DNA from: Tabrizicola flagellatus
Lineage (GTDB): Bacteria > Pseudomonadota > Alphaproteobacteria > Rhodobacterales > Rhodobacteraceae
DNA: 64,000 nt
Reading direction: 5' to 3'
NCBI RefSeq assembly: GCF_008271465.1
Contig: NZ_VMDU01000002.1
Location: 1 to 64,000, forward strand
Position 1 is the stretch's first letter, and each line of letters begins with the position of its first letter. The notes under the pieces are model-generated. The model made no database searches, had not been told where the DNA came from, and saw nothing but the letters and a program-made list of their open reading frames with translations. Position numbers and translations under genes: made by a program. This document shows positions 1 to 64,000 of this stretch, piece after piece.

Positions 1-47
1 CAATTGTCACCCGCCGGCTCTGGTTTCAGCTGGATGACTCTCGGGGG

Positions 48-227
48 TCAGAGCACCACCTGCCGGAGGGCCGTTTGTTCCTCGTTCGCCTGGTAAACCA
101 CGCAGTCGATGAAGTTGAGCTTCCCGACCACATTCTGCGCAACGTACCAGAACAGGTCCTCCGTACTTGGGATCTGTATGAGGTCGACCGCGAACTGGTT
201 CAGAGTTCGCAAGGTGGACGCTTCCAT
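48..227 (-). pseudogene. Remnant of a GAF-domain sensor histidine kinase (N-terminal fragment)
   Basis: The 59 residues from Met at 227 match the start of a GAF input domain as found in Rhodobacteraceae sensor histidine kinases: a LRTLNQFAVDLI helix, then DLFWYVAQNVVGKL and FIDCVVYQANE. The frame stops at 48, far too early for a GAF domain of about 150 residues followed by kinase domains. The bases from 47 to 1 do not resume a recognisable domain in any frame. The rest may lie outside the window, but the stop codon already breaks the gene. A small free protein is possible but unlikely. Confidence 0.5.
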
Positions 228-473
228 AGAAATCCCGTGGCGGTCCGATGTGGCGGTGGCTGGATGGCGCACTCTTCAGTTTCCCTCAGGGACACAGACT
301 GGCGCACAGGTTAGGCAATGCCGTCAGTGTGGCAAAGGCAAATCGTCGTCACGGGCTGGCGGCGAGGCAGGTTGTTTCGCAGGAAGCGGCCGCGCCGGGC
401 TCAATTCCAACAGTTCGCGCTCGGTTTTATGGGCCGATCCATCGTCCCGGCAACAGTCGCAGAGCCGGACGCG
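228..473. other. No gene seen
   Basis: The stretch between the GAF fragment and the end of the DUF1217 gene has only short overlapping open frames without family resemblance. I see no RNA gene or clear terminator in it. Confidence 0.5.
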
Positions 474-1265
474 TTACCGCCGAAGCAGAGAGAGAGCGGC
501 GGCGGCTGGCGAAAGAGCGGCCGCTTGATCCTGCATTTCCGATCTCAGGATGAACCTCCGGATCAAGGCATCAAGCTTGGCCGGGTCCCTGAACTGCACC
601 AGGCCTGATGATCCAAAGGCGGCTTCGGTCTTGGCCTGGATGGTCGAGACTTGCTGGTCGATATCGATCGCGGCGAAGCTTTTCGGCAGGCCAAGGGCGG
701 TCTGCATCATCTCTCGCAAGGGTGGATTACCAAGTAGACTGTACCATTTTGCCTTTTCACTGGTGGGCTTCCCGGCCAGATCCGGAATCTCCCGCTCGGC
801 GTTCAAAGCCAGGCGATATGTGTTGTTCTGTGCGCCGATGTCCTTTTCGAAGCTTCTCGTGTGGTATTGCGAGAGGATTTCATCAGGAAAAGTCGAGATT
901 CGTGTTCGAGGAACCGGGAAGTCGCCGTAGCCAAAGGCGGCGGCGAATTTCTGGTATTGCTTGTTGGCAAGCTTGTTCGCCAGACTGCCTTCCTTAAGCG
1001 TGCCACCCTCGAGAACCTTCTGGATGAATGCCTTGCTGTTCACGTCGCCCTCAAGGCCGAACGCCGTAAGGGCGATCCGCAGGAGCCGCTTGTCGCTGAC
1101 CAGCTTTTCGGCGGTATCGGCCTTCCCGATCCTGTCACGAAAATAGGCTTCGTCCCGCTGTTGAACCGGAAGAGATTTCTGGACGGCCTGCTGCCGCTCC
1201 ATCGTGCGCTTGAGGAAGACCCAGCCGGAATAGCCCGATTGCGGCAATACCGGCTGGAAGCTCAC
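474..1265 (-). CDS. DUF1217 family flagellar-cluster protein
   Basis: A 263-residue protein of the DUF1217 family, which in Rhodobacterales sits in flagellar operons next to flaF and flbT. It is rich in short helices (FGLEGDVNSKAFIQKVL, NKLANKQYQKFAAAFGY) with the family's LGNPPLREMMQTALGLP segment in the C-terminal half. There is no signal peptide or membrane segment. Its biochemical role is unknown; an accessory part in flagellum assembly is inferred from position. Its start overlaps the flbT stop by four bases (ATGA), so it is the last gene of a fliC-flaF-flbT-DUF1217 operon and probably translationally coupled. Confidence 0.8.
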   Translation of the reverse strand: MSFQPVLPQSGYSGWVFLKRTMERQQAVQKSLPVQQRDEAYFRDRIGKADTAEKLVSDKRLLRIALTAFGLEGDVNSKAFIQKVLEGGTLKEGSLANKLANKQYQKFAAAFGYGDFPVPRTRISTFPDEILSQYHTRSFEKDIGAQNNTYRLALNAEREIPDLAGKPTSEKAKWYSLLGNPPLREMMQTALGLPKSFAAIDIDQQVSTIQAKTEAAFGSSGLVQFRDPAKLDALIRRFILRSEMQDQAAALSPAAAALSLLRR

Positions 1266-1666
1266 GCCCGTGCAGCGGCGAGGAGCCGCTCCTCCCGCGG
1301 TAGGAGGGCGCGCAGGGCCTTCAAGGCCTGGTAGTGATGATCCTCCATCACGGCACGGCTGGCGAGGGTCAGCTGGGTGCGGCTGTCATGATCGGTCAGG
1401 ACCTGTGAAAGCTGCTCGATCCCGCGCAAGAGCTGCAGCCTGGCTTCCTCGGCATCAACGTCGCCTGTCAGCACAAGCTGCGCGATGTAGCAGACCCGGC
1501 GGACGGGGGTGTTGACTTCCTCCGGATGAATTGCGTCTCGCAAGCGCAGGATATTGGCGTTTGGCGTCATGATGGCGAGGCGCGACCGCTTCTCGCCGTT
1601 CTCGATCACGGCGCCGTTGATCAGAAAACGCTCATGCGGCCCGAGTTTGAGGACAAGACCGCTCAT
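1262..1666 (-). CDS. flbT: Flagellar biosynthesis repressor FlbT
   Basis: A 134-residue FlbT protein, normal length for the family. In Caulobacter FlbT binds the 5' leader of flagellin mRNA and, with FlaF, ties flagellin translation to hook completion. Family signatures seen are LVLKLGPHERFLINGAVIENGEKRSRLAI near the N-terminus and TPVRRVCYIAQL in the middle. The gene overlaps flaF upstream and DUF1217 downstream through ATGA junctions. Its likely target, the structured fliC leader, lies in the same operon at 3312-3370. Confidence 0.93.
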   Translation of the reverse strand: MSGLVLKLGPHERFLINGAVIENGEKRSRLAIMTPNANILRLRDAIHPEEVNTPVRRVCYIAQLVLTGDVDAEEARLQLLRGIEQLSQVLTDHDSRTQLTLASRAVMEDHHYQALKALRALLPREERLLAAARA

Positions 1667-2034
1667 CTGCCACCGCCTTCGCCGCGCAAGCCACGCATGA
1701 CGGCCATGTTGATGTCCACCAGAACCTCGACGCTGGCCTTGTCTTCCAGCACGGTCCGGCTGTGATGTGCGGTGAATTCATACAGGTAGAACAGCCGCGC
1801 GCGGAGGGCCGCCGGCAGCGTGTTTCCGGGCAGAGCGACGTCGGAAGCGAAGGTCGCCCAGAGTTGGATGTTGTCGGTCACGGCCCGCACCAGGGCGGGA
1901 AAATCGGTGGTTCGGGCAGCCCAGGCGCTGCGCAGCCGATGAGTGACCTGTGCAAGAAGATCGTACTCTACCGAGCGAAGCGACCGGGTCGGCGCTTCGG
2001 GTCGGGCGTAGCTGATCGCTGAATGGAAAGTCAT
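1663..2034 (-). CDS. flaF: Flagellar biosynthesis regulator FlaF
   Basis: A 123-residue FlaF protein. FlaF promotes flagellin synthesis or secretion and works opposite to FlbT in alphaproteobacteria. The sequence shows the family core: RSLRSVEYDLLAQVTHRLR, VTDNIQLWATFASDVA, LPAALRARLFYLYEFTAHHS and a C-terminal INMAVMRGL segment. It follows fliC after a 71-nt gap that holds a strong hairpin (2072-2097), so expression relative to flagellin is probably set by readthrough. It overlaps flbT by four bases. Confidence 0.93.
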   Translation of the reverse strand: MTFHSAISYARPEAPTRSLRSVEYDLLAQVTHRLRSAWAARTTDFPALVRAVTDNIQLWATFASDVALPGNTLPAALRARLFYLYEFTAHHSRTVLEDKASVEVLVDINMAVMRGLRGEGGGR

Positions 2035-2071
2035 GGGGTGTCCATCTGTTCGAAAGCCGGGGGTGAAGGAA

Positions 2072-2097
2072 GGCCGCGGGGATCAGTCCCCGCGGCC
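2072..2097 (-). terminator. Perfect hairpin between fliC and flaF
   Basis: Two 11-base arms, GGCCGCGGGGA and TCCCCGCGGCC, pair perfectly around a 4-nt loop, nine bases after the fliC stop codon. In the transcribed direction it is followed by TTCCTTC, a weak U-rich tail. It can act as a leaky terminator or a 3' stability element that raises flagellin mRNA above flaF-flbT mRNA. Confidence 0.8.
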
Positions 2098-2105
2098 CGT
2101 TGCGC

Positions 2106-3311
2106 TTAGCGGAACAGAGACAGGAGACCCTGCGGCTGCTGGTTGGCGATCGAGAGGGCCTGGGTCGCCAGCTGCTGCTGCACTTGCAGCGCCTGCAGCC
2201 TGGCCGAGGCTTCCTCCATGTCGGTGTCGACCATGACGCCGATGCCGGTCTTGAGAGAGTCGGTGAGGTTGCTGACGAACTCGTTCTGGATGTCGATGCG
2301 CTTCTGCGACGAGCCGAAGGCGGCAGCCGCGTCGATCGAGGTCTGCAACATGCCCTCGATTGCATTGAGCGCGTTGGCCGGCTGGTTCACGACGTCGATC
2401 GTGTTCAGGCCGGCAAGGCCGCCGGTTCCCCGGGTGGTCCCGACGCTGATCGCCACGGATTGGTTGGTGTTGTTGGCAACCGTCAACGCCCCGGTGCCAA
2501 GGGTCAGGGTGAAGTCGCTGTCGGACAGGCCGTTCTGGGTCATCGCGTTCTTGAGCCCGGATACGAGCGAGTCGGCAGTGTCACCTTGCTGCACGATGTA
2601 GCTGCCAGAGACGGAGCCGATATTCAGCGTGATCTTGTCCCCGGCGATGATGCCGGTGAGGTTGCCGGGTGTTGCGGTCGGAGCATCGGCTGCAAGCGCC
2701 CCGGCCCCGCCCTGAAGGGTGAAGCCGTTCAGCGTGACCGGGGATCCGGTCACCACGTTTGCGGCCGACAAGGTTCCACCGCCCGCGGTCAACGCCGCGC
2801 CGGCATTGGTGGAGAGGTTCTGCGCCTGGACCGTGATGTTCGACGAGGTGACACCCGACTGGCTGCGGTCAAGCGAGGCCAGGACGTTCACCGAGGTCTG
2901 CGAACCGTCTACAAGGTTCAGACCATTGAATTGAGCGGCGCCCACGACCGACTCGATCTGGTCGGTCAGGGCATCGATATCGGCCTGGATCTTGGAGCGA
3001 TCGACGTTTTCAGCCTGGGCGGCGACGATCTTGCCCTTCATCTCGGTCAGAAGCTTCGTGACCGATTCTGAAGCGTTACGGGCGACGGTCAGCGTGGCCG
3101 AGCCGACGGAGAGGCTGTCCGAAATGCCCTTGAACCCCTCCACATCGGACTCCATCACCTTGGAGATTGCCCACACCGCGGCATTGTCCTTGGCGGTGGC
3201 AACCGATTTGCCGGTCGAGATGTCGGCTTGGGTCTTGTTCAGGTTGGCGTTGATGCCCTTCATCGTCTGCAGGGCGACCATCGCACTGGTATTGGTCAGG
3301 ATCGACGACAT
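2106..3311 (-). CDS. fliC: Flagellin
   Basis: A 401-residue filament subunit. The conserved D0/D1 N-terminus (SSILTNTSAMVALQTMKGINANL, then STGKSVATAKDNAA) and C-terminus (VDTDMEEASARLQALQVQQQLATQALSIANQ...LLSLFR) are both present, with a variable Thr/Ala/Gly-rich middle at about residues 140-310. Unlike most flagellins it has WAISKVMESDVEGF instead of an alternating LAIS repeat, as in other Rhodobacterales. The start is supported by GAAGGA seven bases upstream. It is the first gene of the flaF-flbT operon and has a structured leader, which suits FlbT control. Confidence 0.95.
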   Translation of the reverse strand: MSSILTNTSAMVALQTMKGINANLNKTQADISTGKSVATAKDNAAVWAISKVMESDVEGFKGISDSLSVGSATLTVARNASESVTKLLTEMKGKIVAAQAENVDRSKIQADIDALTDQIESVVGAAQFNGLNLVDGSQTSVNVLASLDRSQSGVTSSNITVQAQNLSTNAGAALTAGGGTLSAANVVTGSPVTLNGFTLQGGAGALAADAPTATPGNLTGIIAGDKITLNIGSVSGSYIVQQGDTADSLVSGLKNAMTQNGLSDSDFTLTLGTGALTVANNTNQSVAISVGTTRGTGGLAGLNTIDVVNQPANALNAIEGMLQTSIDAAAAFGSSQKRIDIQNEFVSNLTDSLKTGIGVMVDTDMEEASARLQALQVQQQLATQALSIANQQPQGLLSLFR

Positions 3312-3370
3312 GTTTCAGTCCTTCACGCAGGGCCGCAGGTTTCACGGCCGGGAAAGCCACGAGGCGTGGC
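3312..3370 (-). promoter_or_regulatory. Structured fliC mRNA leader
   Basis: In the transcribed direction the leader holds a 6-bp stem with a triloop (GCCACG/CGTGGC, 3356-3370). A second 5-bp stem (GGCCG/CGGCC, 3331-3349) ends just before the ribosome binding site. Known FlbT acts on the flagellin 5' untranslated region, so these stems are the obvious candidates; direct binding is inference. Confidence 0.4.
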
Positions 3371-3454
3371 AGTTTGGGCGTTCTGTCCGTGCCGCCGGAT
3401 CACCGGAAGCGCCGCCCCCTCATGAGGCGCGAGGACCATCAAGCGGCAAACCGC

Positions 3455-3469
3455 CTAATCAATTGCTAA
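3455..3469 (-). promoter_or_regulatory. CtrA-like half-site pair upstream of fliC
   Basis: On the transcribed strand the sequence reads TTAG-N7-TTAG, close to the CtrA consensus TTAA-N7-TTAA, about 150 nt upstream of fliC. CtrA controls flagellar genes in many Rhodobacteraceae. Two of eight core bases deviate, so this is only a candidate. Confidence 0.25.
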
Positions 3470-3480
3470 TCGGACCGGGC

Positions 3481-3497
3481 CAAATGCCCGGCATTTG
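3481..3497. repeat. Perfect 17-bp palindrome CAAATGCC-C-GGCATTTG
   Basis: Eight-base arms around one central base, 42 nt past the stop of the CoA ligase gene and about 170 nt upstream of fliC. No T-run follows on either strand, so it looks more like a protein-binding site than an intrinsic terminator. Confidence 0.45.
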
Positions 3498-3539
3498 ATC
3501 CGTATTGGATGGGAAGCAGCCAGCGCGAGGGGATGGCTG

Positions 3540-5171
3540 TCAGGCCTTGGGAGCCGACTCGGACCGTAACTGGAACCGCTGGATCTTGCCGGTCTGCGTC
3601 TTGGGCAGGGCCTGGGTGAAGATCACGCTTCGCGGATACTTGAACGGGGCGATGACCCGTTTCACATGGTCCTGCAAGAGCTTGACCATCAGGGCATCGC
3701 CCTGATGACCCGGTGCGAGCACGACATGTGCCTCGACAATCTGCCCTCGCTCCGGGTCCGGGGCACCGACGACGGCACACTCCAGCACCGCCGGATGTTG
3801 CAACAGCGCCGCCTCGACCTCGGGACCGGCAATGTTGTAGCCGGCCGACAGGATCATGTCGTCGGTGCGGGCGGCAAAGTGGAAATAGCCGTCCTCGTCC
3901 TGCCAGAAGGCGTCGCCGGTCAGGTTCCAGCCGTCGCGCACATAGGCGCGCTGGCGCGAGTCGGCGAGATAGCGGCATCCGGTGGGGCCACGGACGGCAA
4001 GCCGACCGACCTCTCCCCGGGGCTTCTCGACCATCGCGTCATCCACGATCCGAGCCTCGTATCCCGTGACGGGCTTTCCGGTGCAGCCGGGGCGGTGATC
4101 GTCGAAGCGGTTATTGATGAAGATGTGCAGCATTTCGGTTGCGCCGATGCCGTCCAGCATCGGCTTGCCGGTCTTGGCGCGCCATTCTTCATGGACTGGC
4201 GCGGGCAGCGTCTCGCCCGCCGAGACAGCCGCCCGGAGCGAGGAGAGGTCGGCGCCTTCGTCCATCGCCTTCAGCATCACGCGGTAGGCGGTCGGCGCGG
4301 TGAAACAGATCGTCGCGCGGTGCTCCTCGATCATCGCCACCATGTTCGGCGGCGAGGCCTGTTCCAGAAGCGCGGCCGAAGCGCCGAAACGCAGGGGAAA
4401 GACCGCAAGCCCGCCGAGGCCGAAGGTGAAGGCGAGCGGCGGGCTGCCGATGAACACGTCGTCGGGCGTGACGCCGAGCACCTCGCGGGCGTAGCCGTCG
4501 GCAATGATCAGGAGGTCGCGGTGGAAGTGCATAGTGGCCTTCGGCTCGCCCGTGGTGCCCGAGGTGAAGCCCAGAAGCGCCACGTCGTCGCGGCCGGTGC
4601 GGACCGCCTCGAACCGCACGGGTTTCTTCAGCGCATGGCGGTCGAGTTCGGCATCATGGTTGGCGGTGCCGTCGAAGCCGATCACCGTCTTCAGGAACCG
4701 GCTGCCCTTGGCACAGAGGACCAGCTCCTCCATCAGCCGGGTGTCGCAGAGGGCGTGGCTGATCTCGGCCTTGTCCACGATCTTTGCCAGTTCTCCGGCC
4801 CGCAGCATCGGCATGGTGTTCACCACCACCGCCCCGGCCTTGGTCGCCGCCAGCCAACAGGCCACCATCGCCGGGTTGTTTGCCGAGCGGATCAGCACCC
4901 GGTTGCCGGGCCTGACCCCGTAGTCCTCGATCAGGACATGGGCGATGCGGTTGGTCCAGTCGGTCAGTTCCTTGTAGGTGCGGCTGCGGCCATTGCCGAT
5001 CAGGGCGACGTGATCGCCGAAGCCCTTCTCGACCATGCGGTCGGTCAGTTCGACCGCGACGTTCAGGAACTCCGGGTAGTCGAAGCCGGTCAGATCAATC
5101 CGGGGCCATTCCTCTGCCGGCGGCAGCCGGTCGCGGGTGAAGCTGTCGAGATGTCCGGTCGGTCCAAGCAT
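3540..5171 (-). CDS. Aromatic acid-CoA ligase, probably 2-aminobenzoate-CoA ligase
   Basis: A 543-residue cytoplasmic ANL-superfamily ligase that activates an aromatic carboxylate with ATP and CoA. It carries the AMP-binding signature FTSGTTGEPKATMHFH at about 206-221, the motif GIGATEMLHIF, the hinge region GYFHFAARTDDMILSAGYNI and the catalytic C-terminal Lys in KTQTGKIQRFQLR. The sequence type is that of benzoate/2-aminobenzoate-CoA ligases (AbmG-like in Azoarcus). It is the last gene of the eight-gene minus-strand operon, and the neighbouring aromatic-CoA monooxygenase half favours 2-aminobenzoate; salicylate or another ortho-substituted benzoate cannot be excluded. AAAGGAG precedes the start. 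Confidence 0.82.
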   Translation of the reverse strand: MLGPTGHLDSFTRDRLPPAEEWPRIDLTGFDYPEFLNVAVELTDRMVEKGFGDHVALIGNGRSRTYKELTDWTNRIAHVLIEDYGVRPGNRVLIRSANNPAMVACWLAATKAGAVVVNTMPMLRAGELAKIVDKAEISHALCDTRLMEELVLCAKGSRFLKTVIGFDGTANHDAELDRHALKKPVRFEAVRTGRDDVALLGFTSGTTGEPKATMHFHRDLLIIADGYAREVLGVTPDDVFIGSPPLAFTFGLGGLAVFPLRFGASAALLEQASPPNMVAMIEEHRATICFTAPTAYRVMLKAMDEGADLSSLRAAVSAGETLPAPVHEEWRAKTGKPMLDGIGATEMLHIFINNRFDDHRPGCTGKPVTGYEARIVDDAMVEKPRGEVGRLAVRGPTGCRYLADSRQRAYVRDGWNLTGDAFWQDEDGYFHFAARTDDMILSAGYNIAGPEVEAALLQHPAVLECAVVGAPDPERGQIVEAHVVLAPGHQGDALMVKLLQDHVKRVIAPFKYPRSVIFTQALPKTQTGKIQRFQLRSESAPKA

Positions 5172-5216
5172 GGGGGCTCCTTTCGGGCGGTCCCGGACGC
5201 GCCGGGAGGGAGGATC

Positions 5217-5615
5217 TCAGTCGGGAACGATCGCGGTGGCCTCGATCTCGACCTTGGCGCGGTCCTCGATCAGGGCGACGACCTGGACCACGGCCATGGC
5301 CGGGTAGTGGCGACCGATGATCTCGCGGTAGATCCGGCCCAGCGCCTTGGGGTCGGCGAGGTATTCGGTCTTGTCGGTGATGTACCAGGTCAGACGGACC
5401 AGATGCTCGGGCCCGGCGCCGGCCTCGGCAAGGACGGCGACGACATTGCGCAGGGTCTGTTCGACCTGGCCGAGGAAATCGTCGGTCTCGAACTGGCAGT
5501 CCGCGTTCCAGCCGATCAGCCCGCCGGTCAGGACCATGCGCCCGCGCGCCGTGACCCCGTTGGCGTAGCCCTTCGCCGGCTTCCAGCCGGGCGGGTGCAG
5601 GAGGGTGATGCTCAT
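5217..5615 (-). CDS. RidA-family protein lacking the usual catalytic Arg
   Basis: A 132-residue RidA/YjgF-fold protein. Canonical RidA deaminates reactive enamines/imines and uses an Arg in the P-A-R-S-C-V-E motif. Here the matching segment is YPAMAVVQV, so Met107 takes the place of that Arg, while the later VEIEATAIV strand is intact. The protein therefore belongs to a divergent Rid subgroup. In aminobenzoyl-CoA pathways a Rid protein could help remove the amino nitrogen after dearomatisation; that role is inference. It overlaps the thioesterase gene by four bases and precedes the ligase by 45 nt. Confidence 0.8.
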   Translation of the reverse strand: MSITLLHPPGWKPAKGYANGVTARGRMVLTGGLIGWNADCQFETDDFLGQVEQTLRNVVAVLAEAGAGPEHLVRLTWYITDKTEYLADPKALGRIYREIIGRHYPAMAVVQVVALIEDRAKVEIEATAIVPD

Positions 5616-6019
5616 GCTGTCTCCATGAAGGCTGCGATGCGGCCGCGCACATCCTGCGGCCAGGGCTGCGGGCGCCCGCTTTCGTTGATGTGGACCAGGG
5701 TCAGGCTGGAGGTCAGCCGGTGCTGTCCATCGCCATGGGCCTGCAGGGCAATGCCGACGGACGTGCGCCCCAGCCTGGTCACCGAAAGCCGCCAGTCGAG
5801 AAGGTCGTCCAGGCGAGAGGGGGCATGGAACACGGTCTCGACGGCGGCGGTCGGCACGCCGGTCCGGCTCGTCATCATCTGCCCGAAGGTCCGGCCCGCC
5901 ACGTCGCGAAAGAAGTTCTCGATGACCGAGTTCATCATCTCGAAATAGCGCGGGTAAAAGACGATCCCGGCGGGATCGCAGTGGTTGAACTCGACGCGGA
6001 TGCTGCGGTGATAGGTCAT
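5612..6019 (-). CDS. Acyl-CoA thioesterase, 4-hydroxybenzoyl-CoA thioesterase type
   Basis: A 135-residue single hotdog-fold protein. The N-terminal motif FNHCDPAGIVFYPRYFEMMN contains the catalytic Asp15 of the 4-HBT family. It probably hydrolyses stalled aromatic or intermediate CoA thioesters to recycle CoA, a common safety function in aerobic CoA-dependent aromatic pathways. It sits between the acyl-CoA dehydrogenase and RidA genes with a four-base overlap to RidA. The exact substrate cannot be read from sequence. Confidence 0.82.
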   Translation of the reverse strand: MTYHRSIRVEFNHCDPAGIVFYPRYFEMMNSVIENFFRDVAGRTFGQMMTSRTGVPTAAVETVFHAPSRLDDLLDWRLSVTRLGRTSVGIALQAHGDGQHRLTSSLTLVHINESGRPQPWPQDVRGRIAAFMETA

Positions 6020-6023
6020 GCCG

Positions 6024-7172
6024 TCACGCTCCCAGAAGGCTGCGGGCGATCACGACGCGCTGCACGTCGCTGGCGCCCTCATAGATGCGCAGGGCGCGGA
6101 TCTCGCGGTAGAGTTCCTCGACCTTGACGCCGTGCCGCACCCCGTCACCGCCATGCAGCTGCACGGCCATGTCGATGACCTCCTGCGCGGCCTCGGTGGC
6201 ATACAGTTTGGCCATGGCGGCCTCGCGGCTGATCCGGGCGGCACCCTGATCCTTGGCCCAGGCGGCGCGATAGACGAGAAGCGCCGCGGCATCCAGTTTC
6301 AGCGCCATGTCGGCAAGATGCCCCTGCACCATCTGGAGCGCAGAGAGCGCCTCGCCCTGGATCCGTCGTGAGGTCACGCGGGACAGGGCCTCTTGCAGCG
6401 CGCGCCGGCCAAGGCCCAGCGCGGCGGCCCCGACCGTGGGGCGGAAGACATCCAGCACCGACATGGCCAACTTGAAGCCCTCGCCCGGGCGGCCGATCAG
6501 GGCCTCGTCGGGCAGATCCACGTCGGAAAGGTGCAGGGTGGCAAGCGGATGCGGCGCCATGACCTCGATCCGCTCGACCACGGAGAGGCCCGGTACGTCG
6601 GCGGGCATCAGGAAGGCAGACAGGCCGCGTGCGCCGGGTGCCTCGCCGGTACGGGCGAAGATCACATGGATGTCGGCGATGCCGCCGTTCGAGATGTAGG
6701 TCTTGGACCCGTTCAGACGCCAGCCGCCCTGGACCCGTTCCGCGATCGTCGCGGTTGCGGCGACGTCGGACCCTGACCCCGGCTCGGTCAACGCGAAGGC
6801 GGCAATGGCGGTGCCCGTGCGGGTCCGGTCCAGCCAGGCACGCTGGTCTGCCGTGCCGAACAGCGAGACCGCGCCCATGCCCAGACCCTGCATGGCAAAG
6901 GCGAAGTCGGCCAGCGCGTCGTGGTGGGCCAACGTCTCGCGGATCAGGCAGAGCGTGCGGACGTCCAGCCGCTCGCCCTCCGCCGCCCCGGTGTGACGCA
7001 GCCAGCCACCCGCGCCCAGCTGCGCGACCAGCGCCTTGCAGGCGGCGTCCACATCGTCATGCGCCACGGGCAGATGGGTGGCGCACCAGTCCTCCAACCG
7101 GGCGGCCAGATCGCGGTGGTGCGGCTCGAAGAAGGGCCAGTCGAGAAAGCTGCGGTCAACGGATCCGGCCAT
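6024..7172 (-). CDS. Acyl-CoA dehydrogenase
   Basis: A 382-residue FAD-dependent acyl-CoA dehydrogenase of normal length. It has [18 protein letters not shown] and [17 protein letters not shown] (FAD/substrate region, about 127-165), the [36 protein letters not shown]-terminal signature and the likely catalytic Glu in YEGASD. It would oxidise a ring-derived or ring-cleaved CoA thioester. It lies four bases from both neighbours in the operon. The substrate is unknown. Confidence 0.87.
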
Positions 7173-7176
7173 CGGT

Positions 7177-8004
7177 TCAATCCCCTCCGAACACGGGCTT
7201 TTCCTTCGCCACGAAGGCCCGGTAGGCCCGTTCGAAGTCCTTCGTCTGCATGCAGATCGCCTGGGCCTGTGCTTCGGCCTCGATCGCCTGGTCCAGACCC
7301 ATGTTCCATTCCTGGTTCAGCTGGGTCTTGGTGATGCCATGGGCAAAGGTCGGCCCCGCCGCCAGTTGCCGGGCCAGGGACATCGCGGCCTCCTCCAGCG
7401 CCTCGGGGGCGTGCAGCGCGTTCCAGAAGCCCCAGGCATGGCCTTCTTCGGCCCGCATCGTGCGCCCGGTATAAAGAAGCTCTGCCGCCCGTCCCTGCCC
7501 GATGATGCGCGGCAGCATGGCGCAGGCGCCCATGTCGCAGCCGGCCAGCCCGACACGGGTGAACAGGAAGGCGCATTTCGCATCCGGCGTTGCCAGCCGC
7601 AGGTCCGAGGCCATGGCCAGGATCGCCCCAGCCCCCACCGCCACTCCGTCCACCGCCGCGATGACCGGTTTGCCGCAGCCGATCATCGCCTTGACCAGAT
7701 CCCCGGTCATCCGGGTGAAGGCCAGCAGGTCCTTCATCTCCATCCCGATCAGCGGGCCGATGATGTCATGCACGTCGCCGCCGGAACAGAAGTTGCCGCC
7801 GTTCGAGGCCAGCACCACCACAGCCACATCTGTTGCATAGGGCAGGGCCCGGAAAAGGTCGCGCAGTTCGGCATAGCTGTCGAAGGTCAGCGGGTTCTTC
7901 CGGTCCGGGCGGTTCAGCCGGATGGTGCCGATCCGGTCGCGGACCTGCCACAGGAAATGCGCGAGCTTCAGATTGGAAAGCTCGGTGCGGGTCAGCTGAC
8001 TCAT
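7177..8004 (-). CDS. Enoyl-CoA hydratase/isomerase family protein
   Basis: A 275-residue crotonase-fold protein. The oxyanion-hole segments [13 protein letters not shown] and [21 protein letters not shown] are present. In the position where classical hydratases carry GLxPxxGGTQRL it has [20 protein letters not shown], a pattern seen in crotonases of aromatic-CoA pathways and not in fatty-acid hydratases. It may act on a cyclic CoA intermediate, for example in ring opening. It overlaps marR upstream by four bases. Confidence 0.85.
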
Positions 8005-8432
8005 CGCTTCGTCGCCCTTTTCAGGATTTCGGTCAGCGCGTCCACATCGGCGTCGCTGAGGGTGGAGAAGATCCGGGCCACTTCGGCCTCATGCTCGCGG
8101 GCTAGCGTCTCGAAATGCGCCAGACCTTCGGCCGTGAGCGATACGAGCACGGTGCGCCGGTCGCTTTCCGACGGGTGCCGGACGACCAGACCGTCCGCCT
8201 CCAGCCGGTCCACCACCGCAGTCACGTTGCCGTTCGAGACCAGGAGCATCCGGCTCAACTCGCTCATGCTGCAGGGCTCGCGCCGGCGATAGAGCGTGGC
8301 CATCACGTCGAAGCGGGGCAGGGTGGAGCCATGCCGCACGCGCAGGAACTCGCGCAGTTCGGCCTCGGCCGAGCGGGTGACGGAGAGAAGCCGGATCCAC
8401 AGCTTCAGGCGGCGCTTGGTCCCCTCGCTCAT
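8001..8432 (-). CDS. MarR-family transcriptional regulator of the aromatic-CoA cluster
   Basis: A 143-residue winged-helix MarR protein. The wing region is clear: [49 protein letters not shown]. MarR proteins in aromatic-CoA clusters usually repress the operon and let go when they bind the aromatic-CoA ester. The 29-bp palindrome at 10329-10357 between the divergent operons is the probable operator. The Met at 8432 gives the proper N-terminus and an ATGA overlap with the SDR stop. Confidence 0.9.
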
Positions 8433-9181
8433 GCCTCTCCTCCCGAGATGGCGATGGCCTGCCCGTTGATCCCCTCGGCCCCCGCGCTGCAAAGCCAGAG
8501 CGCGGCCGACGTCACCTCGGCCGGCCGGATCAGTCGGCGCTGCGGGTTGTGGGCGGCGAGCGTCTGCCGCGCGGCCTCGGCGCTCATGCCGGTCTTCTGC
8601 ATGATGGTATCGACCGAACGATCCGTCATCTCGGTGTCGAGAAACCCGGGGCAGAGCGCGTTGACCGTGACGGGCTTGCGCGCCACTTCCAGCGCGAGCG
8701 ACCGCACCAGTCCCACCACGCCATGCTTGGCGGCAGCGTAAGGCGCGACATAGGGATAGCCCTTCAACCCGGCGGTCGAGGCGACGGCAATCAGCCGCCC
8801 CCAGTCGGCAATCTGGGCAAGACCCTCGCGGAAGGTCAGGAAGACGCCGGTCAGGTTGACCGCCAGCATCGCGTTCCAGTCCTGAAGCGTGGTCCTGCCG
8901 AAAGGTGCGCTGCTCGCCGCCCCGGCATTGGCGATCACCACGTCGCAGCGCCCCGCCTCGGCAAACAGCCGTTCCACCTGGATCTCGTCCGTCACATCGG
9001 CCAGAAGCACGCGCGCCCCGGTCGCCTCGGCCACGGCGCGCAGCGGTGCCTCGCGGCGGCCGCAGATCACCACCTCGGCTCCGGCCGCCGCGAAACCGCG
9101 CGCGAGGTCGGCCCCGACCCCGGTTCCGCCGCCGGTGATCAGGACGCGCCGGCAGCGCGGATCGAGCATGCCACCCGTCAT
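8429..9181 (-). CDS. SDR-family oxidoreductase
   Basis: A 250-residue classical short-chain dehydrogenase. It has TGGGTGVGADLARGF (nucleotide binding), DVT (adenine ring), NAGA and a catalytic Ser region VASTAGLKGYPYVAPYAAAKHGVVGL with Tyr and Lys in YAAAK. It lies directly after the monooxygenase (ATGA overlap), so the two are made in step. In known pathways the second half of the bifunctional monooxygenase does the NADPH-dependent ring reduction; here this SDR may take part in reduction instead, or act as a hydroxyacyl-CoA dehydrogenase in later steps. Both roles are inference. Confidence 0.85.
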   Translation of the reverse strand: MTGGMLDPRCRRVLITGGGTGVGADLARGFAAAGAEVVICGRREAPLRAVAEATGARVLLADVTDEIQVERLFAEAGRCDVVIANAGAASSAPFGRTTLQDWNAMLAVNLTGVFLTFREGLAQIADWGRLIAVASTAGLKGYPYVAPYAAAKHGVVGLVRSLALEVARKPVTVNALCPGFLDTEMTDRSVDTIMQKTGMSAEAARQTLAAHNPQRRLIRPAEVTSAALWLCSAGAEGINGQAIAISGGEA

Positions 9182-10281
9182 GCGCGGATCTCGTGGCTGA
9201 TCCGCTGCGAGCGGGTCAGCAGCGAATAGGCGAACTGGATCGGCGGCATGTCGAGATAACGCTCGACCTGCTCGAACCATTCCAGGCTGTTGCGCGCCGC
9301 CGATTGCAGGCGCAGCACTTCGAGCCGGCGTTCCTCCTGATAGCGGCGGAAGGCGTCTTCCATGCTGGGCTCGGAGTGCAGGTAATCGGCCAGCGCGATG
9401 GCGCTGTCGAAGGCCAGCCGCGTGCCCGAACCGATCGAAAAATGCCCGGTCGCCGCCGCGTCGCCCATCAGGACGACGTTCTCGTGGTACCACTTCTCGC
9501 AGATCACCCGCGGGAACTGGATCCAGACCGCCGAGCCGCGCAGGTGGGCGGCGTTCGACATCAGGTCATGCCCGCCGAGGTGACGTTCGAAAATCCTGCG
9601 GCAAGTCTCGACCGTCTCCTCCTTGGTCATCCCGGCAAAGCCGAAGCGGTCCCAGGTCTCGGGCAGGGTCTCGACGATGAAGGTCGCGGTGTTGTCGTCG
9701 AACTGGTAGACATGGGCCCAGACCCAACCATGTTCGGTCCTTTCGAAAATGAAGGTGAAGGCATCGTCGAACTTCTGGTGCGTGCCCAGCCAGACGAACT
9801 TGCAGCGGCGCACGTCGATATCGGGGCGGAAGGTGTCGCTGTATTCCTGCCGCACCAGGCTGTTGATCCCGTCGCAGCCGACCACGATGTCATAGTCCCG
9901 CCGATACTCCTCGGCCGACTTGAAGGTGGTCTCGAATTCAAGCTTCACGCCCAGCTCGCGCGCGCGGGCCTGCAACAGGATCAGCATCGCCTTGCGGCCG
10001 ATCCCGGCAAAGCCATGGCCGCCCGAAACGGTGCGCACGCCGTCGTGGACCACGGCGATATCGTCCCAATAGGCGAAGTTCGACCGTATCGCCTCGGTCG
10101 AGACAGGGTCGTTCTTCTGCATCCGGCTCAGGGCGTCCTCGGACAGGACCACTCCCCAGCCGAAGGTGTCATTCGCGCGGTTCCGTTCCAGCACGGTCAC
10201 GTCATGGGACGGATCGCGCAGCTTCATCGAGATCGCGAAATACAGACCGGCCGGCCCGCCGCCGAGGCAAAGTATCTTCAT
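9178..10281 (-). CDS. Flavin monooxygenase, free-standing N-terminal half of 2-aminobenzoyl-CoA monooxygenase/salicylyl-CoA 5-hydroxylase type
   Basis: A 367-residue FAD-dependent aromatic-CoA hydroxylase. It shows the Rossmann motif LGGGPAGLYFAI at the N-terminus, VLERNRANDTFGWGVVLSEDAL, the DG motif VVGCDGINSLVR and the GD motif LMGDAAATGHFSIGSGTRLAFDSAIALA. The family form is a protein of about 760 residues in which this half is followed by an old-yellow-enzyme-like half. Here the protein ends at PPIQFAYSLLTRSQRISHEIRA and the stop overlaps the SDR start by ATGA, so the second half is cleanly absent. It is the first gene of the minus-strand operon, 104 nt from the divergent hydratase gene. 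It probably hydroxylates the aromatic CoA ester at C5; ring reduction by the same protein is not possible. Confidence 0.85.
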   Translation of the reverse strand: MKILCLGGGPAGLYFAISMKLRDPSHDVTVLERNRANDTFGWGVVLSEDALSRMQKNDPVSTEAIRSNFAYWDDIAVVHDGVRTVSGGHGFAGIGRKAMLILLQARARELGVKLEFETTFKSAEEYRRDYDIVVGCDGINSLVRQEYSDTFRPDIDVRRCKFVWLGTHQKFDDAFTFIFERTEHGWVWAHVYQFDDNTATFIVETLPETWDRFGFAGMTKEETVETCRRIFERHLGGHDLMSNAAHLRGSAVWIQFPRVICEKWYHENVVLMGDAAATGHFSIGSGTRLAFDSAIALADYLHSEPSMEDAFRRYQEERRLEVLRLQSAARNSLEWFEQVERYLDMPPIQFAYSLLTRSQRISHEIRA

Positions 10282-10328
10282 CACCCGGTGCTCCTGTTTG
10301 CCCGCAAGTTTGGCAGGTCGGCCAGCAA

Positions 10329-10357
10329 TTTCAAGCTTAAAACTTTTATGCTTGAAA
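10329..10357. promoter_or_regulatory. 29-bp near-perfect palindrome, probable MarR operator
   Basis: Arms TTTCAAGC and GCTTGAAA are perfect. The 13-nt centre (TTAAAA-C-TTTTAT) continues the symmetry with one mismatch. It lies in the AT-rich 104-nt gap between the divergent monooxygenase and hydratase operons, 48 nt from one start and 29 nt from the other, so one bound protein could repress both. MarR operators of aromatic-CoA regulators are AT-rich palindromes of this kind. Confidence 0.72.
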
Positions 10358-10385
10358 ATCTCCGGACTTGTTCCATTCTGCGCCC

Positions 10386-11141
10386 ATGGACCACCTGCTG
10401 GAGATCGACGAAGGCGCATGGGTGCGGCTGGTGCTGAACCGGCCGGCCGCCCGGAATGCGCTGAACACCGCCCTGCTGGGCGATCTGGCGGCAGCCCTTC
10501 GGCGGCTTGCCGACGTGCCGGATTGCCGGGCGGTCCTGATCCAGGGCGCCGAGGGCAATTTCGCGGCCGGGGCCGACATCGCCGAGATCGAGACCCGCAC
10601 CACAGCCGATGCCGCGACCGATCCGCGCAAGGCGCATTGGGCGGCGATTCGCACCTTCCCGAAGCCACTTGTCGCCGCCATCGAGGGCTTTGCGCTGGGC
10701 GGCGGGCTGGAACTTGCCCTGATGGCGGATCTGATGGTGGTCGGGGATACGGCCCGGCTGGGCCTGCCCGAAACCAGCCTCGGGTTGATCCCAGGTGCCG
10801 GCGGCGGCCAGCGGCTTCTGTCCCGGATCGGCCCGGCTCGGGCGGCGCGGATGGTGCTGACCGGAGAGATCATCGACGCCGACACGGCCCATGCCTGGGG
10901 CATCGCCTCGCACCGAACGGCCGATGCCGTGGCCGAAGGCGCGGCCCTGACAGCACGGCTGGCCGAACGTGCGCCGCTGGCCTTGCGGGCGGCCAAGGCG
11001 GCGCTCGTTGCGGGGGCGGAGGCACACCTTGCCTTCGCCGAGGAGCGCGCGGGTTTCGAGGCGCTTCTGTCCTCGGCCGACAAGCAGGAAGGCATCCATG
11101 CCTTCCGCGCGCGTCGCAAACCCGACTTCCAGGGCAGGTGA
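10386..11141 (+). CDS. Enoyl-CoA hydratase
   Basis: A 251-residue crotonase of standard length. It has NFAAGADIAEIE and IEGFALGGGLELALMADLMV (oxyanion hole and first catalytic Glu) and ETSLGLIPGAGGGQRLLSRIG with the second catalytic Glu position, so it looks like a true beta-oxidation hydratase. The ATG at 10386 is preferred over an upstream TTG at 10368 because the family begins near MDHLLEIDEG. It is the first gene of the plus-strand operon hydratase - hydroxyacyl-CoA dehydrogenase - thiolase and completes beta-oxidation of the ring-cleavage product. Confidence 0.9.
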   Translation: MDHLLEIDEGAWVRLVLNRPAARNALNTALLGDLAAALRRLADVPDCRAVLIQGAEGNFAAGADIAEIETRTTADAATDPRKAHWAAIRTFPKPLVAAIEGFALGGGLELALMADLMVVGDTARLGLPETSLGLIPGAGGGQRLLSRIGPARAARMVLTGEIIDADTAHAWGIASHRTADAVAEGAALTARLAERAPLALRAAKAALVAGAEAHLAFAEERAGFEALLSSADKQEGIHAFRARRKPDFQGR

Positions 11142-11146
11142 GACGC

Positions 11147-12271
11147 ATGGAACCCGCAACCGTCGGTGTCGTCGGCCTTGGAACGATGGGGATCGGCATC
11201 GTGCAGGTCTTCGCGGCGGCCGGATACCGGGTGCTGGCGACCGACAGTCACGCACCTGCCCGCGACAGCGCCCTGGACCGGATTGCGGCCGCCCTGGCCT
11301 CGCGAGTCGCGGCCGGCAAGCTGACCGAGGCGGAGCGCGCCGAGACGCTTGCACGGGTCCAACTGGTCGAAAACCCCGGGCAGATGGGGGAGGCCGAGTT
11401 GGCCATCGAAGCGGTGGTCGAGGATCTGACAGCCAAGCAGGCGATCTTCGCGGCACTTGAACGGGTGATGGCGCCGGATGCCGTTCTGGCCAGCAACACC
11501 TCGTCGCTTTCGATTGCCGCGCTTGCGAAGGGTCTGGTCCGGCCCGAGCGGCTGCTCGGCCTGCATTTCTTCAACCCGGCCCCTGCGATGAGACTGGTCG
11601 AACTCGTCCCGCATTCCGGCACGTCCGACCCGGCGCTGCAGAAGGTCCGGGCCCTGATGCATCCTGCGGGCAAGACCCTGATCGACAGTCCAGATTGCCC
11701 CGGCTTCATCGTGAACCGCTGCGCGCGTCCGTTCTACGGCGAGGCGCTGGCCCTGCTGGAGGAGGGTCGCACTGCTACCGAGGTGGATGCGGCGATGCTG
11801 ACGGCGGGATACCGGATGGGTCCGTTCTCGCTGATCGACCTGGTCGGCGCCGACATCAACCTTGCCGCGACCGAGGGGCTCAACCGGGCCATGGGCGGGC
11901 ATCCGCGCTATCACGTCTTTGCGGCGTTGCGTGCGCAGGTCGCCAGCGGCAATCTCGGGCGCAAGACGGGCAGGGGCTTCGTCTTTCCCGATCCGCCGGC
12001 CTCCCCGCCGTCCGATGCCACCGCCATCGTCCTGCGGATCGAAGCAACGCTGGCGAACGAGGCGGGCTGGCTTCTGGCCGAGGGTGGCGTTCAGCGCGAG
12101 GGGATCGACACCGCGATGAAGCTTGGGCTGAACCTGCCGCGCGGACCCTTCGAATGCCTGCGCGCGCATGGCACCGCAACGATCCTCGCGGAACTGGAAC
12201 GCCTCGAGCGCCTGGCCCCTGCGCATCTGCGCGGGCGCTATCTGCCCGCACCGGAGCTTGATGCCGCATGA
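11147..12271 (+). CDS. 3-Hydroxyacyl-CoA dehydrogenase
   Basis: A 374-residue NAD-dependent 3-hydroxyacyl-CoA dehydrogenase. It has the Rossmann motif GLGTMGIGI at 10-18, the SNTSSLSI segment at 117-123 and the catalytic His140 in GLHFFNPAPAMRLVEL. The C-terminal dimerisation domain is present twice (about 185-275 and 290-370), the arrangement of the PaaH-like group used in phenylacetate and aromatic pathways. It oxidises the hydroxyacyl-CoA to a 3-oxoacyl-CoA for the thiolase, whose start overlaps its stop by four bases. Confidence 0.9.
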   Translation: MEPATVGVVGLGTMGIGIVQVFAAAGYRVLATDSHAPARDSALDRIAAALASRVAAGKLTEAERAETLARVQLVENPGQMGEAELAIEAVVEDLTAKQAIFAALERVMAPDAVLASNTSSLSIAALAKGLVRPERLLGLHFFNPAPAMRLVELVPHSGTSDPALQKVRALMHPAGKTLIDSPDCPGFIVNRCARPFYGEALALLEEGRTATEVDAAMLTAGYRMGPFSLIDLVGADINLAATEGLNRAMGGHPRYHVFAALRAQVASGNLGRKTGRGFVFPDPPASPPSDATAIVLRIEATLANEAGWLLAEGGVQREGIDTAMKLGLNLPRGPFECLRAHGTATILAELERLERLAPAHLRGRYLPAPELDAA

Positions 12272-13446
12272 CCCGAGACGTCTTCCTCTGCACCATGCGC
12301 CGCACGCCGATCGGCCGCTATGGTGGCGCCCTCGCCAGCCTGCGCCCGGACGACATGGCGGCCCTGGTGATCGACGGCCTTCTCGACCTCTGCCCCGACC
12401 TGCCGGTGGACGAGGTGATCTTCGGTTGCGCCAACCAGGCGGGCGAGGACAACCGGAATGTCGCGCGCATGGCCGTGCTCCTTTCCCGCCTGCCGGAAAC
12501 CGTGCCCGCACTGACCGTCAACCGGCTCTGTGCCTCGGGCATGGATGCGGTGATCGCCGGCGCGCGCGCGATCCGCGACGGGGCGGACATCGTCATTGCC
12601 GGCGGCGTCGAAAGCATGAGCCGCGCTCCTTTCGTGATGCCGAAGGCCGAAGCCGCCTTTTCCCGGCAGGCGGAGATTCACGACACCACGATCGGCTGGC
12701 GTTTCGTGAACCAGCGTATCGCAAGGCTATATGGCATCGAGTCCATGCCCGAAACCGCCGAGAACGTGGCGCAGGACTTTGCGGTCAGCCGCGCCGACCA
12801 GGACGGCTATGCGCTGCGCTCGCAACTGCGCTATGACGCGGCCTGGCATCGGTCCGACATCCTGCCGGTGACCCTCCGCACCCGGTCGGGCGACACGGTC
12901 GTCAGCGCGGACGAGCATCCGCGCGTCACCTCTGCGGACCGCCTCGCGGCACTGCCAACCCCGTTCCGGGACGGCGGGACGGTAACGGCGGGCAATGCCG
13001 CCGGTGTCAATGATGGCGCCGCCGCCGTGCTTCTGGCATCGGCTACGGGGTTGCAGAGGACGGGCCTCACGCCCCTGGCCCGCATCGGTCGCGCTGCCGC
13101 CGCCGGCGTAGCCCCAAGGATCATGGGTGTCGGCCCGGTTGCGGCGGTCGAACGGCTGGTGGCAGCGGGCGCCAGACCGCCCGCAGAGCAGGACGCAATC
13201 GAACTCAACGAGGCCTTTGCCGCCCAGGTGCTGGCCTGCACCCGCGCCTGGGGGCTGGACGACTCCGACCCGCGGCTGAACGCATATGGTGGCGGGATCA
13301 GCATGGGGCATCCGCTGGGGATGTCCGGCGCGCGCATTGTGGCAACGGCGGCGAGGCGTCTGGCGGAATCGAACGGCAGGTCTGCACTGGCAACGCTTTG
13401 CGTCGGGGTCGGTCAGGGCGTGGCTGTCGAGCTTCTGCCCGCCTGA
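12268..13446 (+). CDS. Acetyl-CoA acyltransferase, beta-ketoadipyl-CoA thiolase type
   Basis: A 392-residue thiolase. Nucleophile Cys88 lies in TVNRLCASGMDAV, followed by GGVESMSRAPFVMPK. Late motifs are NAYGGGISMGHPLGMSGARI (catalytic His) and TLCVGVGQGVAVELL (second Cys). It fits the PcaF/PaaJ group that splits 3-oxoadipyl-CoA or similar diacid CoA esters. It is the last gene of the plus-strand operon. Final products are expected to be acetyl-CoA plus a shorter CoA ester. Confidence 0.9.
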   Translation: MTRDVFLCTMRRTPIGRYGGALASLRPDDMAALVIDGLLDLCPDLPVDEVIFGCANQAGEDNRNVARMAVLLSRLPETVPALTVNRLCASGMDAVIAGARAIRDGADIVIAGGVESMSRAPFVMPKAEAAFSRQAEIHDTTIGWRFVNQRIARLYGIESMPETAENVAQDFAVSRADQDGYALRSQLRYDAAWHRSDILPVTLRTRSGDTVVSADEHPRVTSADRLAALPTPFRDGGTVTAGNAAGVNDGAAAVLLASATGLQRTGLTPLARIGRAAAAGVAPRIMGVGPVAAVERLVAAGARPPAEQDAIELNEAFAAQVLACTRAWGLDDSDPRLNAYGGGISMGHPLGMSGARIVATAARRLAESNGRSALATLCVGVGQGVAVELLPA

Positions 13447-13451
13447 AACCC

Positions 13452-13477
13452 GGCGGATCACCCGGTGGCCATCCGCC
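13452..13477. terminator. Hairpin between convergent thiolase and FlgN-like genes
   Basis: Arms GGCGGAT and ATCCGCC pair perfectly over a 12-nt loop that can pair further (ACC/GGT). It begins just after the thiolase stop codon, where two transcripts converge. No clear T-run follows, so its use as a terminator is uncertain. Confidence 0.4.
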
Positions 13478-13515
13478 CGCGCAAGTCATTCTCGCCAGGG
13501 TTGGCCGCGAGCTGC

Positions 13516-13827
13516 TCAGACGCGGTATGTCCGCTCGGCACCTCGCACGGTGATCTGCGCTTTCTGGCCGCGCGCATTGTAGGTGGTCAGTTCCCTGCCC
13601 TGCGTGATTTCGGACAATCGGAGCCTTGCCGCCCTGACGCCCCGTCCGGCCGCCTCGATCAGCCGGGCATTCCGCCGGGCCTTGGCCAGTATCGGCTCTG
13701 CCAGTCGCGCGTCTTCCGCCGCAAGGCTGATGGCCTCGACCTGCGGCGCAAGTTCGGACAGCGTCACGAAATCGCCTGCGGTCAAGGCCGCTGCAACGGC
13801 ATCAAGAAGGCTGTCAAGCCGTTCCAT
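13516..13827 (-). CDS. FlgN-like flagellar chaperone (small helical protein)
   Basis: A 103-residue predicted all-helical protein with a leucine/alanine-rich N-terminus (MERLDSLLDAVAAALTAGDF) and a basic C-terminal tail. Its size, helical character and place next to the FlgJ-like gene agree with FlgN-type chaperones for hook-filament junction proteins, which are poorly conserved in sequence. It overlaps the FlgJ-like gene by 14 bases. The assignment rests mainly on context. Confidence 0.55.
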   Translation of the reverse strand: MERLDSLLDAVAAALTAGDFVTLSELAPQVEAISLAAEDARLAEPILAKARRNARLIEAAGRGVRAARLRLSEITQGRELTTYNARGQKAQITVRGAERTYRV

Positions 13828-14086
13828 TCTCTGCCTCCGTCATCGCCTTGAAGATGAGTTCCGCCAGCCCGAGGCCGCCACCCTGCACGATCAGTCTCGC
13901 CTGCTCCTGGCGCAGGAACGAGGCGAACTGCGCCTCACCCTGCCCGCCTCCGAAAGCGCCGTCGAGTTCGCCGAGGCCCGAATGCCCCAGCATCTCGGAC
14001 AGGAATGTCGCCTCCAGCTCCTTTGCCTTTGTCATGAGAAGGACTTCGCGCGCAGGCGCCGTGCCGCTGATCGGGGGAATGTCCAT
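13814..14086 (-). CDS. Rod-binding protein, FlgJ N-terminal domain type
   Basis: A 90-residue protein matching the short rod-binding (FlgJ N-terminal) domain: KAKELEATFLSEMLGHSGLGEL, FGGGQGEAQFASFLRQEQARLIVQGGGLGLAELIF. It lacks the muramidase domain, as is usual in alphaproteobacteria. It acts in the periplasm as rod cap/scaffold. The start at 14086 follows AGGAG at good spacing. It is divergent from fliK across a 107-nt gap that likely holds promoters for both. Confidence 0.8.
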   Translation of the reverse strand: MDIPPISGTAPAREVLLMTKAKELEATFLSEMLGHSGLGELDGAFGGGQGEAQFASFLRQEQARLIVQGGGLGLAELIFKAMTEAENGTA

Positions 14087-14193
14087 CGCATGCTCCTGAA
14101 AGCTCGAATTTTCGCCAGCATCCGGCAAGCGGGTAAAGAATGGGTAACTTCTGCACCGGATAACGGTGGCACAGCGGCAAACGTCGTGAATCC

Positions 14194-15996
14194 ATGCAGA
14201 ACGCACTCATCATCGGGCCGATCGCAGTTTCCTTTACGGAAGCCGGGTTCATCCAAACCCGGCACGATGGCCAGGCATTTGCGGACAGCTTTTGCGAAAC
14301 TCTTGTCCACCCGGGCCCGACCGATCCGGAAACCGACAATTCCCTGCCCGCCCCCGGGGTGTTCTTCTGGAATGACGGCCTGCTTTCCACGGCCTTGCGG
14401 GATTGGACGCGCCCACACACGGATGCTCCTCGGGTTGCGTCAGACGCCGACCTGCCGTCCGCGCCGACGGCGCTTGCGGGCACCCTGTTGGCCATCGAAG
14501 CCCGGACAGGGCCCGATTGGGGAAGCGCGGATCCGGAGGCAACGCCTTCGGGTCACGGAACAGAGGCCGCCAGCGGCGCGCCAGAGGGGGAAGCGGCAAA
14601 CAGCCCAGTTCTGCTGCGGGCCACAGCCGGTGCAGTGCCGATCCGCGAGAGTCTGATCCCCCCTGGTGACCTCTACGCTGCCATCCCGATTCTCGAAGGA
14701 CGCGGGCACGCGCTTCTGTCATCCGAGACTGCGGCTCCGCTGTTTGCATCACTCGACAGGGCAGACGGTTTGCCGTCAACGCTCGCACTGGCCGAGATCG
14801 CCCCGGCCGGCGACAAGGCCGCCGATGGAGAAAGGTCTCTCCCCATGGTCGCTGACGACAGGCCACGAAGGGATGGACAAGCCACCGACCCGGTTGCCCT
14901 GCAGCGCTCTGAGACCGGAGCGATCAACCAGATCCGCCAGATGAACACCGGCCGGTCCGAAGAGATTGCCGCGGCCAGGCTGCCGACATCAGGGCTCGCG
15001 GTGGTCGAAGCGGAAGAGCATCACCCGGTTGCTGGCGCTTCGAACCAGCCGCCTGATCCCTGGGGGAAACAAGCCGCAGGACAGTCGGCCGCTCCGGGAG
15101 GCAGTCGGTCCGAACCGGACGTGGCCTTGCCGCGTTTCCCGGCGGAAACGGGAACCGGGCCGTCCTTCGACGCGAGGTCCGAGCCCGATGAACCCGCCTC
15201 ATCCCCTTCGGTTACGGGCAGTTTCTGGGAACGGGTTTTCCATGACGCAACCAAGGCGCAGGCCGCTGGCGCACAGCAGCCGTCTACGGACGGCGAGGCC
15301 ATCCCGTTGCCGGTCGCAACTTCTACGGCTCATGCGGCAGACAAGGATCAGACCGTTGCGTCCATTGCGCCCGCGCAAGTAGACAGTACATGGCCGCCGG
15401 ATCCGACCGAAATCGCTGGCCCTGCAACGCAAACCGCCGCGGTTTCGCAGGCCGACCTCGTTTCGCGGCTCGTGGTCGAAGCTTGGCCCGACCCGGGTTC
15501 CCTAACAGCGGCCACAACGGATGCGATAGCTGTATCCGGCGTGTCGGCACCGTCCTCGGGGCCAGCAAGTCAGGCCGCGGCGTCATCGCCCGTTTTCCTT
15601 CCGGTTCCGCAGGTGGCCACCCAGGTCGCTGCCGTCCTTCGCCGGACTGCCGGTGGCGCTGCGGAACTATCGCTTGCCCCGATCGAACTTGGCCGCGTCC
15701 GGCTGCGGATCGAGCCCGACGCGAGGGATCCAGACCGATTGCTGATCCTGATCAACGTCGAACGCCCCGAGACGCTGGAGCTTTTCCGACGCCATGCGGC
15801 CGAGCTCGCCGAGGCGATCCGAAGCGCGGGCTACGCGGGGTCCAGCATCGACTTCGGGCAACAAGGCCAGGGAAACCGGCGCGAAGCAGGACGCGATGAT
15901 CGGCCCAGCCTCGCCGCGCCGGAGTCCCGCGACATGGAGCGCGGGCAGCTTCCTTTCCGCAATGTCACCGGGGAAACCCTAGATCTCAGATTGTAA
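14194..15996 (+). CDS. fliK: Flagellar hook-length control protein FliK
   Basis: A 600-residue protein with a long, low-complexity Ala/Pro/Ser-rich N-terminal two thirds and a conserved Flg_hook domain near the C-terminus (about 490-570: GGAAELSLAPIELGRVRLRIEP, LFRRHAAELAEAIRSAGY). FliK measures hook length and switches export from hook to filament substrates. It is followed after seven bases by flgD, the hook cap gene, which supports the call. Confidence 0.88.
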   Translation: MQNALIIGPIAVSFTEAGFIQTRHDGQAFADSFCETLVHPGPTDPETDNSLPAPGVFFWNDGLLSTALRDWTRPHTDAPRVASDADLPSAPTALAGTLLAIEARTGPDWGSADPEATPSGHGTEAASGAPEGEAANSPVLLRATAGAVPIRESLIPPGDLYAAIPILEGRGHALLSSETAAPLFASLDRADGLPSTLALAEIAPAGDKAADGERSLPMVADDRPRRDGQATDPVALQRSETGAINQIRQMNTGRSEEIAAARLPTSGLAVVEAEEHHPVAGASNQPPDPWGKQAAGQSAAPGGSRSEPDVALPRFPAETGTGPSFDARSEPDEPASSPSVTGSFWERVFHDATKAQAAGAQQPSTDGEAIPLPVATSTAHAADKDQTVASIAPAQVDSTWPPDPTEIAGPATQTAAVSQADLVSRLVVEAWPDPGSLTAATTDAIAVSGVSAPSSGPASQAAASSPVFLPVPQVATQVAAVLRRTAGGAAELSLAPIELGRVRLRIEPDARDPDRLLILINVERPETLELFRRHAAELAEAIRSAGYAGSSIDFGQQGQGNRREAGRDDRPSLAAPESRDMERGQLPFRNVTGETLDLRL

Positions 15997-16003
15997 GGCT
16001 ACC

Positions 16004-16660
16004 ATGGACATCTCATCCGTCAGTTCCGCGACGACCGCAACGCAGGCACCCGCAGCGGCATCGAAGATCACTTCGGATTTCAATACGTTCTTGCGGATGC
16101 TCACGGTGCAGATGCAGAATCAGGACCCGCTGAAGCCGATCGACTCGGCTGACTACGCAGTTCAGCTGGCGACCTTTTCCGGGGTCGAGCAGCAGGTGCG
16201 CACCAATCAGCTGCTGGCCGACCTGCAAGGCCGGTTCCAGCAGCTGGGCATGGCCGAAATGGCCAGCTGGGTGGGCAAGGAGGCGCGGTCGGACGCACCG
16301 GTCCTTTACGAGGGCTCTCCGGTCACGTTGTCGCCGAATCCGGCAGTCGGGTCCGACCGCGCCGTGCTCGTGGTGCGGGACGAGGCCGGAAACCTGGTAT
16401 CGCGCGAGGAGATCCCGGTAAGCACCGAGCCCTATCAGTGGCTTGGTGCCGGCATGGACGGCGCACCCCTGCCGACCGGCATCTACTCGATCACTCTCGA
16501 AAGCATGAGGGGAGAGACCCGGATCGACGCCCGCCCGATCGAGCACTACGCCCTGGTGACGGAAGCCAAGGGAGGCAGCGCAGGAACGACCCTCGTCCTC
16601 CGCGGCGGGATCGAAGTCGCAGCAACTGATGTGACCGCACTGCGAAACCCGAAAGGTTGA
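16004..16660 (+). CDS. flgD: Flagellar hook assembly protein FlgD
   Basis: A 218-residue hook-capping protein. The FlgD N-terminal hallmark is exact: FNTFLRMLTVQMQNQDPLKPIDSADYAVQLATFSGVEQQVRTN. The C-terminal half has the beta-rich FlgD Tudor/Ig-like region (WLGAGMDGAPLPTGIYSITLES). It caps the growing hook and lets FlgE subunits polymerise. It lies directly after fliK in one operon. The 159-nt gap that follows has no gene I can support. Confidence 0.95.
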   Translation: MDISSVSSATTATQAPAAASKITSDFNTFLRMLTVQMQNQDPLKPIDSADYAVQLATFSGVEQQVRTNQLLADLQGRFQQLGMAEMASWVGKEARSDAPVLYEGSPVTLSPNPAVGSDRAVLVVRDEAGNLVSREEIPVSTEPYQWLGAGMDGAPLPTGIYSITLESMRGETRIDARPIEHYALVTEAKGGSAGTTLVLRGGIEVAATDVTALRNPKG

Positions 16661-16819
16661 GCCGGCCCTTTAAGCGGGTGCCCCGGCCATCGGATCCACC
16701 TGGGCGGGCCACTTCCGTATTGTCGGCATGAACCTGACCTGGGCCTGGCGGGAACCCGTGCTGAACACGATCCTCGACGCCTTGGGCGGGTCTCGCAGCA
16801 TCGATGATCGTGCGCGCAG

Positions 16820-17650
16820 TCACTCGCGAAATCTGGCTTCAGCCGCTTGAGGTTCCTTCCGTTCCCCCAAAAGTGGCATCAGGAGGCCGAAAAGCTCGGC
16901 CTGGCTCGAAAGCCCGCAGCGAGCATAAAGTTGGCGACGGAACACCTTGACGGTCTGCGGGCTTATCTGGAGCTGCAGGGCGATCGAGGCGGTAGAGTGG
17001 CCTTGCAGGATCAGGAGCGCGACCTCGACCTGCCGGGGGGTCAGCCGGATGTCTGCCTCTGCCAGGCGATCCCGGATCTGCCGGGTCACCGCTTCCGGGG
17101 GTGAACCAGCGGCGGCAAGTCCGGACCAGTGTTCCTCGGCAAGTGCCACGACGACAGGCGAGATTCTCTGGCAGGTTTCGAAGGCGCGGGCCTCGAACGG
17201 GCGGCGCGACTGACCGTCCCGGCCGAGACACAGGTTCAACGTGACACCGTGCGCCGGATAGGCGACGAAAGTCAGTTCATCGACCAGCGTAGTCTGGCGG
17301 TAGTAGTCATTGAAATAGCGGCTGCGCTGAAAGGCATCGGGGGCGACATCCGAAAGCCGGTAAAGCCCTGGCGGCACCCGCGCGAGGTGCAGCGCATGAT
17401 AGGGATCAAGCAGATAGGCGCCGCCCAGGTAGGTGCTGTCAAGTTGCCCGAAGACTGGGCTTCCGGGGGCCGAGTGACGAAACATGACCTGCGGAGCGAC
17501 CCCGTCGCGATAGGCCAGGACGATCAGGTTGTCGGGTGCAACTGCCCGGTGGAACCAGGCCCAGAGTGCGCTTTCGAACCCCGGACGGCCCAGGCGCCGC
17601 ACGGCCTCGGCAAGAGCCTCCTCGGCACAATTGGGTTGCGCCCGCATCAT
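16820..17650 (-). CDS. LuxR-type helix-turn-helix transcriptional regulator
   Basis: A 276-residue protein whose C-terminal 65 residues form a LuxR/GerE HTH: LTPRQVEVALLILQGHSTASIALQLQISPQTVKVFRRQLYARCGLSSQAELFGLL. The N-terminal 200 residues have no clear autoinducer-binding motif, so the signal is unknown. The start at 17650 (or the next codon) is preferred because AGAGAGG lies just upstream. It is divergent from the polyamine-type transporter operon, 65-77 nt away, and is the likely regulator of it. Confidence 0.85.
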   Translation of the reverse strand: MMRAQPNCAEEALAEAVRRLGRPGFESALWAWFHRAVAPDNLIVLAYRDGVAPQVMFRHSAPGSPVFGQLDSTYLGGAYLLDPYHALHLARVPPGLYRLSDVAPDAFQRSRYFNDYYRQTTLVDELTFVAYPAHGVTLNLCLGRDGQSRRPFEARAFETCQRISPVVVALAEEHWSGLAAAGSPPEAVTRQIRDRLAEADIRLTPRQVEVALLILQGHSTASIALQLQISPQTVKVFRRQLYARCGLSSQAELFGLLMPLLGERKEPQAAEARFRE

Positions 17651-17661
17651 ACCTCTCTGGG

Positions 17662-17671
17662 GGTATATACC
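17662..17671. promoter_or_regulatory. GGTATATACC palindrome in the LuxR/transporter gap
   Basis: A perfect 10-bp palindrome in the short divergent gap between the LuxR-type regulator and the ABC transporter operon. It could be an operator or part of overlapping -10 regions. Confidence 0.3.
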
Positions 17672-17727
17672 ACCGGAAACCGGGCCGGCTATGCTTTTCA
17701 GATAGCTGTGGGGGTATGGATGCGTCA

Positions 17728-18783
17728 ATGACGGATGCGGTGGATCTGCGAGGTGTGGTCAAGCGCTACGGAACCGTCACCGCGCTGCACGGGGTGACGC
17801 TGAGCATCGCGGACAACGAATTCTTCACGCTTCTCGGACCGTCTGGTTGCGGTAAGACCACGCTTCTGCGCCTGATAGCGGGCTTCGAGGATATTTCGGA
17901 AGGCGAAATCCGTCTCTTCGGCCACGACATCGCCCGGCTGGAGCCGAACCAGCGTCCGGTGAACACCGTCTTCCAGAATTACGCCCTGTTTCCGCACATG
18001 TCGGTGCTGGATAACGTGGCCTTCGGGCTGAAGATGAAGGGGGTGGACCCTGCCGCCCGCCGGGCACGGGCGGGCCGGATGCTGGAAATGGTGCATCTTT
18101 CCGCCTTCGCCGAGCGGCTTCCGGCCCAGCTTTCCGGCGGCCAGCAGCAGCGCGTGGCGCTGGCCCGGGCACTGGCCCCGGAGCCGAAGGTCCTGCTGCT
18201 GGACGAGCCGCTGTCGGCACTGGACCTCAAGCTGCGCCAGGCGATGCGGGTCGAGTTGAAGCAGTTGCAGGAAGAGACCGGGATCACCTTCATCTTCGTC
18301 ACGCACGACCAGGAAGAGGCGCTCACCATGTCGGACCGGATCGCGGTGATGAGCGCGGGCCGGGTGCAGCAGATCGGCACGGCGCGCGAAATCTACGAGG
18401 CGCCGGTGAACCGTTTCGTCGCCGACTTCATCGGCGAGACCAACCTGCTGGAGGTCGAGGTCGCCTCCGTGTCGGATGGCCGGGCGACAGTCATCCTGCC
18501 CGGCGGTGCGCGGATCACCTGTCCGTCCTCCAGCATGACCGGGGGACGGCATCACCTGTCGATCCGCCCCGAACGCCTGACGATTTCGGACAGGGCCGAG
18601 CTGATGGCGAACGTGGAACGGGTGGTCTATCTGGGGACGGACCTTCAGGTGATCGCCCATCTCGATGGCGGCCAGCCGATCACGTTGCGGCTCCAGAATG
18701 CCGCCCGCACAAGCCTTCCTGAACCCGGCCAACGCATCGGCCTGCATCTGGAGGAAGGCGGCGCCCGCCTTCTGGCCGACTGA
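17728..18783 (+). CDS. Polyamine-type ABC transporter ATP-binding protein (PotA-like)
   Basis: A 351-residue ATPase. It has Walker A GPSGCGKTT, the Q-loop FQNYALFPHMSV, signature LSGGQQQRVALARAL, Walker B VLLLDEPLSALD and the H-loop THDQEEAL, followed by a C-terminal TOBE-type domain (about 280-351). It energises uptake by the PotB/PotC-like permeases encoded downstream; its stop overlaps the next start by ATGA. ATG at 17716 is an alternative start. The Pot/opine class carries polyamines, amino-acid-like amines or opines, so the substrate is open. Confidence 0.9.
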   Translation: MTDAVDLRGVVKRYGTVTALHGVTLSIADNEFFTLLGPSGCGKTTLLRLIAGFEDISEGEIRLFGHDIARLEPNQRPVNTVFQNYALFPHMSVLDNVAFGLKMKGVDPAARRARAGRMLEMVHLSAFAERLPAQLSGGQQQRVALARALAPEPKVLLLDEPLSALDLKLRQAMRVELKQLQEETGITFIFVTHDQEEALTMSDRIAVMSAGRVQQIGTAREIYEAPVNRFVADFIGETNLLEVEVASVSDGRATVILPGGARITCPSSSMTGGRHHLSIRPERLTISDRAELMANVERVVYLGTDLQVIAHLDGGQPITLRLQNAARTSLPEPGQRIGLHLEEGGARLLAD

Positions 18784-19700
18784 TGGCCGGGCCCGGTCGC
18801 ACCACACCCGCTGGCGACGCGACATACCGCGAGCTCGTGCGCCCGCTCCTGTTGCCCAGCTGGCTGGTGATCGGCATCCTGATGGTGCTGCCGGTCGCCC
18901 TCATGGCGGTCTATTCCTTCCTGACGCGAGAGTTCCGCGGTGGCGTGATCTGGGAGTTCACGCTGGCCGCCTATGACCAGTTCTTCTTCGACCGCGGCCT
19001 GTTCGGCGACGAGCCGCCGCGGATCGAATGGACCTACATCACGATCTTCTGGCGTTCCATCTGGCAGGCGGGGCTGGCGACGCTCATGTGCCTGGTCATC
19101 GGCTTCCCGACCGCCTGGTTCATCGCAACGCGGCCGGCGCGGACCCGCGGGATCTGGCTGTTCCTGATCACCATACCCTACTGGGTGAACCTGCTGATCC
19201 GCACCGTTTCGCTGCGGTTCCTGTTGCGCGACACCGGGCCGATGAACGGCGCGCTGCAATCGCTGGGCCTGATCGACGCGCCTTTGCCGATCATCAATAC
19301 CAACCTCGCGGTGCAGATCGGACTGTTCTACAGCTATCTGCCCTTCATGGTCCTGCCGATCTATGCCGCGGTCGAACGCTACAACTTCGCGCTGTCCGAG
19401 GCCGCCGCCGATCTCTACGCCAGCCGCTGGGCCACCCTGCGCGAGATCGTGCTGCCGGTGGTCAAGCCCGGCATCGTCGCCGGCTGCATCCTGGTCTTCA
19501 TCCCCTCGCTCGGCGCTTTCCTTGCGCCAGACCTGTTGGGCGGGGCCAAGACCTTCATGATCGGCAGCCTGATCGACGAGCAGTTCCGGGGCAGCCAGGG
19601 CAACTGGCCCTTCGGCGCCGCGGCGGCAATGATCCTGATGACGCTCGTCCTTTTCGTGCTCCTGATCTACGCCCGCGCGCAGGGGAGGGCCCCGCGATGA
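18783..19700 (+). CDS. Polyamine-type ABC transporter permease (PotB-like)
   Basis: A 305-residue inner-membrane permease with six predicted transmembrane segments, the first at about 20-42 ([21 protein letters not shown]). The EAA loop that docks to the ATPase is present near [29 protein letters not shown]. It overlaps the PotA-like and PotC-like genes by four bases on each side. Confidence 0.9.
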
Positions 19701-20497
19701 AGGGCGTGCGGCATTATCCCGGTTTCCTTGCCTTGACGATCCTCTGTCTGGCCGTGCTCTACGCACCGCTGATCGTGGTGGCGATCTACAGCTTCAACGC
19801 CTCGACCTCGATCACCAGCTGGGGCGGCTTTTCCCTGCGCTGGTATGGCGAGGTGTTCACCGGACGCGAGGCCGCGCGCTTCGGACAGGCGGCCTGGAAC
19901 TCGATCACGATCGCGCTGATCGCCTCGACGGTCGCAACGGTGATCGCGACCGCGGCCGCGCTGGCCATGGTCCGGGGCGGGGCTTTCCGCGGGCGTCAGG
20001 CGAGTTTCGCGCTGATCAACCTGCCGCTGATGGTGCCGGAAATCGTGATCGCCGTGGCCACGCTGATCTTCTTTTCAGCCATCGGGCTGACCATGGGCTA
20101 CCTGACGATCCTTCTGGCCCACATCACCTTCTGCATCCCCTTCGCCTATCTGCCCATCGCCGCACGGCTGGAGGGGATCGAGGCCACCTACGAACAGGCC
20201 GCCCGCGACCTCTATGCCACCCGCGCGCAGGCCTTCCGCCTGATCCTTCTGCCGCTGATGATGCCCGGCATAGTCTCGGGCTGGCTGCTGGCCTTCATCA
20301 TCAGCCTCGACGACTTCATCATCACCAATTTCGTCAAGGGCGCCGGGATGGAGACGCTGCCCACCGCGATCTTCGGGTCGGTGAAACAGGGGATCAAGCC
20401 GAACATCATGGCCCTGTCCACGCTGATGCTGCTGGTCAGCGTGCTTTTTGTCACCGCCGCCTATCTGATCAACCGCAAGGGCCGCCAGACGCCCTGA
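19697..20497 (+). CDS. Polyamine-type ABC transporter permease (PotC-like)
   Basis: A 266-residue inner-membrane permease, partner of the PotB-like protein. It has six predicted membrane segments and the EAA-type loop [31 protein letters not shown], followed by the typical [15 protein letters not shown] segment of PotC proteins. The gene is 18 nt from the binding-protein gene. Confidence 0.9.
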
Positions 20498-20515
20498 ACT
20501 CAACAGGAGAGACCG

Positions 20516-21532
20516 ATGAAACGCCTGCTCGCATTGACCGCCTTCCTCGCCACGCCCGCCCTCGCCGAAGGCGAGCTGAAGGTCTATCACTGGTTCGAAT
20601 ACATCCCCGACGACCTCGTGCAGAAGTTCGAGGCCGAGACCGGGATCAAGGTCACGATCGACACCTACGATTCGAACGAGGCAATGCTTGCCGCGCTGAA
20701 GGCCGGGAAGCTGGGCCAGTATGACGTGGCGGTGCCGGGCGACTACATGGTCAAGATCATGGCCAACGAGGGGATCCTTGACAGCTTCACTCCCGAGGAA
20801 CTGCCGAACTTCGGCAACATCGAGCCGCAGTGGCTGGACGTGCCCTTCGATCCGGGCCGCAAGCATTCGATCCCCTACCAGTGGGGATCCACGGCCTTTT
20901 CGGTGAACCGGGATGTCTACAAGGGTGACATCTCCAGCCTGTCGATCATCTTCGACCCGCCGGAAGAGCTGCGCGGCAGGATCAACGTGCTGGACAGCCA
21001 GGGCGAGGTGCTGACGCTGGGCTCGATCTATCTTGGCATCCCGCAATGCACCCAGGACCGCGACCAGCTGAAGGCGCTGAACGACATGCTCCTGGCCGCC
21101 AAGCCGCACTGGGCCAGCTTCGGCTCGGACATCGCCAAGGATGTGCTCGTCTCGGGCGATGCGGCGGCGGGGATGATCTACAACGGCTTTTCTGCCAAGG
21201 CCCGGGCCGAGGGCGCGAATGTGGAATACGCCTTTCCCAAAGAGGGTTACGTCGTCTGGATGGACAACGTGGTCCTGCTGAAGGATGCCCCGAACCGGGA
21301 AAACGCGCTGAAGTTCATGAACTTCCTCCTCGATCCCGAGAATGCGGCCGCCGTCACCAATTACGCCGCCTACAGCGCCGGGGTGAAGGGGGTGGAGCCG
21401 TTCCTTGCGCCCGAGATCTCGGGCAGCCCGGAGAACAACCCGCCCGAGGGCCAGAAGGGCTTCTTCATCGAGGCCTGCGACGAGGCGACCCAGCGCCTCT
21501 ACGACGCGATCTGGACGAACCTGAAGAAGTGA
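20516..21532 (+). CDS. Periplasmic substrate-binding protein, PotD/spermidine-putrescine type
   Basis: A 338-residue secreted protein with a short signal peptide (cleavage expected after ALA at about residue 17). The mature start ELKVYHWFEYIPDDLVQKFEAETGIKV and the segment YDVAVPGDYMVKIM are PotD-family marks. GAGAGACC precedes the start. It binds the imported substrate and delivers it to the PotB/C-like permeases. A perfect hairpin follows the gene before the nitrilase gene. The substrate may be a polyamine or an N-methylated amine, given the downstream enzyme; not proven. Confidence 0.9.
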   Translation: MKRLLALTAFLATPALAEGELKVYHWFEYIPDDLVQKFEAETGIKVTIDTYDSNEAMLAALKAGKLGQYDVAVPGDYMVKIMANEGILDSFTPEELPNFGNIEPQWLDVPFDPGRKHSIPYQWGSTAFSVNRDVYKGDISSLSIIFDPPEELRGRINVLDSQGEVLTLGSIYLGIPQCTQDRDQLKALNDMLLAAKPHWASFGSDIAKDVLVSGDAAAGMIYNGFSAKARAEGANVEYAFPKEGYVVWMDNVVLLKDAPNRENALKFMNFLLDPENAAAVTNYAAYSAGVKGVEPFLAPEISGSPENNPPEGQKGFFIEACDEATQRLYDAIWTNLKK

Positions 21533-21561
21533 CACCCCGCCGCTCCTCGGCCCCTGCGGGC

Positions 21562-21586
21562 CTCTTCGCGCGACACCGGCGAAGAG
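21562..21586. terminator. Hairpin after the PotD-like gene
   Basis: Arms CTCTTCGC and GCGAAGAG pair perfectly around a 9-nt loop in the 95-nt gap before the nitrilase-family gene. No T-run follows, so it is better read as a 3' stabilising or attenuating element than a full terminator. Confidence 0.5.
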
Positions 21587-21627
21587 CGTCCGCAGGACAG
21601 CGATGAGCGGCCCACCGGATTACCCCC

Positions 21628-22386
21628 ATGCGCCTCGCCCTGCTGCAAGCCCCCTCTCCCTCGGGCGACCCGGATCTCGCCTGCGTACAGGCCGAAGCCG
21701 CCCTCGCCTCGGCCGCAGCCCTGGGCGCGGCCGCCCTTGTCCTGCCGGAGCTCTGGCTGCCCGGGTACAATCAGCCCGACATTCCGACCCGGGCCCTGAC
21801 CCTCGACGATCATCCCATGCAGCGCCTTGCCGCCGCCGCGAGGAACCGGGCAACGGCGCTGGTGGTGGGCTATGCCGAGCGTGACGGAGGCCGGACCTTC
21901 AACTCCGCCGCCTGCTTCGGGCCTGAGGGGTCGCTTCTCGTCAACTACCGGAAGATCCAGCTTTACGGCCCGCGCGAGCGCGCGCTGTTCGTGCCGGGTG
22001 ACGTCTATGTCACCTTCCGCCTCGGGGAAGCAACCGCCGCGATCCTGATCTGCTACGATGTGGAGTTCGCCCCCCATGTGAAGGCGCTGGCCGACCGGGG
22101 CGTGACCGTAATCCTGGCACCAACGGCCAACATGCAGCCCTACACCCATGTCGGGCACCACACCGTGCCCGCAATGGCCGCGAACCACGGAGTCTCCATC
22201 GTCTATGCCAACTACTGCGGCCAGGAGGGCGATCTGACCTATGTCGGTGGCAGCCTCATCGCCGGTCCGCATGGAGAGGTGCTGGCCCAAGCCGGCGGGC
22301 ATCCCGCGCTGCTGATCGCCGACATTCCGCCGCGCGATCCGGCCCGGCTGTCCACCCAGTCGGCCGACCTCAGGATTCTCCCATGA
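21628..22386 (+). CDS. Carbon-nitrogen hydrolase (nitrilase superfamily amidase)
   Basis: A 252-residue cytoplasmic amidohydrolase with the family's Glu-Lys-Cys triad: Glu in LVLPELWLPGYN, Lys in VNYRKIQLYGPRE and Cys in LICYDVEFAPHVKAL. Length fits single-domain amidases (omega-amidase, N-carbamoylputrescine or R-amidase types). It overlaps the flavoprotein gene by four bases and so works in the same pathway. It probably hydrolyses an amide, or carbamoyl-amine, of the imported compound. Confidence 0.85.
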   Translation: MRLALLQAPSPSGDPDLACVQAEAALASAAALGAAALVLPELWLPGYNQPDIPTRALTLDDHPMQRLAAAARNRATALVVGYAERDGGRTFNSAACFGPEGSLLVNYRKIQLYGPRERALFVPGDVYVTFRLGEATAAILICYDVEFAPHVKALADRGVTVILAPTANMQPYTHVGHHTVPAMAANHGVSIVYANYCGQEGDLTYVGGSLIAGPHGEVLAQAGGHPALLIADIPPRDPARLSTQSADLRILP

Positions 22387-24464
22387 CCCGCCTGCCCGCC
22401 CACGACATCCTGTTCACGCCGATGCAGATCGGCCCTAAGGTGGCGAAGAACCGGTTCTACCAGGTCCCGCATTGCAACGGCGGCGGCTATCGCGACCCCT
22501 CGGCTGTCGTGGAAATGCGCCGCACCAAGGCCGAGGGCGGCTGGGGCGTGATCTTCACCGAACAGACGGAAATCCACCCGACCTCCGAGATCACGCCCTT
22601 CATCGAACAGCACCTCTGGGACGACCGCGACATCCCGGCGCTCGCCCGTATGGCCGAGGCGATGAAATCCCATGGCGCGCTGGCCGGCATCCAGCTGGCC
22701 TATTCCGGGATCAACGGCCCGAACCTCTATTCGCGCGAGGTGCCGCTGGCGGTGACCGGGGGGCCGATCCTGACCTTCACCGCCGATCCGGTGCAGGCCC
22801 GCACCATGGACCGCGAGGATATCCGCGACCTCCGCCGCTGGTTCCGCAACGCCTTCCGTCGCAGCCAGCAGGCGGGCTTCGACCTGATCTGCCTCTACGG
22901 TGCGCATAGCTTCGGGATCCTGCAACATTTCCTGTCGCGGGCGACCAACCACAGGACGGACGAATACGGCGGCAGTCTGGAGAACCGTGGCCGCTTCCTG
23001 CGCGAAATCGTCGAGGACCTGCGTGAGGTCACCAGGGGCGAGTTGGCCGTCACCTTGCGCATGTCGCTGCACGAGGCCGGGGCCTACGGCTTCTCGAATG
23101 CCGAACTCCGCGACTTCATCGCCATGCACGCCGAGCTGCCCGACCTCTGGGACCTGGCCCAGGGCACCTGGGAGGCCTGCTCGGGCACCTCTCGCTTCAA
23201 GGCCGAAGGCGCGCAGGAGGAACTGGTCAAGGGGATCAAGGTCCTGACGCCCAAGCCCATCGTCGGGGTGGGGCGCTTCACCTCGCCCGATGCGATGGTG
23301 CGACAGATCCGGGCGGGGATCCTGGATTTCATCGGCGCGGCCAGACCCTCGATCGCCGATCCGTTCCTGCCCCTCAAGGTCGAGGAGGGCCGCTACGAGG
23401 ACATCCGGGAATGCATCGGCTGCAACATCTGCGTCTCGGGCGACATGACGGGCGGCATCAGCCGCTGCACGCAGAACACCGCCTTCATGGAGGAATGGCG
23501 CAAGGGCTGGCACCCCGACCGCGCCCGACCCAAGGGTGCATCCGAAAGCGTTCTGGTCGTCGGGGCGGGGCCGGCCGGACTCGAGGCCGCCCTGCAGGCC
23601 GGCAGGCGGGGCTACCGGGTTACTCTGGCCGAGGCCGGCACCAGGCTCGGCGGCCGTGTGGCGAAGGAACGAATGCTTCCGGGCCTCTCCGCCTGGGGTC
23701 GCGTCGCTGACTACCGCACTGGCCAGATGGCCGTGATGCCGAACGTCGAGATCTACCGCGACAGCCCCCTCACGCCCGAGGACATCGTGGCCATGGGTGC
23801 GGATCACGTCGCCATCGCCACCGGCGCCACCTGGCGGCGGGACGCGGTGGCGCGCTTCCACCTGCACCCGATCCCGACCGATCCGGCCATGCCGATCTTC
23901 ACCCCAGACGACCTGATGGCGGGCCGCTGTCCCGAGGGCCTGAGCGTCGCGGTCTATGACGACGATCACTTCTACATGGGCTCCGTCCTCGCCGAGCTTC
24001 TGGTGGCCAAGGGGAATCGCGTGCACTTTGTCACCCCGGCAGTGAAGGTTGCCGAGTGGACGGACAACACGCTGGAACAGGGCAGCATCATGCGCCGCCT
24101 GCTGGAGATCGGCGTCGAGATGCATCTGAGCAAGGCACCGGAGGCGATCGGCAAGGACGAGGTGATCCTCGGCTGCACCTGGACCGGCCGCCAGACTGCG
24201 CTGCCGGTCGAAGCCGTGGTGCTGGTGACCTCGCGCAGTCCGGAGGACGGGCTTTTCCACGCGACCCGGGCGCTGGACTGGCAAGGCGCAGGCATCCGCA
24301 GCCTGAAAGTCATCGGCGATGCGGCGGCTCCGGGTCCGATCGCCTGGGCGACCTATGCCGGCCGGGCCTGGGCCGAATCCCTCGACCAGCCGGATCGCGG
24401 CGATGCCCTGCCTTTCCGGCGCGAGATCGCCGAACTTCTGCCCGACGACCGGATCACACCCTGA
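22383..24464 (+). CDS. Trimethylamine-dehydrogenase-like iron-sulfur flavoprotein (N-methyl amine or N-methyl amino acid dehydrogenase)
   Basis: A 693-residue protein with an N-terminal old-yellow-enzyme-type FMN barrel (1-340), a 4Fe-4S cluster set by Cys344, Cys347, Cys350 and Cys362, and a C-terminal FAD/NAD-type domain starting at VLVVGAGPAGLEAALQAG. It keeps a Cys (C31 in FYQVPHCNGGG) at the place of the covalent 6-S-cysteinyl-FMN link of trimethylamine dehydrogenase, and Tyr172/His175 of its catalytic YGAH motif. Of the aromatic cage that holds trimethylammonium, only one Trp (W263) appears kept; Gln61 replaces the Tyr, as in dimethylamine dehydrogenase, and the third position is not aromatic. 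A demethylase for an N-methylated amine or amino acid is likely, trimethylamine itself unlikely. Confidence 0.85.
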   Translation: MTRLPAHDILFTPMQIGPKVAKNRFYQVPHCNGGGYRDPSAVVEMRRTKAEGGWGVIFTEQTEIHPTSEITPFIEQHLWDDRDIPALARMAEAMKSHGALAGIQLAYSGINGPNLYSREVPLAVTGGPILTFTADPVQARTMDREDIRDLRRWFRNAFRRSQQAGFDLICLYGAHSFGILQHFLSRATNHRTDEYGGSLENRGRFLREIVEDLREVTRGELAVTLRMSLHEAGAYGFSNAELRDFIAMHAELPDLWDLAQGTWEACSGTSRFKAEGAQEELVKGIKVLTPKPIVGVGRFTSPDAMVRQIRAGILDFIGAARPSIADPFLPLKVEEGRYEDIRECIGCNICVSGDMTGGISRCTQNTAFMEEWRKGWHPDRARPKGASESVLVVGAGPAGLEAALQAGRRGYRVTLAEAGTRLGGRVAKERMLPGLSAWGRVADYRTGQMAVMPNVEIYRDSPLTPEDIVAMGADHVAIATGATWRRDAVARFHLHPIPTDPAMPIFTPDDLMAGRCPEGLSVAVYDDDHFYMGSVLAELLVAKGNRVHFVTPAVKVAEWTDNTLEQGSIMRRLLEIGVEMHLSKAPEAIGKDEVILGCTWTGRQTALPVEAVVLVTSRSPEDGLFHATRALDWQGAGIRSLKVIGDAAAPGPIAWATYAGRAWAESLDQPDRGDALPFRREIAELLPDDRITP

Positions 24465-24503
24465 CCGGCAGGGGCCTGCGTTGCCGACCGGGCCCGGCCC
24501 TGG

Positions 24504-25223
24504 TCAAGCCGCAGGCCCAAGCGATGCCAGTGGCGCGTTCTGCAGGTAGTTCTTCGACAGGTAGCTCATGAAGTTGTCGCGGAACTGCCGCGTATGGGCA
24601 TGGGCAAGCGCATCGGCGCGGGCGACATCCCGGTCGCGGATCGCGGCCAGCATCTCGTCATGCTCGTCGGTCAGAAGCACACCCTCGTTGCCCTGCTCCA
24701 GATAGGCAAAGTGCAGGTGCAGCATGCGCCGCCCCTGGTTCAGCAGCCTTTCATAGAAGGCCGCGAGATAGGGGTTTCGGCCGGCGTGGGCGATGGCCAT
24801 GTGGAAAGCCTTGTTCGCTTCGGACATGGCCAGGTGATCGCCCCGCTGCACCGTCGCGACGAACTCCTTCTGGCGGCGGGCGATGGTCTTGAGGTCAATA
24901 TCCGTGCGCAGCTCGGCCGCCAGACGGGTGTTCATCCGCTGGGCGACGTCCAGCGCCTCGACATATTTCGGAAAGCTCTGCACGTCGATCGGCGCGACCA
25001 CGGTCGAGCGGTTCGACAGGGTGACGACCAGCTCGTCCCCCGCGAGGCGGATCAGCGCCTCGCGGACAGGCGAGCGCGACATCGAGAACCGCTCGGCCAG
25101 CGAGGTCTCGTCCAGCACCGCGCCCGGCTGCAGGTGCAACGACAGGATTTCGTCCCGCAACGTCTCGTAGGCGAAGCGCACTCCGCTGCCCTTGACCCGC
25201 TTCGGTTCCGTCTCATTCCGCAT
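24504..25223 (-). CDS. GntR-family (FCD domain) transcriptional regulator
   Basis: A 239-residue regulator with an N-terminal winged helix (VRFAYETLRDEILSLHLQPGAVLDETSLAERFSMSRSPVREALIRLAGDELV) and a C-terminal helical FCD ligand domain (about 95-220) with the metal-binding His pattern. It is divergent from the HypD-like operon and is the likely repressor of it. GGGAG before 25223 supports that start over a GTG at 25244. Confidence 0.9.
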   Translation of the reverse strand: MRNETEPKRVKGSGVRFAYETLRDEILSLHLQPGAVLDETSLAERFSMSRSPVREALIRLAGDELVVTLSNRSTVVAPIDVQSFPKYVEALDVAQRMNTRLAAELRTDIDLKTIARRQKEFVATVQRGDHLAMSEANKAFHMAIAHAGRNPYLAAFYERLLNQGRRMLHLHFAYLEQGNEGVLLTDEHDEMLAAIRDRDVARADALAHAHTRQFRDNFMSYLSKNYLQNAPLASLGPAA

Positions 25224-25301
25224 GTCTTGGCTCCCGGCACCCACGCGCGGGGCAGCTTAGACCATCGCAGGCCAACAAGTCGACACAGTCCATTTTCGAT
25301 T

Positions 25302-25326
25302 TGACGTGTCGTCATGGTGTCGTCAT
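25302..25326. promoter_or_regulatory. Probable GntR operator with TGTCGTCAT repeats
   Basis: TGACG-TGT-CGTCA forms an inverted repeat at 25302-25314. The nonamer TGTCGTCAT occurs at 25307-25315 and again at 25318-25326, exactly 11 bp apart (one helical turn). The position in the gap between the divergent GntR and HypD-like genes suits an operator. Confidence 0.5.
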
Positions 25327-25380
25327 AAAAGGCGCTGGAAGTGCCGCGTTGGGCGACCAGGGGTCGGAAAGGACAAAGTC

Positions 25381-26265
25381 ATGCTGAAGCTTTCGGGGGT
25401 TCTGCCTGCGCTTGTGACGCCATTCGACCGCACCGGCGCCATCGACTTCGTTGCCTTTGGGCGGCACCTCGACAGCCTGCGCGCGGCCGGCGTATCGGGT
25501 TGGGTGCCGTGCGGCTCGTCGGGCGAGTACAATCTGCTGACCGATGCCGAACGCGACAGCGTGCTGACCTTCGTCCGGGACCAGGCCCGCCCCGGCGAGC
25601 TGCTGATCGCCGGCACCAATGCGCCCTCGACCGCCGGGGTGATCGCCAATACGCGCCGCGCCAGGGAACTCGGTTATCATGCCGTCCTTCTGGCCGTGCC
25701 CTTCTACACCAGGCCGACCCAGGCCGAGATCATCCACCACTTCGAGACCGTGGCCTCGGCCACCGACATGGACATCGTTCTGTATTCCTACCCCGGCAAG
25801 GACGGAGTCGAGATCGGCTACGAGGCGCTGGATGCGCTGGCCGACAATCCCCGGATCATCGCGATCAAGGAAAGCTCGGGCGTCCTGCAGCGGGCCATCG
25901 GCATCTCGACGCGCTATGCGGGCCGTATCCAGCTGGTGTCGGGATCGGACGACATCGCCTGGGATTTCATGCAGTGGGGTGCCGATGCCTGGATCTGCGG
26001 GCCGGCCAACTGCATGGCAAGACCCGTCTGCGAAATGGACGCGGCGTTCCGCAGGGGCGACCATGCGCGCGCCAAGGAGATCATGCAGGTGGTCTGGCCG
26101 GCGATGAACGTGCTGGAATCCGGCAAGTTCGTGCAGAAGCTGAAATACGGCTGCGAGCTTCAGGGCAACCCGGTCGGCGACTGCCGCATGCCGTTCGGTC
26201 CGCTGACCGACGCCGAAAAGGCCGAATTCGCCGCCGCCATGCAGCCGATCCTGGCCTGGGCCTAG
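25381..26265 (+). CDS. Dihydrodipicolinate-synthase-family lyase, HypD-like (pyrroline-4-hydroxy-2-carboxylate deaminase type)
   Basis: A 294-residue class I aldolase-fold enzyme. It has the Schiff-base Lys163 in IIAIKESSG, Tyr135 in LYSYPGK and the GSSGEY motif at 45-50. The C-terminus (WPAMNVLESGKFVQKLKYGCELQGNPVG) resembles the deaminase of hydroxyproline catabolism, which converts delta1-pyrroline-4-hydroxy-2-carboxylate to 2-oxoglutarate semialdehyde. Its neighbours, a GntR regulator and a D-hydroxyproline-oxidase-like flavoprotein, support this. Another member of this broad family remains possible. AAAGGAC precedes the start. Confidence 0.8.
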   Translation: MLKLSGVLPALVTPFDRTGAIDFVAFGRHLDSLRAAGVSGWVPCGSSGEYNLLTDAERDSVLTFVRDQARPGELLIAGTNAPSTAGVIANTRRARELGYHAVLLAVPFYTRPTQAEIIHHFETVASATDMDIVLYSYPGKDGVEIGYEALDALADNPRIIAIKESSGVLQRAIGISTRYAGRIQLVSGSDDIAWDFMQWGADAWICGPANCMARPVCEMDAAFRRGDHARAKEIMQVVWPAMNVLESGKFVQKLKYGCELQGNPVGDCRMPFGPLTDAEKAEFAAAMQPILAWA

Positions 26266-26268
26266 GTC

Positions 26269-27501
26269 ATGGCGACCGTCGTTGTCGGCGCCGGAATCAT
26301 CGGCACCGCCATCGCGCATGACCTTCAGCGGCGCGGTCGGCAGGTTGTGCTGGTCGACCGCGACGCACCGGGACGGGGCGCCTCTTTCGGCAACATGGCC
26401 TCGATTGCGGTGACCGAGTTCATGCCGGCCTCCCGCCCCTCTGTCTGGAAACAGATCCCGGGCTGGATGCTGGACCCCGAGGGCCCGGTCCGGGTTCGAC
26501 CATCCTACATGCCAAGGCTTGCGCCCTGGTTCCTGCGCTTTCTTGCCGCGTCGCGTCCCTCCAGGCTGCGCGAGCTGGAAGCACAGGGCGCCGCGCTCTG
26601 TGGTCGCGCTCTGGACGACACGCTCGACCTGCTGCGCGACACCGGCCTGTCCGACCAGATCAGCGACGAGGGGTGCCTGTCGCTTTACGCTGATGAGGCT
26701 GAGTTCAGGACCGACCGCGACCACATCGAACTGCTTGAACGGTTCGGTTTCCCGCACGAGGTCATCGGTCGCCAGGCGATCCGCCCGCTGGAGCCGGCGC
26801 TTTCGGACAAGGTCGGCATGGCGGTCCTCTTTCCGCAGAACCGGTCGATGAAGGATCCCTACGGTCTGGTGCTGGCCCTGGCCAGTCGGTTCGTCGGCCT
26901 TGGCGGACGGATCGAACGGGGCGACGTCGTGGGTTTCAACCGGTCCGACCGGATGCGCGAGGTGGCGCTGGGGGGCGGGCGCCATCTGCCCGCGGACGAG
27001 GTCGTCATCTGCGCCGGGGCCCATTCCGGCAGGCTGGCAAAGTCTCTGGGCGAGCCGATCCCGATGGAAACCGAGCGTGGCTATCACACGCAGATCATGG
27101 CGCCCGGCATCGGGCTGCGACATTCGATCATCTGGCCCGCAAAGGCCTTCATGGTGACACCCACATCGGGCGGCATCCGTGTCGGCGGCACGGTAGAGAT
27201 GGCCGGTCTCGATGCCGCGCCCGACTACCGCCGGTCAAAGGTCACGGTCAGGCGTGCGCAGGAGGCATTGCCGAATCTGCGCTGCGAGGACTTCAGCGAA
27301 TGGATGGGCCACCGTCCCGCCCTGCCGGACACGATTCCGATCCTGTCGGCCAGTGCCCGCACGAAGGGCCTTTTCTACGCCACCGGACACGGGCATCTTG
27401 GACTGACTCTGGCCGCCACCACGGCTCGGCTGATGGGGGACCTGATCACGGGGAAGCGGCCTCCGATCGATCTCCATCCCTACCGGATCAACCGTTACTG
27501 A
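26269..27501 (+). CDS. FAD-dependent D-amino acid oxidoreductase, HypO-like
   Basis: A 410-residue DadA/glycine-oxidase-fold flavoprotein. It has the N-terminal dinucleotide motif VVVGAGIIGTAIAHDLQ and the C-terminal GLFYATGHGHLGLTLAATTARLM segment. The stretch FGNMASIAVTEFMPASRPSVW resembles cis-4-hydroxy-D-proline oxidases (HypO) of rhizobia. It would oxidise a D-imino or D-amino acid to the substrate of the HypD-like enzyme. It starts three bases after that gene's stop codon. No hydroxyproline 2-epimerase gene is seen in the window. Confidence 0.8.
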   Translation: MATVVVGAGIIGTAIAHDLQRRGRQVVLVDRDAPGRGASFGNMASIAVTEFMPASRPSVWKQIPGWMLDPEGPVRVRPSYMPRLAPWFLRFLAASRPSRLRELEAQGAALCGRALDDTLDLLRDTGLSDQISDEGCLSLYADEAEFRTDRDHIELLERFGFPHEVIGRQAIRPLEPALSDKVGMAVLFPQNRSMKDPYGLVLALASRFVGLGGRIERGDVVGFNRSDRMREVALGGGRHLPADEVVICAGAHSGRLAKSLGEPIPMETERGYHTQIMAPGIGLRHSIIWPAKAFMVTPTSGGIRVGGTVEMAGLDAAPDYRRSKVTVRRAQEALPNLRCEDFSEWMGHRPALPDTIPILSASARTKGLFYATGHGHLGLTLAATTARLMGDLITGKRPPIDLHPYRINRY

Positions 27502-27511
27502 GGATCGCACA

Positions 27512-28210
27512 ATGACCCGCAAGGTTTGCATCGTCACCGGAGGTGGGCGAGGTATTGGCGCCGCTGTCGCCCGCGAGATGCATGCGCGCGGATACGCGCT
27601 GGTGCTGATGTCGCCGTCCGACTCCTGCGAGACCCTGGCCGCCGAACTGGGCGGAGTGGCCCGGCGTGGGGTCGCGCAAAGCGCCGAGGATCTGAAGGCG
27701 CTGGTCGATCTGGCGATGTCCACATATGGACGGATCGACTCTGTCCTCAATCATACCGGCCATCCGCCGAAGGGCGACCTTCTGTCCATCCCCGACGAAG
27801 GCTGGATGCTCGCGCATGACATGATCCTGGCCTCGGTCATCCGAATGGCCCGTCTGGTCACTCCGGTCATGGAGCAGCAGAAGGGCGGATCCATCGTCAA
27901 CATCACCACCTATGCCAGTCACGAACCTTCGCTGTGGTTCCCGGCCTCCTGCACCTACCGGGCCGCCGTCTCGACCTTCACCAAGCTCTACTCCGACCGC
28001 TATGGGCCGTCCAACATCCGGATGAACTGCCTGGCGCCCGGCTTCACCGACAGTCTCGACGTGGCAAGGTATGGCGAGCTTGCGGCGCTGAAACGCATCG
28101 GGACCGTGCAGGAGCAGGCCAAGGCGGCGGCGTTCCTGCTGACCGATGACGGCAGCTATGTCACGGGTCAGACGCTGCGCGTCGATGGCGGCCTGACAAG
28201 GTCGGTCTGA
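27512..28210 (+). CDS. SDR-family protein with non-canonical active site
   Basis: A 232-residue short-chain dehydrogenase fold protein. It has a normal nucleotide site (TGGGRGIGAAVAREM) and C-terminal DDGSYVTGQTLRVDGG. The catalytic region is unusual: after NITTYASHEPSLWFPASCT comes YRAAVSTFTKL in place of YxxxK, so the Lys is not at the usual place, and Thr residues replace the usual Ser. It may be inactive as a classical dehydrogenase, use a shifted Lys, or be a structural partner. It follows the HypO-like gene by ten bases. Confidence 0.8.
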   Translation: MTRKVCIVTGGGRGIGAAVAREMHARGYALVLMSPSDSCETLAAELGGVARRGVAQSAEDLKALVDLAMSTYGRIDSVLNHTGHPPKGDLLSIPDEGWMLAHDMILASVIRMARLVTPVMEQQKGGSIVNITTYASHEPSLWFPASCTYRAAVSTFTKLYSDRYGPSNIRMNCLAPGFTDSLDVARYGELAALKRIGTVQEQAKAAAFLLTDDGSYVTGQTLRVDGGLTRSV

Positions 28211-28228
28211 CAGGGCGGCGAGCCGGCC

Positions 28229-29254
28229 TCATGCGGCGGGCGTGAAGTCGAACCGCATGATGTGACGATAGGTCTGGCCCGGATCCAGCCGTGCCGGCGG
28301 AAACTGCGGCATGTTGGGCGAATTCGGGAACCGCTGGGTTTCCGCCGCAAAGCCGGCAAAGCGCGGATAGCGCGCGCCAGCCTTGCCGGGCGTGCCATCG
28401 AAATGCGCTCCCGTGTAAAGCTGGAGGCCCGGTTCGGTCGTGTCCAGCCGCATCTGGCGGCCCGAGACCGGATCAAGGGCTCTTAGGCAGGGACGCAGGC
28501 CCGTCGCATCGGTGGCGGCGGAAAGGCAGAAATTGTGGTCAAAGCCACCGGGTCCGGGCATCCGGTCCCCCACCTTGCGCAGGCGGCGGAAATCGAACGG
28601 AGTATCCGCGACCGCGCGGACTTCTCCGGTAGGGATCAGATGATCATCCACCGGCAGGTAGTGCGCGGCCTCGATCTGCAATTCCTGCCCCAGCACATCG
28701 CCGGAACCCTGACCGGCCAGGTTGAAGTAGGCATGATTGACCAGGTTCACCATGGTCGGGGCATCGGTCGCGGCCTCCATGGTGATGACCAGATGCAATC
28801 CCTCGACCCGGTAGGTCACCTTCGCGTCCAGAGCGCCGGGATAGCCCATTTCACCCGCAGGTGAGGTCACGGTCAGAACGGCATGGCTGTCGGAAACGTC
28901 CTCGATCCGCCAGTGCTTCGTGTCCAGTCCCGAACGACCGCCGTGCAGGTGCTGGTCGCCCTCGTTGCGGTCCAACTGGACCGGACGCCCGTCCAGGATG
29001 AACCGACCGCCCGCGATCCGGTTCGAGTATCTCCCGCAGGTCGCCCCGAGATAACCGCCACGGTCCCGCCAGTCCGACAGGACATCGAACCCCAGGACCA
29101 CATCCGCCAGCACGCCCCTGCGATCCGGCACCCAAAGCGCCACGAGGCGTGCGCCATAGGTCAGGATGTCGGCCTTCAGCCCGTGGGAGCCCGTCAGACT
29201 GATGCGCCGGACGTCCTGGCCGTCGATCTGCCCGGCGCTGGTGATGCTGGACAT
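28229..29254 (-). CDS. Aldose 1-epimerase
   Basis: A 341-residue mutarotase of normal length. The beta-sandwich family motifs are present: GATCGRYSNRIAGGRF, the catalytic His in VNLVNHAYFNLAG, GFDHNF and the C-terminal catalytic Glu in GFAAETQRFPNSPN. It equilibrates sugar anomers so that the cytoplasmic sugar dehydrogenase gets its preferred form. It starts three bases after the semialdehyde dehydrogenase gene ends and is last in the minus-strand arabinose operon. Confidence 0.92.
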   Translation of the reverse strand: MSSITSAGQIDGQDVRRISLTGSHGLKADILTYGARLVALWVPDRRGVLADVVLGFDVLSDWRDRGGYLGATCGRYSNRIAGGRFILDGRPVQLDRNEGDQHLHGGRSGLDTKHWRIEDVSDSHAVLTVTSPAGEMGYPGALDAKVTYRVEGLHLVITMEAATDAPTMVNLVNHAYFNLAGQGSGDVLGQELQIEAAHYLPVDDHLIPTGEVRAVADTPFDFRRLRKVGDRMPGPGGFDHNFCLSAATDATGLRPCLRALDPVSGRQMRLDTTEPGLQLYTGAHFDGTPGKAGARYPRFAGFAAETQRFPNSPNMPQFPPARLDPGQTYRHIMRFDFTPAA

Positions 29255-29256
29255 TG

Positions 29257-30765
29257 CTAGTGCGCCCAATCCTGCGGCAACAGCGCATCCGGCATGTTCT
29301 GGTAGGCGACGGGCCGCAGCCAGCGCCGGATCGACAGGGTGCCGACCGAGGTCGCGCCGAAATTGGTGCTGGCCGGGTAGGGGCCACCGTGGACCTGCGC
29401 ATCCACGACCTCGACCCCGGTCGGAAAGCCATTGGCAAGAATCCGTCCGGCCTTCCGCTCGAGCACCGGCATCAGGCTGTGCGCAAGGTCCATGTCCGCA
29501 TCGTCGAGGTGCAGCGTGCAGGTCAGTTGCCCTTGCAGACTCCGCGCGACGGCCTGCATCTCGGCGGCATGACGCACCCGGACGATCAGTCCGAGCGGCC
29601 CGAAGACCTCTTCGGCCAGCATGTGGTCGGCCAGCCAGTCCGCGCCGGAAACCTCGAAGAGATAGGGTGTGGCATTGCGCAGGTCGCACATCGTGGTCAG
29701 CACGGCACGCACCCCGGTGCCGGCGGCCACGCGGTCGCGGCCTGCCCGGAAGGCCTCGGCAATGCCATCGGTCAGCATGGTCTGCGGGCCGACGGCGCCC
29801 ACGGCCTCCTTCGCTGCTGCCACGAAGGCATCGGCCTCGGCACCGTCGATCACCACGGCGATGCCGGGATTGGTGCAGAACTGCCCGGCGCCAAGCGTCA
29901 GCGAGCCGGCCCAGCCCTTCGCGATCGCCTCGCCGCGCGCGGCAAGGGCAGCGGGCAACAGGAACATCGGATTGACCGACACCAACTCGCCGAAGAAGGG
30001 GATCGGCTCCGGCCGCGCGGCGCACAGGTTGAACAGCGCCCGGCCTCCGGCAAGCGATCCGGTGAAGCCGACCGCCTTGATGAAGGGATGCTGCACCAGC
30101 GCCTCGCCGACATCGCGCTTGCCACCCTGCACCAGGCTGAAGGTGCCGCGCGGCATGTCACAGGCCTGAATGGCGGCAAGGATGGCCTGGGCGACGATCT
30201 CTCCGGTTCCCGGATGGGCGGAATGGCCCTTTACCACCACCGGGCAGCCGGCCGCCAGCGCCGAGGCCGTGTCGCCGCCCGCCACCGAAAAGGCGAGCGG
30301 GAAGTTCGAGGCCCCGAATACCGCAACCGGGCCGATGGGCCGCTGGATCAGTTTCAGATCGGGGCGCGGCAGCGGCTGCCGGTCGGGCAGCGCCGGATCG
30401 TGGCGCCGGTCCAGCCAGTCGTCCTTCAGGATATGGCTGGCAAACAGCCGCAACTGCATCGTGGTCCGGCCCCGCTCGCCCTCCAGCCGTGCGGCGGGCA
30501 AGCCGGTCTCCTGAGTGCCGATCTCGGTGATCTGGGCGCCCCGGGCCTCGATCTCGTCGGCGATCCGGTTCAGGAAGGCCGCACGACCCGCGCGGGACAC
30601 GGCGGAGTAGTCGGCGAACGCTGCCTCGGCCGCCTCGCAGGCCGCCTCGACGTGGGCGGGGGTTCCGGTTGCGAAGCTGTGCGCCGGGCCGTGGGCCGGC
30701 GACGACTGGAACGACTGGGCGGAACCCACCCATTCACCCGCGATCAGGTGCTTTCCTGTCAGCAT
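29257..30765 (-). CDS. 2-Oxoglutarate semialdehyde dehydrogenase (KGSADH type)
   Basis: A 502-residue aldehyde dehydrogenase. Nucleophile Cys is in LTLGAGQFCTNPG and general-base Glu in PIPFFGELVSVNPMF. The N-terminal SAQSFQSSPA and the motif PIGPVAVFGASNFPLAFSVAGGDTASALAAGCPVVVKGHSAHPGT mark the group that oxidises 2-oxoglutarate semialdehyde to 2-oxoglutarate. It is the last step of non-phosphorylative arabinose breakdown and also of hydroxyproline breakdown, both of which have modules beside it. GGGAGG precedes the start. Confidence 0.88.
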   Translation of the reverse strand: MLTGKHLIAGEWVGSAQSFQSSPAHGPAHSFATGTPAHVEAACEAAEAAFADYSAVSRAGRAAFLNRIADEIEARGAQITEIGTQETGLPAARLEGERGRTTMQLRLFASHILKDDWLDRRHDPALPDRQPLPRPDLKLIQRPIGPVAVFGASNFPLAFSVAGGDTASALAAGCPVVVKGHSAHPGTGEIVAQAILAAIQACDMPRGTFSLVQGGKRDVGEALVQHPFIKAVGFTGSLAGGRALFNLCAARPEPIPFFGELVSVNPMFLLPAALAARGEAIAKGWAGSLTLGAGQFCTNPGIAVVIDGAEADAFVAAAKEAVGAVGPQTMLTDGIAEAFRAGRDRVAAGTGVRAVLTTMCDLRNATPYLFEVSGADWLADHMLAEEVFGPLGLIVRVRHAAEMQAVARSLQGQLTCTLHLDDADMDLAHSLMPVLERKAGRILANGFPTGVEVVDAQVHGGPYPASTNFGATSVGTLSIRRWLRPVAYQNMPDALLPQDWAH

Positions 30766-30776
30766 GGGAACCTCCC

Positions 30777-31697
30777 TCAGAAGTCGAAGGCGGCGGTCGT
30801 TACCCGCTCGCCAAGGGTCAGCGCATCGGCAACATGGACCATCGGGGCAAGGTCCACCTCGCTTTCGCCCCGGCGCACCAGATCCGCCATTCGGGCATAA
30901 AGCGCCGGGTATTCGCCCATGATCGAGTTTTCCCCAGCCATCGGTTTGCCGTCGATTTCCAGAACATTGCCGCCCATGCGCAACGCAAGCTCGCCCCGGT
31001 CGGTCTGGACGCTGATGTCCCAGGTCTGCGGACCCTCTTGCCGCCAGTCGAAATCGGCCGTGACATTGCCGGTGAAGGTCAGCTGTGCCGCGATGGGTGT
31101 CTGACGGTTGGCCGGAAACTCCAGCCGCGCCTTCGTCAGGTGGACAGGCTGCGGCAGGATCTCGGTCAGGATGGAAAGGGCGTTGATGCCGGGGTCGAAG
31201 ACGCCCATCCCGCCGGGCTCAAACACCCAGTCCTGGCCGGGGTGCCATTTGCGCACGTCCTCGCGCCAGGTGATGTGGGCCTCGTGCACCGCCTTGTCGG
31301 CGAGCCAGGCCTTCGCCGGGGCGACGGCATGGGCCATGCGGCTGTGCCAGGTGGCATAGAGTGTCAGGCCCCGGTCGCGTGCCAGAGCCTGAAGCTCATG
31401 CACCTCGGCCAGGGTGGCGCCGGGGGGCTTCTCCAGCATCACATGCCTCCCGGCCAGAAGCGCGGCCTCGGCATAGTCGAAGCGCGGGACGGGGGGCAGA
31501 CACAACGACACCACGGGCACGTCCGGGCGTTCCGCGAGGAAGGCCGCGAAGTCGGTGAAGGCCGGCACCCCGGGAACGCTGCCCTTGCGGCTGACGGTTG
31601 CGGCAAGTTTCCAGTCGGGGCTGGCCGCGATCGCTGGAACGTGCTGGTCCAGAGCGATCTTGCCGATGCCGACCAGAGCGACCTTCAAGCGGGCCAT
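30777..31697 (-). CDS. L-Arabinose/D-galactose 1-dehydrogenase (Gfo/Idh/MocA family)
   Basis: A 306-residue NAD(P)-dependent sugar dehydrogenase. N-terminal ALVGIGKIALDQHVPAIAASP, the EKPPGATLAEV segment, ATWHSRMAHAV and EDVRKWHPGQDWVFEPGGMGVFDPGINALSI (catalytic Asp and Asn) closely follow the L-arabinose 1-dehydrogenase of Azospirillum. It makes L-arabinono-lactone (or galactono-lactone). No lactonase gene is in the operon, so hydrolysis must be spontaneous or encoded elsewhere. The start codon overlaps the stop of the dehydratase gene. Confidence 0.88.
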   Translation of the reverse strand: MARLKVALVGIGKIALDQHVPAIAASPDWKLAATVSRKGSVPGVPAFTDFAAFLAERPDVPVVSLCLPPVPRFDYAEAALLAGRHVMLEKPPGATLAEVHELQALARDRGLTLYATWHSRMAHAVAPAKAWLADKAVHEAHITWREDVRKWHPGQDWVFEPGGMGVFDPGINALSILTEILPQPVHLTKARLEFPANRQTPIAAQLTFTGNVTADFDWRQEGPQTWDISVQTDRGELALRMGGNVLEIDGKPMAGENSIMGEYPALYARMADLVRRGESEVDLAPMVHVADALTLGERVTTAAFDF

Positions 31698-33442
31698 CAG
31701 TGGCTCTCCCGCGCGACGGCGTTGCCGCGGCACCCGACCAGGAAGTCCATGTCGGCGCCCTTGTCGGCGCCCTGCACATGGTCGTGGTAGAGCTTGGCAT
31801 AGCCCGAGGCAGGAGGCTCCACCGCCGGCTTCCAGGCGGCAAGACGGGCCTTCAGCTCCGCCTCGGGAATGTCCAGATGCAGGCGGCGGTTCTCGACATC
31901 CAGTTCGATCATGTCGCCGTTGCGGACCACGGCCAGCGGGCCACCGCGCGCAGCCTCGGGGCTAGTGTGCAGCACGACCGTGCCGTAGGCGGTGCCGGAC
32001 ATGCGCGCATCCGAGATGCGGACCATGTCGGTTATTCCCTTGCGCAGCACTTTGGGCGGCAGGCCCATGTTGCCGACCTCGGCCATGCCGGGATAGCCGC
32101 GCGGGCCGCAATTCTTCAGCACCATCACGCAGGTCTCGTCGATGTCGAGGCTTTCGTCCTCGATCTTCGCCTTGTAGTCGTCGATGTCCTCGAAGACGAC
32201 CGCGCGGCCTCGGTGCTTCATCAGGGCAGGGGTGGCGGCCGAGGGCTTCAGGACCGCGCCGTCGGGGGCGAGGTTGCCCTTGACCACCACGATCCCGCCC
32301 GACTGGGTCAGCGCCTTTTCGGCCGGAAGGATCACGTCGTCGTTGTGGATGCGGGCGTCCTTGACCTCGTCCCAGATCGGCCCGCCACTGACCGTCAATG
32401 CGTCCTTGTTCAGCAACCCCGCCTCGCCCAGACGCTTGATGACCGCCGGCAGACCGCCGGCATAGAAGAACTCCTCCATCAGGTATTTGCCCGAGGGCAT
32501 CAGGTTGACGATGGTCGGCACGTCGCGGCCCCAGTCGTCCCAGTCGTTGAGCGTGAGGTCGATGCCGCAGCGGCCGGCGATGGCCAGGAGGTGGATCACC
32601 GCGTTGGTCGAGCCGCCGATTGCGGCGTTGGTGCGGATCGCGTTCTGGAAGGCCTCGCGGGTCAGGATATGGGATGGCCGGAGGTCGTCCTTCACCATCT
32701 GCACGATGCGCCGCCCGGTCAGCTGCGCCATGACCCGACGGCGGCTGTCCACCGCGGGGATCGCCGCGTTGCCGGACAGCGTCATGCCCAGCGCTTCGGC
32801 CATGGAGGCCATGGTGGAGGCCGTGCCCATCGTGTTACACGATCCGGGCGAGCGGGACATCGAGGCCTCGGCCTCGACGAATTCCTCGGCGGTCATCTCG
32901 CCCGCCTTCACCGCCTCGGAGAACTTCCACAGATGCGTGCCCGAGCCGACGCGCTCCCCCCGGAAATAGCCGTTCAGCATCGGCCCGCCGGAGACCATGA
33001 TGGTGGGCAGATCGACCGAGGCCGCACCCATCAGCAACGACGGCGTGGTCTTGTCGCAGCCGACAAGGCAGACGACGCCGTCCATCATCTGACCACGGAT
33101 CGTCTCCTCGACCGCCATTGCGGCGAGGTTGCGGAACATCATCGCGGTCGGACGAAATGCGCTTTCAGAGACCGAGAACACCGGCACGATGATCGGGAAG
33201 CCGCCGGCCTCGTAAACCCCATGCTTCACCCGCTCGGCCAGGTCGTTCAGGTGCGCGTTGCAGGGATTCGCCTCGCTGAAGGTGTTCAGGATGCCGATGA
33301 CCGGACGTCCGTCGAACAGGTCGGCGGGGAGACCCTGGTTCTTCATCCACGAGCGGTGGTAGATCGCATCCTTCGAGGTGCCGGAGAACCATTCCTGCGA
33401 CCGCAGCTTGCGCGGCCAGGGGGCGGGTTTGAAGCTGGACAT
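31697..33442 (-). CDS. L-Arabinonate dehydratase (IlvD/Edd family)
   Basis: A 581-residue 2Fe-2S dehydratase. Cluster cysteines are C61 (NPCNAHL), C129 (VGCDKTTPSLLMGA) and C202 (GSCNTMGTAST), matching the spacing of Rhizobium L-arabinonate dehydratase. The C-terminal ISDARMSGTAYGTVVLHTSPEA is the sugar-acid type and not the IlvD type. It converts L-arabinonate to 2-keto-3-deoxy-arabinonate. The start at 33442 gives the family N-terminus (SSFKPAPWPRKLRSQEW). Confidence 0.92.
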   Translation of the reverse strand: MSSFKPAPWPRKLRSQEWFSGTSKDAIYHRSWMKNQGLPADLFDGRPVIGILNTFSEANPCNAHLNDLAERVKHGVYEAGGFPIIVPVFSVSESAFRPTAMMFRNLAAMAVEETIRGQMMDGVVCLVGCDKTTPSLLMGAASVDLPTIMVSGGPMLNGYFRGERVGSGTHLWKFSEAVKAGEMTAEEFVEAEASMSRSPGSCNTMGTASTMASMAEALGMTLSGNAAIPAVDSRRRVMAQLTGRRIVQMVKDDLRPSHILTREAFQNAIRTNAAIGGSTNAVIHLLAIAGRCGIDLTLNDWDDWGRDVPTIVNLMPSGKYLMEEFFYAGGLPAVIKRLGEAGLLNKDALTVSGGPIWDEVKDARIHNDDVILPAEKALTQSGGIVVVKGNLAPDGAVLKPSAATPALMKHRGRAVVFEDIDDYKAKIEDESLDIDETCVMVLKNCGPRGYPGMAEVGNMGLPPKVLRKGITDMVRISDARMSGTAYGTVVLHTSPEAARGGPLAVVRNGDMIELDVENRRLHLDIPEAELKARLAAWKPAVEPPASGYAKLYHDHVQGADKGADMDFLVGCRGNAVARESH

Positions 33443-33452
33443 CTCGGGTTCC

Positions 33453-34421
33453 TTACAGGGCTTGGACACGGGTTGCGCCGGAAGACTTCGGCGCGAAGGT
33501 CAGGGTGTTGCGAAGCGGCTGACCGAAGTCGGCAACCTCGATCTCGAAGATGTCGCCGGCCTGTGTCTTGATGCCGTCGGCAAAGGACAGGGTGGCGGTG
33601 CCGAAGTAGTGGACATGCAGGTCGCCGGGCTGGCGGAAGATCGAATACTTGAAGTGGTGGTGTTCAAGGTTCGCCAACGTGTGCGACATGTTGGCCTCGC
33701 CGCTCAGAAAAGGCTTCTCCCAGAGGGTCTTGCCGTCGCGCAGGATGCGGGAATGGCCGCGGACATCGGGGGGCAGGTCGCCCACCAGGATTTCGGGGCC
33801 GAAGGAGGCCACCCGCAGCTTGGAATGAGCAAGCCAGAGGTAGTTCACCCGCTCTGTGACATGGTCCGAGAATTCATTGCCCAGCGCCCAGCCGATCCGG
33901 TGCGGAGTGCCGTCGGGGCCGATCAGGTAGATCCCGGCGATTTCCGGTTCCTCGCCACCGTCCTCGGCGAAGCCCGGGGCTTCGAGGGCCGCACCAGGGG
34001 CGACCGCGGCATAGCCGTTGCCCTTGTAGAACCATTCGGGCTGCGCACCGACCTCGCCCGGGGCGGGGCGGCCGCCTTCCAGTCCCATGCGGAACATCTT
34101 CATGCTGTCGGTCAGGGTCTCGGCGCCTTCCAGCTTGGCATGCATCGCGTCCCGGGCGGAGGCCGAGCCAAGGTGGGTCAGCCCCGTCCCGGTCAGATGC
34201 AGATGCGCCGGGTCCGGGTGACTGACCGGCAGATCGAAGGTGGCGCGGGTCAGGTCCACTGTCTCGCCCAGCCCCCGGCGGCCGATTTCGGCGGCGATCC
34301 CCTGCCCGGACCTGATGGCCGCCTGCGCCAGTTCGTAGACCGAGGCGGTATTGCGCAGGACGCGCGCCTCGTCGCCCTGCCGGACGACCACGCCGATCCC
34401 CTTGACCGTGGACAGATGCAT
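33453..34421 (-). CDS. gguC: AraD1/GguC-family 2-keto-3-deoxy-L-arabonate dehydratase
   Basis: A 322-residue fumarylacetoacetate-hydrolase-fold protein of the AraD1 (GguC) family. Marks are FYKGNGYAAVAPGAALEAPGFAEDGGEEPEIAGIYLIG, GWALGNEFSDHVTE and HVHYFGTATLSFADGIKTQAGD. Its job in this family is dehydration of 2-keto-3-deoxy-arabonate to 2-oxoglutarate semialdehyde. It lies between the sugar permease gene and the dehydratase gene. In Agrobacterium gguC follows chvE-gguAB in the same way, so the locus is conserved. Confidence 0.9.
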   Translation of the reverse strand: MHLSTVKGIGVVVRQGDEARVLRNTASVYELAQAAIRSGQGIAAEIGRRGLGETVDLTRATFDLPVSHPDPAHLHLTGTGLTHLGSASARDAMHAKLEGAETLTDSMKMFRMGLEGGRPAPGEVGAQPEWFYKGNGYAAVAPGAALEAPGFAEDGGEEPEIAGIYLIGPDGTPHRIGWALGNEFSDHVTERVNYLWLAHSKLRVASFGPEILVGDLPPDVRGHSRILRDGKTLWEKPFLSGEANMSHTLANLEHHHFKYSIFRQPGDLHVHYFGTATLSFADGIKTQAGDIFEIEVADFGQPLRNTLTFAPKSSGATRVQAL

Positions 34422-34429
34422 GACCGATC

Positions 34430-35599
34430 TCACTTGTTCTTGTTGTAGACGTCGAAGATCACGGCAGCGAGCAGCACCAGCCCCTTGATCATCTGCTGGT
34501 AGTCGATGCCGACGCCAAGGATCGACATGCCCATGTTCATCACGCCCATGATCAGAGCCCCGATCACCACCCCGATGATCTTGCCAGATCCGCCGGTCAT
34601 CGAGGCCCCGCCAATGAACACGGCGGCGATGGCGTCCAATTCGAACCCTGTTCCAGCTTTCGGGGTGGCCGAGTTCAGGCGCGCGGTGACCATCATGCCG
34701 GCCAGGGCCGCCAGCACGCCCATGTTGACGAAACAGGCAAAGACCAGGCGTTCGGTGTTTATTCCGGACAGCTTGGCCGCCTTTTCGTTGCCGCCCACGG
34801 CATAGATGCGGCGGCCCTGAACCGTGTTCTCGGTGAAGAAGGCATAAAGCACGATCAGGACGGTCAGCACGACCAGAACGTTCGGCAGGCCCCGGAAACT
34901 GGCGAGCTGCCAGCCCACGAAGGCCATGGCGGCTGCGATCACCAGGGTCCGGCCCCAGAACAGGCCGCCGGGCTCGGGCGTGATGCCGAATTCGGCATCG
35001 CGCTTGCGGGCGCGAAGGCCGATCCAGATCACGATCGCGATGGCCAGCGCCGCGATGATCAGGGTCAGCCCGTGCGGCTTCATCACCCCGGTCAGGTCGG
35101 GAATGAAGCCCGAGGACATGGCCTGGAACTCTTTCGGGAACGGACCGATGTTCTGCCCGCCCAGAAGCCACAGCGTTGCGCCGCGGAACACCAGCATCCC
35201 TGCCAGCGTGACGATGAAGCTGGGGATGCGCCAGTAGGCCACCCAGTAGCCCTGCGCCGCCCCGATCAGCCCGCCCACCAGCAATGTCAGCGGGATCACC
35301 GCCCAGACCGGCAGGCCCTGCTTGACCGTCAGCCAGGCTGCCACCGCCCCGGTAAAGGCCGCGACCGAGCCCACCGACAAGTCGATGTGGCCCGAGACGA
35401 TGATGAGTAGCATGCCCAGCGCCAGGATGATGACGTGGCCGTTCTGCAGGAAGATGTTGGTGATGTTCGGAGCCTGCAGGAACATCGGCTTGCCCTGCAT
35501 GGATACCAGCAGTGAAAACAGCGCCACGATGGCGACCAGCGCCAGGAGCATGCCGTTTTCGCGGAAATGTCCGCCCAAGGAGCTTTGCTTTTCAGCCAT
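34430..35599 (-). CDS. gguB: Multiple-monosaccharide ABC transporter permease GguB
   Basis: A 389-residue inner-membrane permease of the CUT2 sugar class (XylH/GguB type) with about ten predicted membrane segments. Typical motifs are LLIIVSGHIDLSVGSVAAFTGAVAAWL in the first third and AAVFIGGASMTGGSGKIIGVVIGALIMGVMNMGM near the C-terminus. It forms the membrane channel with ChvE and GguA. Its start directly abuts the gguA stop codon. Confidence 0.93.
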   Translation of the reverse strand: MAEKQSSLGGHFRENGMLLALVAIVALFSLLVSMQGKPMFLQAPNITNIFLQNGHVIILALGMLLIIVSGHIDLSVGSVAAFTGAVAAWLTVKQGLPVWAVIPLTLLVGGLIGAAQGYWVAYWRIPSFIVTLAGMLVFRGATLWLLGGQNIGPFPKEFQAMSSGFIPDLTGVMKPHGLTLIIAALAIAIVIWIGLRARKRDAEFGITPEPGGLFWGRTLVIAAAMAFVGWQLASFRGLPNVLVVLTVLIVLYAFFTENTVQGRRIYAVGGNEKAAKLSGINTERLVFACFVNMGVLAALAGMMVTARLNSATPKAGTGFELDAIAAVFIGGASMTGGSGKIIGVVIGALIMGVMNMGMSILGVGIDYQQMIKGLVLLAAVIFDVYNKNK

Positions 35600-37141
35600 T
35601 CACGCCACCTTCCCTGTGGTCTTGCCGTTGTCTTTCACGATCAGCGCCATGATCTTTTCCTGACTGGCCTCGTCGCGCGTCAGCTCGCCTACGATCCGGC
35701 CCTCGTTCATCACATAGATCCGGTCGCACATGCCCAGAAGCTCGGGCATCTCGGACGAAATCATCAGCACGCCGCGGCCCTGGTCGGCGAGATCCTTCAT
35801 GATCGTGTAGATCTCGAACTTCGCGCCGACGTCGATGCCTCGGGTCGGCTCGTCGAGGATCAAGAGCTCGGGGTCGGTGAATAGCCATTTCGACAGGACA
35901 ACCTTCTGCTGGTTTCCGCCCGAGAGGTTCACCACCTTCTGCTGCACGCCGGGAGTGCGGATCGCCAGCTGCTTGCGATAGGTCTCGGCCACTTGCGCCT
36001 CGCGCCGCTTGTCGAGGATGGAGTTCTTCGCGATGCCGACCAGGTTGGCCAGGCTGATGTTCCTCAGGATCGGCTCTTCCAGGATCAGGCCCAGCGCCTT
36101 GCGGTCCTCGGTGACGTAAGAGATGCCCGCCTCGATCGCCTTGGTCACGGTCGAGACATCCACGGGCTTTCCGTGCATCTTCACCGTGCCCTGGTGCCCC
36201 TTGCCGTAGCTGCGCCCGAATATCGACATGGCCAGTTCGGTACGGCCGGTGCCCATGAGCCCCGCAATGCCCACGATCTCGCCCTTGCGGACGTTCAGAG
36301 AGACGCCCTTGATCATCTGCCGTCCCGCCTGTTCGGGGTGCCAGCAGGACCAGTTCTCGACCTCGAACAGCATCTCGCCGGGGTGGCTTTCGCGCTCGGG
36401 GTAGCGGTGCGCCATGTCGCGGCCGACCATGTCCTTGATGATGCGGTCCTCGGAAATCTCGTCCTTGGTCAGGGTGGAAACCGAAGTGCCGTCGCGGATC
36501 ACGGTGATCCGGTCAGCCACGCGGGAAATCTCGTTCAGCTTGTGGCTGATGATGATCTGGGTCACGCCGCGTGCCTTCAGGTCCAGCATCAGGTCGAGAA
36601 GCCGGTCGGCGTCAGCCTCCTGAAGGGCAGCGGTCGGTTCGTCCAGGATCAGGAGGCGCACGTTCTTCGACAGGGCCTTGGCGATCTCGATCAGCTGCTG
36701 CTTGCCGACGCCCAGCTTGCCGACGACAGCGCCCGGAGGCTCGTTGAGGCCAACCTGGCGCAACAGGTCTTCGGTCTTCTTGAACGCCATCGGCCAGGAG
36801 ATGACGCCCTTCGACGCCACCTCGTTGCCCAGGAACAGATTCTCGGCGATCGACAGGAGCGGGATCAGCGCAAGTTCCTGGTGAATGATGATGATGCCCT
36901 TGTGCTCGCTGTCGCGGATCCCGCGGTTATGCAGCGGCTGGCCATCATAGACGATCTCGCCCTCGTAGGTACCGTGCGGATAGACACCCGACAGCACCTT
37001 CATCAGCGTGGATTTTCCGGCGCCGTTCTCGCCGCAGATGGCATGGATTTCCCCGGCCTCGACCGTCAGGCTGACCCGATCAAGCGCCTTGACGCCCGGG
37101 AAGACCTTGGTGATCTCCCGCATTTCAAGAAGTGTGGTCAT
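35600..37141 (-). CDS. gguA: Multiple-monosaccharide ABC transporter ATP-binding protein GguA
   Basis: A 513-residue double-ATPase of the CUT2 class. The N-terminal domain has Walker [13 protein letters not shown], signature [15 protein letters not shown] and Walker [12 protein letters not shown]. The C-terminal domain has a degenerate P-loop ([14 protein letters not shown]) but a clear [15 protein letters not shown] and [12 protein letters not shown], as is normal in this class. It energises sugar uptake via GguB. A strong hairpin separates it from chvE upstream. Confidence 0.93.
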
Positions 37142-37160
37142 GATCCCTCCCCCAGGGGAT

Positions 37161-37189
37161 CCCGCCTGCGCGGGAGCGGCGCAGGCGGG
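37161..37189 (-). terminator. Perfect 11-bp hairpin between chvE and gguA
   Basis: Arms CCCGCCTGCGC and GCGCAGGCGGG pair perfectly around a 7-nt loop in the 62-nt gap. There is no T-run, so it fits a 3' stability or retro-regulatory hairpin that keeps binding-protein mRNA in excess over transporter mRNA. Confidence 0.65.
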
Positions 37190-37203
37190 CCCTTCGGCTC
37201 AGC

Positions 37204-38274
37204 CTACTTCAGCTGGTCCGCGGTATAGTAGCCCGAACCGACCAGGACTTCCTCGTAGTTCGAGATGTCCACCGAGACCGGCTCCAGCAGGTAGGACGGC
37301 ACGACCTTCACGCCGTTGTCGTAGGTCGAGGTGTCGTTGATCTCGGGCTCCCCGCCGGCAAGCACCGCGTCCACCATCTTGACGGTGACCTTGGCGAGTT
37401 CGCGGGTATCCTTGAAGATGGTCGAATACTGCTCGCCCGCGATCATCGACTTGACGGACGGGATCTCGGCGTCCTGGCCGGTGACGATCGGCATCTTCAG
37501 GTCGCCCGAGCCGTAGCCCACGCCCTTGACCGACGACAGGATGCCGATCGACAGGCCGTCGTAGGGTGACAGCACGCCGTGCAGCTGCTTGTCGCCGTAG
37601 TTCGAGGTCAGAAGGTTGTCCATCCGCGCCTGGGCGACGGCGCCATCCCAGCGCAGGGTGCCGACCACGTCCATGCCCATCTGGCCCGAGGGAATGACGA
37701 TCTCGCCCGCGTCGATCATCGGCTGCAGGATCGACATCGCGCCGTTGTAGAAGAAGAAGGCGTTGTTGTCGTCCGGGCTGCCGCCGAACAGTTCGACGTT
37801 CCACGGCTTCACATCCGGGAAACGCTCCTTCAGGCCCTTCACCAGGCTTTCGGCCTGCTGCACACCGACCTTGAAGTTGTCGAAGGTCGCGTAATAGTCA
37901 ACGTTCGCGCTGTCGCGGATCAGGCGGTCATAGGCGATGACCTTGATCCCCTGGGCGGCAGCGTTCTCCAGTGCGTTCGACAGCGTGGTGCCGTCGATCG
38001 CCGCGATCACCAGCGCCTTCACTCCGCTGGTGATCATGTTCTCGATCTGGTTCAGCTGCGTCGGGATGTCGTCTTCGGCATACTGCAGATCGGTGGCGTA
38101 GCCGGCCTCCTGGAAGGCCTTCACCATCGACTCGCCGTCCGAGATCCAGCGCGACGAGGATTTCGTGGGCATCGCGATGCCGATGGTGCCCTTGTCCTGG
38201 GCGAAGGCAGGCAGCGCCGACAGGGCGGCCGTGGTGCCGGCAAGGGCCATGAGGCCGCGGCGGGTCAAGATCAT
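37204..38274 (-). CDS. chvE: Multiple sugar-binding periplasmic protein ChvE
   Basis: A 356-residue periplasmic binding protein with a signal peptide carrying a twin-arginine-like start ([11 protein letters not shown]) and cleavage expected after AFA. The mature sequence ([53 protein letters not shown]) matches ChvE. ChvE binds arabinose, galactose, glucose and related sugars; in plant-associated bacteria it also serves in sugar chemotaxis and signalling. GGAGGAAAC precedes the start. It is the first gene of the operon and divergent from the LysR gene. Confidence 0.93.
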
Positions 38275-38365
38275 CTTGTTTCCTCCCGATGATTCTTCGT
38301 TTGCATCCGCTTTGGGCGTGCCTTTGCAGCCCTTGCTCACGGACGCGCCGCAGATTGCGTGGACG

Positions 38366-38387
38366 ACCCATATCTGTCAAATAGGGT
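38366..38387. promoter_or_regulatory. Candidate LysR-type site between chvE and the regulator gene
   Basis: ACCCATA and ATAGGGT form an imperfect inverted repeat in the AT-rich part of the 141-nt divergent gap, 29 nt upstream of the regulator start. Its place suits LysR-type control of both genes; sequence support is weak. Confidence 0.35.
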
Positions 38388-38415
38388 TTATGAAGAGATA
38401 CATGATGATTTCGTT

Positions 38416-39348
38416 ATGAATCAAACCGAGGCCGGCCTTTCGATCCAGCTGCGCCGGCTGAAACCCGTGCAATTGCGGCTGCTCGCAGAGCTGGATCAGG
38501 CCGGCGCCTTGGGGGTGGCGGCCGCACGGATCGGGATTGCCCAGCCGGCCGCCTCGCGGTTGCTGGCCGACATGGAGGCCCTGCTCGGCCTGTCCCTGCA
38601 CGAACGTCAGGGGCGCGGGTTGCGGTTGACCGCCGTCGGTCGGGCCCTCGCCCGGCGCGCGGCCCGGATCGAGATCGAACTGGCCGACGCCGCGCGCGAC
38701 ATGGCCGAGGCTGCCACCGGAAGGGCGGGCGTGGTCCGGGTGGGCGCGGTAACGGGCCCCGCGCTCAGCCTGGTCATGCCGACCCTGATCGCGTTGCAGT
38801 CGGATCTTCCCGACTTCCGGGCCGAGGTGACGGTCGCGACCTCGGTCACGCTGTGCGATCTGCTGCGCGAGGGGCGGCTGGACTTCGCGCTCGCGCGGCT
38901 GTCACCCGGGGAAACGCAGCTCGAGGCGCGCGTGCTGGCGGGAGAGCCCTTGTCGCTGGTGGTCCGGCGCGGCCATCCGCTGCTGGTCAGGCCGATCCTG
39001 TCACTGCATGACCTGCTTGGGTTCGACTGGGTGATGGGCGACGACGAAACCCTGCTCACGCAAACCGTGATCAGCCGGCTGACCGAACTGGACCTGCCGT
39101 TGCCGAAGCGTCGGATCTCGACCTCTTCCTTCCTGTTCACCCTCGCCCTTCTGAACCAGACCGACGCCATTGCGCCCCTGGCAACACCGGTCGTTGACAG
39201 TTTCGCGGGCAATCCATCGGTGCCCTTCGTGTCCCTGCCCATCGACCTTGGCCTGGCCGTGGCCCCGTTCAGCCTGGTGACCCGGATCGGCGCCCAGATG
39301 ACCCCCTCGGCCCAGCGGCTGGCGGATGCGGTGCTGGCCGCGTCCTAG
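38416..39348 (+). CDS. gbpR: LysR-family regulator, GbpR-like (galactose-binding-protein regulator)
   Basis: A 310-residue LysR protein. The N-terminal HTH is LRLLAELDQAGALGVAAARIGIAQPAASRLLADMEALLG, followed by the LysR effector domain (about 95-300). Divergent placement next to chvE is the classic gbpR-chvE arrangement known in Azospirillum and Agrobacterium, where GbpR activates chvE in response to sugars. Its stop codon overlaps the end of the convergent PanB-like gene (CCTAGG). Confidence 0.85.
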   Translation: MNQTEAGLSIQLRRLKPVQLRLLAELDQAGALGVAAARIGIAQPAASRLLADMEALLGLSLHERQGRGLRLTAVGRALARRAARIEIELADAARDMAEAATGRAGVVRVGAVTGPALSLVMPTLIALQSDLPDFRAEVTVATSVTLCDLLREGRLDFALARLSPGETQLEARVLAGEPLSLVVRRGHPLLVRPILSLHDLLGFDWVMGDDETLLTQTVISRLTELDLPLPKRRISTSSFLFTLALLNQTDAIAPLATPVVDSFAGNPSVPFVSLPIDLGLAVAPFSLVTRIGAQMTPSAQRLADAVLAAS

Positions 39349-40142
39349 GCGTTCCGATCCAGCCAGTCGGCGAAGGCGGACACCACGTCCGGGTCGCAGT
39401 CCACCAGATGCTGCGGGGCCGGGTAGTCGCCTTCGTGGACATCGCTGACGAAGCGGCCCATGGCCTCGATCCGCATGGCTTGCAGCCGGTCGTATTCGGC
39501 GGCGAAATCCGCGTAGACCTTGGCGTGGCGCGGGACCTTGCCCCGGTTCTGGCCCAGCACGTCGTCGGCAAAAAGGTACTGCGCGTGCCCGCCCGCCCCC
39601 GCGCCCATCGAAATGAGGAAGAGCTTGCTCCTCTCGGCAATGAGCCGCGTGATCGAGTGTGGAACGACCTCGATTTCCGCCGCGAAGGCGCCAGCCTCTT
39701 CCAGCGCCCTGCACTGGGCCCAGACCAGTTGCGCCGTCTCCAGCGTCTTTCCCACTGCCTTGAACCCGCCAGTCCAGGTGCGTTTCGAGGGGATCAGGCC
39801 GACATGACCGCAAACCGGCAACCCATGATCGGCCATGGCGCGCACGGTCGCCAGTGAACCAGAGCAGTAGAACCCGTCCGCGCCGTGCTTGTAGAGCGGG
39901 AAGGCCCAGCGCAGGAAATCATCCGTCCCGCCAATTTCGTAGAAGTTGTCACCGGGAAAGGCGAAGGCGTCCGGGGCAGCCTCGCGGAAACGGCGGTCCA
40001 TCACCATGGCAGGCGGCACGGACAAGAGCTCGACCCCGGCCCGGGTCGCGGCCTCGGCTTCCTCCAGCGTCTCGACCCGCAGCATGGCGAACTGATGCGT
40101 GCCACGCGCATCCATCAGGTCCCTGACAGTGGGCGGGGCCAT
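39345..40142 (-). CDS. PanB-like (ketopantoate hydroxymethyltransferase family) enzyme
   Basis: A 265-residue TIM-barrel protein of the PanB family. GHVGLIPSKRTWTGGFKAVGKT, EIEVVPHSITRLIAE, LISMGAGAGGHAQYLFADDVLG and the C-terminal KVPRHAKVYADF match the PanB fold and metal/active-site layout. True panB sits with panC; here there is no panC, and it forms an ATGA-linked operon with a MocE ferredoxin and MocD-like desaturase. It is therefore probably a paralogue with a one-carbon or aldol-type role in inositol/rhizopine breakdown. Start at ATG 40142 is preferred over GTG 40145 because of the ATGA junction. Confidence 0.8.
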   Translation of the reverse strand: MAPPTVRDLMDARGTHQFAMLRVETLEEAEAATRAGVELLSVPPAMVMDRRFREAAPDAFAFPGDNFYEIGGTDDFLRWAFPLYKHGADGFYCSGSLATVRAMADHGLPVCGHVGLIPSKRTWTGGFKAVGKTLETAQLVWAQCRALEEAGAFAAEIEVVPHSITRLIAERSKLFLISMGAGAGGHAQYLFADDVLGQNRGKVPRHAKVYADFAAEYDRLQAMRIEAMGRFVSDVHEGDYPAPQHLVDCDPDVVSAFADWLDRNA

Positions 40143-40453
40143 CACGCCACCTCGACAAACACGCGATCACCCTCGACCTTCACCGGGAAGGTCCTGAGGT
40201 TCACGCAGACCGGGGCGCGTTTAGCCTCTCCGGTGCGATAGTCGAACTGGCCGTTGTGCTTGGGGCACTCGATCAGATGGCCCATCACCAGGCCGTCGCA
40301 GAGATGGACCTGCTCATGCGTGCAAAGACCGGCCGTCGCGAAGAATTCGCCCTCCGGCGAATGATAGATGGCGAAGGTCTGGCCGGCGTGATCCCAGCGG
40401 ATCAGGTCCTCGGCGTCGATGTCGTCGGTCGAACAGGCGTCAATCCAGGGCAT
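40142..40453 (-). CDS. mocE: MocE-family Rieske 2Fe-2S ferredoxin
   Basis: A 103-residue Rieske ferredoxin. Cluster ligands are Cys44/His46 (LCTHEQVHLCDG) and Cys63/His66 (ECPKHNGQFDYRTGEAKR), the CxH-16-CxxH spacing. MocE passes electrons to MocD-type oxygenases in rhizopine catabolism. It lies between the PanB-like and desaturase genes. The reductase partner (MocF in Rhizobium) is not found in the window. Confidence 0.9.
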   Translation of the reverse strand: MPWIDACSTDDIDAEDLIRWDHAGQTFAIYHSPEGEFFATAGLCTHEQVHLCDGLVMGHLIECPKHNGQFDYRTGEAKRAPVCVNLRTFPVKVEGDRVFVEVA

Positions 40454-40462
40454 GATCCGTCC

Positions 40463-41554
40463 TCATTCTGCGGCGGCCGGACGCATCATGCCCGGCACAT
40501 ACTGATGGAAATCCTCGCGGTAGGGCTTGGCCGTGGGGGGCAGTGCACGCTTCAGGAAGTAGTCTTCGTTCCGCACCTGGCGCAGGATCGCCGGCCACAT
40601 TTCCCGGAAGGCCTCGGCAATCGAGCGGTTGGGCGGCGGCAGGTCGTCCTTGATGATCTCGTGCAGACGGGGCAGCGCGTGGTAGGGCACCATCGGGAAC
40701 ATGTGGTGTTCGACATGGTAATTCATGTTCCAGTAGATGAATCGGCTGATCGGGTTCATGTAGACCGTTCGGCTGTTCAGCCGGTGATCCACCACGTTGT
40801 CAGCCAGGCCGCCGTGCTGGAGAAGCCCGGTCATGACGTGGTGCCAGGCGCCATACATCCGGGGCAGGCCGATCACCATAAGCGGCAGGATCGAGCCCAT
40901 CCAGACCGCAAGCCCGATCGTCGCGGCATAGATTGCGACGTAGACGATGGCGACCCGCTGCACCTTGCCCCATTCGCTTTGCGGCACATAAGTGCGCTCT
41001 TCCGGAGTCGGGCCGGAAACGGCGTTCCTCAGGATGCGCGGGATGAAGGCGATCACGTCCAGGATGCCGAAGAAGTTCAGGACCAGCTTGGCGACTTCCG
41101 GCGGGCGCATCACGGCGATCTCGGGATCGCGGCCGACGAAGTAGGTCTCGGAATGGTGGCGGGCGTGGCTCCAGCGCCAGGTGGCCGAGTTGCGCATGAT
41201 CATGAAGCTGGCGATCTCGTAGACGACGTTGTTCATCCAAGGCGTGCGGAAGGCGGTGCCGTGCCCGCATTCGTGCCAGCGCGAATCCGAGGCCGAACCG
41301 TAAAGCACACCGTAAGCGAGCCAGAACGGCGCCGACCACCACGACGGCCAGAGCGCGATGCCGATGCCGGCAAGCAGGATCATGCTGCCATACAGGATGA
41401 TGGTGTCGCGGATCGCCGGCGCGTCGCTGCGTGCCATCAGATCCTTCATCACCTTGCGTGGTACCTCGGTGTGATACCACTCGGCCGCCGTCAGCCCGCT
41501 TTCCACGGCGCGCGCGGCGTCAGGACCGAACAGGCTGTAGTTGCGCTTGCCCAT
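40463..41554 (-). CDS. Membrane di-iron oxygenase, fatty-acid-desaturase family, MocD-like
   Basis: A 363-residue integral membrane protein with three histidine boxes: WHECGHGTAF, WSHARHHSETY and NYHVEHHMFPMVPYHALP. Hydrophobic pairs lie at about 60-105 and 200-245. The family holds desaturases and hydroxylases; next to a MocE ferredoxin it matches MocD, proposed to oxidise the rhizopine O-methyl group. It is the first gene of the minus-strand operon, divergent from lacI across 153 nt. Start at 41554. Confidence 0.85.
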   Translation of the reverse strand: MGKRNYSLFGPDAARAVESGLTAAEWYHTEVPRKVMKDLMARSDAPAIRDTIILYGSMILLAGIGIALWPSWWSAPFWLAYGVLYGSASDSRWHECGHGTAFRTPWMNNVVYEIASFMIMRNSATWRWSHARHHSETYFVGRDPEIAVMRPPEVAKLVLNFFGILDVIAFIPRILRNAVSGPTPEERTYVPQSEWGKVQRVAIVYVAIYAATIGLAVWMGSILPLMVIGLPRMYGAWHHVMTGLLQHGGLADNVVDHRLNSRTVYMNPISRFIYWNMNYHVEHHMFPMVPYHALPRLHEIIKDDLPPPNRSIAEAFREMWPAILRQVRNEDYFLKRALPPTAKPYREDFHQYVPGMMRPAAAE

Positions 41555-41651
41555 GTGTGACCCCCGTCTCCCTGCGCTTCCTGCCGGAAACGCCTCCTGC
41601 CATCGTGCATAGGTCGGGCCGGGTCCGATCGCCAAGTGCCTGGCTTGCAGG

Positions 41652-41701
41652 TTTCGTCATGATCCATCATAGTCCGGCAAAGCCCTGATAGATTTTCGTC
41701 A
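41652..41701. promoter_or_regulatory. Candidate LacI-family operators upstream of lacI-type gene
   Basis: TTTCGTCA occurs at 41652-41659 and 41694-41701, 42 bp apart (four helical turns). Between them ATGAT-CC-ATCAT (41659-41670) is a perfect inverted repeat. The related sites at 42737-42775 on the other side of the lacI gene suggest a shared binding protein. Confidence 0.45.
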
Positions 41702-41707
41702 AGCCCT

Positions 41708-42739
41708 ATGGCAAATCGCCCCACCATTCATGACGTCGCCCGCGAGGCGGGCGTGTCCAGCGCCACGGTGGACCGCGTCCTCAACGGGCGCGAAAGGGTT
41801 CGCGAGGAAACCGCGCGCAAGGTCTACGAGGCCGCCCGCCTGATCGGCTACCATGCCGCGCCGCTGATCGGACAAAGGGTGCAGGCCGACCTGCCGCGCC
41901 TGCGGTTGGGCCTGGTGCTGCACAAGGAAAGGCAGGCCTTCTACCAGGCCTTCAAGGCCGAGGCCGAAAGGGCCGTGACCCGGGCGACGGGCGTCCGGGC
42001 TTCGATCCAGGTCGCCTTTGCGGCCTCGCAATCGCCCAAGGACTTCACCGAACTGATGGAGGGCATGGTTGGTCGCGTCGATGCCGTCGCCGCAACCGCT
42101 GTGACACATCCCGAAGTGACCGAAGCCGTCATGCGGCTCAATGCCAAGGGCATCCCCTGCTTTGCGCTCCTCAACGATTTCGGCCAGGGGGTCCGGCAAA
42201 ACTATCTTGGCCTCAACAACTTGAAGGTCGGGCGGATTGCGGCGCACATGATCGCGACTGCCTCGCACCACGCGGGCAAGATCGCGGTCTTCGTCGGCGG
42301 CTATCGCTGGCACGGTCACGAACTGCGCGAGACCGGCGTCCGCAGCTACTTCCGGGAACACGCGCCTCAGTTCCAGGTTCTTGATACCCTGATCAACCTG
42401 GAAACCCGGCAACTGACCTACGAGGCGACGCTGGACCTGCTTTCCCGCCACCCCGATCTCCGTGGCATCTACTGTGCGGGTGGCGGGATGGAGGGAGCCA
42501 TCGCCGCGGTTCGCGAGGCCCGGGCCCCGGGCGAGGTGGCGCTGGTCGTCAACGAGCTCACGCCAGAAAGCCGGGCAGCCCTTATCGGGCGGCACGTCAC
42601 GATGGTGATTGCAACGCCGCTTCAAAGGCTTTGCGACGATCTGATCCGGCTGGCAACCGCAGCCGTCACGGACGGCATGGTGCCCGTCCAGGGTCAGCAT
42701 TTCCTGCCTCCCGACCTTTACCTTCCTGAAAGCGTCTGA
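41708..42739 (+). CDS. LacI-family transcriptional regulator
   Basis: A 343-residue regulator with an N-terminal LacI HTH (TIHDVAREAGVSSATVDRVLNGRERVREETARKVYEAARLIGY) and a periplasmic-binding-like ligand domain (about 65-340). The GVSSATVDRVLNGR recognition helix is of the type seen in regulators of inositol and related clusters. It stands between the divergent MocE/MocD operon and the MocC/MocB operon and probably represses both. S. meliloti moc loci use a different regulator (MocR), so control here differs. Confidence 0.9.
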   Translation: MANRPTIHDVAREAGVSSATVDRVLNGRERVREETARKVYEAARLIGYHAAPLIGQRVQADLPRLRLGLVLHKERQAFYQAFKAEAERAVTRATGVRASIQVAFAASQSPKDFTELMEGMVGRVDAVAATAVTHPEVTEAVMRLNAKGIPCFALLNDFGQGVRQNYLGLNNLKVGRIAAHMIATASHHAGKIAVFVGGYRWHGHELRETGVRSYFREHAPQFQVLDTLINLETRQLTYEATLDLLSRHPDLRGIYCAGGGMEGAIAAVREARAPGEVALVVNELTPESRAALIGRHVTMVIATPLQRLCDDLIRLATAAVTDGMVPVQGQHFLPPDLYLPESV

Positions 42740-42775
42740 CGAAAAACTTTCAGACTATTATAGCCACCTTCGTCA
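42737..42775. promoter_or_regulatory. Inverted TGACGAA...TTCGTCA repeat after lacI
   Basis: TGACGAA (42737-42743) and TTCGTCA (42769-42775) form an inverted repeat across the end of lacI and the start of the 130-nt leader of the MocC-like gene. CTAT-T-ATAG lies inside at 42754-42762. It likely controls the import operon. Confidence 0.45.
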
Positions 42776-42869
42776 GGAATGATGGGATCGTTCCTCTGCC
42801 GATTGACGCGGCCGGAGAGTCTCGGGGAAGGTCCGGCCAGGAAGGTCGTCGCGGTTGGGGAGGCCGGGG

Positions 42870-43688
42870 ATGGTGCAGTTTGCGTTGAACCACATGACAG
42901 TGGCGCGGCTGTCCTTTCGCGATCTTGTCGCGCTGGCGAAGCGGCTGGGCTGTGTCGGTGTCGAGGTCAGGAACGACCTGCCGCAACCGCTGTTCGACGG
43001 CATGGACCCGGCCGAGGGCGGGGCGCTGCTTCGCGATAGCGGGCTTCGGCTGCTGGCGGTGGCCGAGGTCAAGCGGTTCAACGACTGGTCTTTCGAGAAG
43101 GAGGCCGAGGCGCTGGCACTGATGAAGATCGCCCGCGCCGCCGGGGCCGAGTCTGTCAGCCTGATCCCGCGCAACGACAACCTGGGCATGGGCAACGGCG
43201 AGCGGCAGGCATCCTTGCGCGTCGCGCTTAAGGCGCTGAAACCGATGCTCGAGGATCACGGGCTGGTCGGCATGGTCGAGCCCCTGGGCTTCGAGATCTG
43301 CGCCTTGCGCTTCAAGTCCGAGGCGGTCGAGGGGATCGAGGCGGTCGGCGGCAGGGACCGCTTCAAGCTGGTGCACGACACCTTCCACCACACGCTGGCC
43401 CATGGCGGTCCACTGTTCCCCGAACATACCGGGATCGTGCATGTCTCGGGCGTGGTGGACCAGGAGGTTGGCATCGCCGACATGCGCGACCCGCACCGGG
43501 TGCTGGTCACGCCGCAGGACCGGCTGGGCAACGTGGAGCAGATCGCGGCGCTGCTGGCTGCGGGATGGAGCGGGCCGATCAGCTTCGAGGCGTTCTCGCC
43601 AGAGGTGCACGCCCTCGCCGATCCCGGTGCCGCGCTGGCGAAGTCCTTCGAAGTCATCCGCCAGGGCATTGCCGCCCGCGCTGCCTGA
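42870..43688 (+). CDS. Sugar isomerase/epimerase-like TIM-barrel protein, MocC/IolE type
   Basis: A 272-residue xylose-isomerase-fold protein. Metal-binding residues are seen in GMVEPLGFE (Glu), KLVHDTFHHTLAHGG (Asp, His), GIVHVSGVVD and SFEAFSPEV (Glu). The family includes IolE, IolI and MocC, which act on inosose or amino-inositol derivatives. GGGGAGG precedes the start at 42870. It opens the operon with the MocB-like importer and dehydrogenases. Confidence 0.85.
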   Translation: MVQFALNHMTVARLSFRDLVALAKRLGCVGVEVRNDLPQPLFDGMDPAEGGALLRDSGLRLLAVAEVKRFNDWSFEKEAEALALMKIARAAGAESVSLIPRNDNLGMGNGERQASLRVALKALKPMLEDHGLVGMVEPLGFEICALRFKSEAVEGIEAVGGRDRFKLVHDTFHHTLAHGGPLFPEHTGIVHVSGVVDQEVGIADMRDPHRVLVTPQDRLGNVEQIAALLAAGWSGPISFEAFSPEVHALADPGAALAKSFEVIRQGIAARAA

Positions 43689-43764
43689 GTTCCGGACCCC
43701 GGAGGAAACGGGTCCTTCCGGCACGATCCAGGATGCCGCCGGACATCCAACAAGGGAGAGAGAG

Positions 43765-44706
43765 ATGAAAAAGACGCTTCTTGCCGCAGGCTTCGCCGCT
43801 CTGATGGGCACAACCGCGATGGCGGAAGGGATCGGTGTGTCGATGGCCAAGTTCGACGACAACTTCCTGACCGTTCTGCGCAACGGCATCCAGGCCCAGG
43901 CCGATGCCGCCGGGCTTTCGGTGCAGATCGAGGACGCTCAGGACGACGTCGCAAAGCAACTGGACCAGATCAACAACTTCATCGCGAGCGGCGTGGACGC
44001 GATCATCGTGAACCCGGTCGATACCTCGGCCACGCAGGCGATGTCGGATGCCGCCGCTGCCGCCGGCGTGCCTTTGGTCTATGTGAACCGCCAGCCGATC
44101 AACGTGGACAGCTTGCCCGACAACCAGGCCTTCGTCGCCTCGAACGAAGCCGAGTCCTCGCGCCAGGGCTTCATCGAGCAGTGCAACCAGTGGAAGGCCG
44201 CCGGCAAGGACGAGGTCAGCGTCTACGTTCTGCAGGGCCAGCTTTCCAACCAGGCCGCCGTGCAGCGCACGCAGAACTATTACGACGTGATCAACGAAGG
44301 CCTCTGCCCGGTGAAGGTCAACGTGATCGACCAGCAGACCGCGAACTGGAGCCGCGACGAGGCCCAGAACCTGATGACCAACTGGCTCTCGACCGGCACG
44401 GCCTTTGACGGCGTGCTGGCCAACAACGACGAGATGGCTCTGGGCGCGATCCAGGCGATGAAGGCGGCGGGGATCGACATGGCCTCGGTCATCGTGTCGG
44501 GCGTCGATGCAACCCAGGACGCGCTGGCCTCGATGCAGGCCGGGGAACTGGACATCACCGTGTTCCAGAACGCCGCGGCCCAGGGGGGCGGCGCGCTCGA
44601 CGCGGCGGTCAAGCTGGCCAAGGGCGAGGCGGTGGACCAGAAGGTCTACATCCCGTTCGAGCTGGTGACCCCGGCGAACATGGCCGACTACATGGCGAAG
44701 AACTGA
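43765..44706 (+). CDS. Periplasmic sugar/rhizopine-binding protein, MocB-like
   Basis: A 313-residue binding protein with a clear signal peptide (MKKTLLAAGFAALMGTTAMA) and the ribose-binding type I fold: GIGVSMAKFDDNFLTVLRNGIQAQA, IASGVDAIIVNPVDTSATQAM, YVNRQPIN and the hinge region GVLANNDEMALGAIQAMKAAG. Within this cluster it best fits MocB, the rhizopine/inositol binding protein. GGGAGAG precedes the start. It is followed by a terminator-like hairpin that would leave it in excess over the membrane parts. Confidence 0.87.
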   Translation: MKKTLLAAGFAALMGTTAMAEGIGVSMAKFDDNFLTVLRNGIQAQADAAGLSVQIEDAQDDVAKQLDQINNFIASGVDAIIVNPVDTSATQAMSDAAAAAGVPLVYVNRQPINVDSLPDNQAFVASNEAESSRQGFIEQCNQWKAAGKDEVSVYVLQGQLSNQAAVQRTQNYYDVINEGLCPVKVNVIDQQTANWSRDEAQNLMTNWLSTGTAFDGVLANNDEMALGAIQAMKAAGIDMASVIVSGVDATQDALASMQAGELDITVFQNAAAQGGGALDAAVKLAKGEAVDQKVYIPFELVTPANMADYMAKN

Positions 44707-44724
44707 GCCCCTTCCGGGCACCTG

Positions 44725-44754
44725 CGGGGCGGCCGGCGACGGTCGCCCCGTTTT
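44725..44754 (+). terminator. Terminator-like hairpin with GCGA tetraloop after mocB-like gene
   Basis: An 11-bp stem (CGGGGCGGCCG with CGGTCGCCCCG, one G-U pair) is closed by a GCGA tetraloop of the GNRA type and followed by TTTT. It has all parts of an intrinsic terminator and lies 18 nt after the binding-protein stop, before the permease gene, so it probably works as a partial terminator within the operon. Confidence 0.8.
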
Positions 44755-44809
44755 CTGGCGCTGATGGGTTCACATCGGCCAGATACTTGAATTCTGGGGG
44801 AGGGGTGAC

Positions 44810-45922
44810 GTGGCAGAAACAGCGCATGGCCTGGGCGGCCTGAAATACGATCCGACAAAGCGCACGCGCGCGCCCGAATGGAACGTCTTCGGCGCGCTCG
44901 TCCTGATCGTCCTGATCTTCGAGATCCTGAACCGCATGCAGGGGGGGTCGTTCCTCTTCAACATGCGCGACAATGTGGACGCGATCTTCAACCAGCAGCG
45001 GCTGGACATCATGATCCTGCAGGTCGCGATCGTCGGGATCATCGCGCTGGGGGTGACGCAGGTCATCATCATCGGCGGGATCGACCTGTCGTCGGGCAGC
45101 GTCGTGGGCGCGACGGCGATGATCGTGATGAGCTTCGCGCAGACCGCCGTGGTCAACGGCAACCCGAACCCGAAGGCGATCTTCGGCGACTGGGCGATGG
45201 ACCTGCCGGTGATCGTGCCGATCGCGGTGGGTCTCGCCTGCGGCCTGGTCGCCGGTCTGGTGAACGGCCTTCTGGTCGCCTACACGAAGATCCCGCCCTT
45301 TATCGCCACGCTGGGCATGATGGTCAGCGCAAGGGGCGTGGCGCGCTGGTGGTCGAACGGGCAGCCGGTCAGCTTTCCCACCGCCGAATACGGCCAGCTT
45401 GCGAACGGGGACCTCCTGGGTAGTCTGACCTTCGGCCTGATCCACTGGCCGGGCCAGAACCCCGCCGTGGTGTTTGTCCTGCTGGCGGTGCTGTTCCACG
45501 TCGTCATGACCTACACGCTCTACGGCAAGCGCTGCTATGCCATCGGGTCGAACGAGGCCGCGGCCCGGATGTCGGGGATCAACGTCGATCGGCACAAGGT
45601 GCTGGTCTATGCGATTGCAGGGCTGCTGGCGGCGGTTGCGGCCGTCCTTCTGACCTCGAAGAATCTCACGGCCCAGGCGGGCATGGGGGTGATGTATGAA
45701 CTCGACGCCATCGCCATGGCAGTGATCGGCGGGGTCAGCCTTGCCGGGGGTCGTGGCTCGATCATCGGCACCGTGCTCGGCGCGGCGATCTTTTCCGTCA
45801 TCATCTCCGGCTTCACCTCGGTCAAGTTGGACGCCTACTATCAGGAGATGGTCAAGGGTGCGATCATCGTCGGCGCAGTGGTGCTTGACCAGTGGCGGCA
45901 GCGCAAGCGGGCAAGGGGGTAG
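44810..45922 (+). CDS. Sugar (inositol/rhizopine-type) ABC transporter permease
   Basis: A 370-residue CUT2 permease with about nine to ten membrane segments. Motifs: ITLGVTQ-like IIALGVTQVIIIGGIDLSSGSVVGATAMI and MYELDAIAMAVIGGVSLAGGRGSIIGTVLGAAIF. A long periplasmic insert at about 115-130 and 180-210 is typical for inositol permeases. It starts with GTG at 44810. It pairs with the single-domain ATPase that follows after four bases. Confidence 0.9.
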   Translation: MAETAHGLGGLKYDPTKRTRAPEWNVFGALVLIVLIFEILNRMQGGSFLFNMRDNVDAIFNQQRLDIMILQVAIVGIIALGVTQVIIIGGIDLSSGSVVGATAMIVMSFAQTAVVNGNPNPKAIFGDWAMDLPVIVPIAVGLACGLVAGLVNGLLVAYTKIPPFIATLGMMVSARGVARWWSNGQPVSFPTAEYGQLANGDLLGSLTFGLIHWPGQNPAVVFVLLAVLFHVVMTYTLYGKRCYAIGSNEAAARMSGINVDRHKVLVYAIAGLLAAVAAVLLTSKNLTAQAGMGVMYELDAIAMAVIGGVSLAGGRGSIIGTVLGAAIFSVIISGFTSVKLDAYYQEMVKGAIIVGAVVLDQWRQRKRARG

Positions 45923-45926
45923 GCCG

Positions 45927-46694
45927 ATGTCGAGGATCATTCTGGAAACCCGTGGCCTGACAAAGCATTACGGTGGCGTCCATGCGCTGGAGGATGCGAA
46001 CTTCATCCTGCACGAGGGCGAACACGTCGCTGTCGTCGGCGACAACGGCGCGGGCAAGTCCACCTTCGTCCGCCAGGTGACGGCGGTGGAGCAGCGCACG
46101 GCGGGCGAGATCATCTTCGACGGCCGGCCGGTGCATTTCTCGGGACCGCTCGAAGCGCGCGAAGCGGGAATCGAGACGGTGTTCCAGACGCTGGCGCTGG
46201 CGGACGATCTGGACGTACCGTCGAACCTGTTTCTCGGACGCGAGATCTTCAAGTGGCGGCTCGGGCCGTTTTCCTGGCTGGACCGCAAGACGATGCGTGA
46301 TCGGACGCTGGAGGCGCTGAAGACCACGGCCGTCAAGATCCCCAATGTCGACAACCCGATCCGCAACATGTCAGGCGGCCAGCGCCAGTGCGTTGCCATC
46401 GCGCGGACGGCGGCATTCGCGTCCAAGCTGGTCATCATGGACGAGCCGACGGCGGCGCTGGGGGTGCAAGAGACGGCGCAGGTGGAAAACATCATCCGCG
46501 GGCTGAAGGACCGGGGCATCCCGATGATCCTGATCAGCCATAACCTGCGGCAGGTGTTCGATCTGGTGGACCGGATCGTCGTCTTCCGTCGCGGCCGGAT
46601 CGTCGCCTCGCTGCGCCGGGACGAGACGGACGGGAACGACATCGTGTCCTACATCACCGGCGTCAAGGGCGGATCGGACGCGGCCTATGCCTGA
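45927..46694 (+). CDS. Sugar ABC transporter ATP-binding protein (single ATPase domain)
   Basis: A 255-residue ATPase with Walker A GDNGAGKSTFV, signature MSGGQRQCVAIARTA, Walker B LVIMDEPTAALG and H-loop ISHNLRQV. Most CUT2 transporters use a double ATPase of about 500 residues; this one is half-sized, as in the frcA/inositol-type subgroup, and must act as a homodimer. Its end overlaps the SDR start by eight bases. Confidence 0.9.
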   Translation: MSRIILETRGLTKHYGGVHALEDANFILHEGEHVAVVGDNGAGKSTFVRQVTAVEQRTAGEIIFDGRPVHFSGPLEAREAGIETVFQTLALADDLDVPSNLFLGREIFKWRLGPFSWLDRKTMRDRTLEALKTTAVKIPNVDNPIRNMSGGQRQCVAIARTAAFASKLVIMDEPTAALGVQETAQVENIIRGLKDRGIPMILISHNLRQVFDLVDRIVVFRRGRIVASLRRDETDGNDIVSYITGVKGGSDAAYA

Positions 46695-47469
46695 CCACAA
46701 GGAAACCGTCGCCGTCATCGCGGGCGGCACGCAGGGCCTCGGTCTGGCGATTGCCGAGGCGCTGGTGGCCGATGGCTGCACCCGTCTCGTCGTCGCCGGC
46801 CGACGCCTGGCCGAGGGCGAGGCGGCGGTGCATCGTCTGCGGGGGCTGGGCGCCGACGCCCATTTCCGGCGCGCCGACATGGGCGTGGTCGAGGATGCGG
46901 TGGCGCTGGTCGATGCGGCAGCGGCACGGTTCGGGAGGGTGACGGCGCTGGTCAACGCGGCGGCGACGACCGAGAGGGGGTCGATCCTCGACTGCTCGCC
47001 CGCGGATTTCGACAGGCATATCGCGGTGAACACGCGAGGCCCGTTCTTCGCCTTGCAGCGGTTCGCGCAGCTGGCGGTGGCCGGCGGGCATCCGGCAAGC
47101 GCGGTGAACATCCTGTCGATGGTGGTGCACTGCGGGCAGTCTTACCTCGCGCCCTATTCGGCCTCGAAGGCGGCGCTGGCCAACATCACCAAGAACGCGG
47201 CCCAGGCGCTGCGGAAGTATCGGATCCGGGTGAACGGGATCAACTGCGGCTGGATGGACACGCCCGGAGAGGACGAGACGCAGCGCCGCTTCCATGGCGC
47301 GCGGGATGGCTGGCTTGCCGAGGCCGAGGCGCGGCAGCCGATGGGGATGCTGGTCAAGCCCGTCCATGTGGCCGGGCTGGCCAGCTACTTGCTTTCCGAC
47401 GCGTCCGGCGTGATGACCGGCGCGTTGGTGGATTTCGATCAGAACGTCGCCGGGGCCTACCCGGAGTAA
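46687..47469 (+). CDS. SDR-family dehydrogenase of the inositol/rhizopine-type cluster
   Basis: A 260-residue classical short-chain dehydrogenase with TQGLGLAIAEAL (nucleotide site), NAAATTERG and a complete catalytic triad: Ser144 (NILSMVVHCG), Tyr157 and Lys161 (YSASK). It probably oxidises a cyclitol or a derived ketone in the same pathway as the inositol dehydrogenase that follows. The exact substrate is unknown. Confidence 0.88.
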   Translation: MPDHKETVAVIAGGTQGLGLAIAEALVADGCTRLVVAGRRLAEGEAAVHRLRGLGADAHFRRADMGVVEDAVALVDAAAARFGRVTALVNAAATTERGSILDCSPADFDRHIAVNTRGPFFALQRFAQLAVAGGHPASAVNILSMVVHCGQSYLAPYSASKAALANITKNAAQALRKYRIRVNGINCGWMDTPGEDETQRRFHGARDGWLAEAEARQPMGMLVKPVHVAGLASYLLSDASGVMTGALVDFDQNVAGAYPE

Positions 47470-47477
47470 GGAGAAAG

Positions 47478-48479
47478 ATGACGATCAGGTTCGGGCTTCT
47501 GGGTGCGGGGCGCATCGGGAAGGTTCATGCGAAGGCGGTGACGGGCAACCCGGCCGCGAAGCTGGTGGCGGTTTCGGACGCGATGCCCGCCGCGGCGCAG
47601 GCGATTGCCGATCAGTATGGCTGCGAGGTGCGGACCATCGACGCCATCGCGGCGGCCAAGGATATCGACGCGGTGGTGATCTGCACCCCGACCGACACCC
47701 ATGCCGACCTGATCGAGCAGTTCGTGAAGGCTGGCAAGGCCGTGTTCTGCGAAAAGCCCATCGACCTCAGCCTCGCCCGCGTGAAACAGTGCCTTGACGT
47801 CGTCCGCGCCCACAGGGGGACGTTGATGGTCGGCTTCAACCGTCGTTTCGACCCGCATTTCCGTGCGGTCCGGGCCGAGATCGACAAGGGCACCATCGGC
47901 AAGGTCGAGATGGCGGTGATCATCAGCCGCGACCCCGGCGCGCCGCCTGTGGATTACATCAAGCGGTCGGGCGGGATCTTCCGGGACATGACGATCCATG
48001 ACTTCGACATGGCCCGGTTCCTCTTGGGCGAGGAGGTCGCCGAGGTCTCGGCCATGGCCTCGGTCCTGGTGGACCCCGAGATCGGCAAGGCCGGGGACAG
48101 CGACTCGGTCCAGGTGATGCTGCGGACAGCCAGCGGCAAGATGGCCGTCATCTCGAACAGCCGCCGGGCAACCTATGGCTACGACCAGCGGATCGAGGTG
48201 CACGGGTCGGGCGGGTCGGTTGCGGCGGAGAACCAGCGGCCCGTTTCGATCGAGGTCGCAACCGGCGCGGGCTATACCCGGCCGCCACTGCACGACTTCT
48301 TCATGACCCGCTATACCGAGGCCTATGCGGCCGAGATCGCGGCCTTCATCGACGCGATGGCGGGCAAGGCCAAGGCGTCGCCTTCGGGCGAGGACGGGCT
48401 TCTGGCCCTGGCCCTGGCCGAGGCCGCGCTGAAGTCGGTCGCCGAGGGGCGCGTCGTGAAGATGAGCGAGATTCTCTGA
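47478..48479 (+). CDS. iolG: Inositol 2-dehydrogenase / MocA-like oxidoreductase
   Basis: A 333-residue Gfo/Idh/MocA protein. The N-terminal GAGRIGKVHAKAVTGNPAAKLVAVSD, the EKPIDLSLARVK segment, VGFNRRFDPHFRAVRAEI and the catalytic GGIFRDMTIHDFDMARFLLGEE are standard for inositol dehydrogenases. It oxidises myo-inositol, or an amino-inositol after deamination, to the inosose. AAGGAGAAAG precedes the start. A clean terminator follows at 48571-48596, ending the operon. Confidence 0.9.
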   Translation: MTIRFGLLGAGRIGKVHAKAVTGNPAAKLVAVSDAMPAAAQAIADQYGCEVRTIDAIAAAKDIDAVVICTPTDTHADLIEQFVKAGKAVFCEKPIDLSLARVKQCLDVVRAHRGTLMVGFNRRFDPHFRAVRAEIDKGTIGKVEMAVIISRDPGAPPVDYIKRSGGIFRDMTIHDFDMARFLLGEEVAEVSAMASVLVDPEIGKAGDSDSVQVMLRTASGKMAVISNSRRATYGYDQRIEVHGSGGSVAAENQRPVSIEVATGAGYTRPPLHDFFMTRYTEAYAAEIAAFIDAMAGKAKASPSGEDGLLALALAEAALKSVAEGRVVKMSEIL

Positions 48480-48493
48480 CCTGAGGTCCAGTC

Positions 48494-48508
48494 TGTCCAC
48501 GGTGGACA
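48494..48508. repeat. TGTCCAC-G-GTGGACA palindrome after iolG
   Basis: Seven-base perfect arms around one base, 14 nt after the iolG stop and followed by TTTTC. It may be a first, weak terminator or a protein site. Confidence 0.35.
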
Positions 48509-48570
48509 TTTTCTGATTTCGACATGGAATCAAAATGTTGATCGTGGGCGTATACGAAAGATTAACCTTT

Positions 48571-48596
48571 GGCCGACCCCCCGTGGTCGGCCTTTT
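48571..48596 (+). terminator. Intrinsic terminator of the inositol/rhizopine-type operon
   Basis: GGCCGACC and GGTCGGCC form a perfect 8-bp stem over a 6-nt loop, followed by TTTT. It lies between iolG and secB, separating the catabolic island from core genes. Confidence 0.85.
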
Positions 48597-48672
48597 CCAT
48601 CTCGATGAACCGCAGCATTGAGAGCGGGCGCCCGACCTGATAGAAGGCGCCAACTCTTGAGGAGACCCGGAC

Positions 48673-49191
48673 ATGGCAGACGAAACCCCGGCAGGGAATG
48701 GCGCGACGGCTGCGCCGCAGCAGATAAAGATGCAGGTGTTGGCCCAGTATGTGCGCGACTTGTCTTTCGAGAACGTGGTCGTGCAGAAAGGTCTGAGCGC
48801 CGGCGAAGTGCAGCCCGACATCCAGGTTGCGGTCAGCCTCGACGCCCGCAAGCGCCCTGTCCCGAACCAGTTCGAGGTCATCACCAAATACAAGGTGACC
48901 TCGAAGAACAAGGTCAACGGCGACGTGCTGTTCCTGCTGGAAGTGGAATACGGCGCGACCTTCCACATCGAGGGCGTCGCGGAGGAACAGCTGCACCCCT
49001 TCCTGCTGATCGAGTGCCCGCGCCTGATGTTCCCCTTCGTGCGCCGCATCATCTCGGACGTGACGCGGGACGGTGGCTTCCCGCCGCTGAACGTCGATAC
49101 CGTGGACTTCATGTCGCTCTACCGTCAGGAACTGGCGCGGCGGGCGCAAGCCCAGGCACAGCAGGCGGCGCCGGGCGAGCAGGTCAACTGA
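48673..49191 (+). CDS. secB: Protein-export chaperone SecB
   Basis: A 172-residue tetrameric cytosolic chaperone that keeps preproteins unfolded for SecA. The conserved core is clear: QVLAQYVRDLSFENV, EVITKYKVTSKN, ATFHIEGVAEEQLHPFLLIECPRLMFPFVRRIISDVTRDGGFPPLNVDTVDFMSLYRQ. The C-terminal tail is Ala/Gln-rich. TTGAGGAGA precedes the start. It converges with dnaQ. In alphaproteobacteria secB-dnaQ-coaE-aroE-maf is a conserved block near the origin. Confidence 0.96.
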   Translation: MADETPAGNGATAAPQQIKMQVLAQYVRDLSFENVVVQKGLSAGEVQPDIQVAVSLDARKRPVPNQFEVITKYKVTSKNKVNGDVLFLLEVEYGATFHIEGVAEEQLHPFLLIECPRLMFPFVRRIISDVTRDGGFPPLNVDTVDFMSLYRQELARRAQAQAQQAAPGEQVN

Positions 49192-49212
49192 GCCCGCAGC
49201 CCTGGGTTCTGG

Positions 49213-49950
49213 CTAGGCGTCCTTTGTCCAGATGGCCGAGGCGCCGATCCGGGCAATCATCTCGGCATGGGCAGCGGCTTCCGCCTCGGTGATCCGGGGC
49301 GGAAGCGGGTGCGGGCGCGGGTGCGGGCGCCAGGCGACAGCCTCGCCCGTTACGGTGCGGCCGGGCAGCGGGCTGGCCGTGCCGAGAACCAGATCGGGCT
49401 GCCGGCCGCCGATCAGCTCCAGATAGACCTCGGCCAGGATTTCGCTGTCGAGCAGCGCGCCGTGCTTTTCGCGCATCGAGTTGTCGATGCCGAACCGCCG
49501 GCACAGCGCATCGAGCGAGGCTGGAGAGCCTGGAAACTTCGTCCGGGCAAGCATCACCGTGTCCGTCGCCCGGGCGAGGGGCAACACCGGCAGGCCCGCG
49601 CGTTCCAGTTCGAAGTTCAGGAACTTCATGTCGAAGGCGGCGTTGTGGATCACCAGCTGGGCATCGCCGACGAAATCGAGGAACGCCTGCGCGATCCGGG
49701 CAAAAACCGGCTTGTCCCGCAGGGTGACGCCGCCGGGGACGGGCTTTGCGGGGCTTTCCAGGATGTCATGGCCGATGCCGTGCACCTCGAACGCGCCGAG
49801 CGGCATGCTGCGTTCGGGGTTGATATACTGGTGCCAGGTCCTGCCGGTCGGCAGATGGTTGAACAGCTCGACCGCGCCGATTTCGACGATGCGGTGGCCT
49901 TCTGCGGGTTCCAGTCCGGTGGTTTCGGTGTCGAGGACGATTTCACGCAT
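49213..49950 (-). CDS. dnaQ: DNA polymerase III epsilon subunit (3'-5' proofreading exonuclease)
   Basis: A 245-residue DnaQ protein. The DEDDh exonuclease motifs are seen: DTETTG (Exo I), [13 protein letters not shown] (Exo II) and [16 protein letters not shown] (Exo III, with the His). It proofreads replication as part of the polymerase III core. Start at 49950 gives [12 protein letters not shown] and overlaps the coaE end by eight bases. Confidence 0.95.
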
Positions 49951-50539
49951 CTTTGGTCCGCCGGATGTCTTCCAGCACATCTTTCACGGCCTGCCGGGCG
50001 CCTTCAAGGCTGGTCGTGGGGATGATGTAATCGGCGCGCCGGCGCTTTTCCTCATCGGGCATCTGGCGGTCGAGGATGGTCCGGAATTCGGCCTCGGTCA
50101 TGCCGCGCATCAAGACGCGTTCGCGCTGAACCTCCGGGGGCGCCGAGACCACGGCAACAGCGTCGCAGGCCTTTTCGAGTCCGATTTCATAGAGAAGGGG
50201 CACGTCGAGAAGGACGATGGGCGCATCCGCATGGGCAAGGAAGCGAGCGCGATCCTCGGCGACAAGCGGGTGGACGGCGGCGTTGAGACGGTCAAGCACT
50301 GTGGCATCTTCGTTGATGAGGGCGCGCAGGCGGGGCCTGTTGACGCGGCCGTCCGGGTCCATCGCATCGGGGAAAAGACGCGAGACGATCAGGGCGGCGG
50401 GTTGGCCGGGCTGATAGAGGCGGTGCACAGTGGCATCGGCGTCCCAGACGGGAAGACCCTCTTCGGCGAACATCCGGGCGGTGGTGGACTTGCCCATCCC
50501 GATGGAGCCGGTGAGGCCAAGGACGAAAGGTCTTTTCAT
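49943..50539 (-). CDS. coaE: Dephospho-CoA kinase
   Basis: A 198-residue kinase for the last step of CoA synthesis. It has P-loop [14 protein letters not shown] at the N-terminus, the [12 protein letters not shown] lid/substrate segment and [18 protein letters not shown]. Length is normal. It overlaps aroE by four bases and dnaQ by eight. Confidence 0.95.
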
Positions 50540-51375
50540 GCCGAAAGAACGGCCTTGCGGGTGGCCTCGTCCACCTCGGGCCGGACGCCGAACCAGCGTT
50601 CGAAGCCGGGGGCCGCCTGGTGGAGCAGCATGCCGAGCCCGTCAACGACGATGCCGCCACGCTCCTCGGCCTCGATCAGGAACTGGGTCTTGAGCGGCGT
50701 ATAGACCAGGTCGTTGCAGACTGCCCCGGCGTTCAGGCGGTGCATCGGGACGTTGAAGTCGGCCTTGCCGGTCATTCCCAGAGAGGTCGTGTTGATGACC
50801 GTGACCGCGTCGTCGAGAAGGTTCGGGGCCTGGACCCATTCGTGAACGTGGATCTTGGCGCCGAAGTCCTGGCGGATGGCGTCCGCGCGAGCGCGGGTGC
50901 GGTTGGCGAGACGGATCTCCGGCACACCGACCTCGATCAGCGCGGCGACCACGGCGCGGGCGGCGCCGCCTGCCCCAAGCACGACAGCCGGGCCGGAGGC
51001 CGGTTTCCAGTCGGGTGCGTTCTGGCGCAGGTTGGCGATGAAGCCGGAACCGTCGGTGTTGTCGGCGTGGATCTTGCCGTCCTTGCGGAAGATCAGCGTG
51101 TTCGCGGCCCCGATCAACGCGGCGCGGTCGGTCACGACATCGGCGATCTGGAGGATGGCCTCCTTGAGCGGGATCGTGACGTTGCAGCCGACGAAGCCGA
51201 GGTCCGGCAAGGTGCGCAGCAGGCGGGGCAGATCGAGGGGCGCAATGTCGATCGGGATGTAATGGCCCTTGATGTTGTAGCGTTTCAGCCAGTAGCCGTG
51301 CAGGGCGGGGCTGCGGCTGTGCGCGACGGGGTGACCGATGACGGCAGCAAGAGGGATGCGGGGATGATCTGTCAT
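50536..51375 (-). CDS. aroE: Shikimate dehydrogenase
   Basis: A 279-residue NADPH-dependent enzyme of aromatic amino acid synthesis. It has the N-terminal [18 protein letters not shown] with the substrate serines, [10 protein letters not shown] with catalytic Lys, DNTDGSGF with catalytic Asp and the NADP motif [14 protein letters not shown]. Start at 51375 yields the normal N-terminus and an ATGA overlap with maf. Confidence 0.95.
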
Positions 51376-51971
51376 GTGGCGATCATGCCCCGGTTGCCGA
51401 GCCAAGCCAACAGCGGCAGAAGCGGCAGGCCGAGAATGGTGAAATGGTCGCCGGCGATGGCGGAGAACAGGCGGACGCCTTCCTCTTCCACCTTGTAGCA
51501 GCCGACGGAATGGCGGATCGAGTCCCAGTTCCGCTCGACGTAGTCATCGAGGTAGGCGTCGGAGAAGCGGTGCATGGTCAGGCGGGCCTCGGCGACGTGG
51601 CGCCATACGGGTTCGGCGTTTTCATAGACGACGGCAGCGGAGAGGAGCTTGTGGGTCTTGCCCCGAAGCTGCCGCAGCTGTTGGCGGGCATCGTCGGGGG
51701 TCTCGGGTTTGGCAAAGATATCGCGGTCGAGCGCGAGGACCTGATCGCAGCCGAGGACAAGCGCGTCGGGATGCTTCTCGGCGACCTTGCGCGCCTTCAT
51801 CTCGGCCAGGGCGTCGGCGATGTCGCGGGGGGTCGCTCCCTCGGCCACCAGGGAATCCCGGACGCTGGTCTCATCGACGCGCGGAGCGACGGGGATCGGC
51901 TCAAGGCCCGCAGCGCGGAGCATCGACAGGCGGGTGGCGGAGGTGGAGGCGAGGATCAGGGTCGGGGGCAA
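51372..51971 (-). CDS. maf: Maf family nucleoside triphosphate pyrophosphatase
   Basis: A 199-residue Maf protein that hydrolyses non-canonical or modified nucleotides. It has [13 protein letters not shown] at the N-terminus, the VDE and [21 protein letters not shown] segments and the [11 protein letters not shown] motif. The only fitting start is TTG at 51971. A DnaA-box-like TTATTCACA lies three bases upstream of it. Confidence 0.92.
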
Positions 51972-52382
51972 GGCTGTGAATAACCTCGGTTTGTTCCTGG
52001 GTCCGGAATGGGGGCCATTGAGGCTCTGCGGGTGGCCCTGTGATCAGGCAGCCAGTTCCGCGGCGGCTGTGCCAGAGATATCCCGTTGTGCATGGCCTTG
52101 TCACGCGGCTCGGGAGAAGTGGTTATGCCCGGGGAGAGCGCAGCACTCGCCTGTGGATTGCGCGTCAAGGGATTCAGACACAAGTATTTGCTTTATAATG
52201 ATTTTTCTTATGCCTCCATGCCCTTTCAGGGATTTTCCCGGATTTGTCCACAGCCTCTTCCCTGTGGAGCGATCTGGGGGAGAGTCGGGAAATCCCGTCG
52301 TCCACAGCCGCAACAGCATCAGCATTCCTTCTTTTCTTTATTCTTAATAGAAGAAGTTGACTTGAACGGACGGAGTGGGACG
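51972..52382. other. Candidate chromosomal replication origin (oriC)
   Basis: A 411-nt gene-free gap between divergent maf and hemJ. It holds DnaA-box-like sequences: TGTGAATAA at 51975-51983 (fits TTATNCACA on the other strand), TTGTCCACA at 52244-52252 (one mismatch to TTATCCACA) and weaker TCCACA-core sites at 52152-52160, 52263-52271 and 52298-52306. AT-rich tracts at about 52182-52212 and 52323-52352 could unwind. Genes run away from it on both sides, and parS sites plus parAB lie 3-8 kb away. In Caulobacter the origin lies in the same neighbourhood of maf-aroE-coaE-dnaQ-secB. No experimental proof. Confidence 0.55.
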
Positions 52383-52844
52383 ATGCTTGCAACGATCACG
52401 GATTTCCTGGCCGAGTGGTATCTGGTCACGAAATCGCTGCATGTCGTGTCGGTGATCACCTGGATGGCCGGGATTTTCTACCTGCCGCGCCTCTTCGTCT
52501 ATCACGTCGAACAGGTCGAGATGGGGTCGCCCACCGACAAGATGTTCCAGACGATGGAGCGGCGGCTGCTGCGCGGCATCATGAACCCGTCGTTGATCGC
52601 GACCTGGGTCTTTGGCCTGGCGCTGGTCTTTACGCCGGGCGTGGTGGACTGGTCCTTCGCCTGGCCCTGGGTGAAGGTCGTCTGCATCCTGACCATGACC
52701 TGGTTCCATCATTGGCTGGGACTGCGACGGAAAGAGTTCGTCATGGGCACCAACACCCGCAGCGGGCGCACCTATCGGATGATGAACGAGGTTCCGACCA
52801 TCCTGATGCTGGTCATCGTCTTTGCTGTCATCACCCGCTTCTGA
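52383..52844 (+). CDS. hemJ: Protoporphyrinogen oxidase HemJ
   Basis: A 153-residue membrane protein with four predicted transmembrane helices. The family marks are KSLHVVSVITWMAGIFYLPRLFVYHVE with the conserved His, MERRLLRGIMNPSLIATWVFG, and the loop WFHHWLGLRRKEFVMGTNTRSGRTYRMMNEVPT. HemJ oxidises protoporphyrinogen IX in heme and bacteriochlorophyll synthesis in bacteria lacking HemG/HemY. GGAG precedes the start. Confidence 0.93.
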   Translation: MLATITDFLAEWYLVTKSLHVVSVITWMAGIFYLPRLFVYHVEQVEMGSPTDKMFQTMERRLLRGIMNPSLIATWVFGLALVFTPGVVDWSFAWPWVKVVCILTMTWFHHWLGLRRKEFVMGTNTRSGRTYRMMNEVPTILMLVIVFAVITRF

Positions 52845-52873
52845 TTGACTTTTGGCCGGGGCGCGATTAGGTG
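52845..52873 (+). promoter_or_regulatory. Likely rho promoter
   Basis: TTGACT at 52845-52850, 17 nt, then TAGGTG at 52868-52873. The -35 is strong for this group and the spacing is ideal; the -10 is weak. It starts directly after the hemJ stop and gives a leader of about 85 nt for rho. Confidence 0.45.
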
Positions 52874-52930
52874 CCGCCATGCAGGGCCGTCCGGTCCATC
52901 GCGTCTCCCGATCCAGATCCGTCGAGGTTT

Positions 52931-52945
52931 CCCGCAGTGTGCGGG
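52931..52945 (+). promoter_or_regulatory. Hairpin in the rho leader
   Basis: CCCGCA-GTG-TGCGGG forms a perfect 6-bp stem with a triloop ending 19 nt before the rho start codon. Rho genes are often autoregulated through their leaders; a role for this stem is inference. Confidence 0.4.
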
Positions 52946-52964
52946 ACCCGCACAAAGGTATGAC

Positions 52965-54236
<1,272 letters not shown>

Positions 54237-54249
54237 CAGGCGGTTGGCG

Positions 54250-55533
54250 ATGGACACGATCTATGCCCTCGCCACGGCGCGGGGTCGGTCGGGCCTAGCC
54301 GTGGTACGGATCTCGGGACCGGACGCTGTGGCGGCCGGTCTTGCGCTTTGCGGGTCGCTGCCTGCGCCGCGGGTTGCGGGGCTGCGGCGGCTGACCTGGG
54401 GCGGAGAGCTCCTGGACGAGGCGCTGGTGCTGACCTTTGCCGAAGGTGCCAGTTTCACCGGCGAGTCGGTGGTGGAACTGCACTGTCATGGCGGGCCGGC
54501 GGTGGTGGGGGCAGTCCTTCGGGCCTTGTCGGAGCAGCCAGGCTTGCGGTTGGCCGAGCCGGGGGAATTCACGCGGCGGGCGCTGGAGAATGGCGTCCTC
54601 GACCTGGCGCAGGTCGAGGGGCTGGCGGACCTGATCGACGCCGAGACCGAGGCGCAGCGGCGTCAGGCGGTTCGGGTGCTGTCGGGGGCGGTGGGCCAGA
54701 AGGTCGAGGGCTGGCGACGTGACCTGATCCGGGCAGGGGCGCTTCTGGAAGCGACCATCGACTTTGCGGACGAGGACGTGCCGGTGGACGTCTCGCCCGA
54801 GGTTCTGGCGCTGATCGACGGGCTGATGGACGATCTTGGCCGCGAGGCTGCCGGGGTCACGGCGGCCGAACGCATCCGCGACGGCTTCGAGGTGGCTATT
54901 GTCGGCGCGCCGAACGCCGGCAAATCGACGCTTCTGAACCAGCTGGCGGGGCGGGAGGCGGCGATCACCAGCGAGATAGCCGGGACGACCCGAGATGTGA
55001 TCGAGGTGCGGATGGAGATTGCCGGGCTTCCCGTGACCTTTCTGGACACGGCCGGCCTGCGCGAGACCGAGGATCGGCTGGAACGCGCCGGGATCGAGCG
55101 GGCGCTTGCCCGGGCCGAGGCGGCCGACCTGCGGCTGTTCCTGTCGGACGGATCGGATTTGCCGCTGGAGCCGGTGGGCGATGATATTGTGGTAATTGGC
55201 AAGGCCGACACCAGATCTGGGATTTCTGGCTTGGCTGTCTCGGGTAAGACCGGGCAAGGCGTCCCGGAACTGATGGCGCGGATCGGCGAAATCCTGGCGC
55301 AGCGGGTGGGCTCGGCTGGTGCCCTGGTGCGCGAACGGCATCGCGTTGCCGTGACGACGGCGATTGCCGCTCTGGCCGAGTCACGGGCGGAAGTGGTAAG
55401 ACCCGACTCGCGCGTCGAGCTGGCGGCGGAGCATCTGCGGCAGGCGGTCCGGGCACTGGATGCCTTGGTCGGACGAGTGGATGTCGACGATCTGCTGGGC
55501 GAGATCTTCGCCAGCTTCTGCATCGGCAAGTAA
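54250..55533 (+). CDS. mnmE: tRNA modification GTPase MnmE
   Basis: A 427-residue GTPase that with MnmG makes 5-carboxymethylaminomethyl uridine at wobble position 34. It has an N-terminal folate-binding domain ([23 protein letters not shown]), G1 [11 protein letters not shown]3 DTAGLRET and the C-terminal catalytic CIGK. The G4 motif reads GKAD instead of NKxD, an odd substitution in the guanine-recognition motif. The start at ATG 54250 is preferred. mnmG follows after three bases. Confidence 0.96.
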
Positions 55534-55536
55534 GGG

Positions 55537-57408
55537 GTGTTCCACGTGAAACACTACGATGTCATCGTGATTGGCGGCGGCCATGCGGGCGCCGAAGCGG
55601 CGGCGGTGGCGGCCCGGATGGGCGTGGCCACGGCTCTGGTCACGTTGCGCGTGGAAACGCTGGGTGCGATGTCCTGCAACCCGGCGATCGGCGGATTGGG
55701 CAAGGGCCACCTTGTGCGCGAGATCGATGCGCTGGACGGGCTGATGGGTCGGATGGCGGATCGGGCGGGGATCCAGTTTCGCCTGCTGAACCGCCGGAAG
55801 GGGCCCGCCGTGCAGGGCCCAAGGGCACAGATCGACCGGCGCTTGTACCGCGAGGCGATGCGGGCGGAGCTGCTGGCGACTCCGGGCCTCGACGTGATCG
55901 AGGGCGAGGTCGCGGGGCTGCGCATGGCTGGGGATGCCGTGGCAGGCGTTGTGCTGGCCTCGGGCGTGGAGCTTGCCTCGGGCCGCGTGGTGCTGACGGC
56001 AGGGACCTTCCTGAACGGCGTGATCCATATCGGCGACCGGCGGATGTCGGGCGGGCGGATGGGCGATTCGCCATCCAGGCTGCTGGCGGCCCAATTGGCC
56101 GAACTGGCGCTGCCGGCGGGACGCCTGAAGACCGGGACGCCTCCTCGCCTGGACGGGCGCACCATCGACTGGGCCCGGATGGAGAGCCAGCCGGGAGACG
56201 ATGATCCCGCGATGTTCTCCTTCCTGAGCCGGGCGCCCGAGGCAAGGCAGGTGTCCTGCGGGATCACCCATACCTCCGAGGCGACACACCAGATCGTGCG
56301 GGAAAACCTTGGGCGCTCCGCCATGTATGGTGGTCACATTGAAGGCGTCGGCCCGCGGTATTGCCCGTCGATCGAGGACAAGGTGGTGCGTTTTGCCGAC
56401 AAGGCCTCGCACCAGGTGTTCCTGGAGCCGGAGGGGCTGGACGATCACACGGTCTATCCGAACGGCCTGTCGACCTCGCTGCCCGAGGAGGTCCAGCACG
56501 CCTATATCCGCACGATTCCGGGTCTGGAGCAGACAGTGGTTCTCCAACCGGGCTACGCGATCGAATACGACTATTTCGATCCGCGCGGCCTGCACAAAAG
56601 TCTCGAAACGCGCGCCGTGAAGGGGTTGTACTTTGCCGGACAGATCAACGGGACGACCGGCTACGAGGAGGCGGGCGCACAAGGTATAGTAGCGGGCATC
56701 AACGCGGCCGCCGCATCCAGGGATCGGGAACCGATCGAGTTCAGCCGAGCCGACAGCTATATCGGTGTGATGATCGACGACCTGGTCTCGCGCGGGGTGA
56801 CCGAGCCCTATCGCATGTTCACCTCGCGGGCGGAGTTCCGCCTGACTGTGCGGGCAGACAATGCGGATCGGCGGCTGACGCCCGTCGGGATTGACGTCGG
56901 CTGCGTGGGCGAATGGCGCCGAATCGCGTTCGAAAGCAAGGTGAGCAAGCTTGAGGCTGGTCGCAGAGCGCTTTCCGAAATCATGATCGGGCCAAAGGCA
57001 CTTAACGAGGCCGGCGTTGCCGTGAGCAAGGACGGCGTGAAACGATCGGCCTATGAAGTCCTGTCTCTGGCTGGCATGGATCTGGATGTTGTCCCCCAGG
57101 CGTTGCCTGCCTACCAGATGTTGGAAAAGGATGTGCTTGTGCAACTTCAGATCGATTCGACATACGAGCAGTATGCGGAACGCCAGGCCAGGGAGGTTGC
57201 GGACCTACGACGACAGGAAGCCCAACGCATACCGCGTGGCTTTGATTATGGGATGATCTCGGGGCTGTCGAACGAGCTCAGGCAGAAGCTCTCGCGGGCT
57301 GAGCCCGAATCGATTCTGGAGGCGTCGCGCATAGAGGGTGTCACCCCGGCCGCGCTGCTGCTGGTGCTGGCACACCTGCGAAAACCTGTCGAGCGACGAG
57401 CCGGATGA
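55537..57408 (+). CDS. mnmG: tRNA uridine-5-carboxymethylaminomethyl synthesis protein MnmG
   Basis: A 623-residue FAD protein, partner of MnmE. It has the FAD motif [45 protein letters not shown] with the conserved Cys, and the C-terminal helical domain ending at [13 protein letters not shown]. The start is GTG at 55537 (or GTG 55546). A parS-like site overlaps the first six codons, which fixes the MFHVKH peptide. It overlaps rsmG by four bases. Confidence 0.96.
55538..55553. promoter_or_regulatory. parS-like centromere site in the mnmG start
   Basis: TGTTCCACGTGAAACA differs from the universal parS TGTTTCACGTGAAACA at one base. It lies in the first codons of mnmG, 2.5 kb from parA. ParB would bind here to load the partition complex. 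Confidence 0.85.
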
Positions 57409-58040
57409 TGACTGTGGCTGAAGACTCGGTCGGCGGACTCGTTGTTTCACGTGAAACATTCGCCGCGCTCCAGGCGCTGGAGGCGCTGGTCAGGCGCTGG
57501 AATCCTGCAATAAACCTTGTCAGCAAGACCACGCTGCCGGACCTTTGGTCCCGCCATGTCGTCGATTCAGCACAGATCTTCGCGTTCCGCCCGAAGGGCG
57601 CCCGGACCTGGGTCGATCTTGGCTCGGGCGGGGGGTTCCCTGGCCTTGTCGTCGCCGTTCTGGCGCGCGAATTGTCGCCAGAGATGAATGTGACACTGGT
57701 CGAGTCCGATTTGCGCAAGGCGACCTTCCTGCGCCAGGCCGCCCATTCGCTCGGGCTTGTCGTCGACGTTCGCAGCCAGAGAATCGAATCTCTTCCGAAC
57801 CTGCATGCTGATGTGGTGTCGGCCCGGGCGCTTGCGCCGCTTGCCGACCTCGTCGGCTACGCTGCCAGGCTGTTGCGGCCCGGTGGAACTGCCATCTTCC
57901 CCAAAGGTGCCCGCTTTGCAGAAGAACTGGCGGCAGCTCGGAGTGCCTGGGACTTTGACGTTGACACCCGGCCGAGCCTGTCTGATGGCGAAGCTGCAAT
58001 TCTTGTGATCAGGAACATCCAACGTGCCAGCCATGATTGA
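57405..58040 (+). CDS. rsmG: 16S rRNA (guanine527-N7)-methyltransferase RsmG
   Basis: A 211-residue SAM-dependent methyltransferase (GidB). It has [26 protein letters not shown] and the SAM motif [20 protein letters not shown], then [11 protein letters not shown]. The start ATG overlaps the mnmG stop (ATGA). The codons for VVSRET hold a perfect parS site. Its 3' end overlaps the start of parA. Confidence 0.96.
57443..57458. promoter_or_regulatory. Perfect parS site inside rsmG
   Basis: The 16-base sequence TGTTTCACGTGAAACA is identical to the universal parS palindrome. It lies within the first 20 codons of rsmG, 575 nt upstream of parA. Together with the site at 55538 it marks the chromosomal centromere. 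Confidence 0.95.
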
Positions 58041-58836
58041 CAAACCCTACATCCTCGCGCTGGCCAATCAGAAGGGCGGCGTCGGCAAGACCACTACCGC
58101 GATCAATCTCGCCGCCGGCCTTGCCGAGCTTGGGAAGAGGGTTCTCCTCGTGGACATCGACCCTCAGGGCAATTCGTCCACCGGTATGGGCGTGCGCCCT
58201 GATGCGCGGAAGAAGACAAGCTACGATTTGATCGTAGATGGTGCTGACCTACAGGATGTTGTGCTTGAAACGGGAATTCCCGACATCATGATCATCCCCG
58301 CCAACGCGGACCTGTCCTCGGCCGACCTGGATATCGTGGCGAGCGAGAAACGCAGCTTCCTGTTGCACGACGCCTTGCGCCGACCGGAAATGGACACCTA
58401 CGGCTTCGATTATCTGCTGATCGATTGCCCGCCCGCCCTGAGCCTTCTGACGGTCAATGCGCTTGTCGCCGCTCACTCGGTACTGGTGCCGCTGCAGTGC
58501 GAGTTCTTTGCGCTGGAGGGTCTGTCGCAGCTGATGCTGACGATTCGGGATGTCCGGCGGTCAGCGAACCCGGATCTGCGGATCGAAGGTGTTGTGTTGA
58601 CCATGCATGATCGACGCAACAGATTGACAGCACAGGTGGAGGCCGATGCCCGCGCCAATATGGGCGATCTGGTGATGAAAACCACGATTCCCCGCAACGT
58701 CCGAATCAGCGAGGCGCCGTCCTATGCGCTGCCGGTTCTGACCTACGATCCGGGCTCGAAGGGCGCGGAAGCCTATCGCGCGCTGGCGAGAGAAATTGCT
58801 GACCGCCGGAAAACCCCAGAAGTTTCAGAGGCCTGA
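58033..58836 (+). CDS. parA: Chromosome partitioning ATPase ParA
   Basis: A 267-residue deviant Walker A ATPase. The N-terminus ILALANQKGGVGKTTTAINLAAGLAELGKRVLLVDIDPQGNSS carries the signature Lys, DYLLIDCPPALSLLTVNAL the Walker B region. It binds DNA with ATP and pulls ParB-parS complexes apart. ATG 58033 is chosen; GTG 58024 is possible. parB starts two bases after its stop codon. Confidence 0.96.
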   Translation: MIDKPYILALANQKGGVGKTTTAINLAAGLAELGKRVLLVDIDPQGNSSTGMGVRPDARKKTSYDLIVDGADLQDVVLETGIPDIMIIPANADLSSADLDIVASEKRSFLLHDALRRPEMDTYGFDYLLIDCPPALSLLTVNALVAAHSVLVPLQCEFFALEGLSQLMLTIRDVRRSANPDLRIEGVVLTMHDRRNRLTAQVEADARANMGDLVMKTTIPRNVRISEAPSYALPVLTYDPGSKGAEAYRALAREIADRRKTPEVSEA

Positions 58837-58838
58837 GC

Positions 58839-59735
58839 ATGTCCAAGAACGAAAGGCGCGGCCTTGGCCGCGGGTTGTCGGCCCTGATGGCGGATGTCCA
58901 CCTCGCAGGTCCGGAACAGATGGCAACGGCGCGGAAGGCAGAGTTGCTGGTGCCAGTGGAGAAGCTGGAACCGAATCCGCAGCAACCGAGGCTGGATTTC
59001 CGGCAGGAAGAGTTGGAGAGCCTGGCCGATTCGATTCGCCAGAAAGGCGTGATCCAGCCGCTGATCGTGCGGCGGAAGCCCGGCCGGGACAGCTATGAGA
59101 TCGTTGCCGGCGAGCGTCGGTGGCGGGCGGCGCAGCTGGCGCAGCTGCATGAAGTTCCCGTTGTGGTGCGCGACCTTAGCGACAGCGAGGTCCTGGAGGT
59201 TGCGATCATCGAGAACATCCAGCGTGCCGACCTGAATGCCATCGAAGAGGCGCTTGGGTTCCGGCAGCTGATGACCCGATTCGGCCATACGCAGGAGAAG
59301 CTGGCCGAAGCGCTGTCGAAGAGCCGCAGCCATGTGGCGAATCTGCTTCGTCTGCTGACGCTTCCCGAGGATGTGCAGGATCTGGTGCGCGATGGAAAGC
59401 TTTCGGCTGGCCATGCACGGGCGCTGATCGGAAGCCCGAAAGCCAGTGAGCTGGCGGCGCAGATCGTGGCCAAGGGGCTTTCGGTCCGGGACGTCGAGCG
59501 CCTGATGAAGGCACAGGGCGGCGCCAAGGCGGCTGCACCCAAGGCCATCAAGGGAAGCGAGAAGGATGCCGACACTCGGGCTCTGGAGGGCGATCTTTCG
59601 GCGAACCTGAAGATGCCGGTGCGCATCGAACATTCGCCGGGTGGAGAGAGCGGGGAGCTGGTGATCCGCTATGGATCGCTGGATGACCTCGACAGGTTGT
59701 GTCGGATCCTTTCGCAAATACCAGATGAAGACTGA
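58839..59735 (+). CDS. parB: Chromosome partitioning protein ParB
   Basis: A 298-residue ParB CTPase. It has the N-terminal RGLGRGLSALMADV that contacts ParA, the CTP-binding GERRWRAAQLAQL, ENIQRADLNAIEEALGFRQLM and the HTH TQEKLAEALSKSRSHVANLLRLL that reads parS. A Lys/Ala-rich linker (about 225-250) leads to the C-terminal dimer domain. It converges with hemW with no gap. Confidence 0.96.
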   Translation: MSKNERRGLGRGLSALMADVHLAGPEQMATARKAELLVPVEKLEPNPQQPRLDFRQEELESLADSIRQKGVIQPLIVRRKPGRDSYEIVAGERRWRAAQLAQLHEVPVVVRDLSDSEVLEVAIIENIQRADLNAIEEALGFRQLMTRFGHTQEKLAEALSKSRSHVANLLRLLTLPEDVQDLVRDGKLSAGHARALIGSPKASELAAQIVAKGLSVRDVERLMKAQGGAKAAAPKAIKGSEKDADTRALEGDLSANLKMPVRIEHSPGGESGELVIRYGSLDDLDRLCRILSQIPDED

Positions 59736-60908
59736 TCAGTCCGCAGACTGACGATCAGCCAGCAGCGCGCGGAGGATCCCGTTCAGCATCATCACGCCAC
59801 GGTCGGTGGTGCGGATGCGGTCGCCGTCCCGGGCAACAAGGCCAAGGGCCTCGACTCCGGCGAGGGCCGATGGAGAGAGCGGTTGACCGGCAAGTGCGGC
59901 GAAGCGCGAGAGCGACGCGCCTTCTCGGAGGCGGAGCGCGAACATGAGGTATTCGCTAGCGCGATCGTCGGCGGTCAGGCGGTCAGTGGTTTCGGCGGAA
60001 CCTGGGGTGGCAAGGGTTCGGGTCAGCCACGGGGTCGGCAGGCGTTCGGCTTCGGTCGCGAATCGGGTCGAATCGAGGGTGAGTCGCCCATGCGCGCCGG
60101 GGCCGATCCCGGCATAGTCACCCATCCGCCAGTAGATCAGGTTATGGCGTGATTCGTCGCCGGGTCGGGCGTGATTCGAGACCTCGTAGGCGGGGAGGCC
60201 TGCGCTGCGGGTGATTTCCTGTGTCAGCTCGAACATGTCGGCCGACAGGTCCTCTTCGGGCAGGCCCTTGAGGAGGTTCTTCGCGTGCATCTGGCCGAAG
60301 ACGGTGCCGTCCTCGATGGTCAGCTGGTAGAGCGAGAGGTGCGATGTACCGAAGTCCAGCGCGCGGTGAAGCTCGTCGCGCCAGGCCGGCAGGGTCTGGT
60401 TCTGCCGGGCGTAGATCAGGTCGATGGAGACGCGGTCGAAGGTGGACTGTGCGATGGCGATGGCCTTTGCGGCCTCGTCCACCGTGTGCATCCGGCCGAG
60501 ACGGCGGAGATCGTCCGGGTCAAGCGACTGGATTCCGAGGGAAACCCGGTTGACGCCGGCCTTGGCGTAGCCGTCGAAGCGGGCGGCCTCGACGCTGCCG
60601 GGGTTGGCTTCCAGGGTGATTTCGACGTCGTTCGCAAGGGTCCAGGTAGCGCGGATGCGGTCGAGGATGCCCTGGACCGTGGCTGCTTCCATCAGCGACG
60701 GGGTGCCGCCGCCGAAGAAGACGGTGTTGAGGATGCGGCCCTGGGTCAGCGCGCCGATGCGGTCGATTTCAAGTTCAAAGGCGCGGAGCCAACGGGTCTG
60801 GTCGATGCGGGTGGCGACGTGGCTGTTGAAGTCGCAGTAGGGGCACTTCGACTGGCAGAAGGGCCAGTGTATATACAGACCGAAGCCCGCGTGGCGCCAG
60901 TCTTCCAT
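59736..60908 (-). CDS. hemW: Radical SAM heme chaperone HemW
   Basis: A 390-residue radical SAM protein. The cluster motif CQSKCPYC (C18, C22, C25) lies in LYIHWPFCQSKCPYCDFNSH; then VFFGGGTPSLME and EANPGSVEAARFDGYAKAGVNRVSLGIQSL. The C-terminal domain with NLIYWRMGDYAGIGPGAHGRL is the HemW type. It inserts heme into respiratory proteins. Its start overlaps the rdgB stop. Confidence 0.94.
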   Translation of the reverse strand: MEDWRHAGFGLYIHWPFCQSKCPYCDFNSHVATRIDQTRWLRAFELEIDRIGALTQGRILNTVFFGGGTPSLMEAATVQGILDRIRATWTLANDVEITLEANPGSVEAARFDGYAKAGVNRVSLGIQSLDPDDLRRLGRMHTVDEAAKAIAIAQSTFDRVSIDLIYARQNQTLPAWRDELHRALDFGTSHLSLYQLTIEDGTVFGQMHAKNLLKGLPEEDLSADMFELTQEITRSAGLPAYEVSNHARPGDESRHNLIYWRMGDYAGIGPGAHGRLTLDSTRFATEAERLPTPWLTRTLATPGSAETTDRLTADDRASEYLMFALRLREGASLSRFAALAGQPLSPSALAGVEALGLVARDGDRIRTTDRGVMMLNGILRALLADRQSAD

Positions 60909-61513
60909 CAGGGGAACAGGGCGGCAACGAGTTTGCGGAAGGCGTCGGCGCGGTGGGACAGGCGGTTCTTTTCCCAGCGGTCCATCTCGCCGAAAGTCTG
61001 GGAATAGCCGTCGGGCAGGAAGATCGGGTCGAAGCCGTGACCCTGTTCGCCGCGGCCGGGCCAGACGAGGCGGCCGGGGGATTTGCCTTCAAAGACAAGG
61101 TCCTGGCCGTCCGGGCTGGCGAGGACGAGGGTGCAGCAGAACTGGGCAGTGCGCGGTTCGGGGGCGTGGATCGCCTCCAGCTCGCGCCAGACCCGCTCCA
61201 TGCCGACCTTGAAGTCGCGGCCCTTGGCGGTGGTGGCCCAGTCGGCTGTAAATACACCCGGAGCGCCGCCCAGCGCGTCAACGGCGAGGCCGGAGTCATC
61301 GGCCAGCGCGACCAGGCCGGAGGCCTTCGCGGCGGCGTGGGCCTTGAGGCGGGCGTTGCCGACGAAGGTGGTTTCGGTCTCCTCGGGCTCGGCCAGGCCG
61401 AGGTCGCCGGCGCCGACGACGGTCACGTCGTAGGGGGCCAGAAGATCGGCGATCTCTTCCAGCTTGCCACGGTTGTGCGTGGCGACGAGAAGGCGATCCC
61501 CACGGCGCAGCAT
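60908..61513 (-). CDS. rdgB: dITP/XTP pyrophosphatase RdgB
   Basis: A 201-residue house-cleaning nucleotidase that removes dITP, ITP and XTP. Motifs: LVATHNRGKLEEIADLL at the N-terminus, LADDSGLAVDALGGAPGVFTADWA, FDPIFLPDGYSQTFGEM and LSHRADAFRKL. It overlaps rph by TAATG and hemW by one base, forming the rph-rdgB-hemW operon. Confidence 0.95.
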   Translation of the reverse strand: MLRRGDRLLVATHNRGKLEEIADLLAPYDVTVVGAGDLGLAEPEETETTFVGNARLKAHAAAKASGLVALADDSGLAVDALGGAPGVFTADWATTAKGRDFKVGMERVWRELEAIHAPEPRTAQFCCTLVLASPDGQDLVFEGKSPGRLVWPGRGEQGHGFDPIFLPDGYSQTFGEMDRWEKNRLSHRADAFRKLVAALFP

Positions 61514-62229
61514 TACAGTCCCAGCGCCGCGCGTTGCGCCGCGACCAGGGCGGCGTTGCCCTGGCGGGCGAGGTCGAGGAGCTGCAGGAGTTCGTCCTGG
61601 CTGAAGGCGGAACCTTCGGCGGACATCTGCACCTCGATCAGCCTGCCGGCGCCGGTCATCACGAAATTGCCGTCGGTTCCGGCGGCCGAATCCTCGGCGT
61701 AGTCGAGGTCGAGAACGGGCTGGCCGGCATAGATGCCGCAGGAGACGGCGGAGACGTGGTCGAGGATCGGGTCGGAGGTGATGACGCCGGAGGTCAGGAG
61801 CCTGTTCACCGCCAGTCGCAGCGCGACCCAGCCGCCGGTGATCGAGGCGCAGCGGGTGCCGCCGTCGGCCTGGATCACGTCGCAGTCCACGACGATCTGG
61901 CGTTCGCCAAGCGCCTGCCGGTCTACGCCTGCACGCAAAGATCGACCGATAAGCCGTTGAATCTCTTGCGTGCGGCCCAATTGTTTGCCCGCCGCCGCCT
62001 CACGCCTCGTGCGCGAGTTTGTCGCGCGCGGCAGCATTCCGTATTCGGCGGTGACCCAGCCCTGCCCGGTGTTCTTCAGGAAGGGAGGCGCCTTGTCCTC
62101 GATCGTGGCGGAACACAGCACATGCGTCTCGCCCATCTTGATGAGGCAAGAGCCTTCGGCATGTTTCATCACGTTGGTTTCGATTGAAACCGTCCGAAGA
62201 TCGCTTAGGTTTCTGCCTGACGGACGCAT
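61513..62229 (-). CDS. rph: Ribonuclease PH
   Basis: A 238-residue phosphorolytic 3'-5' exoribonuclease that trims tRNA 3' ends. It starts [44 protein letters not shown] and has [53 protein letters not shown] and the C-terminal [21 protein letters not shown]. Divergent from hrcA across 67 nt. Confidence 0.96.
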
Positions 62230-62296
62230 TGCCGGACCTTTCGCTGGGATGCGGCCACATACGCAACCAGTGACCAGGGATGCAACCCCGATTACC

Positions 62297-63364
62297 ATGA
62301 CCAGCCAGCCCATGCTCAGCGACATGAACGAGCGGACGCGCGAAGTGTTTCGGCGCGTGGTCGAGGGGTATCTGTCGTCCGGCGAGCCTGTCGGATCGCG
62401 CACGCTGTCCCGAACGCTGTCCGAGAAGGTCTCGGCCGCGACGGTTCGTAATGTGATGCAGGATCTGGAATACCTGGGATTGCTGGACAGCCCGCATGTC
62501 TCGGCCGGACGGGTGCCGACCCAGTTGGGTCTCAGGATGTTCGTGGACAGCCTGCTGGAGGTGGGCCAGGTCGCGCCGGAGGATCAGGAGAAGATCGACG
62601 CGACGCTGGGGGTCAACGATCAGGACGTGACCACGCTGCTGGATGAGGTTGGGGCGGCGCTGTCGGTCATCACCCGGGGGGCGAGCGTCGTGTTGGCGCC
62701 CAAGCGGGAAGCGGCGATCCGGCATATCGAGTTCGTGAGCCTTGGGCCGGAGCGGGCGCTGGTGGTGCTGGTCTTTGCCGACGGGCAGGTGGAAAACCGC
62801 ATCTTCGTCCCGCCGCCGGGGCAGACGCCATCCTCGATGCGGGAGGCGGCGAACTTTCTGAATGCCCTGGCCGAGGGGCGGACGCTGTCGGAACTGCGGG
62901 CCAGCATGGTGACCGAGATCGCCAGGCGCCGGCAGGAGATCGATTCGCTCGCCAGGGAGCTGGTGGAAAGCGGGCTGGCCGTCTGGGAAAACGCTGGCGA
63001 GCCTTCCGAGCGGCTGATCGTGCGGGGCCGGGCGAACCTGATCGACAATGTGGCGGATCAGGCCGAGATCGAGCGGATTCGCGTGTTGTTCGACGATCTG
63101 GAACGCAAGCGGGACATCGCCGAATTCCTGGACCTGACCGAAGCGGGCGAGGGCGTGCGGATTTTTATCGGGTCGGAGAACAAGCTTTTCTCACTTTCCG
63201 GTTCAAGTCTGGTCGTTTCTCCCTATATGAACGCGGATCGGAAGATCATCGGCGCGGTGGGCGTCATCGGTCCGACTCGGCTGAACTATGGCCGCATCGT
63301 GCCGATCGTCGATTACACCGCCCAGCTGGTGGGCCGCCTGGTCAGTGACCGCGGCAAGGCGTGA
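62297..63364 (+). CDS. hrcA: Heat-inducible transcription repressor HrcA
   Basis: A 355-residue repressor of groESL-type heat-shock genes through CIRCE. It has the N-terminal winged helix ([65 protein letters not shown]) and the C-terminal [21 protein letters not shown]...[25 protein letters not shown] 62312 is an alternative start. No CIRCE element is seen in its own upstream gap. Confidence 0.95.
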
Positions 63365-63379
63365 CAGAAGGACGTGACG

Positions 63380-63925
63380 ATGTCGCAGGAAGAAACCACC
63401 GCTTCGCAGGTGGAGCTGGAACAGTTTGAAACCCCGGAAGTCGATGAGCCGGAAGTCGATGAGCTGGAGGCCCTCCGGGCCGAGCGCGACGAGCTGCGCG
63501 ACAAGTTCATGCGGGCGCTGGCCGATGCCGAGAACAGCCGCAAGCGGGCCGAGCGCGACCGGAAAGAGGCCGAGATGTATGGCGGGACGAAGCTCGCGCG
63601 CGATCTGCTGCCGGTCTATGACAACCTGAACCGTGCGCTCCAGGCGATCCCGGAGGAAAGCCGTGCGGCCTCGGCGGCGCTGATCGAAGGGGTGGAGCTG
63701 ACCCTGCGCGAGCTGACCAATGTGATGACCAAGCACGGGATCACGATGATTTCCCCGGCTGTCGGGGACCAGTTCGACCCGCAGCTGCACCAGGCGATGT
63801 TCGAAGCGCCCTTGCCGGGGACGAAGGCCGGTCAGATTATCCAGGTGGCGACGGAAGGCTTCCTGCTGCACGATCGGCTCTTGCGCCCGGCGCAGGTTGG
63901 GGTGTCGTCGAACACGGCTGGGTAA
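63380..63925 (+). CDS. grpE: Nucleotide exchange factor GrpE
   Basis: A 181-residue DnaK cofactor. It has an acidic N-terminus with a repeated EVDEPEVDE segment, a long coiled coil (about 30-75, ELEALRAERDELRDKFMRALADAENSRKRAERDRKEAEMYG) and the beta domain GDQFDPQLHQAMFE...IIQVATEGFLLHDRLLRPAQVGVS. ATG 63380 is chosen; GTG 63374 is possible. It follows hrcA by 15 nt and is co-transcribed. Confidence 0.95.
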   Translation: MSQEETTASQVELEQFETPEVDEPEVDELEALRAERDELRDKFMRALADAENSRKRAERDRKEAEMYGGTKLARDLLPVYDNLNRALQAIPEESRAASAALIEGVELTLRELTNVMTKHGITMISPAVGDQFDPQLHQAMFEAPLPGTKAGQIIQVATEGFLLHDRLLRPAQVGVSSNTAG

Positions 63926-63927
63926 GG

Positions 63928-63980
63928 CGTAGGGTGCGCTACAGCGCACCTTCCGACGGTGCGCTGTAGCGCACCCTACG
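63928..63980. repeat. 53-nt inverted repeat with nested palindromes after grpE
   Basis: Two perfect 23-base arms flank a 7-nt centre (TTCCGAC). Inside each arm, GGTGCGCTACAGCGCACC or its complement is itself a palindrome with 8-bp arms around two bases, so a long hairpin or a three-way structure can form. It starts three bases after the grpE stop and may serve as a terminator. The GTAGGGTGCGC core resembles dispersed REP-like repeats. Confidence 0.7.
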
Positions 63981-64000
63981 ACAAGCCTTTGAGTTCATAG

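Follow-up and report, generated by a model that had tools for sequence, protein, structure and literature searches.

The first 64,000 bases of contig NZ_VMDU01000002.1 of Tabrizicola flagellatus, the whole stretch analysed here and called the window below, include a catabolic operon in which a normally fused aryl-CoA monooxygenase/reductase is represented by its hydroxylase half. What was found is a domain deletion, specific to this lineage, in an enzyme already known, and it is viewed most simply as the recent loss of a ring-reducing step. A recent in-frame deletion has probably abolished ring reduction, leaving a hydroxylase that would be expected to yield an aromatic 5-hydroxy-aryl-CoA. Judged by sequence, a stretch is deleted relative to the relatives, no replacement for the missing half was found in the genome, the neighbouring genes are intact and constraint is not relaxed; we infer the substrate, the product, the lost pathway flux and the recency of the deletion. 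A plain loss-of-function deletion, which did not figure among the inferences of an earlier reading of the same DNA (the first-pass annotation), fits the data best.

The short gene and its operon

The short gene lies on the minus strand, its ATG starting at position 10281 and its TGA ending at position 9178, and its 367-residue product has the C-terminal letters ...LLTRSQRISHEIRA. The coordinates and length agree with the first-pass annotation, in which the strand had been left unstated. The best NCBIfam model for the protein is PRK08255 ('bifunctional salicylyl-CoA 5-hydroxylase/oxidoreductase'), matched with 583 bits over model positions 1-367 of 768; the N-terminal FAD monooxygenase half is present (27 sequences align over 367 columns), and the score stays below the curated cut-off of 1078 bits for the whole protein. 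In Pfam the short protein gives FAD_binding_3 alone, without a C-terminal old-yellow-enzyme (OYE; Oxidored_FMN) half, and the corresponding protein of the nearest relative, Rhodobacter calidifons M37P (locus L076), gives both the FAD monooxygenase and the OYE domain. The earlier proposal that the gene encodes just the first half of an enzyme that is normally bifunctional is confirmed by this partial match and by the fused OYE half carried by relatives. The protein had also been described as ending in TRSQRISHE at the domain boundary; the boundary is right, most OYE structures aligning with the nearest relative from residue 389-395 onward (best 60 of 139 matches), but TRSQRISHE does not form the last residues, IRA coming after it. 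The overlap with the next gene, of the SDR family, is as originally reported, the SDR start overlapping the monooxygenase stop as ATGA.

With its 367 residues and a predicted VioD-like fold, the short protein has the form of a single-domain hydroxylase. The structure model has a mean pLDDT of 77.6 and its best PDB matches are 8gqr, 8h0m and 3c4a; it was built on a shallow alignment of 27 close sequences, and pLDDT drops below 50 in several stretches, among them the nine C-terminal residues. No second hydroxylase copy was found in the genome.

The neighbouring genes (Table 1) match those found in relatives, with the aryl-CoA ligase, acyl-CoA dehydrogenase, enoyl-CoA hydratase and SDR all present, and the earlier impression of an otherwise complete operon holds. 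On one side of the operon stands a gene that we take to be flagellin-like (window 2106-3311), and on the other side are what are presumably FliK/FlgD-like genes (14194-16660).

Table 1. Positions of the short gene, its junction, the operon genes and a distant dioxygenase; long loci are those with 13,000 bases or more, 54 in number
Feature	Position	Strand	Basis and occurrence
Benzoate-CoA-ligase-like aryl-CoA ligase	3540..5171	-	TIGR02262 361.5 bits, just below cut-off 375.25; 42/54 long loci, counted with same strand and side required and with the available flank often ending inside the ligase
Protein, presumably RidA-like	5217..5615	-	Translation; 50/54 long loci
4HBT-type acyl-CoA thioesterase	5612..6019	-	Pfam 4HBT_2; 45/54 long loci
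Acyl-CoA dehydrogenase	6024..7172	-	Pfam Acyl-CoA_dh_1/M; 54/54 long loci
Enoyl-CoA hydratase family protein PRK08258	7177..8004	-	NCBIfam 481 bits, above cut-off 330; 54/54 long loci
MarR-family regulator	8001..8432	-	Pfam MarR; same place in 53/54 long loci; in the other it lies upstream of the enzyme gene
SDR-family oxidoreductase, ATGA overlap with monooxygenase gene	8429..9181	-	Pfam adh_short_C2; after the OYE half in 53/54 long loci
Putative FAD monooxygenase half of 2-aminobenzoyl-CoA monooxygenase/reductase, PRK08255 family, without OYE half	9178..10281	-	NCBIfam and structure search
Deletion junction CACGAGATCCGCGCATGA, HE fused to native C-terminal IRA-stop	9178..9195	-	Comparison with relatives, 11 loci
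Divergent enoyl-CoA hydratase, PaaF-like	10389..11141	+	Best NCBIfam PRK09674 245 bits, below cut-off 371; 23/54 long loci
3-Hydroxyacyl-CoA dehydrogenase	11147..12271	+	Pfam 3HCDH_N and 3HCDH; 38/54 long loci
PcaF-like thiolase	12268..13446	+	PRK09050 542 bits, below cut-off 605; divergent in 15/54 long loci
Gentisate/5-aminosalicylate-type cupin dioxygenase	C2:306141-307259 of this genome (L157:8142-9263)		NCBIfam, below both cut-offs

The deletion junction and the rarity of the short form

At the DNA level the junction in the window reads CACGAG-ATCCGCGCATGA. In all 20 full-length same-genus loci, 1182 bp (394 codons) separate the ...SHE or GHE that ends the LTRSQRI-HE motif from the last three codons, and because these same two points touch here, the short gene is, on this sequence comparison, a derived deletion and not an ancestral short form. 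Since HE joins directly onto IRA-stop in the window, the IRA of the short protein is the C-terminus of the full-length enzyme; it is the commonest ending of full-length enzymes, found in 41 of the 78 named loci with the stop in view, and the ATGA overlap with the next gene recurs in 71 of the same 78. The constancy of exactly 1182 bp applies at genus level, the wider named set varying slightly: the distance from HE to the stop is 397 codons (394 + 3) in 51/78 named loci and 393-402 in the remainder.

An ancestral short form was rejected, the 26 aligned named relatives, whose hydroxylase halves are 83-94% identical to the short protein, all being fused. Acquisition of a foreign short gene was rejected as well, as synteny with R. 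calidifons M37P runs on through both flanks; DNA identity to this relative is 85.0% and 82.5% beside the gene and 78% farther away. If L052 is taken as the parent, about 2 bp (GA) at the junction are common to both parent ends.

The deletion also took, at 9182-9200, a GAGGTG-like ribosome-binding sequence that is found before the SDR start in many relatives. Among the 71 relatives with the ATGA overlap, scored against a consensus word of our own, 39 match at 6-8 bases and 22 at only 4; in this genome, too, only 4 bases match (GATC). Translation of the SDR gene may now lean on coupling.

An assembly or sequencing artefact, by which the draft contig would have lost an OYE half that the organism does have, might be suspected from a short form seen in one genome only and a draft assembly of 42 contigs. 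The junction, however, is seamless, in frame and inside a 570-kb contig, and no stray second half was found on the other contigs. The longest word common to both breakpoint regions, in the two relatives checked, is 8-9 bp, a short overlap for an assembler to join on. An artefact is therefore considered unlikely.

The first-pass annotation had called for a survey of how many relatives keep the short form, and within the genus (32 genomes) none was found besides the gene described here. Twenty of these genomes have the full-length enzyme, one has it split by contig ends (G411), one is the T. flagellatus genome with the short gene, and the ten counted as without it are those, several of the genomes being incomplete, with no hydroxylase half among the matches listed. 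Over the whole PRK08255 model the bifunctional enzymes of the genus reach 1216-1293 bits. At family level 188 of 394 genomes match PRK08255 at E <= 1e-100, 135 of them above the cut-off; among the matches listed, which reach down to about 438 bits (weaker stand-alone forms would fall below), the sole other match to the N-terminal half only is in G379, and it reaches base 5 of its contig.

Surveys of the class (385 genomes) and phylum (398 genomes) at E <= 1e-120 gave, among the matches listed, four other contig-internal matches confined to the N-terminal half (G629, G718, G795 and G852, with 404-420 bits); in three of the four a single stop is flagged within the match. Two further class-level cases, G430 and G714, are broken by contig ends. 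The four contig-internal hydroxylases have 39-41% identity to the short gene. Two of them were read: both are stand-alone, with 377 and 387 aa, and one adjoins an aryl-CoA ligase.

In a collection of named loci (80 kept of at least 591 candidate stretches, T. flagellatus records possibly left out) the hydroxylase half is followed, contiguously and in frame, by the OYE half in 80/80. A survey of reading frames at 149 loci, with some genomes counted twice, found 128 full-length genes, three shorter ones (the short gene and two broken by contig ends) and 18 loci with none, the gene there being either lacking or missed by the search pattern.

Constraint on the remaining half and the expected chemistry

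No relaxed constraint on the hydroxylase half was seen in branch estimates by a simple Nei-Gojobori count (three-point, with L067 from R. calidifons and L070 from another relative for comparison; some dS values near 1), its own-branch dN/dS being about 0.07 compared with 0.09 on the sister branch. Across 11 operon genes, own-branch dN/dS is below that of the sister branch in 10 and equal in one, and pathway decay is unsupported. Had the hydroxylase half gone neutral, it would have done so for at most about 3-7% of its own branch, depending on the assumed constraint and computed from rounded dN/dS inputs. Of the sites that >=95% of 114 relatives conserve, the short protein differs at one and the median sequence at none; 91 of the 115 sequences differ at no more than one. 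The short protein has six rare residues, five of them within residues 113-148, a range chosen after the fact; they could hint at adjustment after the loss of the partner domain, and were not used as evidence. Since the hydroxylase half shows no decay, it has either lost its partner recently or remained in use, and the data fit retained function as well as recency.

The ancestor would have had a normal fused 2-aminobenzoyl-CoA (anthraniloyl-CoA) monooxygenase/reductase, from which this lineage would have lost the entire OYE reductase half in one in-frame deletion of 1182 bp, with breakpoints directly behind the HE of the conserved motif HENLR and at the last three codons, so that the native stop and the overlap with the SDR gene survived. 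The remaining protein should still fold as a FAD hydroxylase, and would be expected to carry out aryl-CoA 5-hydroxylation. Because the OYE half is gone, an aromatic 5-hydroxy product would be released in place of the reduced cyclohexenone; most likely this would cut off ring reduction together with the beta-oxidation-like steps that follow it, leaving the rest of the operon without substrate. When NADH runs short, the native enzyme reportedly forms 5-hydroxyanthraniloyl-CoA (PMC3534580, citing Langkau et al. 1990).

What counts against random inactivation is the unusual neatness of the deletion: it is in frame, both of its ends fall at domain limits and the coupling to the SDR gene is retained, a combination that such an event would rarely produce. 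The tidiness is discounted somewhat, because it was itself what drew notice. No description of this short form was found in the paper listings searched and a few passages, a scope outside which most subscription papers lie.

Related enzymes and other routes for the hydroxylated ring

In its hydroxylase half the short protein is like the 2-aminobenzoyl-CoA monooxygenase/reductase of Azoarcus evansii (PRK08255) and other bifunctional enzymes of this family, and the operon partners are alike, the identity quoted above having been measured on the 26 named relatives and not on the Azoarcus sequence; it differs in lacking the OYE half (394 codons) that all 80 named loci have. It resembles the stand-alone aryl-CoA 5-hydroxylases, such as the salicylyl-CoA 5-hydroxylase of Streptomyces WA46 (presumably the gene product SdgC) and TomO, in hydroxylating, as expected, without a fused reductase, and SdgC and TomO are both single-domain. 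Its closest relatives are nevertheless bifunctional, and because the stand-alone relatives seen are only about 40% identical (SdgC and TomO being known by description only), the short gene is set apart from that group and is, by sequence, a truncated fused enzyme. VioD, the violacein pathway hydroxylase, has the same fold by sequence and structure search (26-29% identity in the latter), but does not belong to a CoA-ester pathway. TomO is described as the hydroxylase of tomaymycin in PMC5875774.

A side observation from the class and phylum surveys is locus L158 (G629 C28), where positions 7639-10561 contain a 377-aa hydroxylase that stands alone, is of the kind of the PRK08255 N-terminal half and adjoins a benzoate-CoA ligase above its family cut-off. 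From the sequence this appears to be a natural pair of single-domain aryl-CoA hydroxylase and ligase.

If the deletion is real, the T. flagellatus gene would be a natural construct of the hydroxylase half alone inside an otherwise intact operon, and could show directly if the hydroxylase depends on the reductase partner and which product it releases alone. This question has so far been approached via NADH limitation (PMC3534580). A caution also follows, as such an operon can pass for a complete anthranilate-CoA pathway though the committing step is missing.

The first-pass annotation also allowed for a variant route that passes through a hydroxylated aromatic CoA and skips ring reduction. In such a route the short enzyme might act as a stand-alone aryl-CoA 5-hydroxylase, with a thioesterase freeing the 5-hydroxy acid and a gentisate/5-aminosalicylate-type dioxygenase opening the ring. 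The strong constraint on the hydroxylase half, the thioesterase in the operon and the existence of stand-alone relatives at about 40% identity, one adjoining an aryl-CoA ligase, are all in keeping with this, and the genome has a cupin dioxygenase (304 bits to gentisate 1,2-dioxygenase, 282 bits to 5-aminosalicylate 1,2-dioxygenase) that adjoins a fumarylacetoacetate-hydrolase-like gene. Comparable routes are described for Streptomyces WA46, from salicylyl-CoA through gentisyl-CoA to gentisate (PMC4600096), and for Nocardia opaca, where anthranilate is degraded via 5-hydroxyanthranilate and gentisate (PMC4539516). However, the dioxygenase falls short of the cut-offs of both families, 442 and 650 bits, and lies about 296 kb from the short gene, and the genes dependent on ring reduction are likewise intact.

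Nor does the dioxygenase track the deletion. It is matched in five of the 32 genus genomes (one partial); G401, G407 and G408 carry it yet keep the full-length fused enzyme, and the sister genome G191 gave no match, so that it is unlike a response to the deletion and was dropped as a compensating gain. Such a use of the short enzyme is accordingly rated quite unlikely, and there is equally little likelihood that a dearomatising anthraniloyl-CoA enzyme has become a selected stand-alone hydroxylase, the ring-reducing route being turned into a hydroxylating one that ends in gentisate-type cleavage. Clustered with the dioxygenase are the FAH-family-like hydrolase, one nitrilase-like gene and two genes that gave no NCBIfam match at 1e-20.

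The loss of ring reduction, the preferred reading, would be undone if another enzyme, the SDR or a FadH-like OYE enzyme of the genome, reduced the hydroxylated ring in trans, but this is very improbable: the SDR gene does overlap the short gene and the genome does have five OYE-family genes, but the SDR stands beside intact OYE halves in 53/54 long loci, and OYE genes of similar score occur in same-genus genomes with the intact fused enzyme. Because the SDR follows the OYE half in those loci, its overlap is uninformative on replacement, and the earlier suggestion that the coupled SDR serves as the reductase was rejected. Another earlier suggestion, a reductase half encoded elsewhere, likewise found no support when the genome was searched. 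No stand-alone OYE half of the PRK08255 type was found there, other contigs included, and the five OYE-family genes encode FadH-like two-domain proteins (658-700 aa, each FMN-OYE plus Pyr_redox) that match FadH/OYE-type models below those models' cut-offs and reach about 175 bits at best against the OYE part of PRK08255.

An FMN-OYE/Pyr_redox enzyme of this two-domain kind (Pfam) is encoded in the window at 22383-24464 on the plus strand. Its neighbours are presumably a spermidine/putrescine-type ABC transporter and a nitrilase-like gene, and the region looks like one of amine catabolism, unrelated to the catabolic operon.
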